Source: Bacteroidota bacterium (GTDB lineage: Bacteria > Bacteroidota > Bacteroidia > Bacteroidales > Paludibacteraceae). Taken from it: a stretch of 64,000 nucleotides of DNA. Positions 1 through 64,000 of this stretch are shown piece by piece. Both the position numbers and the translations under genes were made by a program. The number at the start of each line of letters is the position of its first letter. The stretch's first letter is position 1. The DNA lies in assembly GCA_021779195.1 (NCBI GenBank), contig JAJYBB010000006.1, positions 62,001 to 126,000 of the forward strand, given 5' to 3'. The notes beneath the pieces were generated by a model, which did not search any database, was not told the origin of the DNA, and worked only from the letters and a program-made list of their open reading frames with translations.

Positions 1-329
1 ATTTGGAAACCGAAGAAATGTGGTTTGTAAACTGGGATTTAGGTGGTCCATATTGGGATAAAATGAATGCAATTGCTCAACGTTCCTACGCCAACTCTCC
101 GCATTTATTTGTTGACAAATGGGATACACCTATTTTAATCATTCATGGCGAAAAAGATTATCGCATTTTGGCTTCACAAGGAATGGCTGCATTCAATGCA
201 GCTGTTTTACGTGGTGTTCCGGCAGAGATGCTTATTTTTCCGGATGAAAATCATTGGGTACTCCAACCTCAAAATGGAATCTTGTGGCAACGAACTTTCT
301 TTGCATGGTTGGATAAATGGCTTAAATAA
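1..329 (+). CDS. S9-family prolyl oligopeptidase/dipeptidyl peptidase, C-terminal fragment
   Basis: This is the last ~108 residues of a gene that enters from the left edge. The visible part is the end of an alpha/beta-hydrolase catalytic domain. The catalytic aspartate lies in HGEKDYRI and the catalytic histidine in DENHWV, the usual S9 arrangement, followed by the closing helix. The nucleophilic serine and any beta-propeller would be upstream of the window. Such enzymes cleave after proline or other residues in oligopeptides, usually in the periplasm of Bacteroidota. The exact subfamily cannot be decided from this fragment. A strong hairpin terminator follows. Confidence 0.85.
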   Translation, partial: LETEEMWFVNWDLGGPYWDKMNAIAQRSYANSPHLFVDKWDTPILIIHGEKDYRILASQGMAAFNAAVLRGVPAEMLIFPDENHWVLQPQNGILWQRTFFAWLDKWLK

Positions 330-364
330 AACCCTTTGGGGTTTCGACAATATTTCCACTTTAA

Positions 365-403
365 AAAAATACTCCAACCCATTCAACGGGTTGGAGTATT
401 TTT
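365..403. terminator. Bidirectional intrinsic terminator
   Basis: ACTCCAACCC (371-380) pairs perfectly with GGGTTGGAGT (388-397) around a 7-nt loop, and flanking A and T runs extend the stem. It lies between the convergent S9 peptidase and DUF4890 genes and can serve both. Confidence 0.9.
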
Positions 404-420
404 GTTTGCTCGACAATTAA

Positions 421-900
421 TTAATTGTTGGCCGGTTGACGATGAAATTTTTGAGGACGATGCGTAGAATCATTCATCATTCCACATCCATTGTGTTTCA
501 TCTTACTAATCATTTTCCCCATGTGTTCAATTCGCAACGATTGCAATTTATTGAATTTCTCCTGACCGATAATGCTCTGAAGTTCCTGATCCTGAGCTTT
601 GTGCTGACTTTCAAATTTGGCTTTAAATTCAGCTCTTGTCTTTTTAACTTCAGCCTGTAGTTGCTTTTGGTCGGCGGCTTGTTTTTCGAACAATGCTTGT
701 ACTTTAACCTTTTCTTCATCGGTCAATCCTAAAACTTTTGCCATTTGCTCAGATCTCCTTTGTGGAGACATCATTGGCATTTTTCCATTACGAAATTCAT
801 TTTTCATTCCCATTTTCCCCTTAGGAGAAGTCTGAGGCTGCGCCATAGCGATTCCAAACATCATGAAAGAAGCCATAACTAATAACACATACTTTTTCAT
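421..900 (-). CDS. DUF4890/Spy-like periplasmic protein
   Basis: The 159-residue protein has a clear signal peptide (residues 1-20, cleavage near AMAQ). The remainder is highly charged, helical and methionine-rich. The segment LGLTDEEKVKVQALFEK resembles the LTxxQ motif of the Spy/CpxP family, and the best family match is the Bacteroidota DUF4890 group. Spy-type proteins are periplasmic chaperones or stress sensors; this role is inferred. The C-terminus has a His/Met/Cys-rich patch (HNGCGMM) that could bind metal. A shorter paralogue lies immediately upstream on the same strand. Confidence 0.7.
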   Translation of the reverse strand: MKKYVLLVMASFMMFGIAMAQPQTSPKGKMGMKNEFRNGKMPMMSPQRRSEQMAKVLGLTDEEKVKVQALFEKQAADQKQLQAEVKKTRAEFKAKFESQHKAQDQELQSIIGQEKFNKLQSLRIEHMGKMISKMKHNGCGMMNDSTHRPQKFHRQPANN

Positions 901-1240
901 ACTTTCTAATTTTAAAATTTTAATAAAACGATAAATAATAACTTTTATTCTTTGTTGTTTTGACCAAAAAACTGCTCAAAAGTTTAATCTAACCATTTCG
1001 TTTTTAGTTTTTTAACTGAATACTCTCTTTTGAGAATAAAATTTAAACTATCGAAAGAGAATTGCAAATTTCAATATTGAGCGTATGTTCAAAAAGAGAT
1101 ATATTCAGCGCAAGAACTCAAAAACAAAGTTTTATTCCAATTATAAAATAGATTTGATCGTGTTACCATTAAAACTCAAATAGAGAATCAACTATTTTCG
1201 ATTAAAACAGGCATTTGAGAGTGGATTCAATGCTCCAAAT
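901..1240. other. AT-rich intergenic region between the two Spy-like paralogues
   Basis: I see no gene here. On the minus strand it carries a copy of ATTAAACTTTTG (977-988) that recurs upstream of the neighbouring paralogue. A terminator for that paralogue lies just beyond its right end. Confidence 0.5.
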
Positions 1241-1279
1241 TAAAAAACTCCTGCTTCCCAATGAAGAGCAAGAGTTTCT
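1241..1279 (-). terminator. Intrinsic terminator of the 1323-1733 gene
   Basis: On the minus strand AACTCTTGCT and AGCAGGAGTT (plus-strand arms 1267-1276 and 1246-1255) form a 10-bp stem with one G-U pair. An 11-nt loop separates them and TTTTTTAATTT follows. It starts about 45 nt after the stop codon. Confidence 0.75.
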
Positions 1280-1322
1280 TAAAAATGAAATTATATCAAA
1301 TTACAATCGGAGATTTTATCAT

Positions 1323-1733
1323 TTAATTTTTGTTTTCAGGACTCATATTCCTCATTTTCGACATCCGTTCTTCACGCATTTTTTGCCATTGATCAAATTT
1401 TTCATTACCAATAATAGATTTTAAATCAGCATCTTGCGAATCGCGAAATTCTTTCATTTTTGTTCTAAAATTAGGATCATCGCGTTTTACTTCGGTACGA
1501 AGCTTTGCAAAATCGGCATTATTCTTTTCGAACAAAGCTTGCACCTTTGCTTTTTGTTCGTCAGTTAAGCTCAAATCTTTTGCCAACATTTCTGCCCGAT
1601 GTTGAGCTGTCATTTGAGGACGACCTCCCTGATGATTTTCACCATTTTCGTTTCTGGGCTGTTGAGATTGTGCCATTGCACTCATTCCAAATAGCATAAT
1701 CATTGCTATTCCTAAAATTCCAATTTTTTTCAT
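1323..1733 (-). CDS. DUF4890/Spy-like periplasmic protein, paralogue
   Basis: The 136-residue protein has a signal peptide (residues 1-21, AMAQ cleavage). A charged helical body contains LSLTDEQKAKVQALFEK, a close match to the LTxxQ motif of Spy/CpxP proteins. It is clearly a paralogue of the protein at 421-900; both share the block from LTDE through ...IIGNEKF/IIGQEKF. It lacks the Met/His-rich tail of its sister and has its own promoter and terminator, so the two are probably transcribed separately. A periplasmic chaperone or metal-stress role is inferred from family resemblance only. Confidence 0.7.
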   Translation of the reverse strand: MKKIGILGIAMIMLFGMSAMAQSQQPRNENGENHQGGRPQMTAQHRAEMLAKDLSLTDEQKAKVQALFEKNNADFAKLRTEVKRDDPNFRTKMKEFRDSQDADLKSIIGNEKFDQWQKMREERMSKMRNMSPENKN

Positions 1734-1787
1734 AACACGATAATTTTTAAAAGTGAGTAATTTTTAAACTTTAATAGATTGACAAAG

Positions 1788-1795
1788 CAAACGTA
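1788..1795 (-). promoter_or_regulatory. Bacteroidota -7 element TACGTTTG
   Basis: This is a perfect TAnnTTTG match on the minus strand, 55 nt before the start codon of the DUF4890 paralogue. No clear TTTG -33 element is seen. Confidence 0.5.
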
Positions 1796-1888
1796 CAAAA
1801 GTTTAATTTACAGCTTCATCAATTCAATTCATTTAACATTCAATTTAAACAAAAAAATCTAATCTTCTCTCTTCAACTAAAAAACTAT

Positions 1889-1928
1889 AAAAAAAACACC
1901 TCCTATTCAAACAAATGAACAGAAGGTA
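1889..1928 (-). terminator. Intrinsic terminator of the thioredoxin lipoprotein gene
   Basis: On the minus strand ACCTTCTGTTCA pairs with TGAATAGGAGGT (12 bp including two G-U pairs) around a 6-nt loop. GTTTTTTTT follows. It lies about 55 nt after the stop codon at 1984. Confidence 0.8.
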
Positions 1929-1983
1929 TTAATTAAATGATATGCTCCCAATCAATTCGAAGCAAAATTTTGTCTTTGAAATA

Positions 1984-2460
1984 TTATTTCTTTTTCAACA
2001 ACACATCATTAATGGCTTGCTTAAACGTTTCTTTTGGCAAAGCACCCTGAGCCATTTGCGGGTTTTCGCCCATTGGGCAAAAAAGCAAGGTAGGAATACT
2101 ACGGATACCAAAAGCGGCAGCTAATTCTTGTTCTTCTTCGGTGTTAACTTTGTAAATATATATCTGTCCGGCATATTCTTTGGCCAAATCCTCCAAAATT
2201 GGAGCGATCATTTTACATGGTCCACACCAGTTAGCATAAAAATCAATAATACAAGGTTTGTCGCCCAGATACTTCCATTCCGTGGGATTTGTTTCGTAAT
2301 TTGCAACTTTTGTTAAAAACTCAGCTTTTGTTAAGTGAATTGGTGTCATGACTGTTTCTTTTGATGGATTATTTGTTTCAGTTTTGTTTTCTTTATTATT
2401 TCCTGCACATGCAGTAAACGTGAACGCAAGTAAAATACCTGCAAAAATAGTTTTTCTCAT
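1984..2460 (-). CDS. Thioredoxin-fold lipoprotein
   Basis: The 158-residue protein has a lipoprotein signal ending in FTAC (lipidated Cys18), a short Asn/Lys-rich linker, and a full thioredoxin domain. The redox motif WCGPC is at residues 78-82, and the cis-proline region reads SIPTLLF. It should act as a membrane-tethered thiol-disulfide oxidoreductase in the periplasm, like the periplasmic thioredoxins of Bacteroides; substrates are unknown. It is the last gene downstream of the ArsR-led cluster. It follows the HMA-like gene after 83 nt with no obvious promoter or terminator between, so co-transcription is likely but unproven. Confidence 0.9.
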   Translation of the reverse strand: MRKTIFAGILLAFTFTACAGNNKENKTETNNPSKETVMTPIHLTKAEFLTKVANYETNPTEWKYLGDKPCIIDFYANWCGPCKMIAPILEDLAKEYAGQIYIYKVNTEEEQELAAAFGIRSIPTLLFCPMGENPQMAQGALPKETFKQAINDVLLKKK

Positions 2461-2543
2461 GATTTTGCTTGATTAATCATTATTAATTCTATATTTTTAT
2501 CTCGATTATTATTTTTATCTCTAATAACGAAAGTCATTTCATT

Positions 2544-2801
2544 TTAAAGTACACAACCCCAGATTGATGGATCATCGTATGAAATATCTTCAAAATTATT
2601 TTTTTGAATCTTATAACCTAATTCAACCAACTTCATTTCAATTTCATCCCGATTTATTTCATCAGTATGTGAAACAACCACTTCACCGGAAATTCGATCC
2701 ACTTCGGCACCAAAAACACCTCGTAAAGAGCCTAAATCTTTCAATGTAATATTTGTGCAAGCCGCACATTCCGAATCAATTACTAAAAAAGTACTATACA
2801 T
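2544..2801 (-). CDS. Small HMA-like metal-binding protein
   Basis: The 85-residue cytoplasmic protein resembles the heavy-metal-associated fold. It has a CxxC pair in SECAAC (Cys12, Cys15), then a pattern like the beta-alpha-beta of HMA domains, including SGEVVVSH and ELGYKIQ. Cys83 near the C-terminus (WGCVL) may add a ligand. HMA proteins carry soft metals such as Cu(I) or Hg(II) to transporters. No P-type ATPase is visible nearby, so its partner is unknown. The gene starts 3 nt after the DUF2892 gene, an operon arrangement. Confidence 0.7.
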   Translation of the reverse strand: MYSTFLVIDSECAACTNITLKDLGSLRGVFGAEVDRISGEVVVSHTDEINRDEIEMKLVELGYKIQKNNFEDISYDDPSIWGCVL

Positions 2802-2804
2802 AGC

Positions 2805-3050
2805 TTATTCTTTACCTGGCTCAAATTTATCTACTTTTACGATTGGTTCTTTATTTTTTGAAATTCCGGTTTCACAAGAACCACCAGGACAACTGATATT
2901 TAATATCGCTTGAATTCCAAGAATTATTGCTCCAAATAAATAAATAGTCTCTTTACTTGAAATGTATCCTATTCCCAATGCGATCGCCAATATCAACCTA
3001 ATAATTCTCGATTTTGTCCAACCACCAAAATAATTTTTAATTGATTCCAT
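2805..3050 (-). CDS. DUF2892 (YgaP-like) inner-membrane protein
   Basis: The 81-residue protein has two hydrophobic segments (about 16-31 and 36-52), typical of the DUF2892 transmembrane domain found at the end of YgaP-type rhodaneses. Directly after the second segment comes ISCPGGSCE, a C-x4-C pair (Cys54, Cys59). The first codons overlap the end of the DUF6132 gene by 14 nt, which suggests translational coupling. Function is unknown; the neighbours suggest metal or sulfur/thiol handling. Confidence 0.65.
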   Translation of the reverse strand: MESIKNYFGGWTKSRIIRLILAIALGIGYISSKETIYLFGAIILGIQAILNISCPGGSCETGISKNKEPIVKVDKFEPGKE

Positions 3051-3252
3051 TTTCTTTTTTATCTTTCTTTTTAAATAAATCGAATAATAAATACACTAAT
3101 ACAGCTCCATATATTACAGAAATATAAGGATTTGATGTGATTGGACAAGTTCCACTGGCACAACCCACGAAATGGTAGTATAAAAAACCGCCAAGTCCAC
3201 CTATCAGGCTGCCAATTATCTTCAATAAATGTTTTTTAAAAAAGTCTGTCAT
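3037..3252 (-). CDS. DUF6132-family small membrane protein
   Basis: I place the start at the internal methionine (MTDFFKKHLL), giving 71 residues. That start matches the usual short basic N-terminus, and the longer frame to 3297 would begin inside a likely regulatory region. There are two transmembrane segments (about 11-28 and 43-60). The signature VGCASGTCPITSNP, with Cys31 and Cys36 in C-x4-C spacing, lies between them and is typical of DUF6132. It is the first gene after arsR. Function is unknown. Confidence 0.65.
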   Translation of the reverse strand: MTDFFKKHLLKIIGSLIGGLGGFLYYHFVGCASGTCPITSNPYISVIYGAVLVYLLFDLFKKKDKKENGIN

Positions 3253-3300
3253 TATTTTTGAATTTAAAAGTTTATAATCTACAGCACTTGAAAGCATGTA

Positions 3301-3322
3301 TATATAAACATGGATTCATGTG
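3301..3322. promoter_or_regulatory. Probable second ArsR-type operator
   Basis: This imperfect palindrome lies in front of the DUF6132 gene. It matches the operator-like palindrome upstream of arsR at 14 of 22 positions when inverted, and it resembles the general SmtB/ArsR operator pattern TGAA-N6-TTCA. It is a candidate autoregulatory or downstream operator. Confidence 0.4.
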
Positions 3323-3337
3323 TTTATTTAAAAAAAA

Positions 3338-3634
3338 TTAGACGCACTGACAAGATCGGATACAATCTATAATCTGTACTATTTGTTTATTTTTCAGGGA
3401 GTAAAAACAATTTTTCCCATCGCGCCTAAAATTTAAAATACCTTTTGCTCGCATATCGGTTAGGTGATGAGATAATAAAGATTGCTCGCATTGTAATTTT
3501 TCCCCCAATTGCGAAACATTTAATTCATCATGTTCCGACAATAAAGAAATTACACATAAACGGGTACCGTTTGAGATCGCTTTCAGTGTATACGCTGCTT
3601 CATCCATCATCGATAAATCGAGTATCATATTCAT
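3338..3634 (-). CDS. ArsR-family winged-helix repressor
   Basis: The protein has an ArsR winged helix: ISNGTRLCVISLLSEHDELNVSQL, recognition helix QSLLSHHLTDMRAKGIL, then the wing NFRRDGKNCFYSL. The frame extends upstream to 3673, but a -7 element and palindrome lie at 3651-3675. The start is therefore placed at 3634 (98 residues). The classical metal site ELCVCDL is replaced by ELNVSQL without cysteines. Cysteines instead occur at 27, 49, 76 and in a C-terminal CIRSCQCV cluster (91, 95, 97). The ligand may be a soft metal, a metalloid or a thiol signal. It probably represses itself and the small-protein genes downstream. Confidence 0.85.
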   Translation of the reverse strand: MNMILDLSMMDEAAYTLKAISNGTRLCVISLLSEHDELNVSQLGEKLQCEQSLLSHHLTDMRAKGILNFRRDGKNCFYSLKNKQIVQIIDCIRSCQCV

Positions 3635-3650
3635 GTTTTCAAATTTCGTG

Positions 3651-3658
3651 CAAATATA
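3651..3658 (-). promoter_or_regulatory. arsR promoter -7 element TATATTTG
   Basis: This is a perfect TAnnTTTG match on the minus strand, 17 nt before the chosen arsR start. It overlaps the palindrome at 3656-3675, as expected for a self-repressed promoter. Confidence 0.55.
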
Positions 3659-3675
3659 TGAACATATATTCATAT
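3656..3675. promoter_or_regulatory. ArsR/SmtB-type operator palindrome
   Basis: Perfect 7-bp arms ATATGAA and TTCATAT are separated by 6 bp. The TGAA-N6-TTCA core is the hallmark of SmtB/CzrA/ArsR operators. It abuts the arsR -7 element. Confidence 0.65.
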
Positions 3676-3783
3676 TATGATTATTTCTTTTGATTTTTTA
3701 ATAAAAAAAATATCAAAAGGGCAATGATGCAAAAATTCGGTTAGATTTCAATGCAATTTCGTCGAATTTTTTAAAGAAAAAAG

Positions 3784-3791
3784 TATCTTTG
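3784..3791 (+). promoter_or_regulatory. aroB promoter -7 element TATCTTTG
   Basis: This perfect TAnnTTTG lies 22 nt before the aroB ATG, implying a very short leader. Confidence 0.55.
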
Positions 3792-3812
3792 TATGCTAAA
3801 AATATTCGAAAA

Positions 3813-4865
3813 ATGAACCGGTCGAACACGACTATTTGCAATAATTTTATTTCTGAACTTAATCAAGCTATTGGAGATCAATCTTTTGATTCAGTTTTTG
3901 TACTGGTCGATGACCATACACGGTTATATTGCTTACCACTGGTATTAACTTCTGAAATGCTGTCAACTTGTCAAATAATTGCCATTCCAAGTGGTGATGA
4001 GCATAAAACAATACAAACAGCTATTCAAATTTGGGAATTTCTATGTAATCATGGCGCCACCCGTAAATCATTGATGATTAATGTCGGTGGAGGAATGATT
4101 TCCGACATTGGGGGTTTCGCTGCTTCAACTTTTAAGCGCGGCATTCGTTATATCAATGTTTCAACCACCCTGCTTGGCGCTGTAGATGCTGCGACAGGCG
4201 GAAAAACGGGTATCAATTTCGGAGGACTTAAAAATGAAATAGGAGTTTTTGCTCCTGCTGATGCAGTTTTAATTAATATCGACTTTTTCAAGACGTTGGA
4301 TACTGAAAATTTACGATCCGGCTTTGCTGAAATGCTTAAACATGGACTCATTGACACACGTAATGAATGGGAAAATATAACGACTTTTGATCTTGAAAAA
4401 TTCGATCTAACAGAATTAAATCCGCTTCTTCAAAAAAGTTTTTCAATCAAAGAACGCATTGTAAAAGAAGATCCGCATGAAAAAGGAATTCGTAAAGCAT
4501 TAAATTTGGGTCATACTTTTGGTCATGCGTTCGAAAGTTATTCATATAAAATCGGTCATCCTGTTTTACATGGTTATGCTGTGGCTTGGGGTTTACTTTG
4601 TGAGTTATTTTTATCGAATCGCAAACTTGGGTTTCCAGAAAACGACCTGAAAAGATTAACCGAACTTGTAAAAAAATACTACGGATTATTCCACATTAAC
4701 CTCGACGACTACCAAACTTTAATTGAATTAATGACCCATGATAAGAAAAACGAATCGAAAAAAATAAATTTTACTTTACTGAAAAACGTGGGTGAAATTC
4801 AAATTGATCATACTGCTACAAATGCAGAAATAATCGCCTGTTTTGATTGGTATTGTAAGCTGTAA
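3813..4865 (+). CDS. aroB: 3-dehydroquinate synthase
   Basis: The enzyme converts DAHP to 3-dehydroquinate, step two of the shikimate pathway, using NAD and a divalent metal in the cytosol. The NAD-binding stretch GGGMISDIGGF (about 92-102), the TGGKTGIN motif (about 129-136), the metal-site segment NLGHTFGHAFE (about 231-241) and GHPVLHGYAVAWG are all present. I chose the ATG at 3813 because the frame extension to 3789 begins inside the promoter. The protein is then 350 residues, a normal AroB length. It appears to be a stand-alone gene. Confidence 0.95.
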   Translation: MNRSNTTICNNFISELNQAIGDQSFDSVFVLVDDHTRLYCLPLVLTSEMLSTCQIIAIPSGDEHKTIQTAIQIWEFLCNHGATRKSLMINVGGGMISDIGGFAASTFKRGIRYINVSTTLLGAVDAATGGKTGINFGGLKNEIGVFAPADAVLINIDFFKTLDTENLRSGFAEMLKHGLIDTRNEWENITTFDLEKFDLTELNPLLQKSFSIKERIVKEDPHEKGIRKALNLGHTFGHAFESYSYKIGHPVLHGYAVAWGLLCELFLSNRKLGFPENDLKRLTELVKKYYGLFHINLDDYQTLIELMTHDKKNESKKINFTLLKNVGEIQIDHTATNAEIIACFDWYCKL

Positions 4866-4977
4866 AAAATAGATTTTTATATTGATTTATAACAGATTAA
4901 CGACAGTATTCGATTAAATAACAAAAACTTAAATTTTCAAATTTTCAAATCATTTTAGAAAATATCAAGATAACTTT

Positions 4978-5337
4978 ATGAAACGCACATTGATAATAGG
5001 TGCTAGCAAGAATCCCGAACGATATGCTTACAAAGCAGCCGAACGATTGTTGGCTCACGGTCATCAAATTGAACTACTGGGGCTTAGAGACGACAAAATT
5101 TTCGGACAGACCATTGACACTGAACGAAAACCATATAAAGAATTGGACACGATTACACTGTATGTCGGACCACAAAGACAACCTGATTATTACGACTATG
5201 TATTGTCGCTGAAACCGCATCGGGTTGTTTTCAATCCTGGAACCGAAAATCCGGAATTTGAAACTTTGCTTCAAGAAAATGGTATTGAAGCAGAAGAAGC
5301 GTGTACGTTGGTTTTACTGGGAACCGGACAATATTAA
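4978..5337 (+). CDS. CoA-binding domain protein (YccU-like Rossmann fold)
   Basis: The 119-residue single-domain protein matches the CoA_binding_2 family. The N-terminal nucleotide loop reads LIIGASKNPERYAYKAAERL, followed by a short Rossmann core, and NPGTENPEF lies near the end. Related proteins bind CoA; their physiological role is poorly known. It precedes dapB by 81 nt on the same strand. Confidence 0.85.
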   Translation: MKRTLIIGASKNPERYAYKAAERLLAHGHQIELLGLRDDKIFGQTIDTERKPYKELDTITLYVGPQRQPDYYDYVLSLKPHRVVFNPGTENPEFETLLQENGIEAEEACTLVLLGTGQY

Positions 5338-5418
5338 AAAAAATAATTTCGAATTCACGGTTTAAATTTAACTGTAAATACCAAAAATAATAATATCTTG
5401 ATTATTAATAATATATAA

Positions 5419-6138
5419 ATGAAAATTGCATTAATCGGCTATGGGAAAATGGGCAAAACTATCGAGCGAATTGCCCGCGAACGAGGACACGAAATCGTGT
5501 CTATAATTGATCTCGATAACACGGAAGACTTCAAGTCAGATGCATTTAAAAGTGCGGATATCGCCATTGAATTTACAACACCTCACGTAGCTCTTTCGAA
5601 TATAAGGAATGCATTTGCTGCTGGAGTATCGGTAGTATGTGGCACAACAGGTTGGACATCAGTACTTCCAGAACTGCAAAAAGAAATCATTGCAAATGGA
5701 AATACGTTGTTCTGGTCATCAAATTTCAGTTTGGGAGTCAATATTTTCATGGCAGTAAATCGGTATTTAGCCCGAATCATGAATCAATTTCCAAATTACA
5801 ACGTTGAAATAACTGAAATCCATCATACGCAAAAATTAGATGCCCCAAGTGGTACTGCCATTACGTTGGCAGAAGGTATTTTAGAAAACATTGACCGGAA
5901 AACAACTTGGGTAAAAGAAACCCAACTTGCCGATGACGATTTAGCGATAAAATCAATTCGGGAAGGTCAGGTACCTGGTATTCATACCATTCGATATGAA
6001 TCGGAGGTAGATTCAATTGAAATCACGCACGACACGAAAAGTCGTGAAGGGTTAGCACTGGGTGCAGTGTTAGCAGCTGAATTTACTAACGGTAAAAAAG
6101 GATTTTTAGGTATGAATGATATGTTAAATTTTAATTAA
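5419..6138 (+). CDS. dapB: 4-hydroxy-tetrahydrodipicolinate reductase
   Basis: DapB reduces 4-hydroxy-tetrahydrodipicolinate with NAD(P)H in the lysine/diaminopimelate pathway. The dinucleotide loop GYGKMGKTIE (7-16), the CGTTGW motif (74-79) and the catalytic signature EIHHTQKLDAPSGTA (133-147, with His135/His136 and Lys139) are intact. At 239 residues it is slightly shorter than the E. coli enzyme, as is usual in Bacteroidota. lepB follows after 16 nt, so the two are probably co-transcribed. Confidence 0.96.
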   Translation: MKIALIGYGKMGKTIERIARERGHEIVSIIDLDNTEDFKSDAFKSADIAIEFTTPHVALSNIRNAFAAGVSVVCGTTGWTSVLPELQKEIIANGNTLFWSSNFSLGVNIFMAVNRYLARIMNQFPNYNVEITEIHHTQKLDAPSGTAITLAEGILENIDRKTTWVKETQLADDDLAIKSIREGQVPGIHTIRYESEVDSIEITHDTKSREGLALGAVLAAEFTNGKKGFLGMNDMLNFN

Positions 6139-6154
6139 TCACTATAAATTCACA

Positions 6155-7555
6155 ATGGAAATAGAACAACAAGCATCCCGTTTTCAACAACCAGTAAAAC
6201 AGTGGTTAAAAGCCATTATTTGGTGTATCGTTTACATTTTATTTATCGTGTGGGTAGGCAATTTTTGGTGGTTATTAATTCTGCCTTTTATTTTTGACGC
6301 ATTTATAACTCATTTCATTCCCTGGACATGGTGGAAAAAATCAAAAAATAAAAAAGTACTTGCCGTAATGGGTTGGGTAGATGCCATCGTTTTTGCTTTA
6401 GTTGCCGTTTATTTTATCAACACATTTTTGTTTCAAAATTATCAAATTCCAAGCTCATCATTAGAAAAAACGCTGCTTGTGGGAGATTTTCTGTTTGTAA
6501 GTAAAGCTAGCTACGGACCCCGCATTCCAAACACACCTTTATCTTTTCCGCTGGTTCAACATACTTTTCCCTTGTTGAATTGTAAATCTTTTCTTGAACA
6601 TCCCCAATGGGAATATCGTCGATTGAAAGGCTTTGATCGTGTGAAACGTAATGACATTGTAGTTTTCAATTTTCCGGCTGGCGATACAGTAGCTGAAAAA
6701 ATGGAAAACCCTGATTACTATAGCCTATGTTATTATTATGGCAGGGATGTTGTAAACAGTCGTAAAGACATTTTCGGCGACATTGTATATAGGCCTGTTG
6801 ACCGACGCGAAAATTATGTCAAACGATGCGTTGCAATTGCCGGAGACTGGTTGCAAATAAAAGATAATCAGGTATATATTAATGGTGAAAAACAGCAAAA
6901 ATTCCCGGGTATACAGTTCAACTATTATGTGCAAACCGATGGTACAGTACTGAATGCCGATTTATTAGATCAATTGCACATTAGTAACGACGACAGAATA
7001 ATGCTTGATAACACACAAAACGCTCAACAAATTACGCAATTAGGATTAAACAGTAACTTCCCAATTTATCATTTCCCGTTAACCCAAGAAAGCTATAATA
7101 AATTATTACTAGTTCCAGGGGTAAAAAAAATCATGATTGAACCCTCGTGGGTAGGTGGCGAAGTTTTCCCGCTTGGTAGCCATAAAAACTGGAATCGGGA
7201 TAATTACGGTCCTATCTGGATACCACAAAAAGGAAAAACCCTGGCATTAAATACCTATAATTATACGATCTATCAACGCTGCATTGCTGTTTACGAACAC
7301 AATAAATTTGAAATAAAAAATGGAATTTTTTTCATCAATGATAAACCTACAAAAACCTACACTTTCAAAATGGATTACTACTGGATGATGGGCGACAACC
7401 GTCATAATTCGGCCGACTCTCGATATTGGGGTTTTGTACCTGAAGATCATATAGTTGGTCGTCCAGTAGTTGTATGGTTATCATTAAATAAAGACAAAGG
7501 TTGGTTTAATGGAAAGATCCGTTTCAACAGATTCTTTAAAAATGCCGAAAGATAA
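6155..7555 (+). CDS. lepB: Signal peptidase I with enlarged periplasmic domain
   Basis: LepB removes signal peptides from exported proteins at the inner membrane. The N-terminal half has three or four hydrophobic segments (about 18-34, 36-55, 70-91). The catalytic serine is in IPSSSLEKTLLVGD (Ser102) and the general-base lysine in NYVKRCVAIAGD (Lys223). The late box reads MMGDNRHNSADSRYWG. At 466 residues it is much longer than the 324-residue E. coli enzyme. The extra ~150 residues sit between the lysine box and the MGDNR box, a layout known from Bacteroidota. The next gene overlaps its end. Confidence 0.95.
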   Translation: MEIEQQASRFQQPVKQWLKAIIWCIVYILFIVWVGNFWWLLILPFIFDAFITHFIPWTWWKKSKNKKVLAVMGWVDAIVFALVAVYFINTFLFQNYQIPSSSLEKTLLVGDFLFVSKASYGPRIPNTPLSFPLVQHTFPLLNCKSFLEHPQWEYRRLKGFDRVKRNDIVVFNFPAGDTVAEKMENPDYYSLCYYYGRDVVNSRKDIFGDIVYRPVDRRENYVKRCVAIAGDWLQIKDNQVYINGEKQQKFPGIQFNYYVQTDGTVLNADLLDQLHISNDDRIMLDNTQNAQQITQLGLNSNFPIYHFPLTQESYNKLLLVPGVKKIMIEPSWVGGEVFPLGSHKNWNRDNYGPIWIPQKGKTLALNTYNYTIYQRCIAVYEHNKFEIKNGIFFINDKPTKTYTFKMDYYWMMGDNRHNSADSRYWGFVPEDHIVGRPVVVWLSLNKDKGWFNGKIRFNRFFKNAER

Positions 7556-8207
7556 CGAACATACAAATTTTAACAAGAATGGTATCTGTTTAACTACGGC
7601 ATATTTAGCTCCTGTAGATTATTATGCAGCCATGTTAAAAGCTAATTCAGTGTGGTTGGAATACAACGATACTTATGTAAAACAAACTTACAGAAATCGA
7701 TGCCAGATAGCAACGGCTAATGGACTAATGGTGCTGAGTATTCCAATTGAAAAATCAGATCGAGAAAAGCAATTAACCCGCGATGTACGAATCTCTGCTC
7801 ACAACCTTTGGCAATTGCAACACTGGCGAACCATTGAATCGGCTTACAATTCATCACCATTTTTTGAATATTATGCTGACGATTTAATCTCATTTTACGA
7901 AAAAAAATGGAATTTTTTGTGGGATTTTAATTTCGAAATCCAACAAAAAATATTAGAATTAATTGATTTACAGATAAATATAAAATTTACAGATAAATTT
8001 CAAAAATCGTTTGAAGATACGATAACAGATTTACGCGATTATTTTCATCCGAAAAAAATAAATAGATCAATAGACATTGAGCCTTATTATCAAGTTTTTG
8101 ATCAACGATTTGGATTTCAGCCAAATATAAGTATTATTGATTTACTTTTTAACATGGGAAACGAAACTTTATTGAAAATAGATTCTTTTTCATCGATTAT
8201 CTCATAA
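7542..8207 (+). CDS. WbqC-like family protein
   Basis: The protein matches the WbqC-like family (Pfam WbqC), found near O-antigen genes or lepB and of unproven biochemical function. Recognisable stretches include CLTTAYLAPVDYYAAM near the start, TYRNRCQIATANG, LSIPIE and the HNLWQLQHWRTIESAY block. Two starts are possible: 7509 (232 residues) and 7542 (221 residues). The later one leaves a 14-nt overlap with lepB and begins nearer the conserved core. Translational coupling with lepB is likely. Confidence 0.8.
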   Translation: MPKDNEHTNFNKNGICLTTAYLAPVDYYAAMLKANSVWLEYNDTYVKQTYRNRCQIATANGLMVLSIPIEKSDREKQLTRDVRISAHNLWQLQHWRTIESAYNSSPFFEYYADDLISFYEKKWNFLWDFNFEIQQKILELIDLQINIKFTDKFQKSFEDTITDLRDYFHPKKINRSIDIEPYYQVFDQRFGFQPNISIIDLLFNMGNETLLKIDSFSSIIS

Positions 8208-8362
8208 AATTCAAATCGTTATTTTTATTTAAAAATTTCAGCATATTGAATGTATCAATGATGATTTTTCAACTTCAATAGTTTTTAAATTTAATCTATG
8301 CCAAGTTGAATAACATTCATCTGACAACTTCAAAATATAAATATATCAAAAAACAAAATCTT

Positions 8363-9382
8363 ATGGAACAAATAGATTGGAGCAATCTGGGATTCGGTTA
8401 CATGAAAACCGACTATAATATTCGCTGTGCGTATAGCAACGGTGCTTGGGGCGATTTGGAAGTTCACGACACTGAATATATGACCATCCACATGGCAGCA
8501 ACCAGTATTCACTATGGACAAGAAGTGTTTGAAGGTTTGAAGGCATTTAAAGGGAAAGATGGCAAAATTCGGATCTTTAGGATGCGCGATAATGCGTTAC
8601 GAATGCAAGACTCATGTGCAGGTACACTAATGGCTCAATTGCCTGTTGAAAAATTTGAAGAAGCAGTCATTAAAGCAGTAAAAATGAATGAACGTTTTAT
8701 ACCTCCATATGAATCGGGAGCATCGTTATATATTCGCCCGTTTTTATTTGGAACAGGAGCCCAAGTCGGTGTAAAACCAGCTACTGAATATCTATTTATC
8801 GTATTCGTAACACCTGTCGGACCATATTTTAAAGGCGGATTTCAAACCACACCATTTGTCATTATGCGCGAATATGACCGTTCAGCTCCACTGGGAATGG
8901 GAAAATTCAAAGTAGGCGGTAACTATGCTGCGAGTTTAGTAGCCGGAGAACGGGCGCACCAAATGGGTTATTCAAATATCTTTTATTTAGATGCCAAAGA
9001 AAAAAAATATATTGACGAATGCGGTGCCGCTAATTTTTTTGGAATTAAAAATAACACTTACATTACACCAAAATCAACATCAATCTTACCATCTATCACA
9101 AACAAAAGTTTGATGTCGTTAGCCATGGATCTTGGTTTTAAAGTGGAGCAACGTCATGTTCCAGTTGAAGAATTAGCTACATTTGAAGAAGCAGGCGCAT
9201 GTGGAACTGCTGCCGTAATCAGTCCTATTGAACGAATTGACGATTTTGACGAAAAGAAATCCTATATTTTTTCGGATGATGGCAAACCGGGAGTCGTTTG
9301 TGAAAAATTATATCATAAACTTCGCGGTATACAATATGGCGATGAACCAGATACACATGGCTGGGTAACTATTTTAGATTAA
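8363..9382 (+). CDS. ilvE: Branched-chain amino acid aminotransferase
   Basis: This PLP enzyme interconverts leucine, isoleucine and valine with their 2-oxo acids. The PLP lysine is Lys183 in KFKVGGNYAASL. The phosphate-binding and substrate segments ECGAANFFG and GTAAVISPI are present, and the N-terminal part carries IHYGQEVFEGLKAF. I chose the ATG at 8363 (MEQIDWSNLGFGY, 339 residues). The 19-residue extension to 8306 is basic, AT-rich and unlike the family. A strong terminator follows. Confidence 0.96.
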   Translation: MEQIDWSNLGFGYMKTDYNIRCAYSNGAWGDLEVHDTEYMTIHMAATSIHYGQEVFEGLKAFKGKDGKIRIFRMRDNALRMQDSCAGTLMAQLPVEKFEEAVIKAVKMNERFIPPYESGASLYIRPFLFGTGAQVGVKPATEYLFIVFVTPVGPYFKGGFQTTPFVIMREYDRSAPLGMGKFKVGGNYAASLVAGERAHQMGYSNIFYLDAKEKKYIDECGAANFFGIKNNTYITPKSTSILPSITNKSLMSLAMDLGFKVEQRHVPVEELATFEEAGACGTAAVISPIERIDDFDEKKSYIFSDDGKPGVVCEKLYHKLRGIQYGDEPDTHGWVTILD

Positions 9383-9404
9383 ATTCTGAAAAGAATTTAC
9401 CACT

Positions 9405-9441
9405 AAATCGGCTGAATTTCCAAAAATAATTCAGCCGATTT
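9405..9441. terminator. Bidirectional terminator between ilvE and frdB
   Basis: AAATCGGCTGAATT (9405-9418) pairs perfectly with AATTCAGCCGATTT (9428-9441). It separates convergent genes. Confidence 0.85.
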
Positions 9442-9461
9442 ACTTAAAAAATGTGTAAGAA

Positions 9462-10217
9462 TTAATCTTTAAATTTGGCATTTAAAAATTCACGATTCAA
9501 ACGGGCAATATGTGAAATCGAAACATTTTTTGGACATTCAGCTTCACACGCACCGGTATTAGTACAATTTCCAAATCCTAACTCATCCATTTTTGCGACC
9601 ATAGCTTTTGCACGATGTGCAGCTTCGACCTTGCCTTGTGGTAATAAAGCCAACTGACTAACTTTAGCAGCTACAAATAACATGGCTGAACTATTTTTGC
9701 AAGTAGCAACACATGCACCACAACCGATGCATGAAGCCGCATCCATAGCTTCGTCAGAATCAACTTTAGAAATAGGGAGGGCATTTCCATCTGGTACACC
9801 ACCCGTATTTACTGAAACAAAGCCACCAGCCTGAATAATTTTATCAAAAGCGCTCCTGTCCACCATTAAATCTTTAATAACAGGAAAAGCAGCCGAGCGC
9901 CAAGGCTCAATAGTAATAGTAGCACCATTATTGAAACGACGCATGTGAAGTTGACAGGTCGTAGTTCCAGGGTCAAGTCCATGCGGATGCCCGTTAATAA
10001 ACAAGCTACACATACCACAAATTCCCTCTCGACAATCGTGGTCGAAGGCGATTGGTTCTTTATGTTCGTTTATAAGTTTTTCATTCAAGACATCCAACAT
10101 TTCAAGAAATGAACTGTCTGTAGATACTTGATCCAATTTATATGTTTCGAATTTACCTTTGGCTTTTGGTCCAGACTGACGCCATATTTTGAGCGTTACA
10201 TTTATATTTTTTTCCAT
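9462..10217 (-). CDS. frdB: Fumarate reductase/succinate dehydrogenase iron-sulfur subunit
   Basis: This subunit relays electrons between the flavin and the heme subunit at the inner membrane. All cluster ligands are visible: [2Fe-2S] Cys62, Cys67, Cys70 and Cys88; [4Fe-4S] in [11 protein letters not shown] (163-173); and the [3Fe-4S]/third-cluster region [12 protein letters not shown] (218-229). The length of 251 residues is typical of the Bacteroides-type enzyme. It is the third gene of the set frdC-frdA-frdB and starts 19 nt after frdA. In a fermentative Bacteroidales it would mainly reduce fumarate; direction cannot be told from sequence. Confidence 0.95.
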
Positions 10218-10236
10218 ATCGACTATAAGTAACTAA

Positions 10237-12213
10237 TCAGGATTTATAATTACGTTGTTGACGTTGAACAAATTCGTAATTCAATGTCTCTTTTAACAAT
10301 ACCGGTTCATTTCCTTCGCCAGTGTATTTCCAACACGAAACGAAAGCAAAATCATCATCATTTCGTAAAGCCTCACCTTCGGGAGTTTGATATTCTTCTC
10401 TGAAATGACCGCCACACGATTCTTCGCGCAAAAGGGCATCACGAGCGATCAGTTCTCCAATTTCAATAAAATCGGATAGACGCAACGCCTTTTCCAATTC
10501 ATTATTTAAATTATCAACTTGTCCCGGTACATATACATTAGTCCAAAACTCATTGCGAACTTCTTTGATCTTTTCTAACGCATGTTGCAAACCAGTTTTG
10601 TTACGACCCATTCCAACAAAGTCCCACATGATTAAACCCAATTCGCGATGAATAGAATCAACTGATTTTTTCCCTTTGATCTTTAAAATCTTATTAATTT
10701 TGTCATTTACAGCGTTTTCAGCTTCAACAAATTCCTGTAAATCCGTACTCATACGTGGCACTTGAATTTGGTCGGCAAGATAATTTTGAACGGTATAAGG
10801 CAAAACAAAATAACCATCTGCAAGTCCCTGCATCAATGCAGAAGCGCCCAAACGGTTGGCTCCGTGATCAGAAAAATTGGCTTCACCAATACAGAACAGC
10901 CCTTTTACCGAAGTTTGTAATTCATAATCAACCCAAACACCTCCCATAGCATAATGAATGGCAGGATAAATCATCATAGGTGTTTTATAAGGATTATCGT
11001 CAACAATTTTTTCGTACATTTGGAAAAGGTTTCCATAACGGTCGCGCACAACTTTTTCTCCCAAACGATTTATAGAATCAGAGAAATCAAGATAAACAGC
11101 TAATCCTGTATTTCCCACACCATATCCAGCATCACATCGTTCCTTTGCAGCACGTGAAGCGACATCTCGAGGAACCAGATTTCCAAAGGCAGGATAACGA
11201 CGCTCTAAATAATAATCGCGATCTTCTTCTAATAAATCAGTAGGTTTAAGTTTACCGGAACGAATCGCTTCAGCATCTTCCTTGCGTTTGGGGACCCAAA
11301 TTCGTCCATCATTTCGAAGAGATTCAGACATTAAGGTTAATTTAGACTGATAATCACCGTGCACAGGAATACAAGTCGGGTGAATTTGCACATAAGCCGG
11401 ATTTGCAAAATAAGCACCTTTGCGGTACATTTGCATAGCTGCAGAACCATTTGAAGCCATAGCATTGGTTGATAAAAAGAAAGTATTACCGTAACCTCCT
11501 GTTCCAACAACTACTGCATGAGCAAAAAAACGTTCAATTTTTCCTGTAATCAGATTTCGGGCAATAATTCCACGTGCTCTGCCATCAATAACGACCACAT
11601 CGAGCATCTCGTGACGTGAAAACAATTTAACTTGCCCCTTCCCAATCTGACGGCTTAAAGCAGAATATGCTCCCAATAATAGTTGCTGTCCGGTCTGACC
11701 TTTTGCATAAAATGTACGCGATACCTGTGCACCTCCGAACGAACGGTTATCCAACAGTCCTCCATATTCGCGAGCAAATGGTACGCCTTGTGCAACACAT
11801 TGATCAATAATATTATTTGATACTTCAGCCAGACGATACACATTGGCTTCGCGAGCACGATAGTCACCTCCTTTTATTGTGTCGTAAAACAAACGGTAGA
11901 CAGAGTCTCCATCATTTTGGTAATTTTTAGCTGCATTAATACCACCTTGAGCAGCAATAGAATGCGCCCTTCGAGGCGAGTCTTGAATACAAAAGTTTAA
12001 CACATTAAATCCCATTTCAGCTAATGAAGCAGCTGCAGAAGCTCCCGCCAAACCGGTACCTACAACTATTATGTCAAGTCTGCGTTTATTGGAGGGGTTT
12101 ACTAATTTTTGATGTGCTTTATAATTGTTCCATTTTTCGGCTAAAGCACCTTCCGGAATTTTAGCATCTATTTGATTTGATTCTACTGATGTAGATCCTT
12201 GTTTTTGTGCCAT
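10237..12213 (-). CDS. frdA: Fumarate reductase/succinate dehydrogenase flavoprotein subunit
   Basis: This catalytic subunit carries covalent FAD and interconverts fumarate and succinate. The FAD Rossmann motif [12 protein letters not shown] and the covalent-FAD histidine segment [15 protein letters not shown] are near the N-terminus. Substrate-site blocks include [11 protein letters not shown] and [13 protein letters not shown] chose the second methionine (MAQKQG) as start, giving 658 residues; the frame allows five more residues. At this length it is of the long type that pairs with a single di-heme cytochrome subunit. Confidence 0.95.
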
Positions 12214-12238
12214 AATTTTAAATTTCAATGTTGAAGAA

Positions 12239-12913
12239 TTAAACTTGAGGTTGGAATCCCAGGATAAAATAAATAGGAATTGACATAAACATCAGAATAA
12301 CAAGGGTAGAAATGATGTTTGAAATTAATTTCACTCTTGGCAACCAGGTTTTATTATTAATACCCAAGGTTTGTAAAGCACTCCAAACTCCATGTGTTAA
12401 ATGAAACCAAAGTGCAGAAAGCCAGACTAAATAAATTATGGAATAAACCGGATTACTAAATAACTTTGAAACCCAATAAACACCATTTGCAGCAGTTGTT
12501 GAATCAGCCGCACCGGTAAGTTCGGCATATTGCATTTTATACCAAAAATTAAAAAGATGTAGAATTAGGAATCCGATCACAATGGCTCCTAACACCAACA
12601 TGTTTTGCGAAGCCCATTCTACACTCTTTTGATTGTTCTTAATGGCGTAACTTTTATTTCCACGTGCCTTTAGATTAAGGAACGAAAGATATAAAGCATA
12701 GAGAATATGAATTACAAAACCAGCTGCCAAAACGCCTGAACCAACCACTGCGTACCAGTTCGCTCCTAAAAATTCACATATCTTGTTATATCCCACCGGT
12801 GAAATTATCACCACAATATTCATTAGACTGTGAAACAGCAAAAACAACACGAGGAAAACTCCAGAAATACTCATAATCAGTTTTCGCCCGATGGATGAAT
12901 CAATTAACCACAT
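12239..12913 (-). CDS. frdC: Di-heme cytochrome b subunit of fumarate reductase
   Basis: The 224-residue protein has five transmembrane helices and anchors the enzyme, passing electrons to or from the quinone pool. His28, His69, His119 and His171 sit in successive helices at the spacing expected for the two b-type hemes of a single-subunit (B-type, Wolinella-like) anchor. His174 lies close by. It is the first gene of the operon and has its own upstream promoter element. Confidence 0.93.
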
Positions 12914-13083
12914 AGAATTTTGTTTAAATTAGTAATATTAGTTCCTTGAATTAACACAAGGCATAAAAGTAGTCGATATTATCGAGAAATTGAATTATTA
13001 TTCTGTTAAATTTTAATAATAAATATATAACATTCAGTTTTACAAATATTTAAAACAACGGACAACATTCTCGAATTTTGCTG

Positions 13084-13091
13084 CAAAAGTA
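13084..13091 (-). promoter_or_regulatory. frdCAB promoter -7 element TACTTTTG
   Basis: This perfect TAnnTTTG on the minus strand has TTG 20 nt upstream and implies a leader of about 165 nt before frdC. It sits in the gap downstream of miaB. Confidence 0.6.
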
Positions 13092-13159
13092 GTACATAGA
13101 ATTTAAAACGACAAGCGATTAAGGAAATATTTCTTTATTAAATTTTATCATATAAATAG

Positions 13160-14539
13160 TCAAGCATTTAAAAGAACTATCTCTCCGAAAAGAGTTGCCG
13201 AAGAGGCATTCGTAATTCTTACTCGAATTGTTTCACCGATATGCCTTCCGTTGCGTGAAAAAATAACTACCTTATTTTGAGATGTTCGTCCATACAACTG
13301 CTCTTTTGAACGTTTTGAGAATCCTTCAACTAAAACCTCAAATATTTTACCTACATCACGCTGATTACTTTCGTTAGATAAAATATTTTGAAAATCAATA
13401 ATTTCCGCTAAACGACGAAGTTTTATTTCTTCAGAAACATTATCCTTTAGATGTTTTGCAGCTTGAGTTCCAGGGCGTTCTGAATATTTAAACATAAAAG
13501 CCATATCGAAACTAACTTCGCGCATTAATGATAAAGTTAATCGATGATCCTCATCTGTCTCATCATGAAAACCACAGAACACGTCGGTACCAATTGTTGC
13601 ATCAGGTAAAATTCTGCGGATTGCAGCTATACGGTTCAAATACCACTCGCGGGTATATTTTCTGTTCATCAATTTTAAAATTTTATTGCTGCCTGATTGA
13701 ACTGGTAAATGTATAAACCGACATAAATTGGAATATTGAGCAATTGTCTCAAGTGTTCTGTCGCTCATATCCTTGGGGTGTGATGTAGTAAAACGGAATC
13801 GAATTTCGGGTGCAGCTTGAGCAACGACACGAAGCAAATCTGGAAACTCAATCACTTGCCCATCCTTCTCAAACCGATAAGAATTTACATTTTGACCAAG
13901 TAACGTTACTTCTTTGAAATGCTTTGATTTTAAATCGTTTAATTCAGATAAAATACTTTCGACATCACGGCTTCTCTCACGTCCACGCGTGTAAGGGACA
14001 ATGCAATATGAACAAAAGTTGTTGCACCCTCGCATAATAGAAATAAAACCTGAAATAGGATTACCAATTCGAGCAGGTAAAACATCACGATACGTTTCCG
14101 TTGATGAAAGTTGTACATTCAGTGCACTATTTCCCAATTCAACTTGCCCAATCAAGTGAGGAAGATCTAAATAGGCATCCGGACCGACAACAAGATTAAC
14201 CCCGAAATTATCAATAAGTTCATCTTTCACTCGTTCGGCCATACAGCCGATAACACCAACTATTAAATTTTTGTTTTTTCGTTTCAGCGATTTGAAAAAA
14301 TTCAAACGCTGAATTACTTTTTGCTCCGCATTATCTCGAATAGAACAAGTATTTACAAAAATAGCATCAGCTTCTGTAATTTTATCGGTAAGTTCAAAAC
14401 CATCCATTTTCATAATTGAAGCCACAACTTCGCTATCAGCCACATTCATTTGGCATCCATACGTTTCAATAAAAAGTTTTTTGTCGTTTAAAACGGATTT
14501 TAAGTCCGAAGGTACAACAGATTGATCAAAATTAGTCAT
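13160..14539 (-). CDS. miaB: tRNA-2-methylthio-N6-dimethylallyladenosine synthase
   Basis: This radical-SAM enzyme adds a methylthio group to i6A37 of tRNAs. The N-terminal domain carries the auxiliary cluster cysteines Cys29 (ETYGCQMN), Cys65 and Cys99. The SAM cluster is RGCNNFCSYC (Cys172, 176, 179), and a TRAM-like domain closes the C-terminus. I set the start at 14539 (MTNFDQ, 459 residues). The 43-residue extension to 14668 is hydrophobic, lies upstream of a promoter element and is not family-like. Confidence 0.95.
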   Translation of the reverse strand: MTNFDQSVVPSDLKSVLNDKKLFIETYGCQMNVADSEVVASIMKMDGFELTDKITEADAIFVNTCSIRDNAEQKVIQRLNFFKSLKRKNKNLIVGVIGCMAERVKDELIDNFGVNLVVGPDAYLDLPHLIGQVELGNSALNVQLSSTETYRDVLPARIGNPISGFISIMRGCNNFCSYCIVPYTRGRERSRDVESILSELNDLKSKHFKEVTLLGQNVNSYRFEKDGQVIEFPDLLRVVAQAAPEIRFRFTTSHPKDMSDRTLETIAQYSNLCRFIHLPVQSGSNKILKLMNRKYTREWYLNRIAAIRRILPDATIGTDVFCGFHDETDEDHRLTLSLMREVSFDMAFMFKYSERPGTQAAKHLKDNVSEEIKLRRLAEIIDFQNILSNESNQRDVGKIFEVLVEGFSKRSKEQLYGRTSQNKVVIFSRNGRHIGETIRVRITNASSATLFGEIVLLNA

Positions 14540-14565
14540 AAAGTTGAATATATAAAATGAAACTG

Positions 14566-14573
14566 CAAATTTA
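14566..14573 (-). promoter_or_regulatory. miaB promoter -7 element TAAATTTG
   Basis: This perfect TAnnTTTG on the minus strand lies 27 nt before the chosen miaB start and supports that start. Confidence 0.5.
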
Positions 14574-14731
14574 GCCCAAGCAAACGAAAATTCAAGATAA
14601 AAACAGAGAAAATTAACGGAATTATGAATTTTAAAAAAAAATAGATGAGAAAAATAGCACACTATCACTTTTAAACATTAAAATCAAAGAAAAAAATGCA
14701 TTTAAATATATTTAACATTCAAAATAATAGT

Positions 14732-14749
14732 TCATCAATATATTGATGA
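14732..14749. repeat. Perfect 18-bp palindrome
   Basis: TCATCAATA and TATTGATGA form a perfect inverted repeat with no spacer. It lies in gene-free DNA between miaB and the first RNA unit. Role is unknown; it could be an operator, or chance in AT-rich sequence. Confidence 0.4.
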
Positions 14750-14826
14750 TTAGATAGTTAAATAAACTAATCAAAAAGGAAAAACAAATGAATCACTGTA
14801 AAAAAGAAAATAAAATAAAGAAAAAG

Positions 14827-14857
14827 TTTGTATTATCAAAAAAAAATATCATTTTTG
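14827..14857 (+). promoter_or_regulatory. Promoter of candidate small RNA A (TTTG-N19-CATTTTTG)
   Basis: TTTG at 14827-14830, a 19-nt spacer, and CATTTTTG at 14850-14857. The -7 octamer differs from TAnnTTTG only at its first base, and the spacing is canonical for the Bacteroidota primary sigma factor. Confidence 0.65.
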
Positions 14858-14861
14858 CAGT

Positions 14862-14946
14862 GTAAACAAACAGATAAATTTTTCATAGTTAAGGTTTAGG
14901 TTAAAATGTGCAATGGGTGGCTGTGAAGTTACCCATTGTTTTTTTT
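14862..14946 (+). ncRNA. Candidate small RNA A (first of a tandem pair)
   Basis: A predicted transcript of about 85 nt runs from just after the promoter to a terminator hairpin. CAATGGGT (14911-14918) pairs with ACCCATTG (14931-14938) around a 12-nt loop, followed by nine T. It matches the unit at 15085-15169 at all but three positions (14871, 14873, 14910), while upstream and downstream flanks are unrelated. Homology therefore ends where a transcript would. UAAAC (14863-14867) could pair with GUUUA further on. I cannot assign it to a named RNA family; a known Bacteroidales RNA class is possible. Confidence 0.6.
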
Positions 14947-15072
14947 TAAAAGAAATGGTGAAACCTAATATCTGGCACCTACAATCAAGAACAAATATTA
15001 ATATATGAAAGATAATAATCAAAAAAAAACAAAAAAACAAGTTCAACAAATATCAAATTCAAAATAATCTCA

Positions 15073-15080
15073 TATCTTTG
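15073..15080 (+). promoter_or_regulatory. Promoter -7 element of candidate small RNA B (TATCTTTG)
   Basis: This perfect TAnnTTTG occupies the same position relative to the repeat as in unit A. No good -33 TTTG is seen. Confidence 0.6.
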
Positions 15081-15084
15081 CAAA

Positions 15085-15169
15085 GTAAACAAATAAATAA
15101 ATTTTTCATAGTTAAGGTTTAGGTTAAAATGTACAATGGGTGGCTGTGAAGTTACCCATTGTTTTTTTT
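15085..15169 (+). ncRNA. Candidate small RNA B (second of a tandem pair)
   Basis: This is the second copy of the unit at 14862-14946, exactly 223 bp downstream, with three differences in about 85 nt. The terminator hairpin (15134-15141 with 15154-15161) and the nine-T tail (15162-15170) are identical to copy A. No protein of useful length is encoded. A six-codon ATG frame (MYNGWL in B, MCNGWL in A) runs into the terminator stem, which could be chance. Likely an expressed small RNA; partners and function are unknown. Confidence 0.6.
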
Positions 15170-15170
15170 T

Positions 15171-15566
15171 ATCAATACGAAACAGAAAAATTCTCAATAG
15201 ATTCAATCGCTAAAACTTCGGAAAAAACTACCAAAGAAAATTCATTCCAAAAAGAATAAAGTATTATACTTAGATAAACCCTGAAAATGAGATTTATTCA
15301 ACAAGAAAAAAATGCAACTATAATAGGTTAATTATCATAATGTTATATATAAAACTCAAAAGAAGATCTATAATTTGGTATTAAAACTGACTTTTCGGAG
15401 TAGATTAATCCTTCTATTTCATCAGAAACAATTCGATATTTATAAATACATAAAAAAAATTATTATATAGCTATATATCAGCTATTTGATTATAACATTT
15501 TAAAAAACGATTAAAAAAAATCTCATCCGATATCAGGAAAAATGTTATTAAACACGAATAATGATA
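15171..15566. other. Gene-free AT-rich stretch between the RNA pair and the greA promoter
   Basis: Very AT-rich DNA with no open frame or hairpin terminator that I can support, and no third copy of the RNA unit. Confidence 0.5.
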
Positions 15567-15597
15567 TTTGTTGTTTCAAAAAAAGATCGTACATTTG
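15567..15597 (+). promoter_or_regulatory. Strong promoter upstream of greA (TTTG-N19-TACATTTG)
   Basis: TTTG at 15567-15570, exactly 19 nt of spacer, and TACATTTG at 15590-15597. This is the best full match to the Bacteroidota consensus in the window. Confidence 0.75.
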
Positions 15598-15629
15598 TAT
15601 TAAATAATTAGACATTGAGTTCGCATATA

Positions 15630-15661
15630 GAGTTCCGGCTTTCATGGTCGGAATTCTTTTT
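15630..15661 (+). terminator. Terminator-like hairpin in the greA leader
   Basis: GAGTTCCG (15630-15637) pairs with CGGAATTC (15649-15656; 8 bp, one G-U) around an 11-nt loop, followed by TTTTT. It lies between the promoter and greA. It could end a short RNA of about 55-60 nt, or attenuate greA. Confidence 0.55.
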
Positions 15662-15700
15662 GTTATATACATTGAAAAAAAACGAAAAAGGAGAAAAATT

Positions 15701-16171
15701 ATGGCAGTAACTTACATGACCGCAGAAGGTTATAAAAAATTAGTGGAGGAACTGAATGAGCTTGAACGCGTGCAACGTCCTGCCATCTCGAAACAAATAG
15801 CTGAAGCACGAGACAAAGGTGATTTGTCGGAAAATGCCGAATACGATGCCGCCAAAGAAGCTCAAGGGATGCTTGAAATGAAAATTTCGATGCTCAAAGA
15901 AACTATTTCTTCAGCACGCATGATAGATGAGTCAAAAATCAGAACTGATGAGGTCCAAATTTTGACACGAGTAAAAATTAAAAACACAAAGACGAATCAA
16001 ATTATGTCGTACATGATTGTATCTGAGAGTGAAGCAAATTTTAAAGAAGGTAAACTCTCTGTTACTACACCTATTGCCAAAGGATTACTTGGGAAAAAAG
16101 TAGGGCAGAAAACTACTGTACAGGTTCCTTCAGGAGCAATGGAATTCGAGATTATTGAGATTGGCCTTTAA
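15701..16171 (+). CDS. greA: Transcription elongation factor GreA
   Basis: GreA rescues backtracked RNA polymerase by stimulating transcript cleavage. The N-terminal coiled coil contains the conserved tip region RDKGDLSENAEYDAAKE, and the C-terminal FKBP-like domain ends in EFEIIEIGL. The frame opens at 15644, but I chose the ATG at 15701 (MAVTYMTAEGYKKL, 156 residues). A clear AAAAGGAGA Shine-Dalgarno sequence lies 6-7 nt before it, unusual for this phylum. A promoter and a terminator-like hairpin precede it. Confidence 0.95.
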   Translation: MAVTYMTAEGYKKLVEELNELERVQRPAISKQIAEARDKGDLSENAEYDAAKEAQGMLEMKISMLKETISSARMIDESKIRTDEVQILTRVKIKNTKTNQIMSYMIVSESEANFKEGKLSVTTPIAKGLLGKKVGQKTTVQVPSGAMEFEIIEIGL

Positions 16172-16205
16172 AAAACAACAAATTTCAAAATATCAATTTT
16201 ATAAA

Positions 16206-16595
16206 ATGACTGTATTTAGCAAAATTGTGAATGGTGAAATTCCATGTTATAAAATTGCGGAAGACGAACATTTTTTTGCCTTTTTGGATATCAATCCCCT
16301 GACCAAAGGTCACACTCTGGTAATACCCAAATTAGAAGTAGATTATATTTTTGACATAGATGATAAAAGCTTGTCTGATATGATTATTTTTGCAAAAAAG
16401 GTGGCAATTGCCATCGAAAAAAGTGTTTCATGTTCGCGCGTTGGGGTGGCTGTTATCGGATTGGAAGTACCGCATGCTCATATCCACCTCATTCCCATCA
16501 ATCGTGAATCAGATATGAATTTCAAAAATTCAAAACAAAAACTCACTGAAAAGGAAATGACAGAGATTGCAGCAAAAATCCGAAGTAATTTTTAA
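16206..16595 (+). CDS. HIT-family nucleotide hydrolase
   Basis: The 129-residue HIT protein has the histidine triad in HAHIHLIP (His90, His92, His94). The N-terminal block FSKIVNGEIPCYKIAEDEHF is typical of Hint/PKCI-like members, which hydrolyse purine nucleoside phosphoramidates and related compounds. The ATG at 16206 is preferred because the upstream extension overlaps greA and is unlike the family. It lies 34 nt after greA and shares a terminator with the convergent protease gene. Confidence 0.9.
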   Translation: MTVFSKIVNGEIPCYKIAEDEHFFAFLDINPLTKGHTLVIPKLEVDYIFDIDDKSLSDMIIFAKKVAIAIEKSVSCSRVGVAVIGLEVPHAHIHLIPINRESDMNFKNSKQKLTEKEMTEIAAKIRSNF

Positions 16596-16614
16596 AATCA
16601 CTGCAACGAATTAC

Positions 16615-16656
16615 AAAAAATGCCGACTTATTGCACATATAGTCGGCTTTCTTTTT
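16615..16656. terminator. Bidirectional terminator
   Basis: GCCGACT (16622-16628) pairs with AGTCGGC (16641-16647), flanked by an A run on the left and a T-rich run on the right. It lies between convergent genes. Confidence 0.85.
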
Positions 16657-16677
16657 AATAATCTATTAAGAAGATAT

Positions 16678-18285
16678 TTATTTCTTTGAGTGCAAAACTT
16701 CAAGTGCTTTTGTAACAGTTTTATCATCCTTGTACAACAAGGGATAAAAGCCATTATCACCTAACACAGTACGCGAAATATATGCCTCCAGCTGAATTTC
16801 AATAAATCGCCTCGAAATGGAAATTTGTTTCATGTCAGGTTTCACTCCTTTTTTTGCAACGAAATTAATAAAATCGTTCAAAATATTCCTTTTTTGAAGG
16901 TAAGCCACTAATGGCATCCAAGTTTTGAGAGCTTTTAATTTTTCTCTATTTTGATCCGCATACTGAAACGCATACTGATAAATATACCCATAATTAATCA
17001 CTTTATTTAGATATGGTGTAAATTCAGTTGTATCGCGTGGGACAAAAACATCAGGCATGATACCCCCGCCACCATATACAGTTCTACCACCGAAAGTTTT
17101 ATATTTTAATTTTTTGGAAATATGAATACTATCTTTTGAATAAAACTCTCCGTGATTAAAGCGATTTAAAATATCCATTTCATAAGCATCAGAATTACCT
17201 TTCACATAAGGTTTTTGAATACAACGTCCCGACGGGGTGTAATATCGTGCAACTGTTAACCGCAAGGCAGACCCATCACCAAGATCGAATTGCTGCTGAA
17301 CCAAACCCTTGCCAAAAGTACGCCGTCCAACTAAAATCCCACGGTCATTATCTTGGATGGCTCCTGAAAAAATTTCACTTGCCGAAGCAGAAAATTCATC
17401 TATCAACACTACTATCGGGGTATTAATACAACTTCCTTTACCATCAGCCTTTGCCTCTGAACGAGGGTACGCACGTCCTTTTGAATAGACGATGACTCTG
17501 CCTTCCGGTAAAAATTCGTTCACCATATTGATGGCCTGATCCATAAAACCGCCACTATTTTCACGCAAATCAATAATAAATTTTTTAGCACCTTTATTTT
17601 TTAAGTTTGCAATTGCATTCAAAAATTCAGAATACGTAGTTGAAGCAAATTTACTAACCTTGATAAAACCGATACCTGGTTGAATCATATAAGCAATATC
17701 AACCGAATTAACCGGAATATCGCCACGAATAATGTTATAATGAAGAATTTCATGTGTCCCAAGCCTCCGTATTCCTAATTTAACTTTTGTATTTGCAGGT
17801 CCACGAAGTTTTTTCATTACACGTTCGTTGGTAATATTTTTACCAACAAAAGCCGAATCGTTTACCTGAATAATTCGGTCGCCGGCTAACAATCCAACTT
17901 TTTCTGATGGGCCGCCACTCACTACCGAAACAATCATGATGGTGTCGTTCTGGATATTAAACTGAACTCCTATCCCGGAAAAACTACCTTCCAATTCGCT
18001 ATTAACATCAGCTAGATCAGCTGCAGGAATATATACAGAATGAGGATCCAACTGTGAAACAGCATCGGACAAAAGTGCTTCGCTCATGGCTTTTGTATCA
18101 ACCGTGTCGACGTATTGATTTTTTATAATCGAAAGCAATTCATCCACCTTGCTTCGTCCATGCGTTGAAAATAAACCTGATGAATTCGAAATATTTGCCC
18201 GGCGAGCCAATAAATTTCCAAGCAATAAACCTCCGATTGCTGAAAGAAGCACTACAGAGGCCAGAAGAAGATATTTTTTATTCAT
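16678..18285 (-). CDS. S41 C-terminal processing protease (Ctp)
   Basis: A membrane-anchored serine protease of 535 residues acting in the periplasm. It has an N-terminal hydrophobic segment (5-27) and a PDZ domain (about 100-180, with GIGVQF and GLLAGDRIIQVN). The S41 catalytic core follows, with the nucleophilic serine in EFSASASE (298-304) and the general-base Lys326 in RRTFGKGLVQ. Family members trim C-terminal tails of envelope proteins. It is the third gene of the series mpl, dCMP deaminase, ctp, all on the minus strand with gaps of 39 and 101 nt. Confidence 0.93.
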   Translation of the reverse strand: MNKKYLLLASVVLLSAIGGLLLGNLLARRANISNSSGLFSTHGRSKVDELLSIIKNQYVDTVDTKAMSEALLSDAVSQLDPHSVYIPAADLADVNSELEGSFSGIGVQFNIQNDTIMIVSVVSGGPSEKVGLLAGDRIIQVNDSAFVGKNITNERVMKKLRGPANTKVKLGIRRLGTHEILHYNIIRGDIPVNSVDIAYMIQPGIGFIKVSKFASTTYSEFLNAIANLKNKGAKKFIIDLRENSGGFMDQAINMVNEFLPEGRVIVYSKGRAYPRSEAKADGKGSCINTPIVVLIDEFSASASEIFSGAIQDNDRGILVGRRTFGKGLVQQQFDLGDGSALRLTVARYYTPSGRCIQKPYVKGNSDAYEMDILNRFNHGEFYSKDSIHISKKLKYKTFGGRTVYGGGGIMPDVFVPRDTTEFTPYLNKVINYGYIYQYAFQYADQNREKLKALKTWMPLVAYLQKRNILNDFINFVAKKGVKPDMKQISISRRFIEIQLEAYISRTVLGDNGFYPLLYKDDKTVTKALEVLHSKK

Positions 18286-18386
18286 AATAAAACAATAAAC
18301 ACGCCATCAAAAATGAGTGTAGTTCAAATAAAACAATAATTTCAATAAAAATTTATCCCTAAGAAATCAAAAAACATGACAAAGAG

Positions 18387-18815
18387 TCAAATTTCAGAAT
18401 TTTGAAGAAAATGCACTTCAATTCCTGCTCTTTTCAACAATTCAACTCCATCCATTACGCGATATTCCTCTCCATAAATAACCCTCTTTATTCCCGATTG
18501 AATAATCAGTTTAGAACATTCAATACAAGGAGAAGCCGTAACATATAGAGTAGCACCATCGCTACTGTTGTGAGAACGGGCAACTTTAGTAATAGCATTA
18601 GCTTCGGCATGTAAAACATAAGGTTTTGACACATTATTTTCATCTTCACATTTATTCTCAAAACCAGAAGGAGTACCATTGTAACCATCAGAAATGATCA
18701 TTTTGTTTTTCACCAACAAAGCACCAACTTTCCGACGTTCACAATAAGAATTTTCAGCCCAGATACGCGCCATGCGCATGTAACGGTTATCCAATAGTTT
18801 TTGTTTCTCGGTCAT
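18387..18815 (-). CDS. dCMP deaminase (ComEB-like)
   Basis: This 142-residue zinc deaminase supplies dUMP for thymidylate synthesis. The active-site box HAEANAI (His69, Glu71) and the metal pair PCIEC (Cys97, Cys100) are intact. An extra segment YNGTPSGFENKCED resembles the second metal site and the dCMP-specific insertion of the ComEB group. It lies 39 nt downstream of mpl. Confidence 0.92.
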   Translation of the reverse strand: MTEKQKLLDNRYMRMARIWAENSYCERRKVGALLVKNKMIISDGYNGTPSGFENKCEDENNVSKPYVLHAEANAITKVARSHNSSDGATLYVTASPCIECSKLIIQSGIKRVIYGEEYRVMDGVELLKRAGIEVHFLQNSEI

Positions 18816-18854
18816 GTCCCTTTTTATAAATTTTCAACAGTAAAATAAAACAAA

Positions 18855-20222
18855 TTATTTTTGAAGTAGTTCTTGAGAAAAATCAAAAAGATTGATTCCT
18901 GAAAAATCTCCTGAGGTCATAAACAATAAAGCAGTATTGACTAAAGAAAGATTTCTGATTTGCGTTTGAAACAATTCTGCATCGGTAAATACCAAAAGTT
19001 TATCATTATTGAAAGCATTCTTCACCTGTTCAGGTTTAATCTCAGGGAGCTGTTTATGATGAATCACTTCAGGATTAAAATATACAAATGCTACATCAGC
19101 ATCATCCATACACCCGGCATACTGAGGCAAAAATTCTTCAGTCAAACTACTAAAAGTGTGCAATTCCATACATGCCACCAATTTTCGTTCGGGAAATTGG
19201 TGGCGAACAGCCTTAATCGTAGCTTTTAATTTTGATGGTGAATGAGCAAAATCTTTAAAAACAACTGTTTGTTGCGTATCGGCAATTTTTTGCAAACGGT
19301 TCGATGCACCTGAAAAATTACCAATTACAGAATAAAACTGTTCATCAGTAACCCCAATCTGGCGGCATGCCAAGCGGGCAGCATTCAAATTCTGAAGATT
19401 ATGTTCGCCGAAAATTTTTAAAGGAACTTCACCTTTTTTCGTTTTTAAAAAGGTTATACCATTTCGGACAAGATATTCGGGTGTGTTATATGAAAAGGGT
19501 ACAATGTCGCGGCGTAAATGTGATGCAATCCGATTTAAATTTTCGTCACCATCAAAATATATTAACCTACCCTGCACTTCCAGCAGGTTCACAAATTTAT
19601 GAAATTGCTCGACATAATTCTCAAAAGTGGGAAACACATTGATATGATCCCAAGCAATACCCGTAAGTACTGCAATATGAGGTTTGTACAAATGAAATTT
19701 GGGACGTTTATCAATCGGTGAAGTTAAATATTCATCACCTTCAAAAACCGCAATTCGAGCTTCATACGAAAGTTTAACCATAGTATCAAAACCCTCGATT
19801 TGTGCACCAACCATGTAATCAGCATCTATATTTAAATTTTTGAGCACAAACAAAATCATGGCAGTAGTTGTTGTTTTACCATGGCTACCGCCAATGACAA
19901 TACGAGTTTTGCTGCGGGTTTGTTGAAAAAGATATTCCGGAAAAGAATAAATTTTCAGTCCAAGTTCTTTGGCTCGAATAAGTTCAGGATTATCTTCCTT
20001 AGCGTGCATTCCCAAAATCACAGCATCTAATCCTTTGTGGATTTTCTCAGGAAACCAGCCCATCACATCTGGCAGTAATCCACTGGATTTCAACCGACTG
20101 AGCGATGGTTCGAAGACTTCATCATCAGAGCCGGTAACCTGATAATTATCTTTTTTGCTGATGGCAATAGCTAAATTGTGCATAGCAGCACCGCCAATAG
20201 CTATAAAATGAACTCGTTGCAT
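18855..20222 (-). CDS. mpl: UDP-N-acetylmuramate:L-alanyl-gamma-D-glutamyl-meso-diaminopimelate ligase
   Basis: Mpl reattaches recycled murein tripeptide to UDP-MurNAc in the cytosol. The protein is a complete Mur ligase: N-terminal Rossmann segment FIAIGGAAMHNLA, ATP loop GGSHGKTTTT (111-120), central DHINVFPTFENY, and C-terminal DFAHSPSKLKAT. It is close to MurC, but GGAAMHNLA and the tripeptide-type centre favour Mpl. I chose the ATG at 20222 (455 residues) because the upstream extension is lysine-rich and runs back towards the promoter. Confidence 0.92.
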   Translation of the reverse strand: MQRVHFIAIGGAAMHNLAIAISKKDNYQVTGSDDEVFEPSLSRLKSSGLLPDVMGWFPEKIHKGLDAVILGMHAKEDNPELIRAKELGLKIYSFPEYLFQQTRSKTRIVIGGSHGKTTTTAMILFVLKNLNIDADYMVGAQIEGFDTMVKLSYEARIAVFEGDEYLTSPIDKRPKFHLYKPHIAVLTGIAWDHINVFPTFENYVEQFHKFVNLLEVQGRLIYFDGDENLNRIASHLRRDIVPFSYNTPEYLVRNGITFLKTKKGEVPLKIFGEHNLQNLNAARLACRQIGVTDEQFYSVIGNFSGASNRLQKIADTQQTVVFKDFAHSPSKLKATIKAVRHQFPERKLVACMELHTFSSLTEEFLPQYAGCMDDADVAFVYFNPEVIHHKQLPEIKPEQVKNAFNNDKLLVFTDAELFQTQIRNLSLVNTALLFMTSGDFSGINLFDFSQELLQK

Positions 20223-20270
20223 ACTGAAAAATAAACAAGGTTTTTTCTTATTTTTGCATTTTTTGACCTG

Positions 20271-20278
20271 CAAATGTA
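20271..20278 (-). promoter_or_regulatory. mpl promoter -7 element TACATTTG
   Basis: This perfect TAnnTTTG on the minus strand lies 49 nt before the mpl ATG. Confidence 0.55.
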
Positions 20279-20476
20279 CTAAAAAGTTTCCAATATCCTG
20301 AAATCAACGAAGTTTAGAATTACACTCAAATATCCAATTATTTAGATTTGAATTTACTATGCTTGACAAAATACAATTTTGAATGAATTATCTCTGGTCT
20401 GAAAATGGACAAATAACCCTATACAATAAATTAAAAATCAGAAAATTAAAAAGTTGAAGTATAAAAATTAAAAAAA

Positions 20477-21304
20477 ATGAAACTACACAAAATTGAAGCC
20501 GGATATTTTCATGTGGATGGTGGAGCAGTATTTGGCGTTGTACCAAAACGAGTTTGGCAAAAACGATATTCATGCGACGATGACAATTTCTGTCAATTAG
20601 CCATGCGGTTATTATTGATTGACACAGGCGCACGCCGAATTTTAATCGATTCAGGGACAGGAGATAAACAATTGGATTACTTAAAGTATTATGATTTTGC
20701 AGGGGTCATCAATTTTGAAGAAGAATTAAATAAGTTGGCATACAGCTGTTTAGATATTACAGATGTGATTCTTACTCATTTACATTTTGACCATTGCGGC
20801 GGATGTACCCGTTTCAATGCTGACCGCACCAAAATAGAACTTACATTTCCAAATGCAACTCACTGGGTAGGCGAAAAGCAATGGAAAAATTTTCTGAATC
20901 CAAATGTCCGTGAAGGAGATTCTTATTTCAAAGAAAATATGATTCCGGTTGAAGAAGCCGGAAAATTGAAATTAGTAAAAGAAAATCAATGGCTTTGCCC
21001 CGAAATAGAATTGCGTTTGTTCAACGGACATACCGTTGGACAAATCGCTGCATATATTTATGATCAATCAAAAACCTATATTTATGTCGGCGATGTAATT
21101 CCAGTTGCTGCTACAGTACCGTTATCATGGATTTCGGCTTACGACACCTATCCTTTAATTGCCATGGATGAGAAAAAAATACTTTTAGATGAAGCCGTTG
21201 AGAAACATCAAGTACTTTTTTTCGAGCACGATGCATATACCGAAAGTTGCACGGTGAAAGAAATGTACGGGAAATACAGAGTCGACGAAAGTTTTAATCT
21301 ATAA
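20477..21304 (+). CDS. Metallo-beta-lactamase-fold hydrolase
   Basis: The 275-residue cytoplasmic protein has the MBL metal motif HLHFDH (His101, His103, Asp105, His106), a later metal histidine in FNGHTVGQ, the bridging aspartate in YVGDVIP and a final histidine in FFEHD. The fold includes lactonases, esterases and nucleases. The overall pattern is nearest to AHL-lactonase-like or general MBL hydrolases, but the substrate cannot be told. It is a single gene ending in a strong terminator. Confidence 0.88.
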   Translation: MKLHKIEAGYFHVDGGAVFGVVPKRVWQKRYSCDDDNFCQLAMRLLLIDTGARRILIDSGTGDKQLDYLKYYDFAGVINFEEELNKLAYSCLDITDVILTHLHFDHCGGCTRFNADRTKIELTFPNATHWVGEKQWKNFLNPNVREGDSYFKENMIPVEEAGKLKLVKENQWLCPEIELRLFNGHTVGQIAAYIYDQSKTYIYVGDVIPVAATVPLSWISAYDTYPLIAMDEKKILLDEAVEKHQVLFFEHDAYTESCTVKEMYGKYRVDESFNL

Positions 21305-21322
21305 GGTTGAAAATCATATTTT

Positions 21323-21366
21323 AAAAGAGGAATGAAAGAATAATTTCTTTCATTCCTCTTTTTTTA
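21323..21366. terminator. Bidirectional terminator
   Basis: AGAGGAATGAAAGAA (21326-21340) pairs with TTCTTTCATTCCTCT (21345-21359), 15 bp with a 4-nt loop. An A run and a T run flank it. It separates convergent genes. Confidence 0.92.
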
Positions 21367-22059
21367 TACCGCAAAATAAGATTGCAATTCGTTAAGTGTA
21401 TCAGAATCAGTATGTAAATCTTTGACTATAATTCCCTTTTCGAGAACTACAATACGCTTGCAAACTTCGGTAATATGATTCAAGTCGTGACTCGAAATAA
21501 GCATGGTGATATTCATTTGACTTTGCAGTTCATTAAGAAAACGCTTCAATCGAATTTGGGAAGAAGGATCAAGAGCCGTAAAGGGTTCGTCGAGAATGAG
21601 TAAACGAGGATTTCCGATAAGAGCGGCCGCAATACCTATTTTTTTTTGATTGCCTTTTGAAAAATCGCGAATTAATTTGCGGGTTCCCAAAATTTCAGTA
21701 TTAAAAAAATCTTTCATAGATTCAAAAAACAAATTCATGTCATCAGAAGACTTGTGATGCAATTTTCCTACAAAATTGAAGTATTCTTCGGGAGTCAGAA
21801 AGTCAATTAGAAAACCTTCGTCTAAAAACGAACCAGTCATCGATTTCCAGTTATCATTTTGTGCAACAGGCTCTGAATCAACTAAAACATCACCTTTAGA
21901 TGCTTGAATTAAATCGAGAACTAACCTAAAAAAAGTTGTTTTACCAGCTCCGTTATTTCCAACCAAACCAAAACTTTCGCCATTGGATATATTCAAAGCC
22001 GGAATATCCAATACAGTAACTTCATTATAAACTTTCTGTAAATTTTTTACCTGAATCAT
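21364..22059 (-). CDS. ABC transporter ATP-binding protein
   Basis: The 231-residue ATPase has Walker A GNNGAGKTT (34-42), a signature-like FSKGNQKKIGI (133-143, in place of LSGGQ), Walker B LLILDEP (153-159) and an H-loop in ISSHDLNH. It lies 71 nt downstream of a DUF5687 membrane protein, and the two probably form one exporter. The substrate is unknown. Confidence 0.92.
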   Translation of the reverse strand: MIQVKNLQKVYNEVTVLDIPALNISNGESFGLVGNNGAGKTTFFRLVLDLIQASKGDVLVDSEPVAQNDNWKSMTGSFLDEGFLIDFLTPEEYFNFVGKLHHKSSDDMNLFFESMKDFFNTEILGTRKLIRDFSKGNQKKIGIAAALIGNPRLLILDEPFTALDPSSQIRLKRFLNELQSQMNITMLISSHDLNHITEVCKRIVVLEKGIIVKDLHTDSDTLNELQSYFAV

Positions 22060-22130
22060 GTCTTCAATGATTTTTAATGAAACAACGAAATTAAATTAGT
22101 ATTATAACAAATTTATTCAAATTTTAAAAA

Positions 22131-23615
22131 TTATTCTCCTTGTCTAAAGCCTTCAGCCAAAATATATTTTCGACGATTAAACTGGTCGACACAAATTGTG
22201 ATCAGTTGATTTCGAAGCGCTATACCCACCAAACCCAATGCTGCAAGGGAATAAAGAGCAGTAGCAATGGAGAAAAGAGTAGACAATACCCATACTAACA
22301 ACATGGGTAACAACATGATAGGTAGAATAATCAAAAAACTTTTGTAGGTAGTGCCCTGATAATTCATAGCTGCCGAATGCGACAAATCGACCCGTCGGTT
22401 ATTGTAAGTTGCCAAAAATAAAAGAAGATACACATTTACTCCTGAATTGAAAATAAAGGCTGCCAAGTGTAAATAGAATATCCTCAACCCAAAATAATAG
22501 TAGGGAGTAGAAAGCACAAAACAAAGGACATTGAAGCCAATCAACAAATAATAATTGGCATTAAAATAAGTCCGAATTGGAATATTATTCGTCATTAAAC
22601 TATCAAAATGTCCACTATCCCAACTAATTACCCATTGTCCAAACATAAGCATGAACAATCCGGTAATGAACATCGCCACAAAGAAAAGCATCCCGTAATT
22701 GTGCATATAGACATCTTTGGTATAAAAAATCAATCCATAAAACAGGAAAAAGACGGACATATACAAAATGCTTTTTGTTCGTTTATGACGAAGGATTAAC
22801 TTGATTTCCAAGGTAATAATTTCTCCAATAATCCCAAAACGATTTAAAAAAGAAAAATTGGTAACAACAGTATTATCGTGTTTAATATGTTTATTAAAAT
22901 GTTCGGGATAAAAATTTTCAGCAAAGAACCAACGATTCAGCCAATAAGCTCCAATTGCAGCCAACAGAGGGAAAATACAGCCATAAGGCCGCATAACGGC
23001 AAACATAAATAGACGGTTTGAAAAATGGAAAAGAGAGAAAATTTTAAAATATTCTAAGGCTGCAAAACTCCCTAAAATCGCAAAAATTACAATAAACGAA
23101 ATCCATCCCGAACCATACTTCCGTTTCAGAAATGCAGCCATTTGAGAGTTAAACCAAATGATCAAAATAACGATCAAAATAAAACGAAAAGCTACAGTTA
23201 AACTATAATATCCAACTACTGATTTCAGGGCGAAGGGCACGACGACTAATAAACTAAAATAATTGATTGGACTTACTATCGGTCTAAGCAAAAGAAAATT
23301 AACTAAAGTAGCTCTTTTAATTGGAAGTACTTGATAAGGCGGCAATTGGAAAGTATTGAGTTGCTGCATCAAAAATCGAAAAGTAAGAAATCCCAACACA
23401 ATATATAGCATGGCTCCGTTGAAAAGTTCCAACGGATTGAGTTTGCTATCGGCTTTCTCCAATATTTCACTCAACGAAAAGCCTAAAAACAATAAAATAA
23501 CCGCAAAATATAACGCAAAAAATCCAAGCATAATGTTTACAGCCAGGTTTTTATAAAATCCCTGAGCCCTTAAGCTTTTCTTCCATTCGTGCAACAATAA
23601 ATTAAATACTATCAT
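22131..23615 (-). CDS. DUF5687 polytopic membrane protein (ABC exporter permease)
   Basis: The protein is about 494 residues from the internal methionine MIVFNLLLHEWKK. It has roughly 10-12 hydrophobic helices and an amphipathic basic N-terminus, the layout of DUF5687 proteins in Bacteroidota. It pairs with the ATPase gene directly downstream, so it is probably the membrane half of an ABC-2-like exporter. The frame extends 15 residues further upstream. No substrate can be inferred. Confidence 0.82.
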   Translation of the reverse strand: MIVFNLLLHEWKKSLRAQGFYKNLAVNIMLGFFALYFAVILLFLGFSLSEILEKADSKLNPLELFNGAMLYIVLGFLTFRFLMQQLNTFQLPPYQVLPIKRATLVNFLLLRPIVSPINYFSLLVVVPFALKSVVGYYSLTVAFRFILIVILIIWFNSQMAAFLKRKYGSGWISFIVIFAILGSFAALEYFKIFSLFHFSNRLFMFAVMRPYGCIFPLLAAIGAYWLNRWFFAENFYPEHFNKHIKHDNTVVTNFSFLNRFGIIGEIITLEIKLILRHKRTKSILYMSVFFLFYGLIFYTKDVYMHNYGMLFFVAMFITGLFMLMFGQWVISWDSGHFDSLMTNNIPIRTYFNANYYLLIGFNVLCFVLSTPYYYFGLRIFYLHLAAFIFNSGVNVYLLLFLATYNNRRVDLSHSAAMNYQGTTYKSFLIILPIMLLPMLLVWVLSTLFSIATALYSLAALGLVGIALRNQLITICVDQFNRRKYILAEGFRQGE

Positions 23616-23667
23616 AATTTGAAAATTAAAAAGATGATAACCAAAAAAAATATCTGTCAAGAAAAAT

Positions 23668-24195
23668 CTATTTCATCTCTTCTTCACTATACCAACGGGC
23701 ATACATGGTATAATTATGAGCAATTTTTCGATTCATTTCGTTGGTTTGATGCGGTTCTATTTGTTTCACAAACTTAGCCGGAACGCCTGCCCATAGGCTG
23801 TATGGAGGAATTTTGGTGTTACTCAATACTAAAGCTCCGGCTGCCACAATGGAACCCTCGCCTATTTCGGCATAATCCAACACAGTTGCACCCATGCCAA
23901 TTAAAGCATAATTATCAATTTTAGCACCATGAATAGTAACATTATGACCTACTGATACATAATCGCCAATCTCAACAATCGATTTCTGAAACAAAGTATG
24001 CAGCACAGACCCATCCTGGATATTTACATGATTTCCGATACGAATGGAATTAACATCACCACGCAAAACAGCGTTAAACCAAATGCTGCAACCTTCACCC
24101 ATAATAACATCGCCCACGATAGTTGCATTTTCAGCCAAAAAACAATCATTCCCTATTTGAGGCGTAAACCCGCGAACTGCTTTAATATAAGCCAT
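23668..24195 (-). CDS. Gamma-carbonic-anhydrase-like hexapeptide-repeat protein
   Basis: The 175-residue left-handed beta-helix protein has repeated hexapeptides such as IGNDCF, IVGDVI and IGEGSI. The conserved RGDVNSIRIG is present, and three histidines at the gamma-CA zinc positions (His66, His84, His89, in VLHT and VGHNVTIHG). Most such bacterial proteins (YrdA/PaaY type) have weak or unproven anhydrase activity. It may lead the operon with the DUF5687 exporter genes downstream. It has its own promoter, facing away from rimM. Confidence 0.9.
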   Translation of the reverse strand: MAYIKAVRGFTPQIGNDCFLAENATIVGDVIMGEGCSIWFNAVLRGDVNSIRIGNHVNIQDGSVLHTLFQKSIVEIGDYVSVGHNVTIHGAKIDNYALIGMGATVLDYAEIGEGSIVAAGALVLSNTKIPPYSLWAGVPAKFVKQIEPHQTNEMNRKIAHNYTMYARWYSEEEMK

Positions 24196-24219
24196 AATTC
24201 ATATGTTATTATCAATTTG

Positions 24220-24227
24220 CAAAGATA
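24220..24227 (-). promoter_or_regulatory. -7 element TATCTTTG for the gamma-CA-like gene
   Basis: This perfect TAnnTTTG on the minus strand lies 25 nt before the start codon. Confidence 0.55.
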
Positions 24228-24320
24228 AATAATTTTAGAAATAAAATTCACATTTAGAATAAAAAATTAGAAATAATATGCTTCGATTTTTTTAAACTTG
24301 TATTCAGATAAAATAATTTG

Positions 24321-24328
24321 TACTTTTG
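24321..24328 (+). promoter_or_regulatory. rimM promoter -7 element TACTTTTG
   Basis: This perfect TAnnTTTG has TTG 20 nt upstream (24298-24300) and lies about 60 nt before the rimM ATG. Confidence 0.6.
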
Positions 24329-24389
24329 CAAAATAGTGCAAAATCGAAAAAACGATTTATTTATCTACAGATTATCAACCATATCCTTT

Positions 24390-24908
24390 ATGATTTCAGC
24401 AAACGAAATTTTTCCGATCGGACAAATTAACAAACCGCACGGTGTAAACGGTGAAATGTCATTCAATTTCACTACCGATATTTTCGATACAGAAGAAGCT
24501 CCTTTCTTTATTTTAAATATTCAGGGTATTTTTGTGCCATTTTTTATCGAATCCTACCGATTTAATACCGACAACACGGGCATGTTAAAATTCGACGATA
24601 TCAATTCTGAAGAACAGGCGCGTGAATTCATTGGATTAACTATCTATTTAGAAAATAAATATTTAAATCAAGTTGAAGATACGGAAATCGAACTGAATTA
24701 CTTTGTAGGTTTTAGTATGACTGATGCACAAAATGGATTGCTCGGAGTGATTGCAGAAGTTGACCAATCAACTGAAAATGTCCTTTTTGTTATTCCTACC
24801 GAAAACGACGAATTGCTCATTCCATTTTTTGAAGATTTAATTGAAAAAATTGACCATAAAAAGAAAATGCTTTTTGTTAACCTTCCTATCGGATTATTAG
24901 ATTTGTGA
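24390..24908 (+). CDS. rimM: Ribosome maturation factor RimM
   Basis: RimM assists 30S subunit maturation by binding ribosomal protein S19. The protein (172 residues from the ATG at 24390) starts with IGQINKPHGVNGEMSF, the family signature. The PRC-barrel half ends in LIPFFEDLIEKIDHKKKMLFVNLP. The frame extends to 24318, but that would begin at the promoter. It lacks the usual rpsP or trmD neighbours here. Confidence 0.93.
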   Translation: MISANEIFPIGQINKPHGVNGEMSFNFTTDIFDTEEAPFFILNIQGIFVPFFIESYRFNTDNTGMLKFDDINSEEQAREFIGLTIYLENKYLNQVEDTEIELNYFVGFSMTDAQNGLLGVIAEVDQSTENVLFVIPTENDELLIPFFEDLIEKIDHKKKMLFVNLPIGLLDL

Positions 24909-25064
24909 TAAATTCATTACAACTTACACTTCACTTCAAATTAATCGTTGCATTTTCTGTAAGTTGAAAATCATTCATCTAAAGGTGTAAACTCTGGTTC
25001 AGCAGATTTTCTTAATACATTATAATTTTATATCAATTGATAGTTAGAAATGGTCAAAATTGCC

Positions 25065-25072
25065 TATTTTTG
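25065..25072 (+). promoter_or_regulatory. -7 element TATTTTTG upstream of porW-like gene
   Basis: This perfect TAnnTTTG lies about 120 nt before the TTG start of the lipoprotein gene. The rest of the 285-nt gap shows nothing else I can name. Confidence 0.45.
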
Positions 25073-25193
25073 TGAGTTAAAATACAATAGAAATGGCTAT
25101 ATGAAGTTTTAATTTTTTAGTAAAATAGAATCAATTCAAATCAAAAGCCCCGATATAATCCGGCTCCTTTTAATAATAAATATTTTAATTCGC

Positions 25194-28100
25194 TTGAAAA
25201 AAAACCGCATCCATATCATTTCCGGTTTATTGTTGATTTTAATGATCAACAGTTGCTCTACCACAAAAAATACATGGCTTTCAAGGAATTATCAAGCCTT
25301 AAATACCCGTTTTAACGTATTATACAATGGGAGACTCAGCTACGATGAAGGTCTGAGAAATATCCTCAAATCCAACAAAGATGATTATTCCACATTACTA
25401 CCCATGTTTCCCATCAGCCATCATAAGAATGCCACGGCTGCCACTTCGAATATGGACCGAACCATTGAAAAATGCAGGAAATCTATTAAGTTACACTCTA
25501 TCAAGGTTAAACCCCAAAAAAATTACAAAAAAGAGAATCTACCGGAATATAAACTATTTTACAATCAGGAAGAATTTAATCCAGAGCTCAAGAATGCTTG
25601 GATTTTGTTGGGACAAGCAGAATTTCACAAAGCCGATTTTCTGGGAGCATCAAGTACTTTTTCTTATATCGCGAGACATTATTCTACAGATAAAACCATG
25701 GTTGCCACCTGCCAGCTTTGGATTGTTCGATCTTACGCTGAAATGGGCTGGATTTATGAAGCAGAGCAAGTACTTTCGCAGGTTAAACAAGATGATGTTA
25801 CTCCTTCGATCATTGGCTTATTTGCATCCACAAATGCCGATTTATTATTAAAAAGAAAACAATACAAAGAAGCTATTCCATTTTTACAACTGGCTTTATC
25901 GAAAGAATCAGATAAACAGATGAAAATGCGCTTCAGCTACCTGTTGGCTCAACTTTACCAAAAAACCAACGATAACAAGAATGCTTATGCAGCATATTCA
26001 AGGGTAATAAAAATGAATCCACCTTTCGAGATGGATTTTTATGCCCGCGTCAATCGCACACAGCTCGACATCGGGAATATTACAAAAGTTAGAAATGAAT
26101 TGAAAAAAATGTTGAAAAAAGGCAGCAACAAAGAATACCTCGATCAGATTTATTATGCTATTGGAAATACTTACTTGCATCATGCCGATACACTCAAAGC
26201 CATTGAAAACTATAGACTTTCAGTTAAAAAAAGCACAAGAAAAAGTATAGATCAGGGAGTTACACTTGTAACCTTGGGCGACATTTATTACAAACGACAT
26301 AATTACGTCGATGCACAACCTTGTTACGATGAAGCTTCGAAAATCATCTCGAATGAAAGTGAAGATTATGCACGTGTTTCACGCAGGGCCGAAACTTTGA
26401 GCGAATTGATAGTTCAGTATAACACCGTACAATTGCAAGACAGTTTACAACAATTGGCTACTTTGTCTGAAAATGAACGAATGGCTGTGGTTTTAAAAAT
26501 CATCGAAAAACTTAAAGCCGATGAAAAAGCTGCTGCCCAACAAGCCAACATCACAGCTCAACAATCTTTGACTGAAAATGAATTGGGTAATATGGCGCCC
26601 ATAGGAATGAATATGCCCGGAAATACAGGCGATTGGTATTTTTATAATCCCGATATTTTGAGATCAGGACTTTCGGCATTTCTAAAAAAATGGGGGAACC
26701 GCAAACTCGAAGATAACTGGAGACGCACCGACAAAGCGGCGTCGCTCTTTAATGATCAAAATTCAACATCAAATTCCCAACAATCCGACTCTGTTTCGGC
26801 AACAGTAAAAACTGATGTTATAACCGACAATAAAAAACCGGAATTTTATCTTCGACAAATCCCAGTTACACCGGCTCAAATTCAGCAATCGAATGCCCAA
26901 ATCGCATCGGCACTTTTTGCCATGGGACAGATTTATAAAGATAAAATTGAAGATACACCATTGGCAGTAAGTTCTTTCGAAAATTTTATCCATCGATTTA
27001 GTTCCGACGAACGCGTACCCGACGCTTATTTTCAACTTTATCTCATGGAAATTAAGAACGGCAATCAGAATCAGGCAGAAGTTTATCGCCAAAAGTTACT
27101 AACTCAATTCCCGCATTCGAAATACCACGACGTTTTGCTTCAACCTAATTATGTTCAACGCTTGGAAGAAATGTATCACGAACAAGATTCAATCTATAGT
27201 TTGACTTATCATGCTTATAATCAGAATGATTTTAAAACTGTATTTAAGAATGTTCAATTCATTCAAAAAAATTATCCACTTTCAACCTTAATGCCAAAAT
27301 TCTTGTTTTTGAATGCTTTAAGTATTGGTAAAAGCGAATCACCCGATAAATTCAGGGTAGCATTGGATAGTTTGGTAACTGACTATCCGCAAAGTGATGT
27401 CAGCGGAATGGCAAAAGATATCATGGCATTGATAAAACAAGGGAAGGTAGCTCAAACCGGAACCACAGGAGGAAGTTTACTCGCAAAGCGTCAGGAAGAA
27501 GAAATCCAGACTGCAAACAATGATACCATTAGTCGCCAATTCTCATCGGACAAACAGACAAAACACCGGGTACTTTTTATTACATCCGATTCAATACAAG
27601 CACTTTACAATTTGCAATATCAAATTGCTTCATACAATTTCTCAAGATTTATGATTAAGGACTTTGACTTAGTGATCAATCGAATTGACAGCACTCAACA
27701 AGCACTGTCTGTAACAAATTTTGAATCGTACAACGAAGCACAATGGTACCTGAGTTCCATCGAATCCGATTCAATTATTTCAAGTTTAATTCGAAAATTC
27801 AATATTGAATCGGTGATCATCTCCGAAGATAATTTTGGATTGTTACGCTCCACCTTTAAGTTGAATGATTATTTAGCATTTTTGAAAAACCAGAAAGAAA
27901 ATCCCGAGTTAATCGCTCAGACTTCAATAAAGCATAAATCAGTACCCGTATTGCCTGTGAAAGAAAATAAGAGCAGCGATCAAAATCAGCGGTTCAATTC
28001 ATCAGCTTCGAAAACAGAAAAACCAATTTCACAAGCGGTTAACCCTGAACCAATCAAAAACAATACTGCAAAACCTTCGACTCCTGTAATTCAAACATTG

Positions 28101-28613
28101 ACCGATAAAACGCCAACTGGCAATACGACGACAAATTCGACGGATAAAACTGAAACAATTTCAGCAAACAAACCAACCGTAACAATTCCAAAACCTGCTC
28201 CAGCGCAAGTTTTACCCAAAGAAGCAGAAGTACCTCTTTTCAAAGGATTGTATGCTTACAAGGAAAATGAACTTCATTATATCGCTATCGATGTGTTATC
28301 TGGCAAAATCGATTTCGATAAAATAAAAGCAAGCTTCGATTCCTATAATACTCAAAATTACAGCATGTTGAATTTAAAAACGAGCTTAGAAAATATTAAC
28401 AATCAACAGGTAATTATCATCGGGAGTTTTCAGGATGCAAAAATTGCAAAATCATATCTACTTCGTATGGTTAAACAAAACTCCTTGTTTGAAGGTTTAA
28501 AAAATGCGGATTACCGAAACCTGCTTGGTTCTCAAAAGAATTTAAATATTGCAGTACAACAAAATTCGTTGAATACCTATTTTGAATTTATGCAGACTTA
28601 TTATTTGAAGTAA
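25194..28613 (+). CDS. porW: Type IX secretion TPR lipoprotein (PorW/SprE-like)
   Basis: This large lipoprotein of 1139 residues has a signal ending in MINSC (Cys21), followed by the family stretch STTKNTWLSRNYQALNTRFN. TPR-like helices fill about residues 130-400 and 570-760. A Ser/Thr/Asn/Pro-rich linker spans about 920-1010, and a C-terminal globular part follows. PorW of Porphyromonas and SprE of Flavobacterium are outer-membrane lipoproteins needed for type IX secretion. The start codon is TTG; no in-frame ATG precedes it and the signal peptide begins there. porX follows directly, which supports the call. Confidence 0.85.
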   Translation: MKKNRIHIISGLLLILMINSCSTTKNTWLSRNYQALNTRFNVLYNGRLSYDEGLRNILKSNKDDYSTLLPMFPISHHKNATAATSNMDRTIEKCRKSIKLHSIKVKPQKNYKKENLPEYKLFYNQEEFNPELKNAWILLGQAEFHKADFLGASSTFSYIARHYSTDKTMVATCQLWIVRSYAEMGWIYEAEQVLSQVKQDDVTPSIIGLFASTNADLLLKRKQYKEAIPFLQLALSKESDKQMKMRFSYLLAQLYQKTNDNKNAYAAYSRVIKMNPPFEMDFYARVNRTQLDIGNITKVRNELKKMLKKGSNKEYLDQIYYAIGNTYLHHADTLKAIENYRLSVKKSTRKSIDQGVTLVTLGDIYYKRHNYVDAQPCYDEASKIISNESEDYARVSRRAETLSELIVQYNTVQLQDSLQQLATLSENERMAVVLKIIEKLKADEKAAAQQANITAQQSLTENELGNMAPIGMNMPGNTGDWYFYNPDILRSGLSAFLKKWGNRKLEDNWRRTDKAASLFNDQNSTSNSQQSDSVSATVKTDVITDNKKPEFYLRQIPVTPAQIQQSNAQIASALFAMGQIYKDKIEDTPLAVSSFENFIHRFSSDERVPDAYFQLYLMEIKNGNQNQAEVYRQKLLTQFPHSKYHDVLLQPNYVQRLEEMYHEQDSIYSLTYHAYNQNDFKTVFKNVQFIQKNYPLSTLMPKFLFLNALSIGKSESPDKFRVALDSLVTDYPQSDVSGMAKDIMALIKQGKVAQTGTTGGSLLAKRQEEEIQTANNDTISRQFSSDKQTKHRVLFITSDSIQALYNLQYQIASYNFSRFMIKDFDLVINRIDSTQQALSVTNFESYNEAQWYLSSIESDSIISSLIRKFNIESVIISEDNFGLLRSTFKLNDYLAFLKNQKENPELIAQTSIKHKSVPVLPVKENKSSDQNQRFNSSASKTEKPISQAVNPEPIKNNTAKPSTPVIQTLTDKTPTGNTTTNSTDKTETISANKPTVTIPKPAPAQVLPKEAEVPLFKGLYAYKENELHYIAIDVLSGKIDFDKIKASFDSYNTQNYSMLNLKTSLENINNQQVIIIGSFQDAKIAKSYLLRMVKQNSLFEGLKNADYRNLLGSQKNLNIAVQQNSLNTYFEFMQTYYLK

Positions 28614-28748
28614 AATTGATATTTTTTTAAAAATTATTTTTTAACGTTTTGAATTCACTCAGAAGAAGAATTTTATGGAATTCTTATAACCGTGAGGAAT
28701 AAATTTATTTAAACCTACATGATACTTCATTAAAAAAGATTTTAACTT

Positions 28749-30296
28749 ATGAGAAAAGACCGTATACTTTGGGTTGATGATGAAATAGATTTATTACAGC
28801 CTTATGTTTTATTTTTACAGGGAAAAAACTACGAAGTAGTTACAGCCAATAATGGCGAAGATGCTGTGGAAATTTGTCAAAAAGAAAGTTTCGATATTAT
28901 TTTTTTAGATGAAAATATGCCCGGAATAAGTGGTTTAGAGACACTTGCTCGAATTAAAAATATCGATCCCACAGTTCCAATGGTAATGATCACTAAAAGC
29001 GAAGAAGAAAATATTATGAACATGGCAATCGGGAGTAAAATTGCCGATTACCTCACTAAACCAGTAAATCCAAGTCAGATATTGCTAACGCTAAAGAAAA
29101 ATATTCATAAAAAAGAAATCGTTTCAGAACATACCACCTCTGTATATCAATCTGAATTCGGACAAATCGGTATGCAAATAAACGATTCGTTGACTTATGA
29201 AGATTGGGTGGAAGTTTACAAAAAATTAGTCTATTGGGAATTGGAACTTGCCGAAACCGACAGCGGTATCGATGAAATGTTCGATATGCAAAAAAACGAA
29301 GCAAATATCACTTTTGCCAAATTCATTAAAAACAATTATCAATCTTGGTTTGAGCAACCCGACAAGCGTCCGCTCATTAGCTCCGACGTTTTCAAAACCA
29401 AAATTTTTCCTTTACTCGATAATGGCGAAAAAGTATTCATGGTACTGGTCGATAATTTCAGGTTCGACCAATGGAAAACGATTCGTGAACTTTTGAGCGA
29501 TTTCTATATATTTAATGATGAAAGCTTGTATTGCAGCATTTTACCTACTGCCACGCAATACGCACGTAATGCAATTTTTTCGGGATTAATGCCAATACAA
29601 ATACAGCAAATGTTTCCAGATTTATGGGTGGAAGAAGAAGATGAAGAAGGTAAAAACTTAAACGAAAAGGATTTAATTCAAACTTTATTTCAACGCTATC
29701 GAAAAAATTACAGTTTTTCATACCATAAAATCAATGATTCTGCTTCCTGTGAAAGATTAATCGAACAATTACCTCGTTTAAACAATAATCAACTGAACGT
29801 GTGCGTATTAAACTTTATCGATATGCTTTCACATGCACGAACCGACTCAAAAATGATGCGTGAACTGGCAAACGATGCCAAAGCGTATCGTTCACTGACG
29901 CTTTCGTGGTTTCGACATTCACCCACTTACGAACTTTTCAAGTCAATTGCTCAACAAGGCTACAAGGTGGTTTTTACCACCGACCATGGTACCATTCAGG
30001 TGGATAATGCCATCAAAGTAATTGGCGACCGGAATACCAACGTAAATTTGCGTTATAAAGTTGGTAAAAACCTAAGTTATAATAAAAAGGAAGTATTTGA
30101 AATTCTTCAACCCGCAAAATTCGGATTGCCAAGTCCAAACGTAAGTTCGGCTTATATTTTTGCTTTAAATAACACGTTTTTCGCCTATCCGAACAATTAC
30201 AATTATTATGTTAGTTATTATAGAAATACATTCCAACATGGTGGAATTTCGTTAGAAGAAATGCTTATTCCGCTAATTGTAATGGATCCAAAATAA
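28749..30296 (+). CDS. porX: PorX response regulator with PglZ phosphatase-like domain
   Basis: The 515-residue protein has a receiver domain (1-120) with Asp10/Asp11, phospho-acceptor Asp54 in IFLDENMPG, and Lys104 in LTKPV. A linker leads to a PglZ/alkaline-phosphatase-superfamily domain with metal ligands in LVDNFRFDQW (about 233), FIDMLSHARTD and FTTDHGT (about 410). PorX controls type IX secretion genes with the kinase PorY and sigma factor SigP, and its PglZ domain acts on nucleotide substrates. Adjacent to the porW-like gene and 22 nt before argF'. Confidence 0.93.
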   Translation: MRKDRILWVDDEIDLLQPYVLFLQGKNYEVVTANNGEDAVEICQKESFDIIFLDENMPGISGLETLARIKNIDPTVPMVMITKSEEENIMNMAIGSKIADYLTKPVNPSQILLTLKKNIHKKEIVSEHTTSVYQSEFGQIGMQINDSLTYEDWVEVYKKLVYWELELAETDSGIDEMFDMQKNEANITFAKFIKNNYQSWFEQPDKRPLISSDVFKTKIFPLLDNGEKVFMVLVDNFRFDQWKTIRELLSDFYIFNDESLYCSILPTATQYARNAIFSGLMPIQIQQMFPDLWVEEEDEEGKNLNEKDLIQTLFQRYRKNYSFSYHKINDSASCERLIEQLPRLNNNQLNVCVLNFIDMLSHARTDSKMMRELANDAKAYRSLTLSWFRHSPTYELFKSIAQQGYKVVFTTDHGTIQVDNAIKVIGDRNTNVNLRYKVGKNLSYNKKEVFEILQPAKFGLPSPNVSSAYIFALNNTFFAYPNNYNYYVSYYRNTFQHGGISLEEMLIPLIVMDPK

Positions 30297-30318
30297 ACAG
30301 TTCAATCTTTAGTTCAAA

Positions 30319-31287
30319 ATGAAAAATTATACCAACGTCAAAGACCTCGGCAACTTACAAGAAGCTATTAAAGAGGCATTAGAAATTAAAAAGAATCGTT
30401 ATGCGTATAAACATCTCTGCGAAAATAAAACCTTACTGATGGTGTTTTTTAATGCCAGTTTACGTACAAGATTAAGCACCCAAAAAGCAGGAATGAATTT
30501 AGGAATGAATACAATAGTTCTTGACGTGAACCAGGGAGCATGGAAACTTGAAACCGAACGCGGCGTAATAATGGACGGCGATAAATCCGAACATATACTC
30601 GAAGCCATTCCTGTTATGGCTAATTATTGCGACCTGATCGGCGTTCGATCATTTGCACAATTCGAGAACAAATCTTACGACTATCAAGAAACTATCTTGA
30701 ACCAGTTTATTCAATATTCAGGCAAACCGGTAATAAGCATGGAAAGTGCTACCGTTCATCCCTTACAAGCTTTTGCCGACTTAATCACCATTGAAGAGTA
30801 CAAAAAAACTGTGCGTCCAAAAGTTGTAATGACGTGGGCACCTCACCCTAAAGCCTTGCCGCAAGCAGTTCCCAATTCATTTGCTGATTTTATGAATGAA
30901 GCAGATGTTGAATTTGTAATTACCCATCCCGAGGGATATGAGTTGGCTCCTCAGTTTGTACGGGGAGCACGGATAGAATATGATCAAATGAAAGCTTTCG
31001 AAAATGCCGATTTTATTTATGCTAAGAATTGGTCGGCTTATCAAGATCCAAATTATGGAAAAATTATAAGTACCGACAAAAACTGGACCGTGAGCAATAG
31101 GCAAATGGCTGTAACCAACCAGGCTTATTTCATGCATTGTTTGCCTGTACGACGTAATATGATTGTTACCGACGAAGTAATTGAAAGTCCCCAATCATTG
31201 GTAATTCCCGAAGCTGCCAATCGTGAAATTTCGGCTCAAGTGGTAATAAAACGGTTGTTAAGTTCGACAAAATTATTCGAATTGTAG
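30319..31287 (+). CDS. argF': N-succinylornithine (or N-acetylornithine) carbamoyltransferase
   Basis: This transcarbamylase uses an N-acylated ornithine in arginine synthesis. The carbamoyl-phosphate loop is FFNASLRTRLST (43-54), with HPLQ further on and the ornithine-side loop HCLPVRRN near the C-terminus. Its length of 322 residues and sequence match the Bacteroides-type enzyme. The specificity position, Pro90 in the B. fragilis succinyl enzyme and Glu92 in the Xanthomonas acetyl enzyme, appears to be Ser90 here (GDKSEH). Ser in that place gave succinyl specificity in published mutants. The gene starts 22 nt after porX. Confidence 0.93.
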   Translation: MKNYTNVKDLGNLQEAIKEALEIKKNRYAYKHLCENKTLLMVFFNASLRTRLSTQKAGMNLGMNTIVLDVNQGAWKLETERGVIMDGDKSEHILEAIPVMANYCDLIGVRSFAQFENKSYDYQETILNQFIQYSGKPVISMESATVHPLQAFADLITIEEYKKTVRPKVVMTWAPHPKALPQAVPNSFADFMNEADVEFVITHPEGYELAPQFVRGARIEYDQMKAFENADFIYAKNWSAYQDPNYGKIISTDKNWTVSNRQMAVTNQAYFMHCLPVRRNMIVTDEVIESPQSLVIPEAANREISAQVVIKRLLSSTKLFEL

Positions 31288-31382
31288 GCTCAATAATATC
31301 TCAAAAAAAATAAAAACAAAAAAACCAATCGCTCTACATATTGGAAAATCTCCTTATCTGGAAATTTAGAGGGCTTATTACT

Positions 31383-31907
31383 ATGGATTTAGACAAAGTT
31401 ATTGCATCAATACGCGATATACCTGATTTCCCAAAACAAGGTATTCTTTTCAAAGATATTACAACGGCAATGAAAAATGCCGAAGTACTTAAATATATTT
31501 CCGATGAACTTTATGAATACTATAAACATAAAGGCATTACAAAAGTAGTGGGAGTGGAAAGCCGTGGTTTTGTGCTCGGAAGTATTTTAGCATACAAACT
31601 CAGAGCCGGATTCGTGTTATTAAGAAAATCTGGGAAACTCCCTTCCGAAACATTTAATATTGAGTATGCATTAGAATATGGAACTGATTCACTGGAAATT
31701 CATAAAGATGCGATCGATAAAAACGATATTATTCTTTTACACGACGATTTATTAGCTACTGGAGGTAGCGCCAACGCAGCTTTAAAATTGCTTGATAATT
31801 TTGAGCATGACGGTATCTATGTCAGTTTCCTGATTGAACTCATTGATTTACATGGACGTGAACAACTTCAAAACGCTTTGGATATTCATTCGCTGATTAA
31901 ATTTTGA
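31383..31907 (+). CDS. apt: Adenine phosphoribosyltransferase
   Basis: Apt salvages adenine to AMP using PRPP. The protein (174 residues from the ATG at 31383, MDLDKVIASIRDIPDFPKQG) has the family N-terminus, VGVESRGFVLG, and the PRPP loop IILLHDDLLATGGSANAA. The upstream extension to 31341 is not conserved-looking. It follows argF' by about 95 nt and is on the same strand as the glycan block. Confidence 0.94.
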   Translation: MDLDKVIASIRDIPDFPKQGILFKDITTAMKNAEVLKYISDELYEYYKHKGITKVVGVESRGFVLGSILAYKLRAGFVLLRKSGKLPSETFNIEYALEYGTDSLEIHKDAIDKNDIILLHDDLLATGGSANAALKLLDNFEHDGIYVSFLIELIDLHGREQLQNALDIHSLIKF

Positions 31908-31940
31908 AAATAAATTAATTCTTTCAGTATCTCTCAACAC

Positions 31941-32876
31941 ATGATTTCAATCGTCGTTTGTTCAAAACAAAAAATCCTATCTGAAATTTTTTCCGAAAAT
32001 ATTCGGAGAACGATTGGTTTGGAATTCGAAATCATTTCAATAGATAATTCTGAAAATAAATTTTCGATTTTCGAAGCTTACAACCAAGGATGGAAACAAA
32101 CCAGATTTGATTATGTGTGCTTTGTGCATGAGGATGTACATTTCAATTCTCAAAACTGGGGCGAAAATGTAATTCGTCACTTGCAAAACCCTGAAACTGG
32201 TATTTGCGGGCTAGCCGGAGGTCCATTGGTAACGCATATTCCTGCCTCATGGAAAAACAAGTATCAAAGTGTGAACATTATTCAAGCCGATTATCGAAAA
32301 AACAAATCTGAACGGCTTGTTCGTTTACCTCATGACTTCAATGGAGTATCTAAAGAAGTAATTTTATTAGATGGTGTTTTTCTTTGCTTGCGACGAAATT
32401 TGAACTCAATCATTCAATTTGATGAATCGTTCAGTGGTTTTCATGTTTACGATCTGGATATCTGCCTTCAGTCCTTTACCAGCGGGTTTAAAAATTATGT
32501 GATTTTTGACCTTTCGCTCACTCACTTTTCAAAAGGAAACAGGGACAAAATTTATTTTAAAAATTTAATTATGCTTTATAAAAAATGGGAAACTGAATTG
32601 CCCTTATCAATTGATTATCTAAATACAGATAAATCATTACAAATTAAAGAGATAGAAACAAAACAGCTTTTCAAATTGTTTTACAAATTAGTGAATCGAC
32701 AATTCAGCACCATCGAAATAATTAACGAGATAACCTATTTTAGTCAACAATCAAGGTTAAATTATTTCTTAAAAAGTCGATTCGTCATTCGAATATTTAT
32801 ATATTTAACTAAAATATATTCTTTACCAGTACATTTCTTTCAAAAAATCAGAACAGAAAACATCGTCAAATTTTAA
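31941..32876 (+). CDS. Family-2-like glycosyltransferase
   Basis: The 311-residue protein resembles the Glyco_tranf_2_5 group. Its N-terminus IVVCSKQ and the acidic nucleotide-sugar motif FVHEDVHF (62-68) define the GT-A fold, with DGVFLCLRR and FHVYDLDICLQ further on. It has no transmembrane segment, and its C-terminus is basic and may sit on the membrane. It is the first of three glycan genes (GT, GT, polymerase/ligase) and probably adds a sugar to a lipid-linked surface glycan. Donor and acceptor are unknown. Confidence 0.8.
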   Translation: MISIVVCSKQKILSEIFSENIRRTIGLEFEIISIDNSENKFSIFEAYNQGWKQTRFDYVCFVHEDVHFNSQNWGENVIRHLQNPETGICGLAGGPLVTHIPASWKNKYQSVNIIQADYRKNKSERLVRLPHDFNGVSKEVILLDGVFLCLRRNLNSIIQFDESFSGFHVYDLDICLQSFTSGFKNYVIFDLSLTHFSKGNRDKIYFKNLIMLYKKWETELPLSIDYLNTDKSLQIKEIETKQLFKLFYKLVNRQFSTIEIINEITYFSQQSRLNYFLKSRFVIRIFIYLTKIYSLPVHFFQKIRTENIVKF

Positions 32877-32881
32877 AAACA

Positions 32882-33601
32882 ATGAACCGATTACATGTAA
32901 TCACTCCCGTTAAAGATTCGATCGAAACAACGCTTCAAACTATTGAAAGTATTATGAATCAACATTCGGATATCGAGTTCAAGTATTCGGTTTATAACGA
33001 TTTTAGTACCGATGAAACAACATTGCAATTACAAAATGCTTCCAAAAAATACGGATTCAACTTAATAAATCTTGCTAATATCACAGAGCATCCCTCACCA
33101 AATTACCGCATGATTTTGCAATTAGCCCAACAAGAAGCTTTAATAGACAATGCCCATTTGTTGATTATTGAATCGGATGTAATCGTTACCAATAACACCA
33201 TCGAACAATTAAAAAAAATTGCCGAAAGCACTGAAAATGCAGGTATGTTGGCTTCAGTCACCGTTGATGCTGACCAAAATATTAATTTTCCATATTTGTA
33301 TGCCAAAGAATTTAAATACGGACAGATTAAAACCAATAAAAGGCTGAGCTTTTGTTGTACTCTGCTTACAAATAAATTACTTTCGGCTTACAATTTTCAG
33401 GAACTCGATTCCACAAAATCTTGGTACGATATATTTGTTTCACACAAATCTATTGCTTTAGGCTTCGATAATTATTTACTCACAAACTTGCATGTTTTGC
33501 ATTTGCCACACAGCAGTCGTCCCTGGAAATTATTGAAATACAGTCATCCAATAAAATATTATCTTCGTAAAATATTCATTCATAATCCCGATAAATTTTA
33601 A
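32882..33601 (+). CDS. Glycosyltransferase, GT2 family
   Basis: The 239-residue GT-A protein opens with HVITPVKDS and has the acidic metal/nucleotide motif LLIIESDVIV (about 93-102). It begins 5 nt after the previous glycosyltransferase, so the two are co-translated. Its C-terminus is basic and aromatic (KYSHPIKYYLRKIF), suggesting membrane association. Substrates are unknown. Confidence 0.8.
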   Translation: MNRLHVITPVKDSIETTLQTIESIMNQHSDIEFKYSVYNDFSTDETTLQLQNASKKYGFNLINLANITEHPSPNYRMILQLAQQEALIDNAHLLIIESDVIVTNNTIEQLKKIAESTENAGMLASVTVDADQNINFPYLYAKEFKYGQIKTNKRLSFCCTLLTNKLLSAYNFQELDSTKSWYDIFVSHKSIALGFDNYLLTNLHVLHLPHSSRPWKLLKYSHPIKYYLRKIFIHNPDKF

Positions 33602-33617
33602 TTAAAGGAATATTCAC

Positions 33618-34868
33618 ATGAACAACTTCAGAAAATCAATTAACTATTTTCAGCTATTCTCAGCTGTGTTTTTTACTGCCAGCCTAATTTTTTGGGAGCC
33701 CATGCAACGACCTGCAATCGCCTTGTTCTTTGGGAGTTATTTGATAGAAATATTTACAGATCAGAAATGGAAAAACATTCAATTCAACAAAAAAAGCATA
33801 CAGTATGCTGCCATGTTTTTCTTCTTTGCTCTGCCATTTATTTATCATCCTTTCGAAAAAACATCTAATTTCTTCTATATCAGTATTGAACGGAGAGTTC
33901 CACTTTTTGCTTTTGCGCTGATAGGTATGCTGGGGATAAACAAACTATTTAAATTATCTTATTTTTTAAATACGTTTATCATCATGTCACTGTTAGCTAT
34001 TTGCTATCTGGCATTTTTCAGGGTTGGACTCAATGCGTTAATTCACAATCCACAACGAATAGACTTATTCAATGAGTCACGAATTCAATGGGTTGATTCT
34101 CACATGATTTTCAACTTTTATCTTAACATTTCGTTAATAAGTATTTGGTACATACTTTCACGACGATGGAAAAGTTTGTCACTTTGGATAAGAGCGTCCT
34201 ATATTGGAGCCATGAGTATCATTTTCAGTGTGCTTTCAATTTCAGATGGTCGAAGCGGTTTTTTAATGAGTATTATATTGATGTTCAGCTTCCTCATTTT
34301 TGAAATTTGGAAGCGCAAGAAAAAAATCGGCGTTATTTTGGCAATCTTAGTTCCATTTATGGTCATTGGTTTGGCATCTCATAAACAGCGTTTTGATAAA
34401 AATTACGTTGAACAAGAACCCCGACTATTCCTTTGGCACGGGGCTTTTGAGGTAATTAAATCAAATCCTGTACTCGGACATGGAATAAGCGATGCCCAAA
34501 ATATGTACAGTGCCGAAAGAGCCATTTATGAAACAAAAGAATATAGGGAAAATTGGAAATCGGTGGCTCTATTAGATGCTCATAATCAATATCTTCAGTC
34601 AATTATGGAATTTGGAATTATTGGACTTTGCACTGTGTTATTTTTATTTTTATTTCCAATTTATGCCGTTGATGAAAAGCGACGCATAATGACAGTTTTT
34701 ATTATTGCCACAGGGATGTTCCAATCGCTTTTCGATGTATTTATGACTAGTACTTTTTCCGATTTATACGGGTGGCTAATGATTTTAATGTTATTCATGT
34801 ACAACGATTACAATTCACAACCAAAAAATAATGAAACGGGTATCAATGCTGAGGTCATCCAACGTTGA
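33618..34868 (+). CDS. O-antigen ligase/polymerase-like membrane protein
   Basis: The 416-residue protein has about ten transmembrane helices and a long periplasmic loop containing LFLWHGAFEVIKSNPVLGHG and LLDAHNQYLQSIMEFGIIGL. That loop is the hallmark of the Wzy_C/WaaL family: an arginine/tryptophan before NPxxGxG, then a histidine-containing HNxYL. It may ligate O-antigen or another glycan to lipid A core, or polymerise it. It ends the three-gene glycan block; ligase versus polymerase cannot be separated here. Confidence 0.8.
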   Translation: MNNFRKSINYFQLFSAVFFTASLIFWEPMQRPAIALFFGSYLIEIFTDQKWKNIQFNKKSIQYAAMFFFFALPFIYHPFEKTSNFFYISIERRVPLFAFALIGMLGINKLFKLSYFLNTFIIMSLLAICYLAFFRVGLNALIHNPQRIDLFNESRIQWVDSHMIFNFYLNISLISIWYILSRRWKSLSLWIRASYIGAMSIIFSVLSISDGRSGFLMSIILMFSFLIFEIWKRKKKIGVILAILVPFMVIGLASHKQRFDKNYVEQEPRLFLWHGAFEVIKSNPVLGHGISDAQNMYSAERAIYETKEYRENWKSVALLDAHNQYLQSIMEFGIIGLCTVLFLFLFPIYAVDEKRRIMTVFIIATGMFQSLFDVFMTSTFSDLYGWLMILMLFMYNDYNSQPKNNETGINAEVIQR

Positions 34869-34995
34869 TGAAAATTAATCACACTACGTATATTCAGAAT
34901 CATTGAAATTCGATACAACACTTAAAAACAATTATTTACGAATATATTTAACTGATTCATTTTAAAAAAATTAAATGGATAGATAATAATTAAAA

Positions 34996-35766
34996 ATGGA
35001 TAAACTAACAATCATAAAAGTTGGAGGTAAAATTGTGGAAGAACCCGAAGCGCTAAAACAATTGCTTTCCGATTTCTCTAAAATAAAAGGTCATAAAGTA
35101 CTCGTTCACGGCGGAGGACGTTCAGCAACAGCGATAGCTTCTAAATTAGGCATTGAAAGTCAGCTGGTAAATGGTCGCCGTGTAACAGATGAAGAAATGC
35201 TGAAAGTAGTTACAATGGTTTATGGTGGGTTGGTGAACAAACAGATTGTAGCCGGTTTACAGTCCATTGGGGTGAATGCTTTGGGTTTAACCGGCGCCGA
35301 TCTGAATTATATGCGCTCCGAAAAACGTCCGGTTAGTGATGTAGATTATGGGTTTGTGGGTGATGTAAAAGAAGTGAATGCCGGAATTTTAGCTGAACTC
35401 ATTTCAAAAGGGGTTGTTCCGGTACTGGCACCACTCACCCACGATAAAGCCGGTAATTTATTGAATACCAATGCAGATACTATTGCAGGAGAAGCTGCTA
35501 AAGCTCTAGCTAACTATTTTGAAGTAACGCTAATGTTTTGTTTTGAAAAAAAAGGAGTACTTTTAGACGAACTGGATGATGAAAGTGTTATCCCAACCCT
35601 TACTCCTGCCCTTTTTGAAGAATATGTATCCAAAAAAATCATCAGCGGTGGAATGATTCCAAAGTTAGAAAATTCGTTTGATGCCTTGATGGCCGGTGTG
35701 AAACAGATTATTATAACCAGAGCTGATTTGATTCACACAAAAGGAGGAACAACAATCAGCAACTAA
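34996..35766 (+). CDS. argB: Acetylglutamate kinase
   Basis: ArgB phosphorylates N-acylglutamate in arginine synthesis. The amino-acid-kinase fold is complete: IIKVGGKI (6-13), VHGGGRSATAIA (37-48), NADTIAGEAA, and SGGMIPKLENS near the C-terminus. With 256 residues it lacks the long N-terminal helix of arginine-inhibited hexameric ArgB, so it may be of the arginine-insensitive type. In a pathway with an N-succinylornithine carbamoyltransferase the substrate could be N-succinylglutamate. Confidence 0.94.
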   Translation: MDKLTIIKVGGKIVEEPEALKQLLSDFSKIKGHKVLVHGGGRSATAIASKLGIESQLVNGRRVTDEEMLKVVTMVYGGLVNKQIVAGLQSIGVNALGLTGADLNYMRSEKRPVSDVDYGFVGDVKEVNAGILAELISKGVVPVLAPLTHDKAGNLLNTNADTIAGEAAKALANYFEVTLMFCFEKKGVLLDELDDESVIPTLTPALFEEYVSKKIISGGMIPKLENSFDALMAGVKQIIITRADLIHTKGGTTISN

Positions 35767-35822
35767 TTAATCGGCATTGAAACTGCCAGTTGAAATTAAT
35801 AATATTTTAGGAATTAAATATT

Positions 35823-35860
35823 GAGATGCCCCATTTAAGGAGCACCTCATTATTGTTTTT
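35823..35860. terminator. Probable terminator between argB and the C1 peptidase
   Basis: A stem-loop from GAGATGCCCC (35823-35832) to GGAGCACCTC (35839-35848) has two mismatches and is followed by a T-rich run. It lies between convergent genes. Confidence 0.55.
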
Positions 35861-35886
35861 GCACTAAAAAGCAATGAAAGAACCAT

Positions 35887-37077
35887 TTAATTTAAACCTA
35901 ATTTTTTAAGAATATCCTTCGGAATAGCTTCTTTATTCACCAATATATCAATGGTTTTAGCTTTTACAAAAGTTTCGCTGGCATACCAAATTCCCTTGTA
36001 TTTATTGTCGGTTCCCCATGAGTTTTTGACTAAATAATACTTTGTACCGTTCTGATCTTTTGCCGTCCCGAAAATTACCATTCCATGATCATCGGTTGTT
36101 TGATAATCATCAAAGCCCTTTTGGCGTGATTCAGGAGTAACTTTCACTTCAGGTTGAGGCCCATTGATCTTGTAAATTTTAGTCTCCATTTCTTTTTGAG
36201 GAATGTGGAGCCATTTGGCTTGGTCGGTACCCGGCAAATTAGCTAATTTTGTTTCAGGTAAAACGGCTATTCCGTTACGTGTAAAGCCTTTTTCACTGAC
36301 ATCAGATGCCCATGCAATGCAATATCCCTTCTCGATAGCATAATCAAACACACGCATAAATTCATCCAAGGGTAAGTTGTATGATTCAGACCAACGCCAG
36401 TTATCAGGAATTTCAATGGCAAATTGCTGATAAAATGGATGATGCGTAAAAGATGTCAATGATATATAATTATCCATGTTTAATCCTAAGGATTTTTCGT
36501 AGGTGATTGGTGAATAATGTTTGCCATCAACAATAAAATCAGTCGGACACTTCCCAAGATAAGCATCTAAAATGCCATCAAATCCATTTTTCCAGGCTGT
36601 AGAAAGTTTTTTATTCGGGTTCGTTACAATTACTTTCATGTAGGCACTGGTAAGTCCATCCAACTCGCCATGATTGTGTTTTTCTTCACCGTAATTTAAT
36701 CCGGTCATTTCCTTTTCGGGCACAATGCCATAATTTTTCAACACGTATTGAACATCATAAAACGAGCCACCTGACCCAAAATTTATTGTTCCGTTCATTC
36801 GGACATATTTGTCGGCTTTATCGGAATAAGAATGATGAACCACAAACATTTCAGACAAATCTAATTCTGGTTTACCCATACGAAGCAATTCAGATTCAAA
36901 AAAACCGATTCCCGAAAAACTCCAACAAGTTCCAGAGTTGGCTTGATTTTTTACAGAAGTGATTTTATTTTCTTTAACTGTGGTGAATTTAAAAGTGTCA
37001 ACTGATGTAGTGTCTTTTTGAGCAAAAGAAAAAGCAGTACTCAATAAAAATCCAAGTAATAAAATATTTTTCTTCAT
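35887..37077 (-). CDS. Secreted C1-family cysteine peptidase (bleomycin-hydrolase/PepC-like)
   Basis: The 396-residue papain-like peptidase has a cleavable signal peptide (1-19, FSFAQ). The catalytic cysteine is Cys51 in NSGTCWSFSG, the histidine lies in TDDHGMVIFG (about 331) and the asparagine in VKNSWG. The architecture is of the aminopeptidase C/bleomycin hydrolase type (C1B), but exported, a form common in Bacteroidota. It lies about 60 nt downstream of pepD, so a peptide-utilisation pairing is possible. Confidence 0.9.
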   Translation of the reverse strand: MKKNILLLGFLLSTAFSFAQKDTTSVDTFKFTTVKENKITSVKNQANSGTCWSFSGIGFFESELLRMGKPELDLSEMFVVHHSYSDKADKYVRMNGTINFGSGGSFYDVQYVLKNYGIVPEKEMTGLNYGEEKHNHGELDGLTSAYMKVIVTNPNKKLSTAWKNGFDGILDAYLGKCPTDFIVDGKHYSPITYEKSLGLNMDNYISLTSFTHHPFYQQFAIEIPDNWRWSESYNLPLDEFMRVFDYAIEKGYCIAWASDVSEKGFTRNGIAVLPETKLANLPGTDQAKWLHIPQKEMETKIYKINGPQPEVKVTPESRQKGFDDYQTTDDHGMVIFGTAKDQNGTKYYLVKNSWGTDNKYKGIWYASETFVKAKTIDILVNKEAIPKDILKKLGLN

Positions 37078-37119
37078 TTAAATTTGTAAAAAATTGATTC
37101 ACAAAATAACATCTTGTAA

Positions 37120-37135
37120 ATCACGTTAATGTGAT
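37120..37135. repeat. 16-bp near-perfect inverted repeat
   Basis: ATCACGTTAATGTGAT has one mismatched pair and lies between the pepD stop and the C1 peptidase start. It could be an operator or a weak hairpin. Confidence 0.3.
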
Positions 37136-37141
37136 ATTTAA

Positions 37142-38605
37142 TTATTTAGCAGGAATATTTTCTAACGTGGACAATAAATAATCCCAAAATTTTTGCACGG
37201 TAGCAATGTTAACTTTTTCGTCGGGCGAATGTGGGTAACGAATAGTGGGGCCAAATGAAATCATGTCCATATTGGGATAATGTGTTCCTAAAATTCCACA
37301 TTCCAAACCAGCATGAATGATCATCACATTGGGAGTTTTGCCAAATTTATTTTCGTAAACCTCGGTCATTACTTTCAAAATTGGAGAATCAAGATTAGGT
37401 TTCCAACCCGGATAACCTCCTTTAAATTCTACTTTTGCACCTGCTAAAGCAAATACACTTTCAACCATTGAAGCAAGTTCATCTTTCCGGCTTTCGACAG
37501 AACTACGCATCAAGCAACGAACAATCACTGAGTTTCCATCCGATTTCACAATCGCTAAATTATTTGATGTTTCAACTACAGAAGGCAATTCGGGTATAAA
37601 ACGCAGCACTCCGTTCGGGCAAGCCGAAACAGCATTGATCAAATCGTCCTGAACTTCATCGGGCATTAATCCGTCGGGTAAATCGACTTGTTCAACCGTC
37701 AAAGAAATATTTTCTTCTACTCCTTTATATTCTTCAATATAAAGAGCCTCTGTTTCCTTTACGAAATCAATAAAATCATCAACTCCATCAACCGGAACAG
37801 TAACTACTGCAAAGGCTTCACGAGGAATGGCATTGCGTAAGCTTCCGCCTTCGATGGATGACAATCGGGCTTCGTAATCTGCAACAGCAGCTTTAAGAAA
37901 ACGGAAAATAAGTTTATTGGCATTTGCCCGTTGCAAATGAATATCCACTCCTGAATGTCCTCCTTTCAACCCTGTGAGCGAAATTTTCAATGCCACATCC
38001 TCTTCAGGTACATCCACATGCTTGTAGCGAAATGTCATATCACCATCCAATCCACCGGCACATCCTACATACAATTCTCCTTCATCTTCCGAATCCATAT
38101 TAATTAGAATCTCACCTTTCAAAATATTCGGCTGAAGTCCGAATGCTCCAAACATTCCGGTTTCTTCATCCACTGTAATAAAAACTTCCAATCTCGGATG
38201 AGGAACATTTGTTGATTGTAACACTGCAAGAGCAGCTGCAATGCCGATGCCGTTATCAGCCCCAAGAGTTGTATCTTTTGCCGTAACCCAATCGCCATCA
38301 ATGTATGCCTGAATGGGATCCGTTTCAAAATTATGAGCAACATTGCTGTTTTTCTGAGGAACCATATCCATATGCGCCTGTAAAACAACAAGTTTTCGAT
38401 TTTCCATTCCAGGAGTTGGTGGCTTACATATCAATACATTTCCAATTTCGTCGCGCAGCGTTTCAAGCCCAAGTGCTTTTCCGAAATTTTCGATGAAGCT
38501 TCCTATCGGTTCTTTTTTGCCCGAAGGACGCGGAACTTGCGTGAGTTTATAAAAATTTTCCCAAAGAGCTTTCGGCTCTAAATTGCGAATATCATTTGCA
38601 TCCAT
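37142..38605 (-). CDS. pepD: Aminoacyl-histidine dipeptidase (M20 family)
   Basis: PepD hydrolyses Xaa-His and other dipeptides with two zinc ions in the cytosol. The metal and catalytic residues are visible: His78/Asp80 in LQAHMDMVPQ, Asp117 in LGADNGIG, Glu147/Glu148 in TVDEETGMFGAFG, Asp171 in NMDSEDEGEL, and a final histidine in the C-terminal part. The start is taken at the ATG at 38605 (MDANDIRNLEPKALWENF, 487 residues), which matches the family N-terminus. The extension to 38695 does not. Confidence 0.94.
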   Translation of the reverse strand: MDANDIRNLEPKALWENFYKLTQVPRPSGKKEPIGSFIENFGKALGLETLRDEIGNVLICKPPTPGMENRKLVVLQAHMDMVPQKNSNVAHNFETDPIQAYIDGDWVTAKDTTLGADNGIGIAAALAVLQSTNVPHPRLEVFITVDEETGMFGAFGLQPNILKGEILINMDSEDEGELYVGCAGGLDGDMTFRYKHVDVPEEDVALKISLTGLKGGHSGVDIHLQRANANKLIFRFLKAAVADYEARLSSIEGGSLRNAIPREAFAVVTVPVDGVDDFIDFVKETEALYIEEYKGVEENISLTVEQVDLPDGLMPDEVQDDLINAVSACPNGVLRFIPELPSVVETSNNLAIVKSDGNSVIVRCLMRSSVESRKDELASMVESVFALAGAKVEFKGGYPGWKPNLDSPILKVMTEVYENKFGKTPNVMIIHAGLECGILGTHYPNMDMISFGPTIRYPHSPDEKVNIATVQKFWDYLLSTLENIPAK

Positions 38606-39025
38606 ATTTTTAAATTTAAAATGGTTTTTGGAATAATTATACGGGTTAGTTACCTGCAAATATCTATAATTTTTTTTGAATAATCTTCCTATCACCTATT
38701 TTTTTTTAAAATTTATTTGAATCGGAAACCGATTAGTTCGCATCCGATTTTTAATAGAAATAAATAATGCATTGAAAATCATGCTAAAATCTTTAAAATA
38801 AATAAAAATTCAGAATTGGTCATTTAGGATTTTGATACTTCATTGAATCAATTTTTTAATTAATGAAATTTTTCAGTAATAAGTCAGCTAAATTCAAGGT
38901 CATTCAAAATATATTTGGTAAATTTGCATTTGAAAACAACTAACCAAATATATTAATTTACATGCTGATAATGAGCAAATTTAATTTTAAAAGCCTGTAA
39001 AAAAACAAAAAAAATTATTTAAGTC
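38606..39025. other. Intergenic region between divergent pepD and CoA-transferase genes
   Basis: AT-rich, no gene. It holds a plus-strand -7 element TAAATTTG at 38919-38926, a reasonable promoter for the CoA-transferase. A poorer minus-strand match (GATATTTG, 38657-38664) may serve pepD. Confidence 0.5.
38919..38926 (+). promoter_or_regulatory. -7 element TAAATTTG for the CoA-transferase gene
   Basis: Perfect TAnnTTTG match, about 100 nt before the start codon; no clear -33 element. Confidence 0.5.
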
Positions 39026-40537
39026 ATGCAACAAACGTACAGATTTTTAACTGCCGATGAGGCAGCGAGTTACGTAAATCACGGCGACATTGTGGGATTT
39101 AGCGGATTTACACCTGCCGGATGTCCCAAAGAAGTGCCAACAGCAATTGCCAAACGAGCTGAAGCATTTCATGCCGAAGGAAAAGAATTTAAAATCGGGA
39201 TGTACACCGGAGCATCTACCGGCGATTCATTGGATGGAGCATTAGCCCGTGCCAACGCCATTTTATTTCGTACGCCTTACCAATCAAATAAAGACTTACG
39301 CGATGCGTTAAATAAAGAGCGGGCACCCTATTTCGACATGCATTTATCGTCAATTGCGCCAAGTTTGCGTTTTGGGTTCATGCCAAAACCAAAATTTGCG
39401 ATCATTGAAGTATGCGATATTACCCCTGATGGCGAATTGATATTAACTACCGGTGTGGGAATTTCGCCAACAATTGCCCATTTAGCGGATCATATAATTG
39501 TAGAGTGGAATCACAAACATCCTAAAGCCTTACGAGGTTTTCATGATATTTTTGAACCTGAAGATCCACCTCACCGCAAACCTATGACATTGCTGAAACC
39601 ATCTGACAGAATGGGAAATACAGCACTTAAAGTAGATCCTTCAAAGATTCTGTGTATTGTGGAAACTTACCGCGACGATGAAGTAGGCGGCTTTTCTCCT
39701 ACCGATGAAGTTACCGACAAAATCGGTCAGAATGTGGCTAACTTTTTGGTTGAAGAAATCAAATCAGGAAAAATTCCTTTTGAATTTTTACCCATACAGT
39801 CGGGTGTTGGAAATATTGCCAATGCCGTGATGGCATCATTAGGTACCAATCCCGATATACCGACTTTCGAAATGTATACCGAAGTTATACAGGATTCAGT
39901 TATCGGATTATTGAAAACCGGTAAGATTCGTTTTGCAAGTGGTTGTTCATTGACAATCACTACACCCATATTACAAGAAATATATGAAAACATTGAATTC
40001 TATCGTGATAAATTGATTCTTCGACCTCAGGAAATGTCAAACAGCCCTGAATTAGCACGAAGATTAGGTTTAATTACCATCAACACAGCGTTAGAGGCTG
40101 ATATTTTCGGGAATATTAACAGTACTCATGTGATGGGCTCGAAAATGATGAACGGTATTGGTGGTTCTGCTGATTTTACCCGCAGTGCTTACATCTCAAT
40201 TTTCACCACACCATCAACTGCCAAAAAAGGAAAAATCAGTGCCATAGTTCCTATGGTTACTCATGTTGATCAGAATGAACACTCGGTCAATATTCTGATC
40301 ACCGAACATGGAGTTGCCGACCTTCGAGGTAAATCACCTATTCAGCGTGCTGAAGAAATTATTGAAAATTGTGTTGCTCCTGAATATAAACAACTATTGC
40401 ATGATTATTTAGAATTGGGTGGTTGCTGTCACACCCCTCAAAATCTTTCGGCTTGCTTTGGAATGCATCGGCAGTTTGCAAAAACAGGCAACATGTTGGA
40501 TACCAATTGGAACGATTATTTGGACAAGCTTCCTTAA
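39026..40537 (+). CDS. Succinyl-CoA:acetate CoA-transferase (acetyl-CoA hydrolase family)
   Basis: The 503-residue class I CoA-transferase belongs to the Cat1/AarC/SCACT group. It has the N-terminal GFSGFTPAGCPKEVP, the probable catalytic Glu286 in FEMYTEVIQDS, GIGGSADFTRSA, and EHGVADLRGKSP near the end. In propionate-forming Bacteroidales this enzyme moves CoA between succinate and acetate or propionate, which fits the fumarate reductase genes at 9.5-12.9 kb. Acetyl-CoA hydrolase activity is an alternative annotation of the same family. Confidence 0.9.
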   Translation: MQQTYRFLTADEAASYVNHGDIVGFSGFTPAGCPKEVPTAIAKRAEAFHAEGKEFKIGMYTGASTGDSLDGALARANAILFRTPYQSNKDLRDALNKERAPYFDMHLSSIAPSLRFGFMPKPKFAIIEVCDITPDGELILTTGVGISPTIAHLADHIIVEWNHKHPKALRGFHDIFEPEDPPHRKPMTLLKPSDRMGNTALKVDPSKILCIVETYRDDEVGGFSPTDEVTDKIGQNVANFLVEEIKSGKIPFEFLPIQSGVGNIANAVMASLGTNPDIPTFEMYTEVIQDSVIGLLKTGKIRFASGCSLTITTPILQEIYENIEFYRDKLILRPQEMSNSPELARRLGLITINTALEADIFGNINSTHVMGSKMMNGIGGSADFTRSAYISIFTTPSTAKKGKISAIVPMVTHVDQNEHSVNILITEHGVADLRGKSPIQRAEEIIENCVAPEYKQLLHDYLELGGCCHTPQNLSACFGMHRQFAKTGNMLDTNWNDYLDKLP

Positions 40538-40554
40538 CGCGCTTTATTAACAAA

Positions 40555-40597
40555 CAGGCTTGCAAAAAATTAATTTTTGCAAGCCTGAACTGCTTTT
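40555..40597 (+). terminator. Intrinsic terminator of the CoA-transferase gene
   Basis: CAGGCTTGCAAAAA (40555-40568) pairs with TTTTTGCAAGCCTG (40574-40587), with a T run shortly after. The following 230 nt up to the lipid kinase gene show nothing else. Confidence 0.88.
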
Positions 40598-40829
40598 TTT
40601 ATTTGATTAGCAAAGAACGATAGGGTTTGATTCTCCTATTTAAACGTGAAAAAATAAAATCACCAATTTTCAATATAAGTAATTGTTTAGTTTGTATTTA
40701 ATAATTTATTTACAACAAAACATATTTGAGGCAAATTACAATTAAATAGTCAAATGTTCAACCCCTGCTTTCAATTCTTTACGTTTAATAAAAATGAAAT
40801 ATTTGGTGATATTCCGCAAAAGCAAGTAT

Positions 40830-41714
40830 CTAAAATCTTTTCTTAACCCTAACCCTAAGTCCTTCGGGTATAATCTTTACATGAATTTCTGTTCCTTCGT
40901 CGTATGGTTCTCCATCAAAATGGAACGGACCAGAGTTCTGACGTCTCAGCGTAACTTCATCGGTACGCATTGTTGTCATAAACAAATTTCGATCGATATT
41001 TTTCGAAAAAAGTTGAATTGCCAACGACGGAATGGCAATAATTGGCATATTGCTCATAATTGAAATATCTACTTTCCCATCCTGAACGCTTGCCTGTGGT
41101 GCAATATATGCATTATTTCCCCATTGTGAAGCATTTGCAAAAGTCAAAACGAATGCCTTTCCTTTCAAATCCACTCCATTACCGATTAGTTCATACTGCT
41201 GAGATTTATAATTAAAATAGCCGGTGATAATTTTTTCGATATAACTCATCACACCCCGCTTTTTACCTTTAGCAAACTCCATACTCACATATGCATCGAA
41301 ACCGGTACCGCATGTACAGAAAAAAAGCTTCTTATTAACAATTCCATAATCGATCAAAATTGATTCTGAATGATTTAAAAAATTAACGGCTTTAGAAATG
41401 TTGAGAGGAATGCCTAAATGTCTTGCTAATCCATTACCCGAACCAATGGGTATAATTCCCAAACTACTTTCGGTATGAATCAATGCCTTTGCAACCTCAT
41501 TTACAGTACCATCGCCACCTACAGCAACAATTATTTGTGTTCCATTATCAACAAAAGATTGCGCTAATTCGGTACCATGTCCACGATAATCCGTAAAAAC
41601 AATCTCAGGACTGAACATTTCAGCATCTAAATTGGTCTGAATTAAATGGCGAATATCATCCTTACGTCGGGTTCCGGAAAAAGGATTAACTATAAAAGCA
41701 ATATTGGTTTTCAT
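40830..41714 (-). CDS. Diacylglycerol-kinase-family lipid kinase
   Basis: The 294-residue protein has the DAGK catalytic domain: AVGGDGTVNEV (64-74) for nucleotide binding and IPIGSGNGLARHLGIP (88-103). It has the YegS/DgkB-type two-domain layout and ends in FDGEPYDEGTEIHVKIIPEGLRVRVKK, with FHFDGEP typical of the family. Substrates could be diacylglycerol, another lipid or a sphingoid base. Bacteroidales make sphingolipids, so the last is possible but not shown. Confidence 0.88.
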   Translation of the reverse strand: MKTNIAFIVNPFSGTRRKDDIRHLIQTNLDAEMFSPEIVFTDYRGHGTELAQSFVDNGTQIIVAVGGDGTVNEVAKALIHTESSLGIIPIGSGNGLARHLGIPLNISKAVNFLNHSESILIDYGIVNKKLFFCTCGTGFDAYVSMEFAKGKKRGVMSYIEKIITGYFNYKSQQYELIGNGVDLKGKAFVLTFANASQWGNNAYIAPQASVQDGKVDISIMSNMPIIAIPSLAIQLFSKNIDRNLFMTTMRTDEVTLRRQNSGPFHFDGEPYDEGTEIHVKIIPEGLRVRVKKRF

Positions 41715-42185
41715 TCTAAATTTATATCTTCAAAAAACTTACGAAAATACGAATATTTTTCGGGATTCAATTTTAATTCGACAATCCCACCTGATTAAAA
41801 CATATACATTTTCCGTTTATTTTAATTATCAGAATGTTATCAAAATAGTAATCGGATTTTAAAATACAAACAATAATTAAAATTAATAGAATCAAACCAA
41901 ATTGAAACATTCACCAGATATCAAACGTTATAAATTAAAATTTATAATTACTCTGAAAAAGGAACGCAAAAAAAAGGGAATCGTCTGCAAGATTGTAATA
42001 ACATATTAGTAATCAAAAAAAATTATGATAGAAAAAATTGAAATCAACATTTATTTCTTAACTTTGTTTGCTATATAAACAATGGAATTAGTATATTTTT
42101 CAGATTCAAATTATCACATTCGATTCCTAATCATCATATTTAGTAGATCAAAAGGAAAACACTTCACTTACCAAAGAATATTCAA
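41715..42185. other. Intergenic region upstream of rnr
   Basis: AT-rich DNA between divergent genes. The only clear signal is the promoter at 42038-42066, which gives rnr a leader of about 115 nt. A 47-codon frame from 42082 overlaps the rnr start out of frame; I do not call it a gene. Confidence 0.5.
42038..42066 (+). promoter_or_regulatory. rnr promoter (TTG-N18-TAACTTTG)
   Basis: TTG at 42038-42040, an 18-nt spacer and the perfect -7 element TAACTTTG at 42059-42066. Confidence 0.6.
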
Positions 42186-44324
42186 ATGTCAAAAAAAAGA
42201 AAAACCCATCAAAGTACTCGTTTGAATAACAAAGAATTGGTTCGAAACATAACCAATTTATTCAATGAAAATCCAGAGAAGACATTTAATTACAAACAGG
42301 TTGCAACTTTTTTGGACATAAAGTCCGAATCGCAACGTGTGTACATCAATCATTTGTTATATGAATTGTTAGATGAAGATTTTTTAGTCGAAATTTCAAG
42401 AGGAAAATTTAAAGTCAACTCAAGAGGAGGTTACATTTCTGGTGTAATCGACCGACAAGGAGTTAAAACTTGGTTAATACCCGAAGATGGTGGTGAATCG
42501 GTATTTATTCCCGAACGAAAAACAAACCACGCATTGCTCAATGACAAAGTGAAAGTGTTTTTATATGCCCGAAGAAAGGGTCAGCAACCTGAAGGTGAGG
42601 TTGTTGAAATTTTAAAACGAGCACATGACACTTTTGTTGGAATACTTGATGTATCCGAAAATTTTGGATTTCTGACCTTAGATAACCGGATAATGACTAG
42701 TGATATTTTTATTCCCAAAAACAAACTCAATGGGGGAAAAACTGGTCAAAAAGCCGTTGTAAAATTAATGGCATGGGAGCCAAACGCCAAGAACCCTGTC
42801 GGAGAGGTCATTGACATATTGGGTGATAAAGGAGACAATAATACAGAAATGCACGCCATCTTAGTTGAATTCGGATTACCTTATAAATATCCAACTAATG
42901 TTGAGGAAGTGGCTGCTAAAATTGATGCTGGAATTACTTCTGAAGAAGTAGCAAAGCGAACAGATATGCGCGAAGTAATAACGTTTACAATAGACCCGCG
43001 CGATGCCAAAGATTTTGACGATGCACTTTCTATTCGAAAATCAGCTGATGGATTTTGGGAAATTGGCGTTCATATTGCAGATGTAACCCATTACGTTCAA
43101 CCTGATAGTATTATCGAAGAAGAAGCTTATAAAAGAGCCACTTCTGTATATTTAGTCGATCGTACTATCCCAATGCTGCCCGAACATTTATCCAACGGAA
43201 TTTGTTCGTTGCGTCCAAACGAAGACAAACTTACATATTCTGCAATTTTTAAAATTAATGATCAGGCTGAGGTTATAAGTTATGAAATTGCGAAAACAGT
43301 GATTTGTAGTAACCGCCGATTTACCTATGAAGAAGCACAATCAATTATTGAAAACGGCAAAGGAGAATTCAGCGAAGAATTATTAACCCTCGACCATTTA
43401 GCAAAAATTTTACGCGAAAAACGTTTTGCAAAAGGAGCCATTGCTTTCGATCGCGTAGAAGTTCGGTTTGAAATTGACGAAAAGGGAAAACCTACTTCTG
43501 TGTTTTTCAAAGAACAAAAAGATGCTAATAAATTAGTCGAAGAATTTATGTTATTAGCCAATAAAACAGTTGCAACACATATTGGGAAACAAATAAGGAA
43601 TTCAAAACCAAAGACTTTTGTTTATAGAATTCACGATGTCCCTAATCCAGACAAATTAAATAATTTTGCTCAATTTATAAAGCGTTTTGGCTACAACCTC
43701 AAAATATCCGGCAAACAATCATCAGTTTCAAGTTCGATAAATGCATTGCTGGACGCAGTAGAAGGCAAAAAAGAACAAGATTTGATTGAAACATTGGCAG
43801 TTCGTTCGATGGCAAAAGCCATTTATTCTACGTCAAACATAGGACATTATGGATTAGCTTTTGATTTTTATACGCATTTTACTTCGCCTATTCGACGCTT
43901 TCCTGATATGATGGTACACCGTTTGCTTGAAAAATATGCACAAGGTGGACAAAGCGTGAATGCATCTGAATATGAAGAATATTGTCAACATAGTTCTGAT
44001 ATGGAACAATTGGCTTCAAATGCTGAACGTGCATCAATCAAGTACAAACAGGTAGAATTTATGTCCGATAAATTAGGCCAAACGTTCGATGGGGTAATTT
44101 CGGGTGTTACAGAATGGGGTATTTACGTGGAACTAATTGAAAATAAATGCGAAGGTATGATTCCAATTCGTGATTTAGATGATGATTACTACACTTTTGA
44201 TGACAAAAACTACTGTTTAGTTGGTAGACGGTATCACAAACGCTATCAACTTGGCGATGCAATAAGCGTACAAGTCGCGAAAGCCAATTTAGATAAAAAG
44301 CAGTTAGATTTTACGTTGGCATAG
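42186..44324 (+). CDS. rnr: Ribonuclease R
   Basis: This 3'-5' exoribonuclease degrades structured RNA. The 712-residue protein has an N-terminal winged-helix region (about 15-75), cold-shock OB domains, the RNB catalytic domain with TIDPRDAKDFDDALSI (about 268-283, metal-binding aspartates), and the TSPIRRFPDMMVHR block. A C-terminal S1 domain (GVISGVTEWGIYVELIENKCEG) ends the protein, which lacks the long lysine-rich tail of the E. coli enzyme. Confidence 0.95.
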   Translation: MSKKRKTHQSTRLNNKELVRNITNLFNENPEKTFNYKQVATFLDIKSESQRVYINHLLYELLDEDFLVEISRGKFKVNSRGGYISGVIDRQGVKTWLIPEDGGESVFIPERKTNHALLNDKVKVFLYARRKGQQPEGEVVEILKRAHDTFVGILDVSENFGFLTLDNRIMTSDIFIPKNKLNGGKTGQKAVVKLMAWEPNAKNPVGEVIDILGDKGDNNTEMHAILVEFGLPYKYPTNVEEVAAKIDAGITSEEVAKRTDMREVITFTIDPRDAKDFDDALSIRKSADGFWEIGVHIADVTHYVQPDSIIEEEAYKRATSVYLVDRTIPMLPEHLSNGICSLRPNEDKLTYSAIFKINDQAEVISYEIAKTVICSNRRFTYEEAQSIIENGKGEFSEELLTLDHLAKILREKRFAKGAIAFDRVEVRFEIDEKGKPTSVFFKEQKDANKLVEEFMLLANKTVATHIGKQIRNSKPKTFVYRIHDVPNPDKLNNFAQFIKRFGYNLKISGKQSSVSSSINALLDAVEGKKEQDLIETLAVRSMAKAIYSTSNIGHYGLAFDFYTHFTSPIRRFPDMMVHRLLEKYAQGGQSVNASEYEEYCQHSSDMEQLASNAERASIKYKQVEFMSDKLGQTFDGVISGVTEWGIYVELIENKCEGMIPIRDLDDDYYTFDDKNYCLVGRRYHKRYQLGDAISVQVAKANLDKKQLDFTLA

Positions 44325-44367
44325 CGGTGAATAGAAGCGCACAAAATAAGATCACTAATTTCTTTGC

Positions 44368-45258
44368 TTACAGGTTCTTTCTATTCAGCCAAACCTGATA
44401 GGAGTTAATAATATTTTGCCATACCACATACATTCCTGGACCTATCGATGCAAGCGGATTTAAAAACATTTGTGCCATCCAAATAGCTAAAATGGTATTT
44501 TTTTGACCAAAACTTTGTCCCATGGCAATGGTATCATCATACTTTTTACCAAGTAAACGTCCGGCAAAAAATTGCGAAATGCAGACAACCAAGGCAGCTA
44601 ACGCAATAAATATTTCTAGCAGATAACTTGAACGGGGTTGCATCTGCATGAAATCGACTGTCCGGGCAGTAACTACAACAAGTGCAACAGACCAGACATA
44701 AAAAGCAAAACCCGAAGAAGAACCAATCCTTTCCACAACTTTTGGTTTCCATTTTCGCAACAAAACGATTGTAAAAAGCGGTAACAACAACAGCACAAAA
44801 ACACGCTGACCAATAAACCAGAACGATTCTATGAATGGAAGTTGTTGATAACTGCCAACTAATGAAAAGAAAGCCGGAGCAACTATTGCCACTGCAATAT
44901 TAATTATTAAACTATAAGCAGTAATGCTGGCAACACTACCTCCAAGCATACCTGTAACAGTAGGAGCAGCAGTTCCAGTCGGTGCTAAAACACAAATCAT
45001 TGCACCTTGAGCCAGTGTTTTATTAATTGGCTGAAGAATTAAATAAACGCCTATACTTCCAGCTAACTGCAATAGTAACAACCACAAATGAGAAATATTA
45101 AATTTTATTTGCTGAAGTTTTAGATTAGAAAAAGTGAGAAACAACATAATAAAAATCAAATAAGGCGTAATAAAAGAAATTTTTCCAAAAAAAGTATGGA
45201 AAACAGCACCCATAATCATAGAAATGGGCATCATATATGGTTTGAGCTTCTTTAGCAT
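44368..45258 (-). CDS. Bile acid:sodium symporter (BASS) family transporter
   Basis: The 296-residue protein has about nine transmembrane helices. The region CVLAPTGTAAPTVTGMLGGSVA resembles the first crossover motif, and SFGQKNTILAIWMAQ resembles the second (GxxxKNxxLA) motif of BASS proteins. It is probably a sodium-coupled importer of an organic anion. Bile acid is only the family name; the substrate is unknown. Confidence 0.85.
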   Translation of the reverse strand: MLKKLKPYMMPISMIMGAVFHTFFGKISFITPYLIFIMLFLTFSNLKLQQIKFNISHLWLLLLQLAGSIGVYLILQPINKTLAQGAMICVLAPTGTAAPTVTGMLGGSVASITAYSLIINIAVAIVAPAFFSLVGSYQQLPFIESFWFIGQRVFVLLLLPLFTIVLLRKWKPKVVERIGSSSGFAFYVWSVALVVVTARTVDFMQMQPRSSYLLEIFIALAALVVCISQFFAGRLLGKKYDDTIAMGQSFGQKNTILAIWMAQMFLNPLASIGPGMYVVWQNIINSYQVWLNRKNL

Positions 45259-45283
45259 AAAGCAATAACACTTTTAAAAAGTA

Positions 45284-45291
45284 CAAAAATA
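45284..45291 (-). promoter_or_regulatory. -7 element TATTTTTG for the BASS transporter gene
   Basis: Perfect TAnnTTTG on the minus strand, 26 nt before the start codon; no clear -33 element. Confidence 0.45.
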
Positions 45292-45503
45292 CAAAGATTT
45301 ATTGAAAGTATTTCGCTAAAACCTGCTTCAATCAAACCGTTTTAAAAATAGCTTTCAGTTTATTGACAATTGTAAATTATACATTAAATTGTTTATCAGC
45401 ACATTAATTCAATAAAAAAAATGACATTATAAACACTTTTCGAAAATAAAATTCATATTTAACCTAAAAACAAAACCAATAAACCCGAATCAACATTTTT
45501 TTG

Positions 45504-45511
45504 TAATTTTG
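45504..45511 (+). promoter_or_regulatory. dtd promoter -7 element TAATTTTG
   Basis: Perfect TAnnTTTG, 32 nt before the dtd ATG. Confidence 0.55.
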
Positions 45512-45542
45512 CACTTTAAAAATCTGAATTAATATAAACTCA

Positions 45543-45995
45543 ATGCGTATTCTGATTCAACGGGTTAACGAAGCTTCGGTAGAAATTGATAAGAAATTAA
45601 AATCTTTCATCGGTACCGGATTGCTTGTGTTAGTTGGCATTGAAGAAGCCGATACGATTCAAGACAGCGAGTGGTTGGCCGGTAAAGTGGCGGGATTGCG
45701 CATTTTTGATGATGAAAATGGAGTGATGAACCGGTCTGTATTGGATATTGCTGGTGAGATTTTGGTTGTAAGCCAGTTTACACTTCATGCTATGACGAAA
45801 AAAGGAAACCGTCCGTCCTACATTCGTGCTGCTAAACATGAAGTTGCCATTCCGCTTTACGAACATTTTTGCGCTGAACTGAGCCGGAAAATGGGCAAAG
45901 AAGTGAAAACAGGCACTTTTGCCGCTGATATGAAAGTGGCATTGGTGAATAACGGACCGGTTACCATTTGGATAGATTCAAAGAATAAAGAATAA
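45543..45995 (+). CDS. dtd: D-aminoacyl-tRNA deacylase
   Basis: DTD hydrolyses D-amino acids from mischarged tRNA. The two active-site motifs SQFTL (77-81) and NGPVT (137-141) are intact, and the N-terminus MRILIQRVNEASVEID is typical. Length 150 residues is normal. It opens a plus-strand run (dtd, pssA, GldA-like ATPase, ruvB, DUF2007, flippase) with several internal promoters. Confidence 0.96.
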   Translation: MRILIQRVNEASVEIDKKLKSFIGTGLLVLVGIEEADTIQDSEWLAGKVAGLRIFDDENGVMNRSVLDIAGEILVVSQFTLHAMTKKGNRPSYIRAAKHEVAIPLYEHFCAELSRKMGKEVKTGTFAADMKVALVNNGPVTIWIDSKNKE

Positions 45996-46071
45996 TGGTT
46001 ATTCATAGTTATTTACCTTTGGCGTTATAAATTGTTATTGAAGGAAATTCAGATAATTCACGTTAATTCGT

Positions 46072-46743
46072 ATGATAAAAAAACACATTCCCAATTTTAT
46101 AACTTGCCTCAATCTGTTTTCGGGTTGTGTGGCTGTTTTACTGGCTTTTAATGGAAATTATCAGGGTGCATTTATTGCGATTCTGGTTGCAGCGGTTTTC
46201 GATTTTCTGGATGGTTTTGCTGCCCGATTGCTCAAAGCGTATTCACCTATGGGAAAGGAACTCGATTCGTTGGCCGATATGGTAAGTTTCGGATTGGCAC
46301 CCGGAATCATTGTTTTTTCACTGTTGACCGAAACAAAAATTTTCGAATGGCTGCCTTATCTGGCATTTTTGATTCCCGTTTTTTCAGGATTACGATTGGC
46401 AAAATTCAATATTGACGAACGTCAAACTTCTTCATTTATTGGGATGCCAACACCGGCTAATGCCATTTTTTGGGCGGGATTAGCATTTTCATTTGCTCCA
46501 TTCTTGGTCTCAAATGGTTGGATTTTAATCGTGCTTACTGTTTTATTTAGTTATTTGTTGGTAGCCGAAATCCCTATGTTTGCATTGAAAGTGAAAAATT
46601 TGGTATGGAAAGAAAATCAGATTCAATATATTTTTTTAATTGGATCGATCACTCTTTTGGCAGTTTTCAAATTAGATGCTTTTGCTCCGATTATTGGTTG
46701 GTATATTTTATTATCATTCATTGTTGCAGTTTTTAAAAAATAA
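46072..46743 (+). CDS. pssA: CDP-diacylglycerol-serine O-phosphatidyltransferase
   Basis: PssA makes phosphatidylserine, the precursor of phosphatidylethanolamine, at the inner membrane. The CDP-alcohol phosphatidyltransferase motif is perfect: Asp44, Asp47-Gly48, Ala51-Arg52, Gly61, Asp65, Asp69 (within DFLDGFAAR and GKELDSLAD). About six to seven hydrophobic helices make up the 223-residue protein. Confidence 0.94.
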   Translation: MIKKHIPNFITCLNLFSGCVAVLLAFNGNYQGAFIAILVAAVFDFLDGFAARLLKAYSPMGKELDSLADMVSFGLAPGIIVFSLLTETKIFEWLPYLAFLIPVFSGLRLAKFNIDERQTSSFIGMPTPANAIFWAGLAFSFAPFLVSNGWILIVLTVLFSYLLVAEIPMFALKVKNLVWKENQIQYIFLIGSITLLAVFKLDAFAPIIGWYILLSFIVAVFKK

Positions 46744-46757
46744 CCATACGGAATTTG

Positions 46758-46765
46758 TACTTTTG
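46758..46765 (+). promoter_or_regulatory. -7 element TACTTTTG upstream of the GldA-like gene
   Basis: Perfect TAnnTTTG in the 66-nt gap after pssA. Confidence 0.5.
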
Positions 46766-46809
46766 CACATTCAAAATAATAAATCGTAAAAAATAATAGT
46801 AAATAAAAA

Positions 46810-47715
46810 GTGTCCATAAGTATTTCAAACCTGACCAAAAAATACGGAGAACAAACTGTTCTGAACAATGTTAGCTTCGAAATTGGCGAAGGTGAAGTAG
46901 TCGGATTTCTGGGACCAAACGGTGCTGGAAAAACCACCACGATGAAAATTCTGGCCGGAGCCTTATCATACAAAATCGGTTCGGTAAAAATTTGCGACTT
47001 GGAAGTAAATAGCAATCAACTGAAAACAAGTGCGTTGATTGGTTATTTGCCGGAACAAAACCCGCAATATTCCGACATGTATGTGAAAGAATACCTGCTT
47101 TTTGTAGCCGAAACTTTCAAATTGGGAAAAATAAAAGAGCAACGTGTTAATGAATTGATTGATCTGGTGGGGCTTCGACCGGAGTTTCATAAAAAAATCG
47201 GTCAACTCTCCAAAGGATACCGACAACGGGTTGGACTGGCGCAAGCTTTGATTCCAAACCCAAAAGTGTTGATTTTAGACGAACCAACCACAGGGCTCGA
47301 CCCAAACCAATTGGAAGAAATCCGGAGTTTGATTCGCGAAATCGGCATAGACAAAACAGTGTTGCTCAGCACACATATTATGCAGGAAATCAAAGCAATA
47401 TGTAACCGCGTAATTGTGATTAACAAAGGTGAAATTGTGGCAGATTATTCAGATTTATCGGCAATAAAGGCATTTGCCGAAGATAATCTCCATTTTGAAG
47501 TGGAATTTGCCGAAGCAATTCAACCTCTGGAACTGGAAAAACTGGAACATATCATCGGGGTGACAGCAATAACATCTACCCGCTTAACGTTAATTGCATC
47601 TGCTGATATACGTGGGGCTGTTTTTGATTTTGCTGTAAAAACGAATAATAAAATACTGATGATTAATCAAATAGAACGAAGCATGGAGGAGGTTTTCAGA
47701 AATCTGACTAAATAA
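46810..47715 (+). CDS. GldA-like ABC transporter ATP-binding protein
   Basis: The 301-residue ATPase has Walker [10 protein letters not shown] (35-43), signature [15 protein letters not shown], Walker [14 protein letters not shown] and H-loop [12 protein letters not shown]-terminal extension of about 80 residues ends in [11 protein letters not shown]. It matches the gliding-motility-associated GldA type of Bacteroidota. No GldF/GldG permease genes are adjacent, so the partner must be encoded elsewhere. The start codon is GTG, preceded by a -7 element. Confidence 0.85.
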
Positions 47716-47717
47716 AT

Positions 47718-47738
47718 TTCTCGCAAAGGCGCTAAAAA
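47718..47738. repeat. Fragment resembling a dispersed Bacteroidota intergenic sequence
   Basis: TTCTCGCAAAGGCGCTAAA lies in the 25-nt gap before ruvB. From memory it resembles a short sequence scattered in many Bacteroidota genomes (CGCAAAGGCGC type). Only one copy is in this window, so the call is tentative. Confidence 0.35.
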
Positions 47739-47740
47739 AA

Positions 47741-48757
47741 ATGGAAGAAAATTTCGATATACGAAACAATCAAAAAGGCGAAAAGGATTTTGAGAATGCG
47801 TTGCGACCGTTGACTTTTTCGGATTTTGCTGGACAAAATAAAATTGTCGAAAATCTGAAAATCTTTGTGCAGGCTGCTCGCATGCGTACCGAATCGCTCG
47901 ACCACGTGTTGCTGCACGGACCTCCGGGGTTGGGCAAAACTACGCTTTCGAATATTATTGCCAACGAACTGAACGTTGGGTTCAAAATCACATCCGGTCC
48001 AGTGCTCGATAAACCGGGCGATTTGGCCGGTTTACTCACCAGTTTGGAAACGAACGATGTTCTTTTTATCGACGAAATTCATCGCCTGAGTCCGATTGTT
48101 GAAGAATACCTGTATTCGGCCATGGAAGATTATCGAATTGATATAATGATAGATAAAGGACCAAGTGCACGTTCCATTCAGTTGGATTTAAATCCATTCA
48201 CATTAATTGGTGCTACAACCCGTAGTGGTTTACTCACAGCTCCGTTACGTGCCCGTTTTGGCATTAATTGCCACTTTGAATATTACGATATCGAAGTAAT
48301 TACCGGAATAATAAAACGCTCGGCACGATTGCTCGATGTTCCTATCGACAATCAGGCGGCACTGGAAATTGGTGGTCGAAGTCGTGGTACACCCCGTATT
48401 GCCAACGCGTTGCTTCGCCGTGTACGTGATTTTGCGCAAGTAAAAGGCAACGGAAGCATCGATCATGAAATTGCCTGTTATGCGCTTGAAGCACTCAATA
48501 TTGACAAATATGGTTTGGACGAAATCGACAATAAAATTCTGAACACCATTATCGATAAATTCAGTGGCGGGCCGGTGGGATTAACCACCATTGCCACCGC
48601 TTTGGGCGAAGATGCCGGAACGCTGGAAGAAGTGTACGAACCATTCCTGATTAAAGAAGGCTTTATGAAACGCACCCCGCGTGGACGGGAAGTAACTGAA
48701 CTGGCTTACAGACATTTAGGAAAAGTACGATTGGGAGAAACGGGAACACTGTTTTAA
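47741..48757 (+). CDS. ruvB: Holliday junction branch migration ATPase RuvB
   Basis: RuvB is the hexameric motor for branch migration with RuvA. It has Walker [10 protein letters not shown] (60-68), Walker [10 protein letters not shown] (108-116), sensor I and the arginine-finger region GATTRSGLL, RuvB-specific [10 protein letters not shown], and the C-terminal winged helix ending in [15 protein letters not shown]. The 338-residue length is standard. Neither ruvA nor ruvC is nearby. Confidence 0.97.
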
Positions 48758-48761
48758 GATG

Positions 48762-48785
48762 ACCCCAAACCCCTAAAGGGGCTTA
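48762..48785. repeat. Short palindromic intergenic element CCCCTAAAGGGG
   Basis: CCCC-TAAA-GGGG (48770-48781) is a small GC-rich hairpin in AT-rich DNA between ruvB and the DUF2007 gene. It resembles dispersed palindromes seen in some Bacteroidota genomes. It could also act as a weak transcript end. Confidence 0.4.
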
Positions 48786-48798
48786 AAAATAGCTATAT

Positions 48799-49086
48799 AT
48801 GAGCGAATTAGTTACATTAAGAACATTTAGCCAATCAATCGATTTTGAAATGGTTAAATCATATCTCGAATCGTTCAGCATTGAATGTTTTGGCAAAAAT
48901 GAAATTATCAACCGTGCATACATCAATCTTGTCGATGGAGGTATACAACTTCAGGTTCGTGAAGAACAAGCCGAAGAAGCAATAAAAGTGCTTTTTGAAG
49001 GCGGTTATCTTAAAAAGGAAGATTTCGAACCTTCAGCCGGAATGAAGTTAATGGAAAAAGTGCTGAATTTTTTTCATAAGAAATAG
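48799..49086 (+). CDS. DUF2007-family small protein
   Basis: The 95-residue cytoplasmic protein matches DUF2007 (putative signal-transducing, ferredoxin-like fold). It opens with LVTLRTFSQSIDFEMVKSYLES and contains GGIQLQVREEQAEEAIKVL. Function is unknown. It lies between ruvB and the flippase and is probably co-transcribed with them. Confidence 0.82.
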   Translation: MSELVTLRTFSQSIDFEMVKSYLESFSIECFGKNEIINRAYINLVDGGIQLQVREEQAEEAIKVLFEGGYLKKEDFEPSAGMKLMEKVLNFFHKK

Positions 49087-49151
49087 TTTGAATTTTATAA
49101 AAAACACTTTAATTAGCACATTGCCAAATTACCATATTATCGCATTGACCT

Positions 49152-50642
49152 ATGGCACAACAAATGAAAATACTGGCGAAAGAAACCGCTTTATACGGAG
49201 TTAGCAGCATTCTGGGAAGATTCCTGAACTGGATGATGGTTCCGCTCTATACTTATGTTTTGGCAAGTTCGGCTGACTATGGAATTGTAACCAATTTATA
49301 TGCTTGGACGGCTTTACTGCTGGTGATGCTTACCTACGGCATGGAAACGGGATTTCTACGATTCGCCAATAAGAATAAAGCTGAAGCCGGAAAAGTGTAT
49401 AGCACTACGCTAATTGCAGTTGGTACTACTTCCACCATTTTTGCCTTAACTTGTATCATTTTTTCTCATCCAATTGCAAATTTATTAGGATATACCAACC
49501 ATTCTGAATTTATAGCCTTGCTGGGCACAGTGGTTGCATTGGATGCATTTGGCTGTATACCTTATGTTTATCTGCGATATATAAATCGCCCATACCGATT
49601 TGTAGCACTTAACTTATTTGCCATTGCTGTCAATATCTTTTTCAATATTTTTTTTCTGGTAATTTGTCCATGGCTCGAAATTAAATCGCCCGGGTTGATT
49701 AACTGGTTTTATAAACCCGATTATGGCGTTGGGTATGTATTTATTGCCAATATATTTTCTACAGTTATGGTAACCATAGCTTTATTGTTCGATGTTTTTG
49801 TGGTTAAATTTGAATTCGACAAAAAATTATTGAAACAAATGCTGAAATACTCTTTACCATTGGTGGTGCTGGGAATTGCAGGAATCATGAATCAAACATT
49901 GGATAAAATTCTGTTCCCGTTTTTAATGCATGGAAAATCGGCTGATGCAGAGCTTGGAATTTATGGTGCTACTTCGAAAATTGCGTTGGTTATGACCATG
50001 TTCACTCAGGCATTCCGGTATTCGTACGAACCGTTTATCTTTGCACAAAAGAAAGACAAAAACAGCCTCGAAACCTATGCTGATGCCATGAAGTACTACA
50101 TTCTGATTGCATTATTTATTTTTCTGGGAATGGTGCTGTACATGGATGTTATTAAATATGTAATTCAACACAGCTATTGGGTGGGATTGAAGGTTGTACC
50201 TATCGTCATGTTTTCGTTCATTTTTCAGGGTATATTTTTCAACCTTTCACTTTGGTACAAACTCACCGATAAAACCATGTATGGAGCCTGGTTTTCAATC
50301 ATCGGAACAGTTATTATTGTGGTGTTGAATATCGTTTTAGTGCCCATATTTAGTTATATGGGCTGTGCCTGGGCTGCATTTGTATGCTATTTTACGATTA
50401 TGATAATTTCATATTACTTCGGTCAGAAACACATGCCTATCAAATACGATTTGAAAACCATCGGACTCTATACAGCAGTAACCATTGGATTGTATGTCAT
50501 AAGTACGTTTATAGACACACCGTACAAAGCTCTAAATATTGGTCTTAAATCTGTATTGATGATTGCCTATGTAATATTGATGGTGAAACGCGATTTTCCC
50601 TTACGGACAATACCAGTTATCAATAAATTATTTAAGAAATAA
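49152..50642 (+). CDS. Polysaccharide/lipid flippase (MOP superfamily)
   Basis: The 496-residue protein has 12-14 transmembrane helices and the Wzx/polysaccharide-biosynthesis fold. Its N-terminus ETALYGVSSILGRFLNWMMV is typical of the MOP flippases that move lipid-linked sugars across the inner membrane. No glycan genes adjoin it; the nearest are at 31.9-34.9 kb. The cargo is unknown. Confidence 0.87.
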   Translation: MAQQMKILAKETALYGVSSILGRFLNWMMVPLYTYVLASSADYGIVTNLYAWTALLLVMLTYGMETGFLRFANKNKAEAGKVYSTTLIAVGTTSTIFALTCIIFSHPIANLLGYTNHSEFIALLGTVVALDAFGCIPYVYLRYINRPYRFVALNLFAIAVNIFFNIFFLVICPWLEIKSPGLINWFYKPDYGVGYVFIANIFSTVMVTIALLFDVFVVKFEFDKKLLKQMLKYSLPLVVLGIAGIMNQTLDKILFPFLMHGKSADAELGIYGATSKIALVMTMFTQAFRYSYEPFIFAQKKDKNSLETYADAMKYYILIALFIFLGMVLYMDVIKYVIQHSYWVGLKVVPIVMFSFIFQGIFFNLSLWYKLTDKTMYGAWFSIIGTVIIVVLNIVLVPIFSYMGCAWAAFVCYFTIMIISYYFGQKHMPIKYDLKTIGLYTAVTIGLYVISTFIDTPYKALNIGLKSVLMIAYVILMVKRDFPLRTIPVINKLFKK

Positions 50643-50685
50643 AAAGCTGAATATTCTAGTTTGCAATTCAGAAGATTAATAGATC

Positions 50686-50726
50686 AAACCAAAACTGCCG
50701 ATTTTTTTATTCGGCAATTCTGGTTT
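50686..50726. terminator. Probable bidirectional hairpin terminator
   Basis: Two stacked perfect stems, AAACCA/TGGTTT and TGCCGA/TCGGCA, are separated by a 4x4 internal loop. It lies between convergent genes. There is no long T tail, so the call is moderate. Confidence 0.55.
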
Positions 50727-50737
50727 AGTTGAATGAA

Positions 50738-51535
50738 TCAGGGTTTCTTGTAATACTGCAATGCTTCAGGCAGGTATTCTTTAATTTTTTCTATCCGATT
50801 GACATCAGAAGGATGAGTACTTAAAAATTCTGGTACAGATTTTCCAGCGGAAGCAGTTTCCATACGCTGCCAGAATGTAACTGCCTCATTTGGATCATAA
50901 CCAGCCATAGCCAAGAAAATTAAGCCCAAATGATCAGCTTCATATTCTTGTTTTCGAGAATAGGGTAACATCACGCCATATTGACTACCAAGTCCATAAA
51001 GCATGTCAATCGTTGAACGGGTTGCTGCAGGTTTATTTGCAAGCAAGGCATCGGTCAATGAAGCGCCATATTGAACTAACATTTGTTGACTCAAACGTTC
51101 ATTGGCATGTTTGGCAACTGCATGTGCAATTTCATGACCCAAAACCACTGCCAAACCGACTTCATTTTTGGTAATAGGCAGAATACCTTCGAACACAACC
51201 ACCTTTCCACCAGGCATACAGAAAGCATTGGCAGTGGTATCCTTCACCAAATTAAATTCCCAGGCAAAATTAGATATGTCTGATTCCATTCCGTTGGTTT
51301 TCATGTAAGCTTCAACTGCTGCGGCAATTTTAGAACCAACCTTTTTAACTAACAAAGTATTCACTTTATCTGTGGATGCAGGAACCGAGTCAATAAATTG
51401 TTTGTAGCTCTGGAAACTCGAACTCAACACATCGGCATTCGAAACCAAAAGTATTTGTTTACGACCGGTAAGCATTACGGTTGAACAAGAAGTCAAAACA
51501 ATCGAAAAAACAATAAAAAAAAGTATCTTTCTCAT
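50738..51535 (-). CDS. M48-family metallopeptidase lipoprotein
   Basis: The 265-residue lipoprotein has lipobox LTSC (Cys17) and an M48 catalytic core. HEIAH (His134, Glu135, His138) and the third zinc ligand region KQEYEADHLG are present, and STHPSDVNRIEKI is typical of the LoiP/YcaL-like group. Such proteases act in envelope quality control. It diverges from the VanZ-like gene, with a palindromic promoter between. Confidence 0.9.
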   Translation of the reverse strand: MRKILFFIVFSIVLTSCSTVMLTGRKQILLVSNADVLSSSFQSYKQFIDSVPASTDKVNTLLVKKVGSKIAAAVEAYMKTNGMESDISNFAWEFNLVKDTTANAFCMPGGKVVVFEGILPITKNEVGLAVVLGHEIAHAVAKHANERLSQQMLVQYGASLTDALLANKPAATRSTIDMLYGLGSQYGVMLPYSRKQEYEADHLGLIFLAMAGYDPNEAVTFWQRMETASAGKSVPEFLSTHPSDVNRIEKIKEYLPEALQYYKKP

Positions 51536-51577
51536 TTGTATGTTTTTTATAAATGAATAATCAAAATTTCAAACCTA

Positions 51578-51605
51578 AATATTTATCTTTGCAAAGATAA
51601 ATATT
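51578..51605. promoter_or_regulatory. Perfect 28-bp palindrome containing two opposed -7 elements
   Basis: AATATTTATCTTTG (51578-51591) is followed without spacer by its exact reverse complement (51592-51605). Each half contains TATCTTTG, one per strand (51584-51591 plus; 51592-51599 minus), placed to drive the VanZ-like gene and the M48 gene respectively. Neither half has a good -33 TTTG. Confidence 0.65.
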
Positions 51606-51675
51606 CGAAAAAGAATATAGCCCAATTTTTACATGAAATATGATAATTAATTTTTTCTTATTAACATGATTTAAT

Positions 51676-52071
51676 ATGCCACTTTTAAAGCTAATCATAA
51701 ATTTCAAGATTTCGATTCTGATTTTGATCGGTATTTTATATCTATCGTTCGCTCCACCAGCAACTTTTCAGGGCATTCCTTCTTTTAAAAATGAAGATAA
51801 AATCGTTCATATTTTCTTCTATATTGCATTAACAGGTGCCTTAATTTTTGAATTCAACAAGTTGAAAACCAACAAATCATTCACTGTATTCTTTCTTTCC
51901 AGCATCTGCTTCCCTGTGTTTATTGGCGGTTTAGTTGAAATTATTCAACCGATATTGTATTATCCACGAACCGCAAGTTGGCTCGACTGGTTCAGCGATA
52001 TCGCCGGAGTTGGCATTGCCTGGATTTTAATGAGGACTTTGAAAATTTTTCCGATCAACCTTAGAAATTAA
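51676..52071 (+). CDS. VanZ-like membrane protein
   Basis: The 131-residue protein has four predicted transmembrane helices. It shows the VanZ-family layout: KIVHIFFYIALTGAL after the first loop and ASWLDWFSDIAGVGIAW near the C-terminus. VanZ relatives affect teicoplanin resistance in Gram-positive bacteria, but the role here is unknown. It lies 30 nt before dprA on the same strand. Confidence 0.82.
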   Translation: MPLLKLIINFKISILILIGILYLSFAPPATFQGIPSFKNEDKIVHIFFYIALTGALIFEFNKLKTNKSFTVFFLSSICFPVFIGGLVEIIQPILYYPRTASWLDWFSDIAGVGIAWILMRTLKIFPINLRN

Positions 52072-52101
52072 AAAAATATTCCAAAAAGCAACACTCCATT
52101 T

Positions 52102-53217
52102 ATGGATGATTTATTAAAATATAAAATCGGGATCACCTTTATCAAAGGAGTCGGTAACAACTTAGCAAAAAATCTGATTGCTTACTTGGGTGGCGTTGAA
52201 GCTGTTTTTTTTGAAAAACAAAAAAATTTAGCAAAGATACCAGGAATTGGAGAAGTGATTTCACGCGAAATTGTTTCGCAAGACGTACTCCATCGTGCTG
52301 AAGAAGAAGTAGAATTTATCCAGAAAAACAAAATTCAAACATATTTTTTTACTGATAAACTGTATCCATACCGTTTAAAAGAATGCAATGATGCCCCTAT
52401 TATGCTTTACAGTAAAGGGAATTTAGAGCTTAACAATGGAAAGTTTATAGGAGTTGTAGGCACCCGTAAAGCCACTGAAACTGGCAAAGAGAATTGCAAA
52501 TCATTCATATCGGAATTAGCTTACAGTCTTCCTAATGTAATAATAATAAGCGGTCTGGCTTACGGTATAGATATTTGTGCACATAAAGCGTCAGTAGATA
52601 CCACAATTCCTACTATCGGCGTTCTTGGTCATGGTCTCGATCGTATTTACCCTGAATCTCATCGATCGACAGCTGTAAAAATGCTTCAACAAGGAGGACT
52701 GATTACCGAGTTTGTAAGCAAAACGAATCCCGACAAACAAAATTTTGTAATGAGAAACAGAATTATTGCAGGGCTTTGCGATGCATTGGTTGTTGTGGAG
52801 TCAGCCGGAAAAGGAGGTGCACTAATCACAGCCGAAATCTCCAACGATTACAATAGAGATGTATTTGCCTTTCCCGGAAGAATAACCGATGAATGGTCGA
52901 AAGGGTGTAACATGTTGATTAAAAGCAACAAAGCATCTCTAATTGAATCTGCCGATGATTTGCTTAAGTTTATGAATTGGGAAAAAGAGGATATTTCAAA
53001 AAAAACGTTGGTACAAACTTCATTATTTCAAGATTTATCAGATGAAGAGAAAAAAATAGTGGGGCTTCTTCGGCAACAACCAGATGGGCTTCAACTCAAC
53101 GAAATTGCAATCCAAAACGCAACACCGGTAAGTAAGATTTCATCAATGTTACTCGAAATGGAATTTAAAGGGCTATTAAAATGTTTCCCAGGTAATCTTT
53201 ATCGTGTTGTCAAATAA
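52102..53217 (+). CDS. dprA: DNA-processing protein DprA
   Basis: DprA binds incoming single-stranded DNA and loads RecA. The 371-residue protein has an N-terminal helix-hairpin-helix region (IPGIGEVIS) and the Rossmann core with GVVGTRKATETG, IISGLAYGIDICAHKA, GHGLDRIYPESH and FVMRNRIIAGLCDALVVVES. A C-terminal winged helix (about 310-370) completes it. No other competence genes are nearby apart from the ComEB-like deaminase at 18.4 kb. Confidence 0.96.
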   Translation: MDDLLKYKIGITFIKGVGNNLAKNLIAYLGGVEAVFFEKQKNLAKIPGIGEVISREIVSQDVLHRAEEEVEFIQKNKIQTYFFTDKLYPYRLKECNDAPIMLYSKGNLELNNGKFIGVVGTRKATETGKENCKSFISELAYSLPNVIIISGLAYGIDICAHKASVDTTIPTIGVLGHGLDRIYPESHRSTAVKMLQQGGLITEFVSKTNPDKQNFVMRNRIIAGLCDALVVVESAGKGGALITAEISNDYNRDVFAFPGRITDEWSKGCNMLIKSNKASLIESADDLLKFMNWEKEDISKKTLVQTSLFQDLSDEEKKIVGLLRQQPDGLQLNEIAIQNATPVSKISSMLLEMEFKGLLKCFPGNLYRVVK

Positions 53218-53236
53218 ATTTCGCGAAATTTCATAT

Positions 53237-53689
53237 ATGTATTCAAAGACAGAATTGAAAAAATTGAAAGCGAACTTTTGGGAAGGATTTTGCACCTATT
53301 GCAGCTATATCCCTGAATTAAAAAACCGTAAGAGTAAATTTATGCTTTACAACACTAAAATGAAAGGGATTGAAATGAAATTTGAAGCATCGCGTGAAGG
53401 CGCCTTTGTAATTTTAGAAATTAACTTGAAAAATGAACAAGCTCGATTGGATAAATTCGAGCAATTTGAACGATATAAATCATTGATTGAAAACAATTTT
53501 CATGGGGAGTTAGTTTGGGATTTCGCTTTTCGGCGAGAATCGGGTGAAGAAGTATGCCGCATTTATGCACAAAAAAGAGGAATTGATTTACACCGTCGGT
53601 CCGATTGGATAGCATTTTATGAATTCATGTCGACAAATATGCTTAAACTCGAGAATGTCTTTAAAGAAATAAAAGAAGGAATTACTTAA
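53237..53689 (+). CDS. DUF4268 domain protein
   Basis: The 150-residue protein matches DUF4268, with KLKANFWEGFCTYCSYIP at the start and IDLHRRSDWIAFYEFM near the end. DUF4268 is often found at the C-terminus of restriction or nuclease-like proteins; here it stands alone. Function is unknown. I chose the ATG at 53237, which leaves 19 nt after dprA. The last 8 nt overlap the 3' end of the convergent regulator gene. Confidence 0.78.
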   Translation: MYSKTELKKLKANFWEGFCTYCSYIPELKNRKSKFMLYNTKMKGIEMKFEASREGAFVILEINLKNEQARLDKFEQFERYKSLIENNFHGELVWDFAFRRESGEEVCRIYAQKRGIDLHRRSDWIAFYEFMSTNMLKLENVFKEIKEGIT

Positions 53690-56540
53690 ATTCAATCATA
53701 AACTCAGTCAGACTTTTAGTAGACGGAAGTCCAATTTTTTTTCTGATTCGATAGCGACCCACTTCAACTCCTTTCAAAGAAATATTCATTAAATGAGCAA
53801 TATCTTTACTCGTCAAATTCAGGCGTAAATAAGCACAAAATCGCAAGTCATTAGAGGTAAGTTCGGGATAGCGGGTATGCAGATTTCTGAAAAAATTTTC
53901 ATGAATCCGATCGAAATTTGTCTGAAAAATAGCCCAATCATCTTCCGACGATAGATTTTCATCAATTAGCCCTTTCAGTTTTTCATAATACTTATTTGGA
54001 TACTGACTTCCCAACGCTTTTTTCTGAATGTTAACCTCATCCTTTATATTTACTAAAATTTCATTTTTCTTGATCAATGTCATTGTCGAAATGGCAAGTT
54101 CTTTGCTTTTCATTCCTAATTCAGCCTCTAATTTTTCCTTTTCAAGCGTCATGATTTGCTTTTCTCGTTTTTCAATTTCATGTTTCCGTAATTCCTCATG
54201 TTCCCGCATAATCTTATCCTTTTTAATTAAAAAACGGCGATGAATATAAAAATAAATCATAAAAAACATCAATGCAATTAGCATTATGTAAAGAATCCGG
54301 GCAGTAATACTCCAATAAAAAGGCGGCAAAATTTCGAAATTATAGTTCTTGCTGGACAATTGAATCCCCGAATTAGTCGTTACAACAGCTCGAAGCGTAT
54401 ATTTACCATAGGGCAAATAGCTGTAAATTCTTCGAGATGAAGTTGTAGGGATTGACCATACTTTATCTAAACCATCTAATTTATAGGAAAATGCCAGCGC
54501 ATTGAGATGAGTGTATTCAGGTAAATAAAAATTAAACGCAATATTATTCCGAATAAAAGGAATTTGGGCAACTTCATTCGGTTTCAGTTTTAGAAAAACA
54601 ACATCACGACCTTCGGCATTATAGGTTTGTACAGTCTTTAATTCTAAATGAAATCGTGGTTGGTTACGATGCGTATGATTAATGTCATAAAGAGCTAATC
54701 CGTTTTCCAAAGTAAATATACAGGAAGTGTCGGAAATGGGAATAATATTCTGATAATCGTCGATGGTTTGATTCAGAAAGAGAGCATAATTTACCACATC
54801 CAATAAACGTGCTTTACCTAATTTTATTTCAAAAAGTGCAGCTTCATCATTGTTAATAAACCAATATTTATCAGATGTAAAAGGACATACACGATAAGCA
54901 TGTGCAAAATATCCCAAGGATTTATTCAACTCATCAAAACGAATAATTTTTTTTTGAATATCATCAAAAGTATAAAATCCGGTACGATCAGTGAAAACGA
55001 CCCGATTATTTATCGAAAACACATTAATGGGATATTGATGGATTCCATCTAATGAAGTGTAAGTGAAGATATGTTCAATTTTCTTTAAATCGTTCGAAAG
55101 TTGAATAGCAAATAACCCCTGATGTAAGTGACTTGCCCAAATTGTGCCTGTATAGTCTACTTCGATATATCGAATAGGATTCAGAAAATCAGAAAGACTG
55201 TGACTAAAAACCCATCTTGCTTTATTGCGCTCATATATACATAACTGTGTATAAGTACCTTGCACCAATACCTCGACTCCATGAATATAGCCTTTTTTAA
55301 TACAAATACCTCCCTTTATAGAAGAGATCGGAATTATACCATGATCAGAAACTTCGAAAGTTTGCTCATTATTACCACAAATTTGCTGATGATCAAAATT
55401 ATTTACAGTCCAAACTTGACCTTTAATGCGGGGCTCTAATTGCAATTGTTGAATAGTTCGATCGATCAGTTTTGCCTTATAAAGTCCCTGATTGGTTCCT
55501 ATAAAAAGATCTGGTGAAGCATAGCTAACCGAATAAATAGCACCAATAGAAGGTGAAAATGCATGAATGTAGCTCAGCGATGAATTGAGTTGAATCAGAG
55601 AAATACCTTTATCTAATGCCAGCCATAAGTTATTATCACGATCGCAGTACATACCCAGTACCGTATTATTTTGAAGCACGTTTGAAGTATTTAATGTCCA
55701 TAATTTTTTTCCACGCTTATTCAAAGCAATTACCCCATCCAATATGGTTCCAATCAAAATTACACCATCAGGTGATATCAATGCATGATTCACTTGGCTT
55801 CTTTTCAATTCAGCTTCGTCATTGGAATCAAATTTCATAACCTTAGAACCATCAAATAAAAATAAACCATCTGATTTTGTAACCAATAACGCATGTGCCG
55901 AATCGAAATTCAAAACGGCTACTACTTCGCTTTTTAAAATGGAATTAGGTACTTTCACAAATGTTTTCGATTTAGCATCCAGTACACTTAATCCATACTG
56001 ATCGGTATTCGAAAAAATTTTATGCCGGTATAAATTGAAAAATAAGAATGTAAAAGGGCATCTATATCCTTTTACTACACCATCTCTAAACGTAAAATAG
56101 GATGTAAATGACTGAAAAACAATGGTTCCATTGTCTTCCAAAATAGTCCAGATTTCGTCGTTTTGCATTTTGTAATTTTTCAATTTCGACGAAAGTGAAG
56201 TATATTTTAGTTGACCGTAAGCATTCATCTCAAAATAGCCAAATTCTTCGAACGAACCGGTATAAATACGCTGATCGCGTGCAACCAACAACGAACGCAC
56301 CGTTTTATTTTGAGGCATTTTATATAGTTCCCAATTGATCCCATCAAATTGCAACAGACCTTGATTATTACCGAAATACATAACTCCATCAGCACTTTGC
56401 CCAACTGCCCAATTTTGATTGGCAGCATTATAATCGGCTTTACTAAATTGATTTACGACAGGCGTAAACTCCTGACTATAAATAGGAAAAATAAGGCAAA
56501 AGCTAAAAAACAAAAAAATACTCAGGTAAAAATTCCTCAT
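53682..56540 (-). CDS. Membrane-spanning propeller sensor with LuxR-type HTH output
   Basis: The 952-residue protein has a signal peptide (1-22) and a periplasmic beta-propeller region (about 40-650) with repeats such as NQNWAVGQSADGVMYFGNNQG, DNNLWLALDKGISL and TGTIWASHLHQGLF. A Y_Y_Y-type beta-sandwich follows (about 665-740, FSYKLDGLDKVWS), then one transmembrane helix (about 745-768), a coiled coil (about 770-820) and a C-terminal LuxR-like HTH (about 885-945, LTSKDIAHLMNISLKGVEVGRYRIRKK). There is no histidine kinase or receiver domain. It probably senses a periplasmic signal and binds DNA directly. Target genes are unknown. Confidence 0.85.
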   Translation of the reverse strand: MRNFYLSIFLFFSFCLIFPIYSQEFTPVVNQFSKADYNAANQNWAVGQSADGVMYFGNNQGLLQFDGINWELYKMPQNKTVRSLLVARDQRIYTGSFEEFGYFEMNAYGQLKYTSLSSKLKNYKMQNDEIWTILEDNGTIVFQSFTSYFTFRDGVVKGYRCPFTFLFFNLYRHKIFSNTDQYGLSVLDAKSKTFVKVPNSILKSEVVAVLNFDSAHALLVTKSDGLFLFDGSKVMKFDSNDEAELKRSQVNHALISPDGVILIGTILDGVIALNKRGKKLWTLNTSNVLQNNTVLGMYCDRDNNLWLALDKGISLIQLNSSLSYIHAFSPSIGAIYSVSYASPDLFIGTNQGLYKAKLIDRTIQQLQLEPRIKGQVWTVNNFDHQQICGNNEQTFEVSDHGIIPISSIKGGICIKKGYIHGVEVLVQGTYTQLCIYERNKARWVFSHSLSDFLNPIRYIEVDYTGTIWASHLHQGLFAIQLSNDLKKIEHIFTYTSLDGIHQYPINVFSINNRVVFTDRTGFYTFDDIQKKIIRFDELNKSLGYFAHAYRVCPFTSDKYWFINNDEAALFEIKLGKARLLDVVNYALFLNQTIDDYQNIIPISDTSCIFTLENGLALYDINHTHRNQPRFHLELKTVQTYNAEGRDVVFLKLKPNEVAQIPFIRNNIAFNFYLPEYTHLNALAFSYKLDGLDKVWSIPTTSSRRIYSYLPYGKYTLRAVVTTNSGIQLSSKNYNFEILPPFYWSITARILYIMLIALMFFMIYFYIHRRFLIKKDKIMREHEELRKHEIEKREKQIMTLEKEKLEAELGMKSKELAISTMTLIKKNEILVNIKDEVNIQKKALGSQYPNKYYEKLKGLIDENLSSEDDWAIFQTNFDRIHENFFRNLHTRYPELTSNDLRFCAYLRLNLTSKDIAHLMNISLKGVEVGRYRIRKKIGLPSTKSLTEFMIEFK

Positions 56541-56839
56541 GTTCGTGATTTAATTGACGAAATAGTATTAGTGTGTTATCGACTGCAAATTACGCAAAGT
56601 TATTTGAAATAACAAAATTTGAAATCTCGATATTGGATTTGAAAAATAAAAGAATCATGGATGTTAAATAAAATTACGTCAGGACGAATAATATAACATT
56701 GGTTTAATACGCTTCATATATTAAAATGTTGATACACCAAAAAAAATAGTCGCGAATTAACGATTCAAAATTGCCTGAAATTAGAAGTTTATAAAAAAGT
56801 TCATTTTAATTAAATTAAAATGAAATCAAAACTTAGCAT
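56541..56839. other. Upstream region of the propeller regulator
   Basis: No gene is seen. A minus-strand -7 element TAACTTTG (56595-56602) is the likely promoter of the regulator; the rest is AT-rich. Confidence 0.5.
56595..56602 (-). promoter_or_regulatory. -7 element TAACTTTG for the propeller regulator
   Basis: Perfect TAnnTTTG on the minus strand, 55 nt before the start codon; no clear -33 element. Confidence 0.5.
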
Positions 56840-56874
56840 AAAAAAGCCCTGATGAGTTTCATCAAGGCTTTTTT
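56840..56874 (-). terminator. Intrinsic terminator of secDF
   Basis: AAAAAAGCCCTGATGA (56840-56855) pairs with TCATCAAGGCTTTTTT (56859-56874) with one mismatch and a 3-nt loop. On the minus strand it ends in a T run 30 nt after the secDF stop. Confidence 0.9.
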
Positions 56875-56902
56875 ATACTAAAAATAAATTTCAATAAATG
56901 AA

Positions 56903-59900
56903 TTATTTTTTTATATCTACATTAAGCTTATTTTCAACCTTTTTACTTCTGGAAATTCTGATCAGCTTTTCCATTTCAACGGTAATAGGAGAAGCGATAA
57001 AAACGGAAGAATAAGTTCCGATAAAGATACCGAACAACATGGCAAAAATAAATCCACGAATAGTTTCACCACCGAAAATAAACATTGAAAGTAAAGTCAG
57101 GATTACGGTTGCCGTAGTACTGAATGTTCGTCCTAACATTTCATTAACCGATAAATTAATAATTGAAATCCGATCTCGTTTCGGGAACAATCCAACATTC
57201 TCACGAATACGGTCATAGTTAATTACAGTATCGTGAACTGAATACCCGATTACCGTCAGGATCGCCGCTATAAATGATTGGTCGATTTCCATCGAGAATG
57301 GTAAGAGTCCATAAAACAAGGAAAACAATCCAAGTGTGATTATCGCATCGTGCGCCAATGAAACAATCGCTCCCAATGCATAACCCCATTCTCTGAATCG
57401 AATAAAAATATACAATCCGATACCGAAGATAGCCAAAATAACAGACCAAACTGCTGAGCGTTTAATATCATCAGCCACTGTGGGACCAACCTTTTGCGAG
57501 CTTTTAATATTGTCCTTTAGAAATTCAGCCTTAGTAACTGATTTTTTAAGCAATGGTTTTAAGTTATCATACAGTTTGCTTTCAATTTCATTATCGATGG
57601 TAGGCGAATTGTCGGCAATTTTATACTTCGTTGCAATACGAACTTGATTATCAGAACCAATCGTAATAACCTGAGGCATATCACCATCAAAAGCATTTTG
57701 AAGCATGGTGCGAATTTTATCTGTGCTAACAGCATTATCAAAACTAACAACATAGTTTCTACCTCCCGAAAAGTCAATCCCCAAACTAAATCCACGGGTT
57801 GCAAATGAAATTACACTGATCAGAATAAGGGCTCCTGATAAACCGTACATCCATTTACGAATGCCCATGAAGTCGACCTTGGTATCTTTAAACCAATTTT
57901 TGGTAACTCCTGTAATGAACGAAATTTCTTTCGCACTTTTATGATTTGCATACACATACAACATATAACGGGTAAGGAAAACAGAAGTGAAGAATGATGT
58001 CATTACACCAATAATTTCGGTAACTGCAAAACCTTTTATTGGTCCAGTTCCAAACGAAGCCAGAATAACCCCTGTAATAATCGTAGTAACGTTCGAGTCG
58101 ATAATTGCTGAAAGTGCATGTCCGATACCATCATCAATAGCATTTCTCATCGTTTTACCTTTGTTCATTTCTTCTCGAATACGCTCATACATAAGCACAT
58201 TTGCATCAACAGCCATACCAAGAGTAAGCACAATACCTGCTATCCCCGGCAAAGTAAGAACGGCCGTGAAAGAAGCCAAAACACCAAATAAGAAAAATAC
58301 GTTGGTTAACAATGCAATATCCGCTATAAGACCCGGAACAATTCCATAATATAAAATCATGTAAAGTAACACCAAAATAAAAGCAATTATAAACGAAAGT
58401 AATCCATTGTTAATAGCTTCCTGTCCTAATGAAGGACCTACGATGTTTTCCTGAACAATATGAGCAGGAGCAGGCATTTTACCGGATTTCAAGGTGTTGG
58501 CTAAATCTTTAGCTTCTTCCACTGTAAAGTTGCCTGTAATTTGAGAACTTCCTCCGGTAATTTCGGTATTTACGGTTGGGAAAGAATAAATGTATCCATC
58601 CAACGCAATGGCAATACTTTTACCAATATTATCTTTGGTCATGCGTGCCCAGGTTTTAGAACCTTCAGCATTCATAGTCATACTCACATTAGCATAAGCC
58701 GATCCCTGATTAAAATCAGCACGGGCATCTGTAATCACATCACCTCCAAGAGGAGCACGTCCATCACGATTTGTAATTTTAATAGCAATTAACTGAAAAA
58801 CCTCACCTTTGGGATCGATTGATTTAACGCTCCAACGTAAGCCTAAATCGCGAGGTAAAACTTCACGCACTTGTTTTGTATTAAAATAAGCGTCAACCTG
58901 TGCGGTATCCTTGCTTTGAACATATCCAATAACAGGGCCGCGACCTACCTGGCCACCATTGGCATTCAATTGTAGAATAGCGAATAAAGGATTTTCCCTT
59001 TTGGATTTCTCCATCATCTTCACTGAATCTGGAGCAGAAGTTGCTTTTTTCTCAAGAAGAGATTTCAAACTATCCTCAGCAGAAACCTTTTTGTAAGTTT
59101 TTTCAGTGGATGTTGCAATAATCGATTTTGCAGCTGTCGAATCTTTTGCAATAGGTGAGATTTCACCAGTTGATTGCATGGTAGCCAGCACTTTATTCGC
59201 ATCCACAATATTGTTGTAAATTTCACTAAAATCGTAAGTTTCCCAAAATTCAAGATTTGCAGAACCCTGAAGCAATTTACGTACACGGGCAGGTTCTTTA
59301 ATACCGGGAAGTTCTACTAAAATTCGTCCATTCCCTAATTTTTGAATATTCGGTTGAACTACACCAAAACGGTCAATACGTTGACGCAATACATTAAATG
59401 AATTGCTAATAGCTCCATCCACTTCGGTTTTCAAAACTTTTACCACATCCGCATTCGAAGTTGATAATGAAATTCTATCTTTCAATTCGAAGGTACTGAA
59501 AATAGTTGCCAACTTGGCATTTGGATCTAATTTATTGTAAGATTCAACAAATAAATCAATGTAATCTCGCTGACTGTTGGTATTTTGCAGAATAGTGGCG
59601 TTTGCCAATGCCTGATTAAAAGTAGGGCTTTGGTTAAAATCGGATAATGAACGAAGAATGTCAGGAATTGACACTTCAAGCGTAACATTCATACCTCCCT
59701 TGAGGTCAAGACCGAGGTTAATTTCCTTTTCGCGACATTCTTTTAATGTGTAACCAAGCCACACTTTTTTATTCGAAAGAGAATCTAAGTAATTAAATTC
59801 CTTCATTTTATCACCTTGGGCATACTTTTCTGCCTGTTTATTGTAGGTGCTCGTAACCACGGTGAATGAAAGATAAAATATACACACTAATGTGAGTGCA

Positions 59901-59935
59901 ACTGCAAAAATCCTGACAATTCCTTTGTTTTGCAT
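56903..59935 (-). CDS. secDF: Protein translocase SecDF fusion
   Basis: A single 1010-residue chain combines SecD and SecF, the proton-driven subunits that help pull exported proteins through SecYEG. The SecD signature LGLDLKGGMNVTLEV is near residue 65. Large periplasmic domains and six helices follow, then the SecF half beginning near SLGIDFSGGRNYVVSF with six more helices. I set the start at the ATG at 59935 (MQNKGIVRIFAVALTLV) because it opens the first transmembrane helix. The upstream 31 residues include the promoter. Confidence 0.95.
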   Translation of the reverse strand: MQNKGIVRIFAVALTLVCIFYLSFTVVTSTYNKQAEKYAQGDKMKEFNYLDSLSNKKVWLGYTLKECREKEINLGLDLKGGMNVTLEVSIPDILRSLSDFNQSPTFNQALANATILQNTNSQRDYIDLFVESYNKLDPNAKLATIFSTFELKDRISLSTSNADVVKVLKTEVDGAISNSFNVLRQRIDRFGVVQPNIQKLGNGRILVELPGIKEPARVRKLLQGSANLEFWETYDFSEIYNNIVDANKVLATMQSTGEISPIAKDSTAAKSIIATSTEKTYKKVSAEDSLKSLLEKKATSAPDSVKMMEKSKRENPLFAILQLNANGGQVGRGPVIGYVQSKDTAQVDAYFNTKQVREVLPRDLGLRWSVKSIDPKGEVFQLIAIKITNRDGRAPLGGDVITDARADFNQGSAYANVSMTMNAEGSKTWARMTKDNIGKSIAIALDGYIYSFPTVNTEITGGSSQITGNFTVEEAKDLANTLKSGKMPAPAHIVQENIVGPSLGQEAINNGLLSFIIAFILVLLYMILYYGIVPGLIADIALLTNVFFLFGVLASFTAVLTLPGIAGIVLTLGMAVDANVLMYERIREEMNKGKTMRNAIDDGIGHALSAIIDSNVTTIITGVILASFGTGPIKGFAVTEIIGVMTSFFTSVFLTRYMLYVYANHKSAKEISFITGVTKNWFKDTKVDFMGIRKWMYGLSGALILISVISFATRGFSLGIDFSGGRNYVVSFDNAVSTDKIRTMLQNAFDGDMPQVITIGSDNQVRIATKYKIADNSPTIDNEIESKLYDNLKPLLKKSVTKAEFLKDNIKSSQKVGPTVADDIKRSAVWSVILAIFGIGLYIFIRFREWGYALGAIVSLAHDAIITLGLFSLFYGLLPFSMEIDQSFIAAILTVIGYSVHDTVINYDRIRENVGLFPKRDRISIINLSVNEMLGRTFSTTATVILTLLSMFIFGGETIRGFIFAMLFGIFIGTYSSVFIASPITVEMEKLIRISRSKKVENKLNVDIKK

Positions 59936-59989
59936 GGAGAAATTTATTTTAAATAAGACATGAATTAATTCGAATTTTTTAAAGAGCTG

Positions 59990-59997
59990 CAAATATA
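59990..59997 (-). promoter_or_regulatory. secDF promoter -7 element TATATTTG
   Basis: Perfect TAnnTTTG on the minus strand, 55 nt before the secDF ATG; it supports the shorter start. Confidence 0.55.
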
Positions 59998-60365
59998 CAA
60001 TTTTTTTTAATACTGACATAAAAATCACTTGGATGAATTTACAAATGAATTAAAAAAGTATTAGCACCATACATTTCCCGCAAACTTCAACAACTTAGGC
60101 AAATACCATTAAATTTTTCATGGTTTATCGATTAATTCTTAAAATTTATCCAACTTCTGACGGTTTTTATATATTCAACAATAGGCATTGAAATCAAATT
60201 TCTATGTATTTTTGCACACTTGTATTTCTCAATTGAAAATTTCGAATGAGTTTCAAGTAATTCTGTAAAAAATGTTCGATTTAAAATTTATTCAAGATAA
60301 TAGATATGCTTCGCAACAAAATTAAAAAAACAACGTTAAATTTGAATCCGAAAATCAAATCACAG
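59998..60365. other. Intergenic region between divergent secDF and dacB
   Basis: AT-rich region with a promoter element for dacB at 60207-60214 and one for secDF at its left edge. Nothing else is supported. Confidence 0.5.
60207..60214 (+). promoter_or_regulatory. dacB promoter -7 element TATTTTTG
   Basis: Perfect TAnnTTTG, about 150 nt before the preferred dacB start. Confidence 0.5.
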
Positions 60366-61814
60366 ATGAAAAATTCGATCGGTTTATTACTGTTGATTCA
60401 ATTTATTTTTACACCCTCAAAGGCTGAAACACCTATTGAACGATTCACGACAAGTCCGTTGTTGAAAAACGCAAATGTCAGTGTAATGATTAAAAATTTA
60501 GAAACCGGCAAAATAACAAGTGCATATAGACCTGAAAATGTAGCAATTCCAGCATCAACCTTAAAATTAGTAACTACAGCAAGTGCATTGGAAATGTTGG
60601 GAGCCGATTTCAGATTTCAGACGAAACTCGAAATTGATGGAGAATTAAGTCCCAAAGGAATTCTGAACGGCAATTTATTTATTCTTGGCGGAGGTGATCC
60701 CACCTTGGGCTCAAAATATATCGGCGATCCGGATTTCCTTACTAAATGGGTCAATGCCGTTAAAAATGCCGGAATCAACAAAATTAATGGTCGGATTATT
60801 GCCGATGAAAGTTTGTACGAAGACGAAGGCGTAAATCCTCACTGGACATGGGAAGATTTAGGAAATTATTATGCAGCAGGGGCTTATGGCATTTCATACT
60901 TAGATAATACTTTTGCATTGATTTTAAATTCAGGTGCGGTTGGCACAACACCTAAGATAATACGAACCGAACCCGAAATGTCATTTTTAAACATTGATAA
61001 TCATTTGATAAGCAGCACTATTGATTTCGATAGTGCATATTTTCACGGAGCACCACATTCAAATTTACGTGTTTTGCGGGGTGAAATTCCGGCAAACCGA
61101 CGGGAATTTAGCGTAAAAGGCGATATTCCGAACCCTGGACTTTTACTTGTCGAACATTTTCAAAACGAATTAATTAAAAATGGAATCACAATCTGTCAAC
61201 CTCCTGCAAATATAATTCAGAATACAACTGTTCGCAAACTTATATTTTCACAAGATTCGCCGCCACTCAAAGATATAATTACACAAACTAATATTCATAG
61301 TATCAATCTATTTGCGGAATCAATCTTTCGCTATCTCGCACTCAAACATGCATCGGTAGCCAGTACTCGAAATGCGATAACAGAAATGCGTAATTTTTTG
61401 ATTTCAAAGGGTTTTCCGGTTGATGAACTTTTCTTGAACGATGGTTGCGGTCTTTCAGCAACCGATGCCGTTTCTGCCAATTTCTTAGTCAAAATACTTG
61501 AATATATGAAAACCAAAAGTCAGAATCGGATTGAATTTTACAATTCCTTGCCTATTGCAGGCGAAAACGGAACTTTAAAAAAATTTTTAGCCGGAACTCA
61601 TTTACAAGGGAAAGTTCATGCCAAAAGCGGAACCATTTCGGGTGTTAAAACATACGCTGGTTATGTAGAATCAAATTCCAAAACGTATGCCTTTGCTATT
61701 CTGGTAAATCACGCTTATGGAAGCTCAAAAAGGGTTACGACCGCGATCGAAGATTTATTATTAAAAACCTTTCCATTGAATTCCAAAAACAAAATAAAAC
61801 AGACGCGTCATTAA
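60366..61814 (+). CDS. dacB: D-alanyl-D-alanine carboxypeptidase/endopeptidase (PBP4 family)
   Basis: This periplasmic S13 peptidase trims or cleaves peptidoglycan peptides. From the ATG at 60366 the protein has a signal peptide (1-20, TPSKA) and 482 residues. The active-site serine-lysine pair is Ser64-x-x-Lys67 in PASTLKL, the SxN motif is in HSINLFAE, and the KTG-type box reads HAKSGTISG (KSG). The frame also opens at 60306, giving a basic 20-residue extension that would bury the signal peptide. Confidence 0.94.
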   Translation: MKNSIGLLLLIQFIFTPSKAETPIERFTTSPLLKNANVSVMIKNLETGKITSAYRPENVAIPASTLKLVTTASALEMLGADFRFQTKLEIDGELSPKGILNGNLFILGGGDPTLGSKYIGDPDFLTKWVNAVKNAGINKINGRIIADESLYEDEGVNPHWTWEDLGNYYAAGAYGISYLDNTFALILNSGAVGTTPKIIRTEPEMSFLNIDNHLISSTIDFDSAYFHGAPHSNLRVLRGEIPANRREFSVKGDIPNPGLLLVEHFQNELIKNGITICQPPANIIQNTTVRKLIFSQDSPPLKDIITQTNIHSINLFAESIFRYLALKHASVASTRNAITEMRNFLISKGFPVDELFLNDGCGLSATDAVSANFLVKILEYMKTKSQNRIEFYNSLPIAGENGTLKKFLAGTHLQGKVHAKSGTISGVKTYAGYVESNSKTYAFAILVNHAYGSSKRVTTAIEDLLLKTFPLNSKNKIKQTRH

Positions 61815-61858
61815 ATTCATACAATATTGATGGCTTAGTGCACAAAAAAATTCATATC

Positions 61859-62581
61859 ATGCTCAAAAACATGTATTTTGTTGAAGAAACAGCCTCAACC
61901 AATGAGGTGCTACAGGAAATGCTCCGTACCAAAACACTTCCGGAAGGGTTTGTTGTTTACACGCATTACCAAACAGCAGGAAAAGGACAAATAGGAAATC
62001 ATTGGGAGTCTGAAAAAGGTAAGAATTTATTATTCAGCATGGTGCTGTACCCTATTGAATTACCCATCGATCAACAATTTTTGATTTCGCAATTGGTTGG
62101 AGTTGCTATCAAAAAAAGCATAGATCTGTTTGTGGAAAATGTCAGTATTAAATGGCCAAACGATATTTATATCGGTGAAAAAAAATTAGGCGGTATTTTA
62201 ATAGAAAATTCGTGGAAAGGAATGACAATCAGGCAGTCAGTAATAGGTGTAGGATTGAATATCAATCAGAATAAGTTTGTTTCCGACGCACCTAATCCTG
62301 TTTCAATCAGTCAACTCACAGGTAAAATGTATGATCTGGATATTTTGTTATCAAATATAATCGGCAATATATTGGAACTTTTTCGCCAATCGGACAAAAA
62401 ACTAATCCGAAATTTATATCATCAATCGTTGTACCGAAAAAAAGGATTTTTCAATTTCAAAGATAATCATGAATCGTTTAATGCTCAGATTATTACCGTG
62501 CATCCCGATGGACAGTTAGAATTGGAAACCGAAACTGGAATCCGGAAATTATTCTATTTTAAAGAAGTCCAATTTGTTTAA
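61859..62581 (+). CDS. birA: Biotin-[acetyl-CoA-carboxylase] ligase (monofunctional)
   Basis: BirA activates biotin with ATP and attaches it to biotin carboxyl carrier protein. The biotinoyl-AMP loop reads AGKGQIGNHWES, with KWPNDIYIGEKKLGGILIE as the biotin-binding core and a small C-terminal SH3-like domain. There is no N-terminal HTH, so it is not a repressor. The start is either ATG 61859 (MLKNMYFVEETASTNEV) or GTG 61838; the ATG fits the family better. It lies 44 nt after dacB. Confidence 0.94.
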   Translation: MLKNMYFVEETASTNEVLQEMLRTKTLPEGFVVYTHYQTAGKGQIGNHWESEKGKNLLFSMVLYPIELPIDQQFLISQLVGVAIKKSIDLFVENVSIKWPNDIYIGEKKLGGILIENSWKGMTIRQSVIGVGLNINQNKFVSDAPNPVSISQLTGKMYDLDILLSNIIGNILELFRQSDKKLIRNLYHQSLYRKKGFFNFKDNHESFNAQIITVHPDGQLELETETGIRKLFYFKEVQFV

Positions 62582-62680
62582 AAAAGGTCTGTGCACTCAG
62601 ATGAATCTATCATTCAGGAATCTGATTTCAGGGTTGAAGATAATATATTATTATTTTCAAAACCAATGAAATACAGTTTT

Positions 62681-63100
62681 TTATAATGGTTTGTAAAACT
62701 CTCGGTAGGTCAAATCATTTGAAAAAAAATCCAACCGTTCGAGCATTTCGGCTGAAGTTTTATATCCATAAGCCAAAAAAGCAGTAATTCCAGTTTGACG
62801 ACACAATTTTTCAAACTCAAAATAAAGTTTAATGCCGATAATGCGGTTTTGAAGCTCCTTTCGTACAGCGCAAAACCAAATCATGACTGCACCGCTCACC
62901 ATTTTTTCACCGCTAATAAATCCCTTTATTTGATTATCAGTTTCGTAAACTAACGTTATACATCGCTCATTAACAACCAATTGCTCAATCCATAAACGTT
63001 CATACGGCAGCCCATCGTCGTATTTAAAAGGTTCCATATCCAATATTTGGTGAATAGAGTCAATATCATCAGGTATAGCTTTACGTATCGATTTTATCAT
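62681..63100 (-). CDS. GNAT-family N-acetyltransferase
   Basis: The protein is 139 residues from the ATG at 63100 (MIKSIRKAIPDDIDSIHQIL), which leaves a 7-nt gap after the acyltransferase gene; the longer frame to 63181 would overlap it. The GNAT core is recognisable: FISGEKMVSGAVMIWFCAVRKELQNRIIGIKLYFEFEK includes the acetyl-CoA loop, although the usual RGxGxG/A motif is degenerate (NRIIGI). The substrate is unknown. It is probably translated together with the PlsC-like acyltransferase. Confidence 0.78.
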   Translation of the reverse strand: MIKSIRKAIPDDIDSIHQILDMEPFKYDDGLPYERLWIEQLVVNERCITLVYETDNQIKGFISGEKMVSGAVMIWFCAVRKELQNRIIGIKLYFEFEKLCRQTGITAFLAYGYKTSAEMLERLDFFSNDLTYREFYKPL

Positions 63101-63107
63101 AAGCGAT

Positions 63108-63932
63108 TTAGTTTTTTGCCAATTCGTAAACCATTCTTTTAACCCATTGAGCCCATTCTTCGTGAGTTTTCGACTTATCAAAAGTTTGCCATGGAATTGG
63201 TTCCCCTACACAAATCCTGAATTTTTTTCCAGTTTGTTTAAAAAGTTCATCCACTAAATACAACATTTCGATGTTAAGCTTGATTTTAAAGAACAGTCGC
63301 CATTTTGAAAGGTTATAAAAAAAATTTGAATTTCGTCCTTCAAAATAAATCGGCACCACATCACGTTGAAATTCAATCGCTTTAGAAATAAAGTTTTTTT
63401 TCCATCCCATATCCAAAATTTTCCCATGAACTTTACGCGAACACATACCAGCCGGATAAGTCAATAGCTGAAAGTCCGATTCATAAAAAGTTCGCATCAT
63501 ATCGGCATATTCCTTATTCTGAGAGCCAATTTTATTTACAGGGATAAACATATCTCGCAAAGGAGGAAGCCCCATCAAAATATCATTCACAATAAGCCTT
63601 ACTTTATTATCGTAAGCTTTTCCCAGAAAATAGCCCGTTGCCACACCATCGAATCCACCCAGAGGATGATTTCCAGCAAAAATATACCGACCACTTTTTG
63701 GTGGCAAATTATCAAGACCGACAATATCAAGTGAAATCTTAAAATACTCCAGTGAAGATTCTATAAAATCCAAGTTTTTTCGGATACCGGTATGTACCAG
63801 CAATGAATTAATGTCATTTTCGTGCGCTATTTTTTTTAAATAATTCACAATAAAACGAGGTAATTTCACATTAGGTGCTTTATTTCTAAGCACTTGTTCT
63901 ACATCTATTTTAAAAAGGGGATCATTGCTCAT
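63108..63932 (-). CDS. PlsC-like lysophospholipid/amino-lipid acyltransferase
   Basis: The 274-residue protein has the acyltransferase active-site block FAGNHPLGGFDG (86-96). His89 and Asp95 are separated by five residues rather than the four of classic HX4D. Other blocks are FIPVNKIGS, LLTYPAGMCSRK and VPIYFEGRNSNFFY. It is closer to the acyltransferase group linked to ornithine or glycine lipid synthesis than to standard PlsC. The assignment to a specific lipid is inference. A GNAT gene follows 7 nt downstream. Confidence 0.8.
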   Translation of the reverse strand: MSNDPLFKIDVEQVLRNKAPNVKLPRFIVNYLKKIAHENDINSLLVHTGIRKNLDFIESSLEYFKISLDIVGLDNLPPKSGRYIFAGNHPLGGFDGVATGYFLGKAYDNKVRLIVNDILMGLPPLRDMFIPVNKIGSQNKEYADMMRTFYESDFQLLTYPAGMCSRKVHGKILDMGWKKNFISKAIEFQRDVVPIYFEGRNSNFFYNLSKWRLFFKIKLNIEMLYLVDELFKQTGKKFRICVGEPIPWQTFDKSKTHEEWAQWVKRMVYELAKN

Positions 63933-63957
63933 ACAATTTCCAATTTTCGAATGGCTA

Positions 63958-63965
63958 CAAAATTA
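63958..63965 (-). promoter_or_regulatory. -7 element TAATTTTG for the acyltransferase operon
   Basis: Perfect TAnnTTTG on the minus strand, 26 nt before the start codon. Confidence 0.5.
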
Positions 63966-64000
63966 ATAAAAATGATTGAAATGTACATTCAACAAAAAAA

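Follow-up and report, generated by a model that had tools for sequence, protein, structure and literature searches.

The analysed window is a stretch of 64,000 nucleotides from a genome of 3.12 Mb in 48 contigs, whose genus is probably Paludibacter (Paludibacteraceae, Bacteroidales). A pair of short, nearly identical units lies between miaB and greA (15701-16171, plus strand). An earlier sequence-only reading had described this region as 1.1 kb without protein genes, and the distance from the miaB start at 14539 to the greA start at 15701 is indeed 1.16 kb. The following features were assigned:

13160..14539, minus strand: miaB, the divergent neighbour kept across Bacteroidales families (open reading frame, synteny)
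14827..14830, plus strand: -33 promoter element TTTG of copy 1 (sequence; TTTG columns 0.73-0.97 in the genus alignment)
14850..14857, plus strand: -7 promoter element CATTTTTG of copy 1, consensus TAnnTTTG (sequence; A and TTTG columns 0.97-1.0 in the genus alignment)
14862..14947, plus strand: small RNA copy 1, predicted transcript of about 82-86 nt (model R1 90.2 bits; FopS 30.6 bits)
14880..14903, plus strand: 24-nt core of copy 1, predicted pairing region (exact in at least 118 named stretches)
14911..14938, plus strand: terminator hairpin of copy 1 with GUGA tetraloop, T-run to 14947 (fold, terminator scan, covariation)
15073..15080, plus strand: -7 promoter element TATCTTTG of copy 2, perfect, the -33 TTTG being absent (sequence, alignment)
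15085..15170, plus strand: small RNA copy 2, predicted transcript (model R1 89.3 bits; FopS 29.8 bits)
15103..15126, plus strand: 24-nt core of copy 2 (core comparison, model R1)
15134..15161, plus strand: terminator hairpin of copy 2 with GUGA tetraloop, T-run to 15170 (fold, terminator scan)

Both units are 86 nt long, are offset by 223 bp and differ at three positions (96.5% identity), in agreement with the two units of about 85 nt that had been noticed in the sequence. The shared terminator was likewise as described: each copy ends in a 12-13-bp hairpin with a GUGA loop followed by nine T. The claim of a promoter directly before each unit stood in part, since copy 1 has both the -33 TTTG and the -7 box and copy 2 has the -7 box but lacks the -33 TTTG. 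In the alignment of the two copies the likeness ends at promoter and terminator, as had been stated for the surrounding DNA. A BLASTN search of the own genome at E<=0.001 returned these two copies only (E 4.5e-58 and 3.3e-38). A terminator scan of 14540-15700 found the two unit hairpins and one further hairpin before greA, where 0.1 would be expected from shuffled sequences. Folding of each unit was better than that of shuffles (z -3.3; 0/200 and 1/200 shuffles equal or better). For the 5' part the fold prediction gave weak structure only, and the core was predicted by RNAfold to be half paired (mean unpaired 0.50).

The hairpin before greA belongs to a leader of its own, with a -7 box TACATTTG (15590-15597), a hairpin GAGTTCCGGC...GTCGGAATTC and a T-run (15629-15657 and on), followed by greA. 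This leader hairpin pattern occurred in 36 of the 38 greA upstream regions fetched, which are partly non-independent, and looks like an attenuator of the kind known from greA of E. coli. In two Paludibacteraceae MAGs a unit was located upstream of greA, at about 100 nt in L167 (L167:7658) and about 200 nt in L106 (L106:465); miaB was not found in these two loci, the upstream sequence of L106 being short. In L167 the terminator of the unit takes the place that the greA leader hairpin occupies in other genomes.

A search of 60 related genomes gave matches to the unit with E below 1e-22 in 30 of the 36 members of the genus, own genome included. In these 30 Paludibacter genomes it is nearly invariant and its flanks vary. 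The genus alignment comprised 38 units from 30 Paludibacter loci, of which the column profile counts 37. Column identity was 0.95-1.0 over the first 48 nt and 0.3-0.7 in most flank columns outside the promoter, the promoter elements being kept. Across the genus the hairpin changes in a compensatory manner (CAATGGG/CCCATTG, CAAAGGG/CCCTTTG and GTAATGGG/CCCATTAC). A model, R1, was constructed from 16 chosen sequences, with the structure taken from the hairpin of copy 1. The core alignment held 15 of 33 distinct cores plus L074; among those left out were L076, which has no clear promoter or terminator, and L072, whose contig ends inside the tail. Among the 16 sequences of R1, changes on both sides were seen in 10 of 12 hairpin pairs, and 84% of cells were paired vs 68% in shuffles.

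Searching 40 Paludibacter genomes with R1 gave a match at E<=0.001 in 39. By our own reading the scores form two groups, one of 58-90 bits, which is the type of the window and occurs in 34 of the 40 genomes, and another of 39-51 bits; the window type is absent from six genomes of the genus. Copies within about 400 bp of each other on one contig occur in 7 of the 34 (G000, G001, G013, G025, G031, G034 and G820). Copy number of the subfamily in Paludibacter, a check proposed in the sequence-only reading, ranges from one to four, with three to four dispersed copies in G004, G030 and G033. Because the unit is nearly unchanged in 30 of 36 Paludibacter genomes, its flanks vary and its hairpin covaries, the window units are almost certainly small RNA genes.

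The core of this subfamily, 24 nt of sequence UUUUCAUAGUUAAGGUUUAGGUUA, is spread across Bacteroidales. This core, common to several families, overlaps the shared block (14877-14905 and 15100-15128) that had been proposed as a candidate pairing region. At least 118 stretches from named genomes contain the exact core, with Bacteroides, Phocaeicola, Mediterranea, Caecibacteroides, Barnesiella, Coprobacter and Paludibacter among the genera; Parabacteroides distasonis has it with one mismatch. A MAG labelled Porphyromonas cangingivalis (L150) carries a Paludibacter-type unit; its label and that of a Roseburia MAG (L164) may be wrong. Among the matches listed (118 loci, 123 sites), a GNRA tetraloop followed in 112 of 116 distinct tails and at least five T within the next 12 nt in 81 of the 116. 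A divergent miaB was located in the locus at 85 of the 123 sites listed and within 700 nt at 80. For the listed sites with more than 1.5 kb of upstream sequence, miaB was within 700 nt in 69/100 and not in 31/100. This count covers all 118 listed loci, another neighbour survey 80 of them. Within the genus, miaB was present in 23 of 29 loci. Among the best 30 R1 loci in whole genomes, own genome included, 26 had miaB, all divergent by coordinates, the exceptions being L216, L228, L229 and L231. The synteny check against related genomes thus bore out miaB as a frequent neighbour. The RefSeq records of P. distasonis and B. finegoldii also have an annotated miaB divergent from the unit. In these two records (L342, L343) a short hypothetical gene comes after the unit and then a gene for an acetyl-CoA hydrolase/transferase; both are labelled plasmids yet carry miaB. 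The window pair has the features that define the subfamily, namely the 24-nt core, the GNRA terminator and the divergent miaB.

At E<=0.01, R1 matched at least 140 of 393 Bacteroidales genomes; by our own count at least 42 genomes in 15 families reached 60 bits. In a phylum sample at least 6 of 395 genomes had a match at E<=0.001, five of them from the same order (own genome included) and one, G812, from outside it with 39.3 bits. The counts from these surveys and from the order survey with the FopS model are lower bounds, since 12-13 candidates per genome and stricter filters were applied. Another family of the order has two more strongly diverged relatives in tandem, with 140 bp between them (L077:1560 and 1700, G050).

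The Rfam search, which the sequence-only reading had also suggested, gave no match in the window at gathering scores. Under permissive limits both units align over their full length to FopS (RF04319) with 30.6 and 29.8 bits (E 0.007-0.036), below its gathering score of 56 by about 26 bits. No Rfam model was reached at gathering by the subfamily in the loci tested; RF04319 had 0 matches at gathering in 33 named subfamily loci (18 + 15). A canonical FopS exists elsewhere in the genome of the window (L237:1611-1685, minus strand; G000:C20, about 85610-85684; 72.7 bits with RF04319) and was reached through model R1 as a third locus. The window pair and FopS are therefore, judged by sequence, different branches that coexist in one genome. 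FopS was described in another family than the one to which this canonical copy belongs. The available text of the FopS report describes it as conserved within Bacteroidaceae (PMC11697453). The range of FopS exceeds this family, because RF04319, which matched 108 of 393 Bacteroidales genomes, was over the cut-off in 76, among which are further genera of the family to which the window belongs.

FopS of Bacteroides thetaiotaomicron and the window units are alike in the sigma-ABfr promoter, the GUGA-loop terminator, the occurrence in several copies and a 5' part with UUUUUCAU[A/G]GU and AGGUUAA boxes. The canonical -33/-7 promoter of the FopS type is seen in the genus alignment, copy 2 lacking the -33 element. 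A FopS-type (R1-like) 5' seed UUUUUCAUAGU is followed by the intrinsic terminator in both window units. They differ in the middle of the seed (UUAAGGUUU vs AUUAGAUUUA), FopS having UUUUUCAUGGUAUUAGAUUUAAGGUUAA and the window pair UUUUUCAUAGUUAAGGUUUAGGUUAA. Moreover, miaB was found beside none of 10 FopS loci nor beside the own-genome FopS copy, whereas the window subfamily is mostly miaB-linked. The accessible part of the FopS report gives 14 copies for B. thetaiotaomicron (PMC11697453), in contrast to one to four subfamily copies in Paludibacter. GibS (RF04182) shares the UUUUUCAUAGU start with the window units. As far as its published description was available, it is 145 nt long with a second seed R2, middle hairpins and promoter motif 2 (PMC7366714), unlike the window units, and its model was absent among their matches up to E 5. 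BTnc231 (RF04180) has UUUUUUUCAUAG and AGGUUAG boxes and a GUGA-loop hairpin as likeness, although its model has 154 positions and gave 19.4 and 23.6 bits against a gathering score of 80.4. The unit of B. salyersiae aligns to all three models, always below threshold (GibS 28.5 bits; cut-off 115), and this suggests that FopS, GibS, BTnc231 and the window subfamily form one superfamily.

On its sequence, the window pair is a member of a separate, miaB-linked subfamily of the FopS/GibS kind that has been little noticed. In the literature searched on Bacteroidales sRNAs (FopS, GibS, RbpB, Segatella), supplements aside, we found no description of a miaB-linked FopS relative; its B. thetaiotaomicron copy may already carry a number, either among the 14 FopS genes or as a different RNA. 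Gene anatomy, conservation, synteny and sub-threshold FopS homology are computational observations. Conservation bounded by promoter and terminator, hairpin compensation, homology to an sRNA family studied by experiment and miaB synteny make duplicated small RNA genes, already proposed from the sequence, the best reading; the FopS/GibS kinship is an addition to it.

The reverse complement of the core, UAACCUAAACCUUAACUAUGAAAA, looks like a Bacteroidota start region, and its UUUUUCAU part is antisense to AUGAAAAA, a frequent gene start in this phylum. In the stricter of the pairing tests, duplexes were compared with those of 300 dinucleotide-shuffled seeds on 52 susC, 53 susD-like and 70 other signal-peptide gene starts. 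These statistics are post hoc, with two gene classes, several seeds and related genes from three Paludibacter genomes. The susC starts were set by hand in the own genome and by the first ATG in G016 and G032, where the set comprised the loci for 30 of their susC matches; L053, having no start, was left out. For the window core, 1 of the 300 shuffled seeds was as low on susD-like starts and 16 on susC starts. The own FopS copy, serving as positive control, had 0/300 on susC and 1/300 on susD-like starts. Against 290 other own gene starts, drawn from about 13% of the genome, susC was favoured by the FopS copy (p 7e-6) and weakly by the window core (p 0.0015; both Mann-Whitney, shuffle-corrected). 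With the full 48-nt part, the own-genome susC value was p 0.005 on corrected scores and 0.09 on raw energies. When signal-peptide genes were the background, the susC preference had p 0.003 with FopS and 0.036 with the core. The susC preference was repeated with G016/G032 against the own background (FopS p 0.00013, core p 0.00025). For the core, susC had no advantage over the genes that follow it (p 0.88), and the 3' half of the core had no susC preference (p 0.21). With the core, susD-like starts were favoured over signal-peptide genes (p 0.0019 own, 3.7e-5 G016/G032) and, compared with other ATGAAA starts, gave p 0.056 in the own genome and 0.0066 in G016/G032. The susD signal of the 3' half of the core may reflect C-terminal SusC codons.

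Near-perfect pairing at gene starts was looked for in the own genome and not found. The pattern CCTAAACCTTAACTATGAAAAA with up to three mismatches hit the two units only, and the reversed-pattern control gave two. Searching CCTTAACTATGAAAAA with up to two mismatches yielded five further sites vs 12 in the control; these sites do not look like gene starts, since the frames from their ATG are 3-38 codons long. A bipartite target pattern, applied to 60 genomes, had a single match outside the units in the own genome. The strongest single duplex with the core (-22.1 kcal/mol) was at L238:4630 (G000:C4, plus strand), by its look the start of a mobile-element-like gene, which we take to be DUF3987-like; the search of other Paludibacter genomes did not recover this site. 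Taken together, PUL mRNAs are weakly supported as the favoured targets, the statistics giving modest support and naming no single target.

The reading that we favour, and consider somewhat probable, is that the units are paralogous trans-acting sRNAs of the miaB-linked FopS/GibS subfamily whose core pairs at PUL starts to block translation. Each unit would have its own promoter of the sigma-ABfr type and yield an RNA of about 85 nt, with a weakly structured 5' half containing the core UUUUUCAUAGUUAAGGUUUAGGUUA and then the GNRA-loop intrinsic terminator. By pairing around start codons in PUL mRNAs, those of susD-like genes and of susC, the core would keep ribosomes from entering. The transcription start of the miaB-divergent sRNA in B. 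thetaiotaomicron would be expected just 5' of the GAAAGAAACATTAG stretch. The FopS report, in its available text, describes pairing with the susC start region and block of translation in B. thetaiotaomicron, with RbpB as antagonist (PMC11697453). For GibS, pairing around start codons has been reported in the part available (PMC7366714). The genome of the window has one RRM_1 protein, possibly an RbpB relative, that could act as modulator. Transcription of the units, repression by them and their binding by RbpB are what we infer. Against this reading stand the FopS scores under the gathering value, the search for near-perfect targets that found none, the predicted half-paired state of the core, the missing -33 box of copy 2 and the six of 40 genus genomes that lack the window type. 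As a more speculative extension, which we regard as doubtful, the miaB-linked RNA might be a core-genome sRNA of Bacteroidales, older in position, that regulates susD, with dispersed FopS and GibS as expanded derivatives and FopS regulating susC. If so, two related RNAs would tune one susCD operon at its two starts.

Rather unlikely, in our judgement, is that the core is chiefly a protein-binding site. In that case the RNAs would act on the RRM protein RbpB, by titrating or modulating it, and could do without mRNA targets. The RRM_1 protein in the genome, the core being partly common to otherwise different sRNA groups and the lack of a single strong target would fit such a role. CLIP of RbpB on B. 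thetaiotaomicron sRNAs also led, in the accessible account, to FopS through a 41-nt motif; however, the same account gives only low micromolar affinity of RbpB for FopS and GibS (PMC11697453), and the core performs better than shuffled seeds on susD-like starts. We consider it improbable that the units act in cis, either as greA leader or attenuator or as antisense or divergent regulator of miaB. Their position between the two genes and the conserved miaB linkage would be explained in this way, as would the unit before greA in L167 and L106. However, greA starts about 530 nt past copy 2 behind its own -7 box and leader hairpin, and among the loci from outside Paludibacteraceae L094 alone was seen to contain greA. 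The start region of the own miaB pairs with the core at chance level (90/200 and 110/200 shuffled seeds as low), and of the 38 genus loci, each about 3 kb and dispersed copies included, 10 contain neither miaB nor greA.

A mobile repeat or phage-borne element with promoter and terminator by chance is highly improbable. The dispersed copies in three Paludibacter genomes and a FopS sequence in one phage, mentioned in the available text of PMC11697453, point in this direction. Against it, miaB synteny is frequent across families, the exact core is absent from viral contigs, phage records contain no similar sequence, and both matching plasmid records carry miaB beside the unit. Hardly credible is a short peptide gene: both copies contain an in-frame ATG and stop (copy 1 ATG TGC AAT GGG TGG CTG TGA, MCNGWL), but the stop is lost with the GGGA tetraloop in L024-L026, the frame is shifted in L028, L030 and L031, and the ATG is missing from some units, for example in B. 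fragilis and B. salyersiae. Minus-strand open reading frames over the units were also rejected, as they run against promoter, terminator and covariation.

The RNA family, known from gut bacteria, probably damps sugar-uptake genes, and the window units, part of a highly conserved branch of it, would extend the FopS-type RNA network to Paludibacter. A related subfamily with an exact 24-nt core and a frequent fixed neighbour spans several Bacteroidales families. In comparison with the 14 FopS copies of B. thetaiotaomicron, a single deletion beside miaB would provide a single-locus handle on post-transcriptional PUL control.
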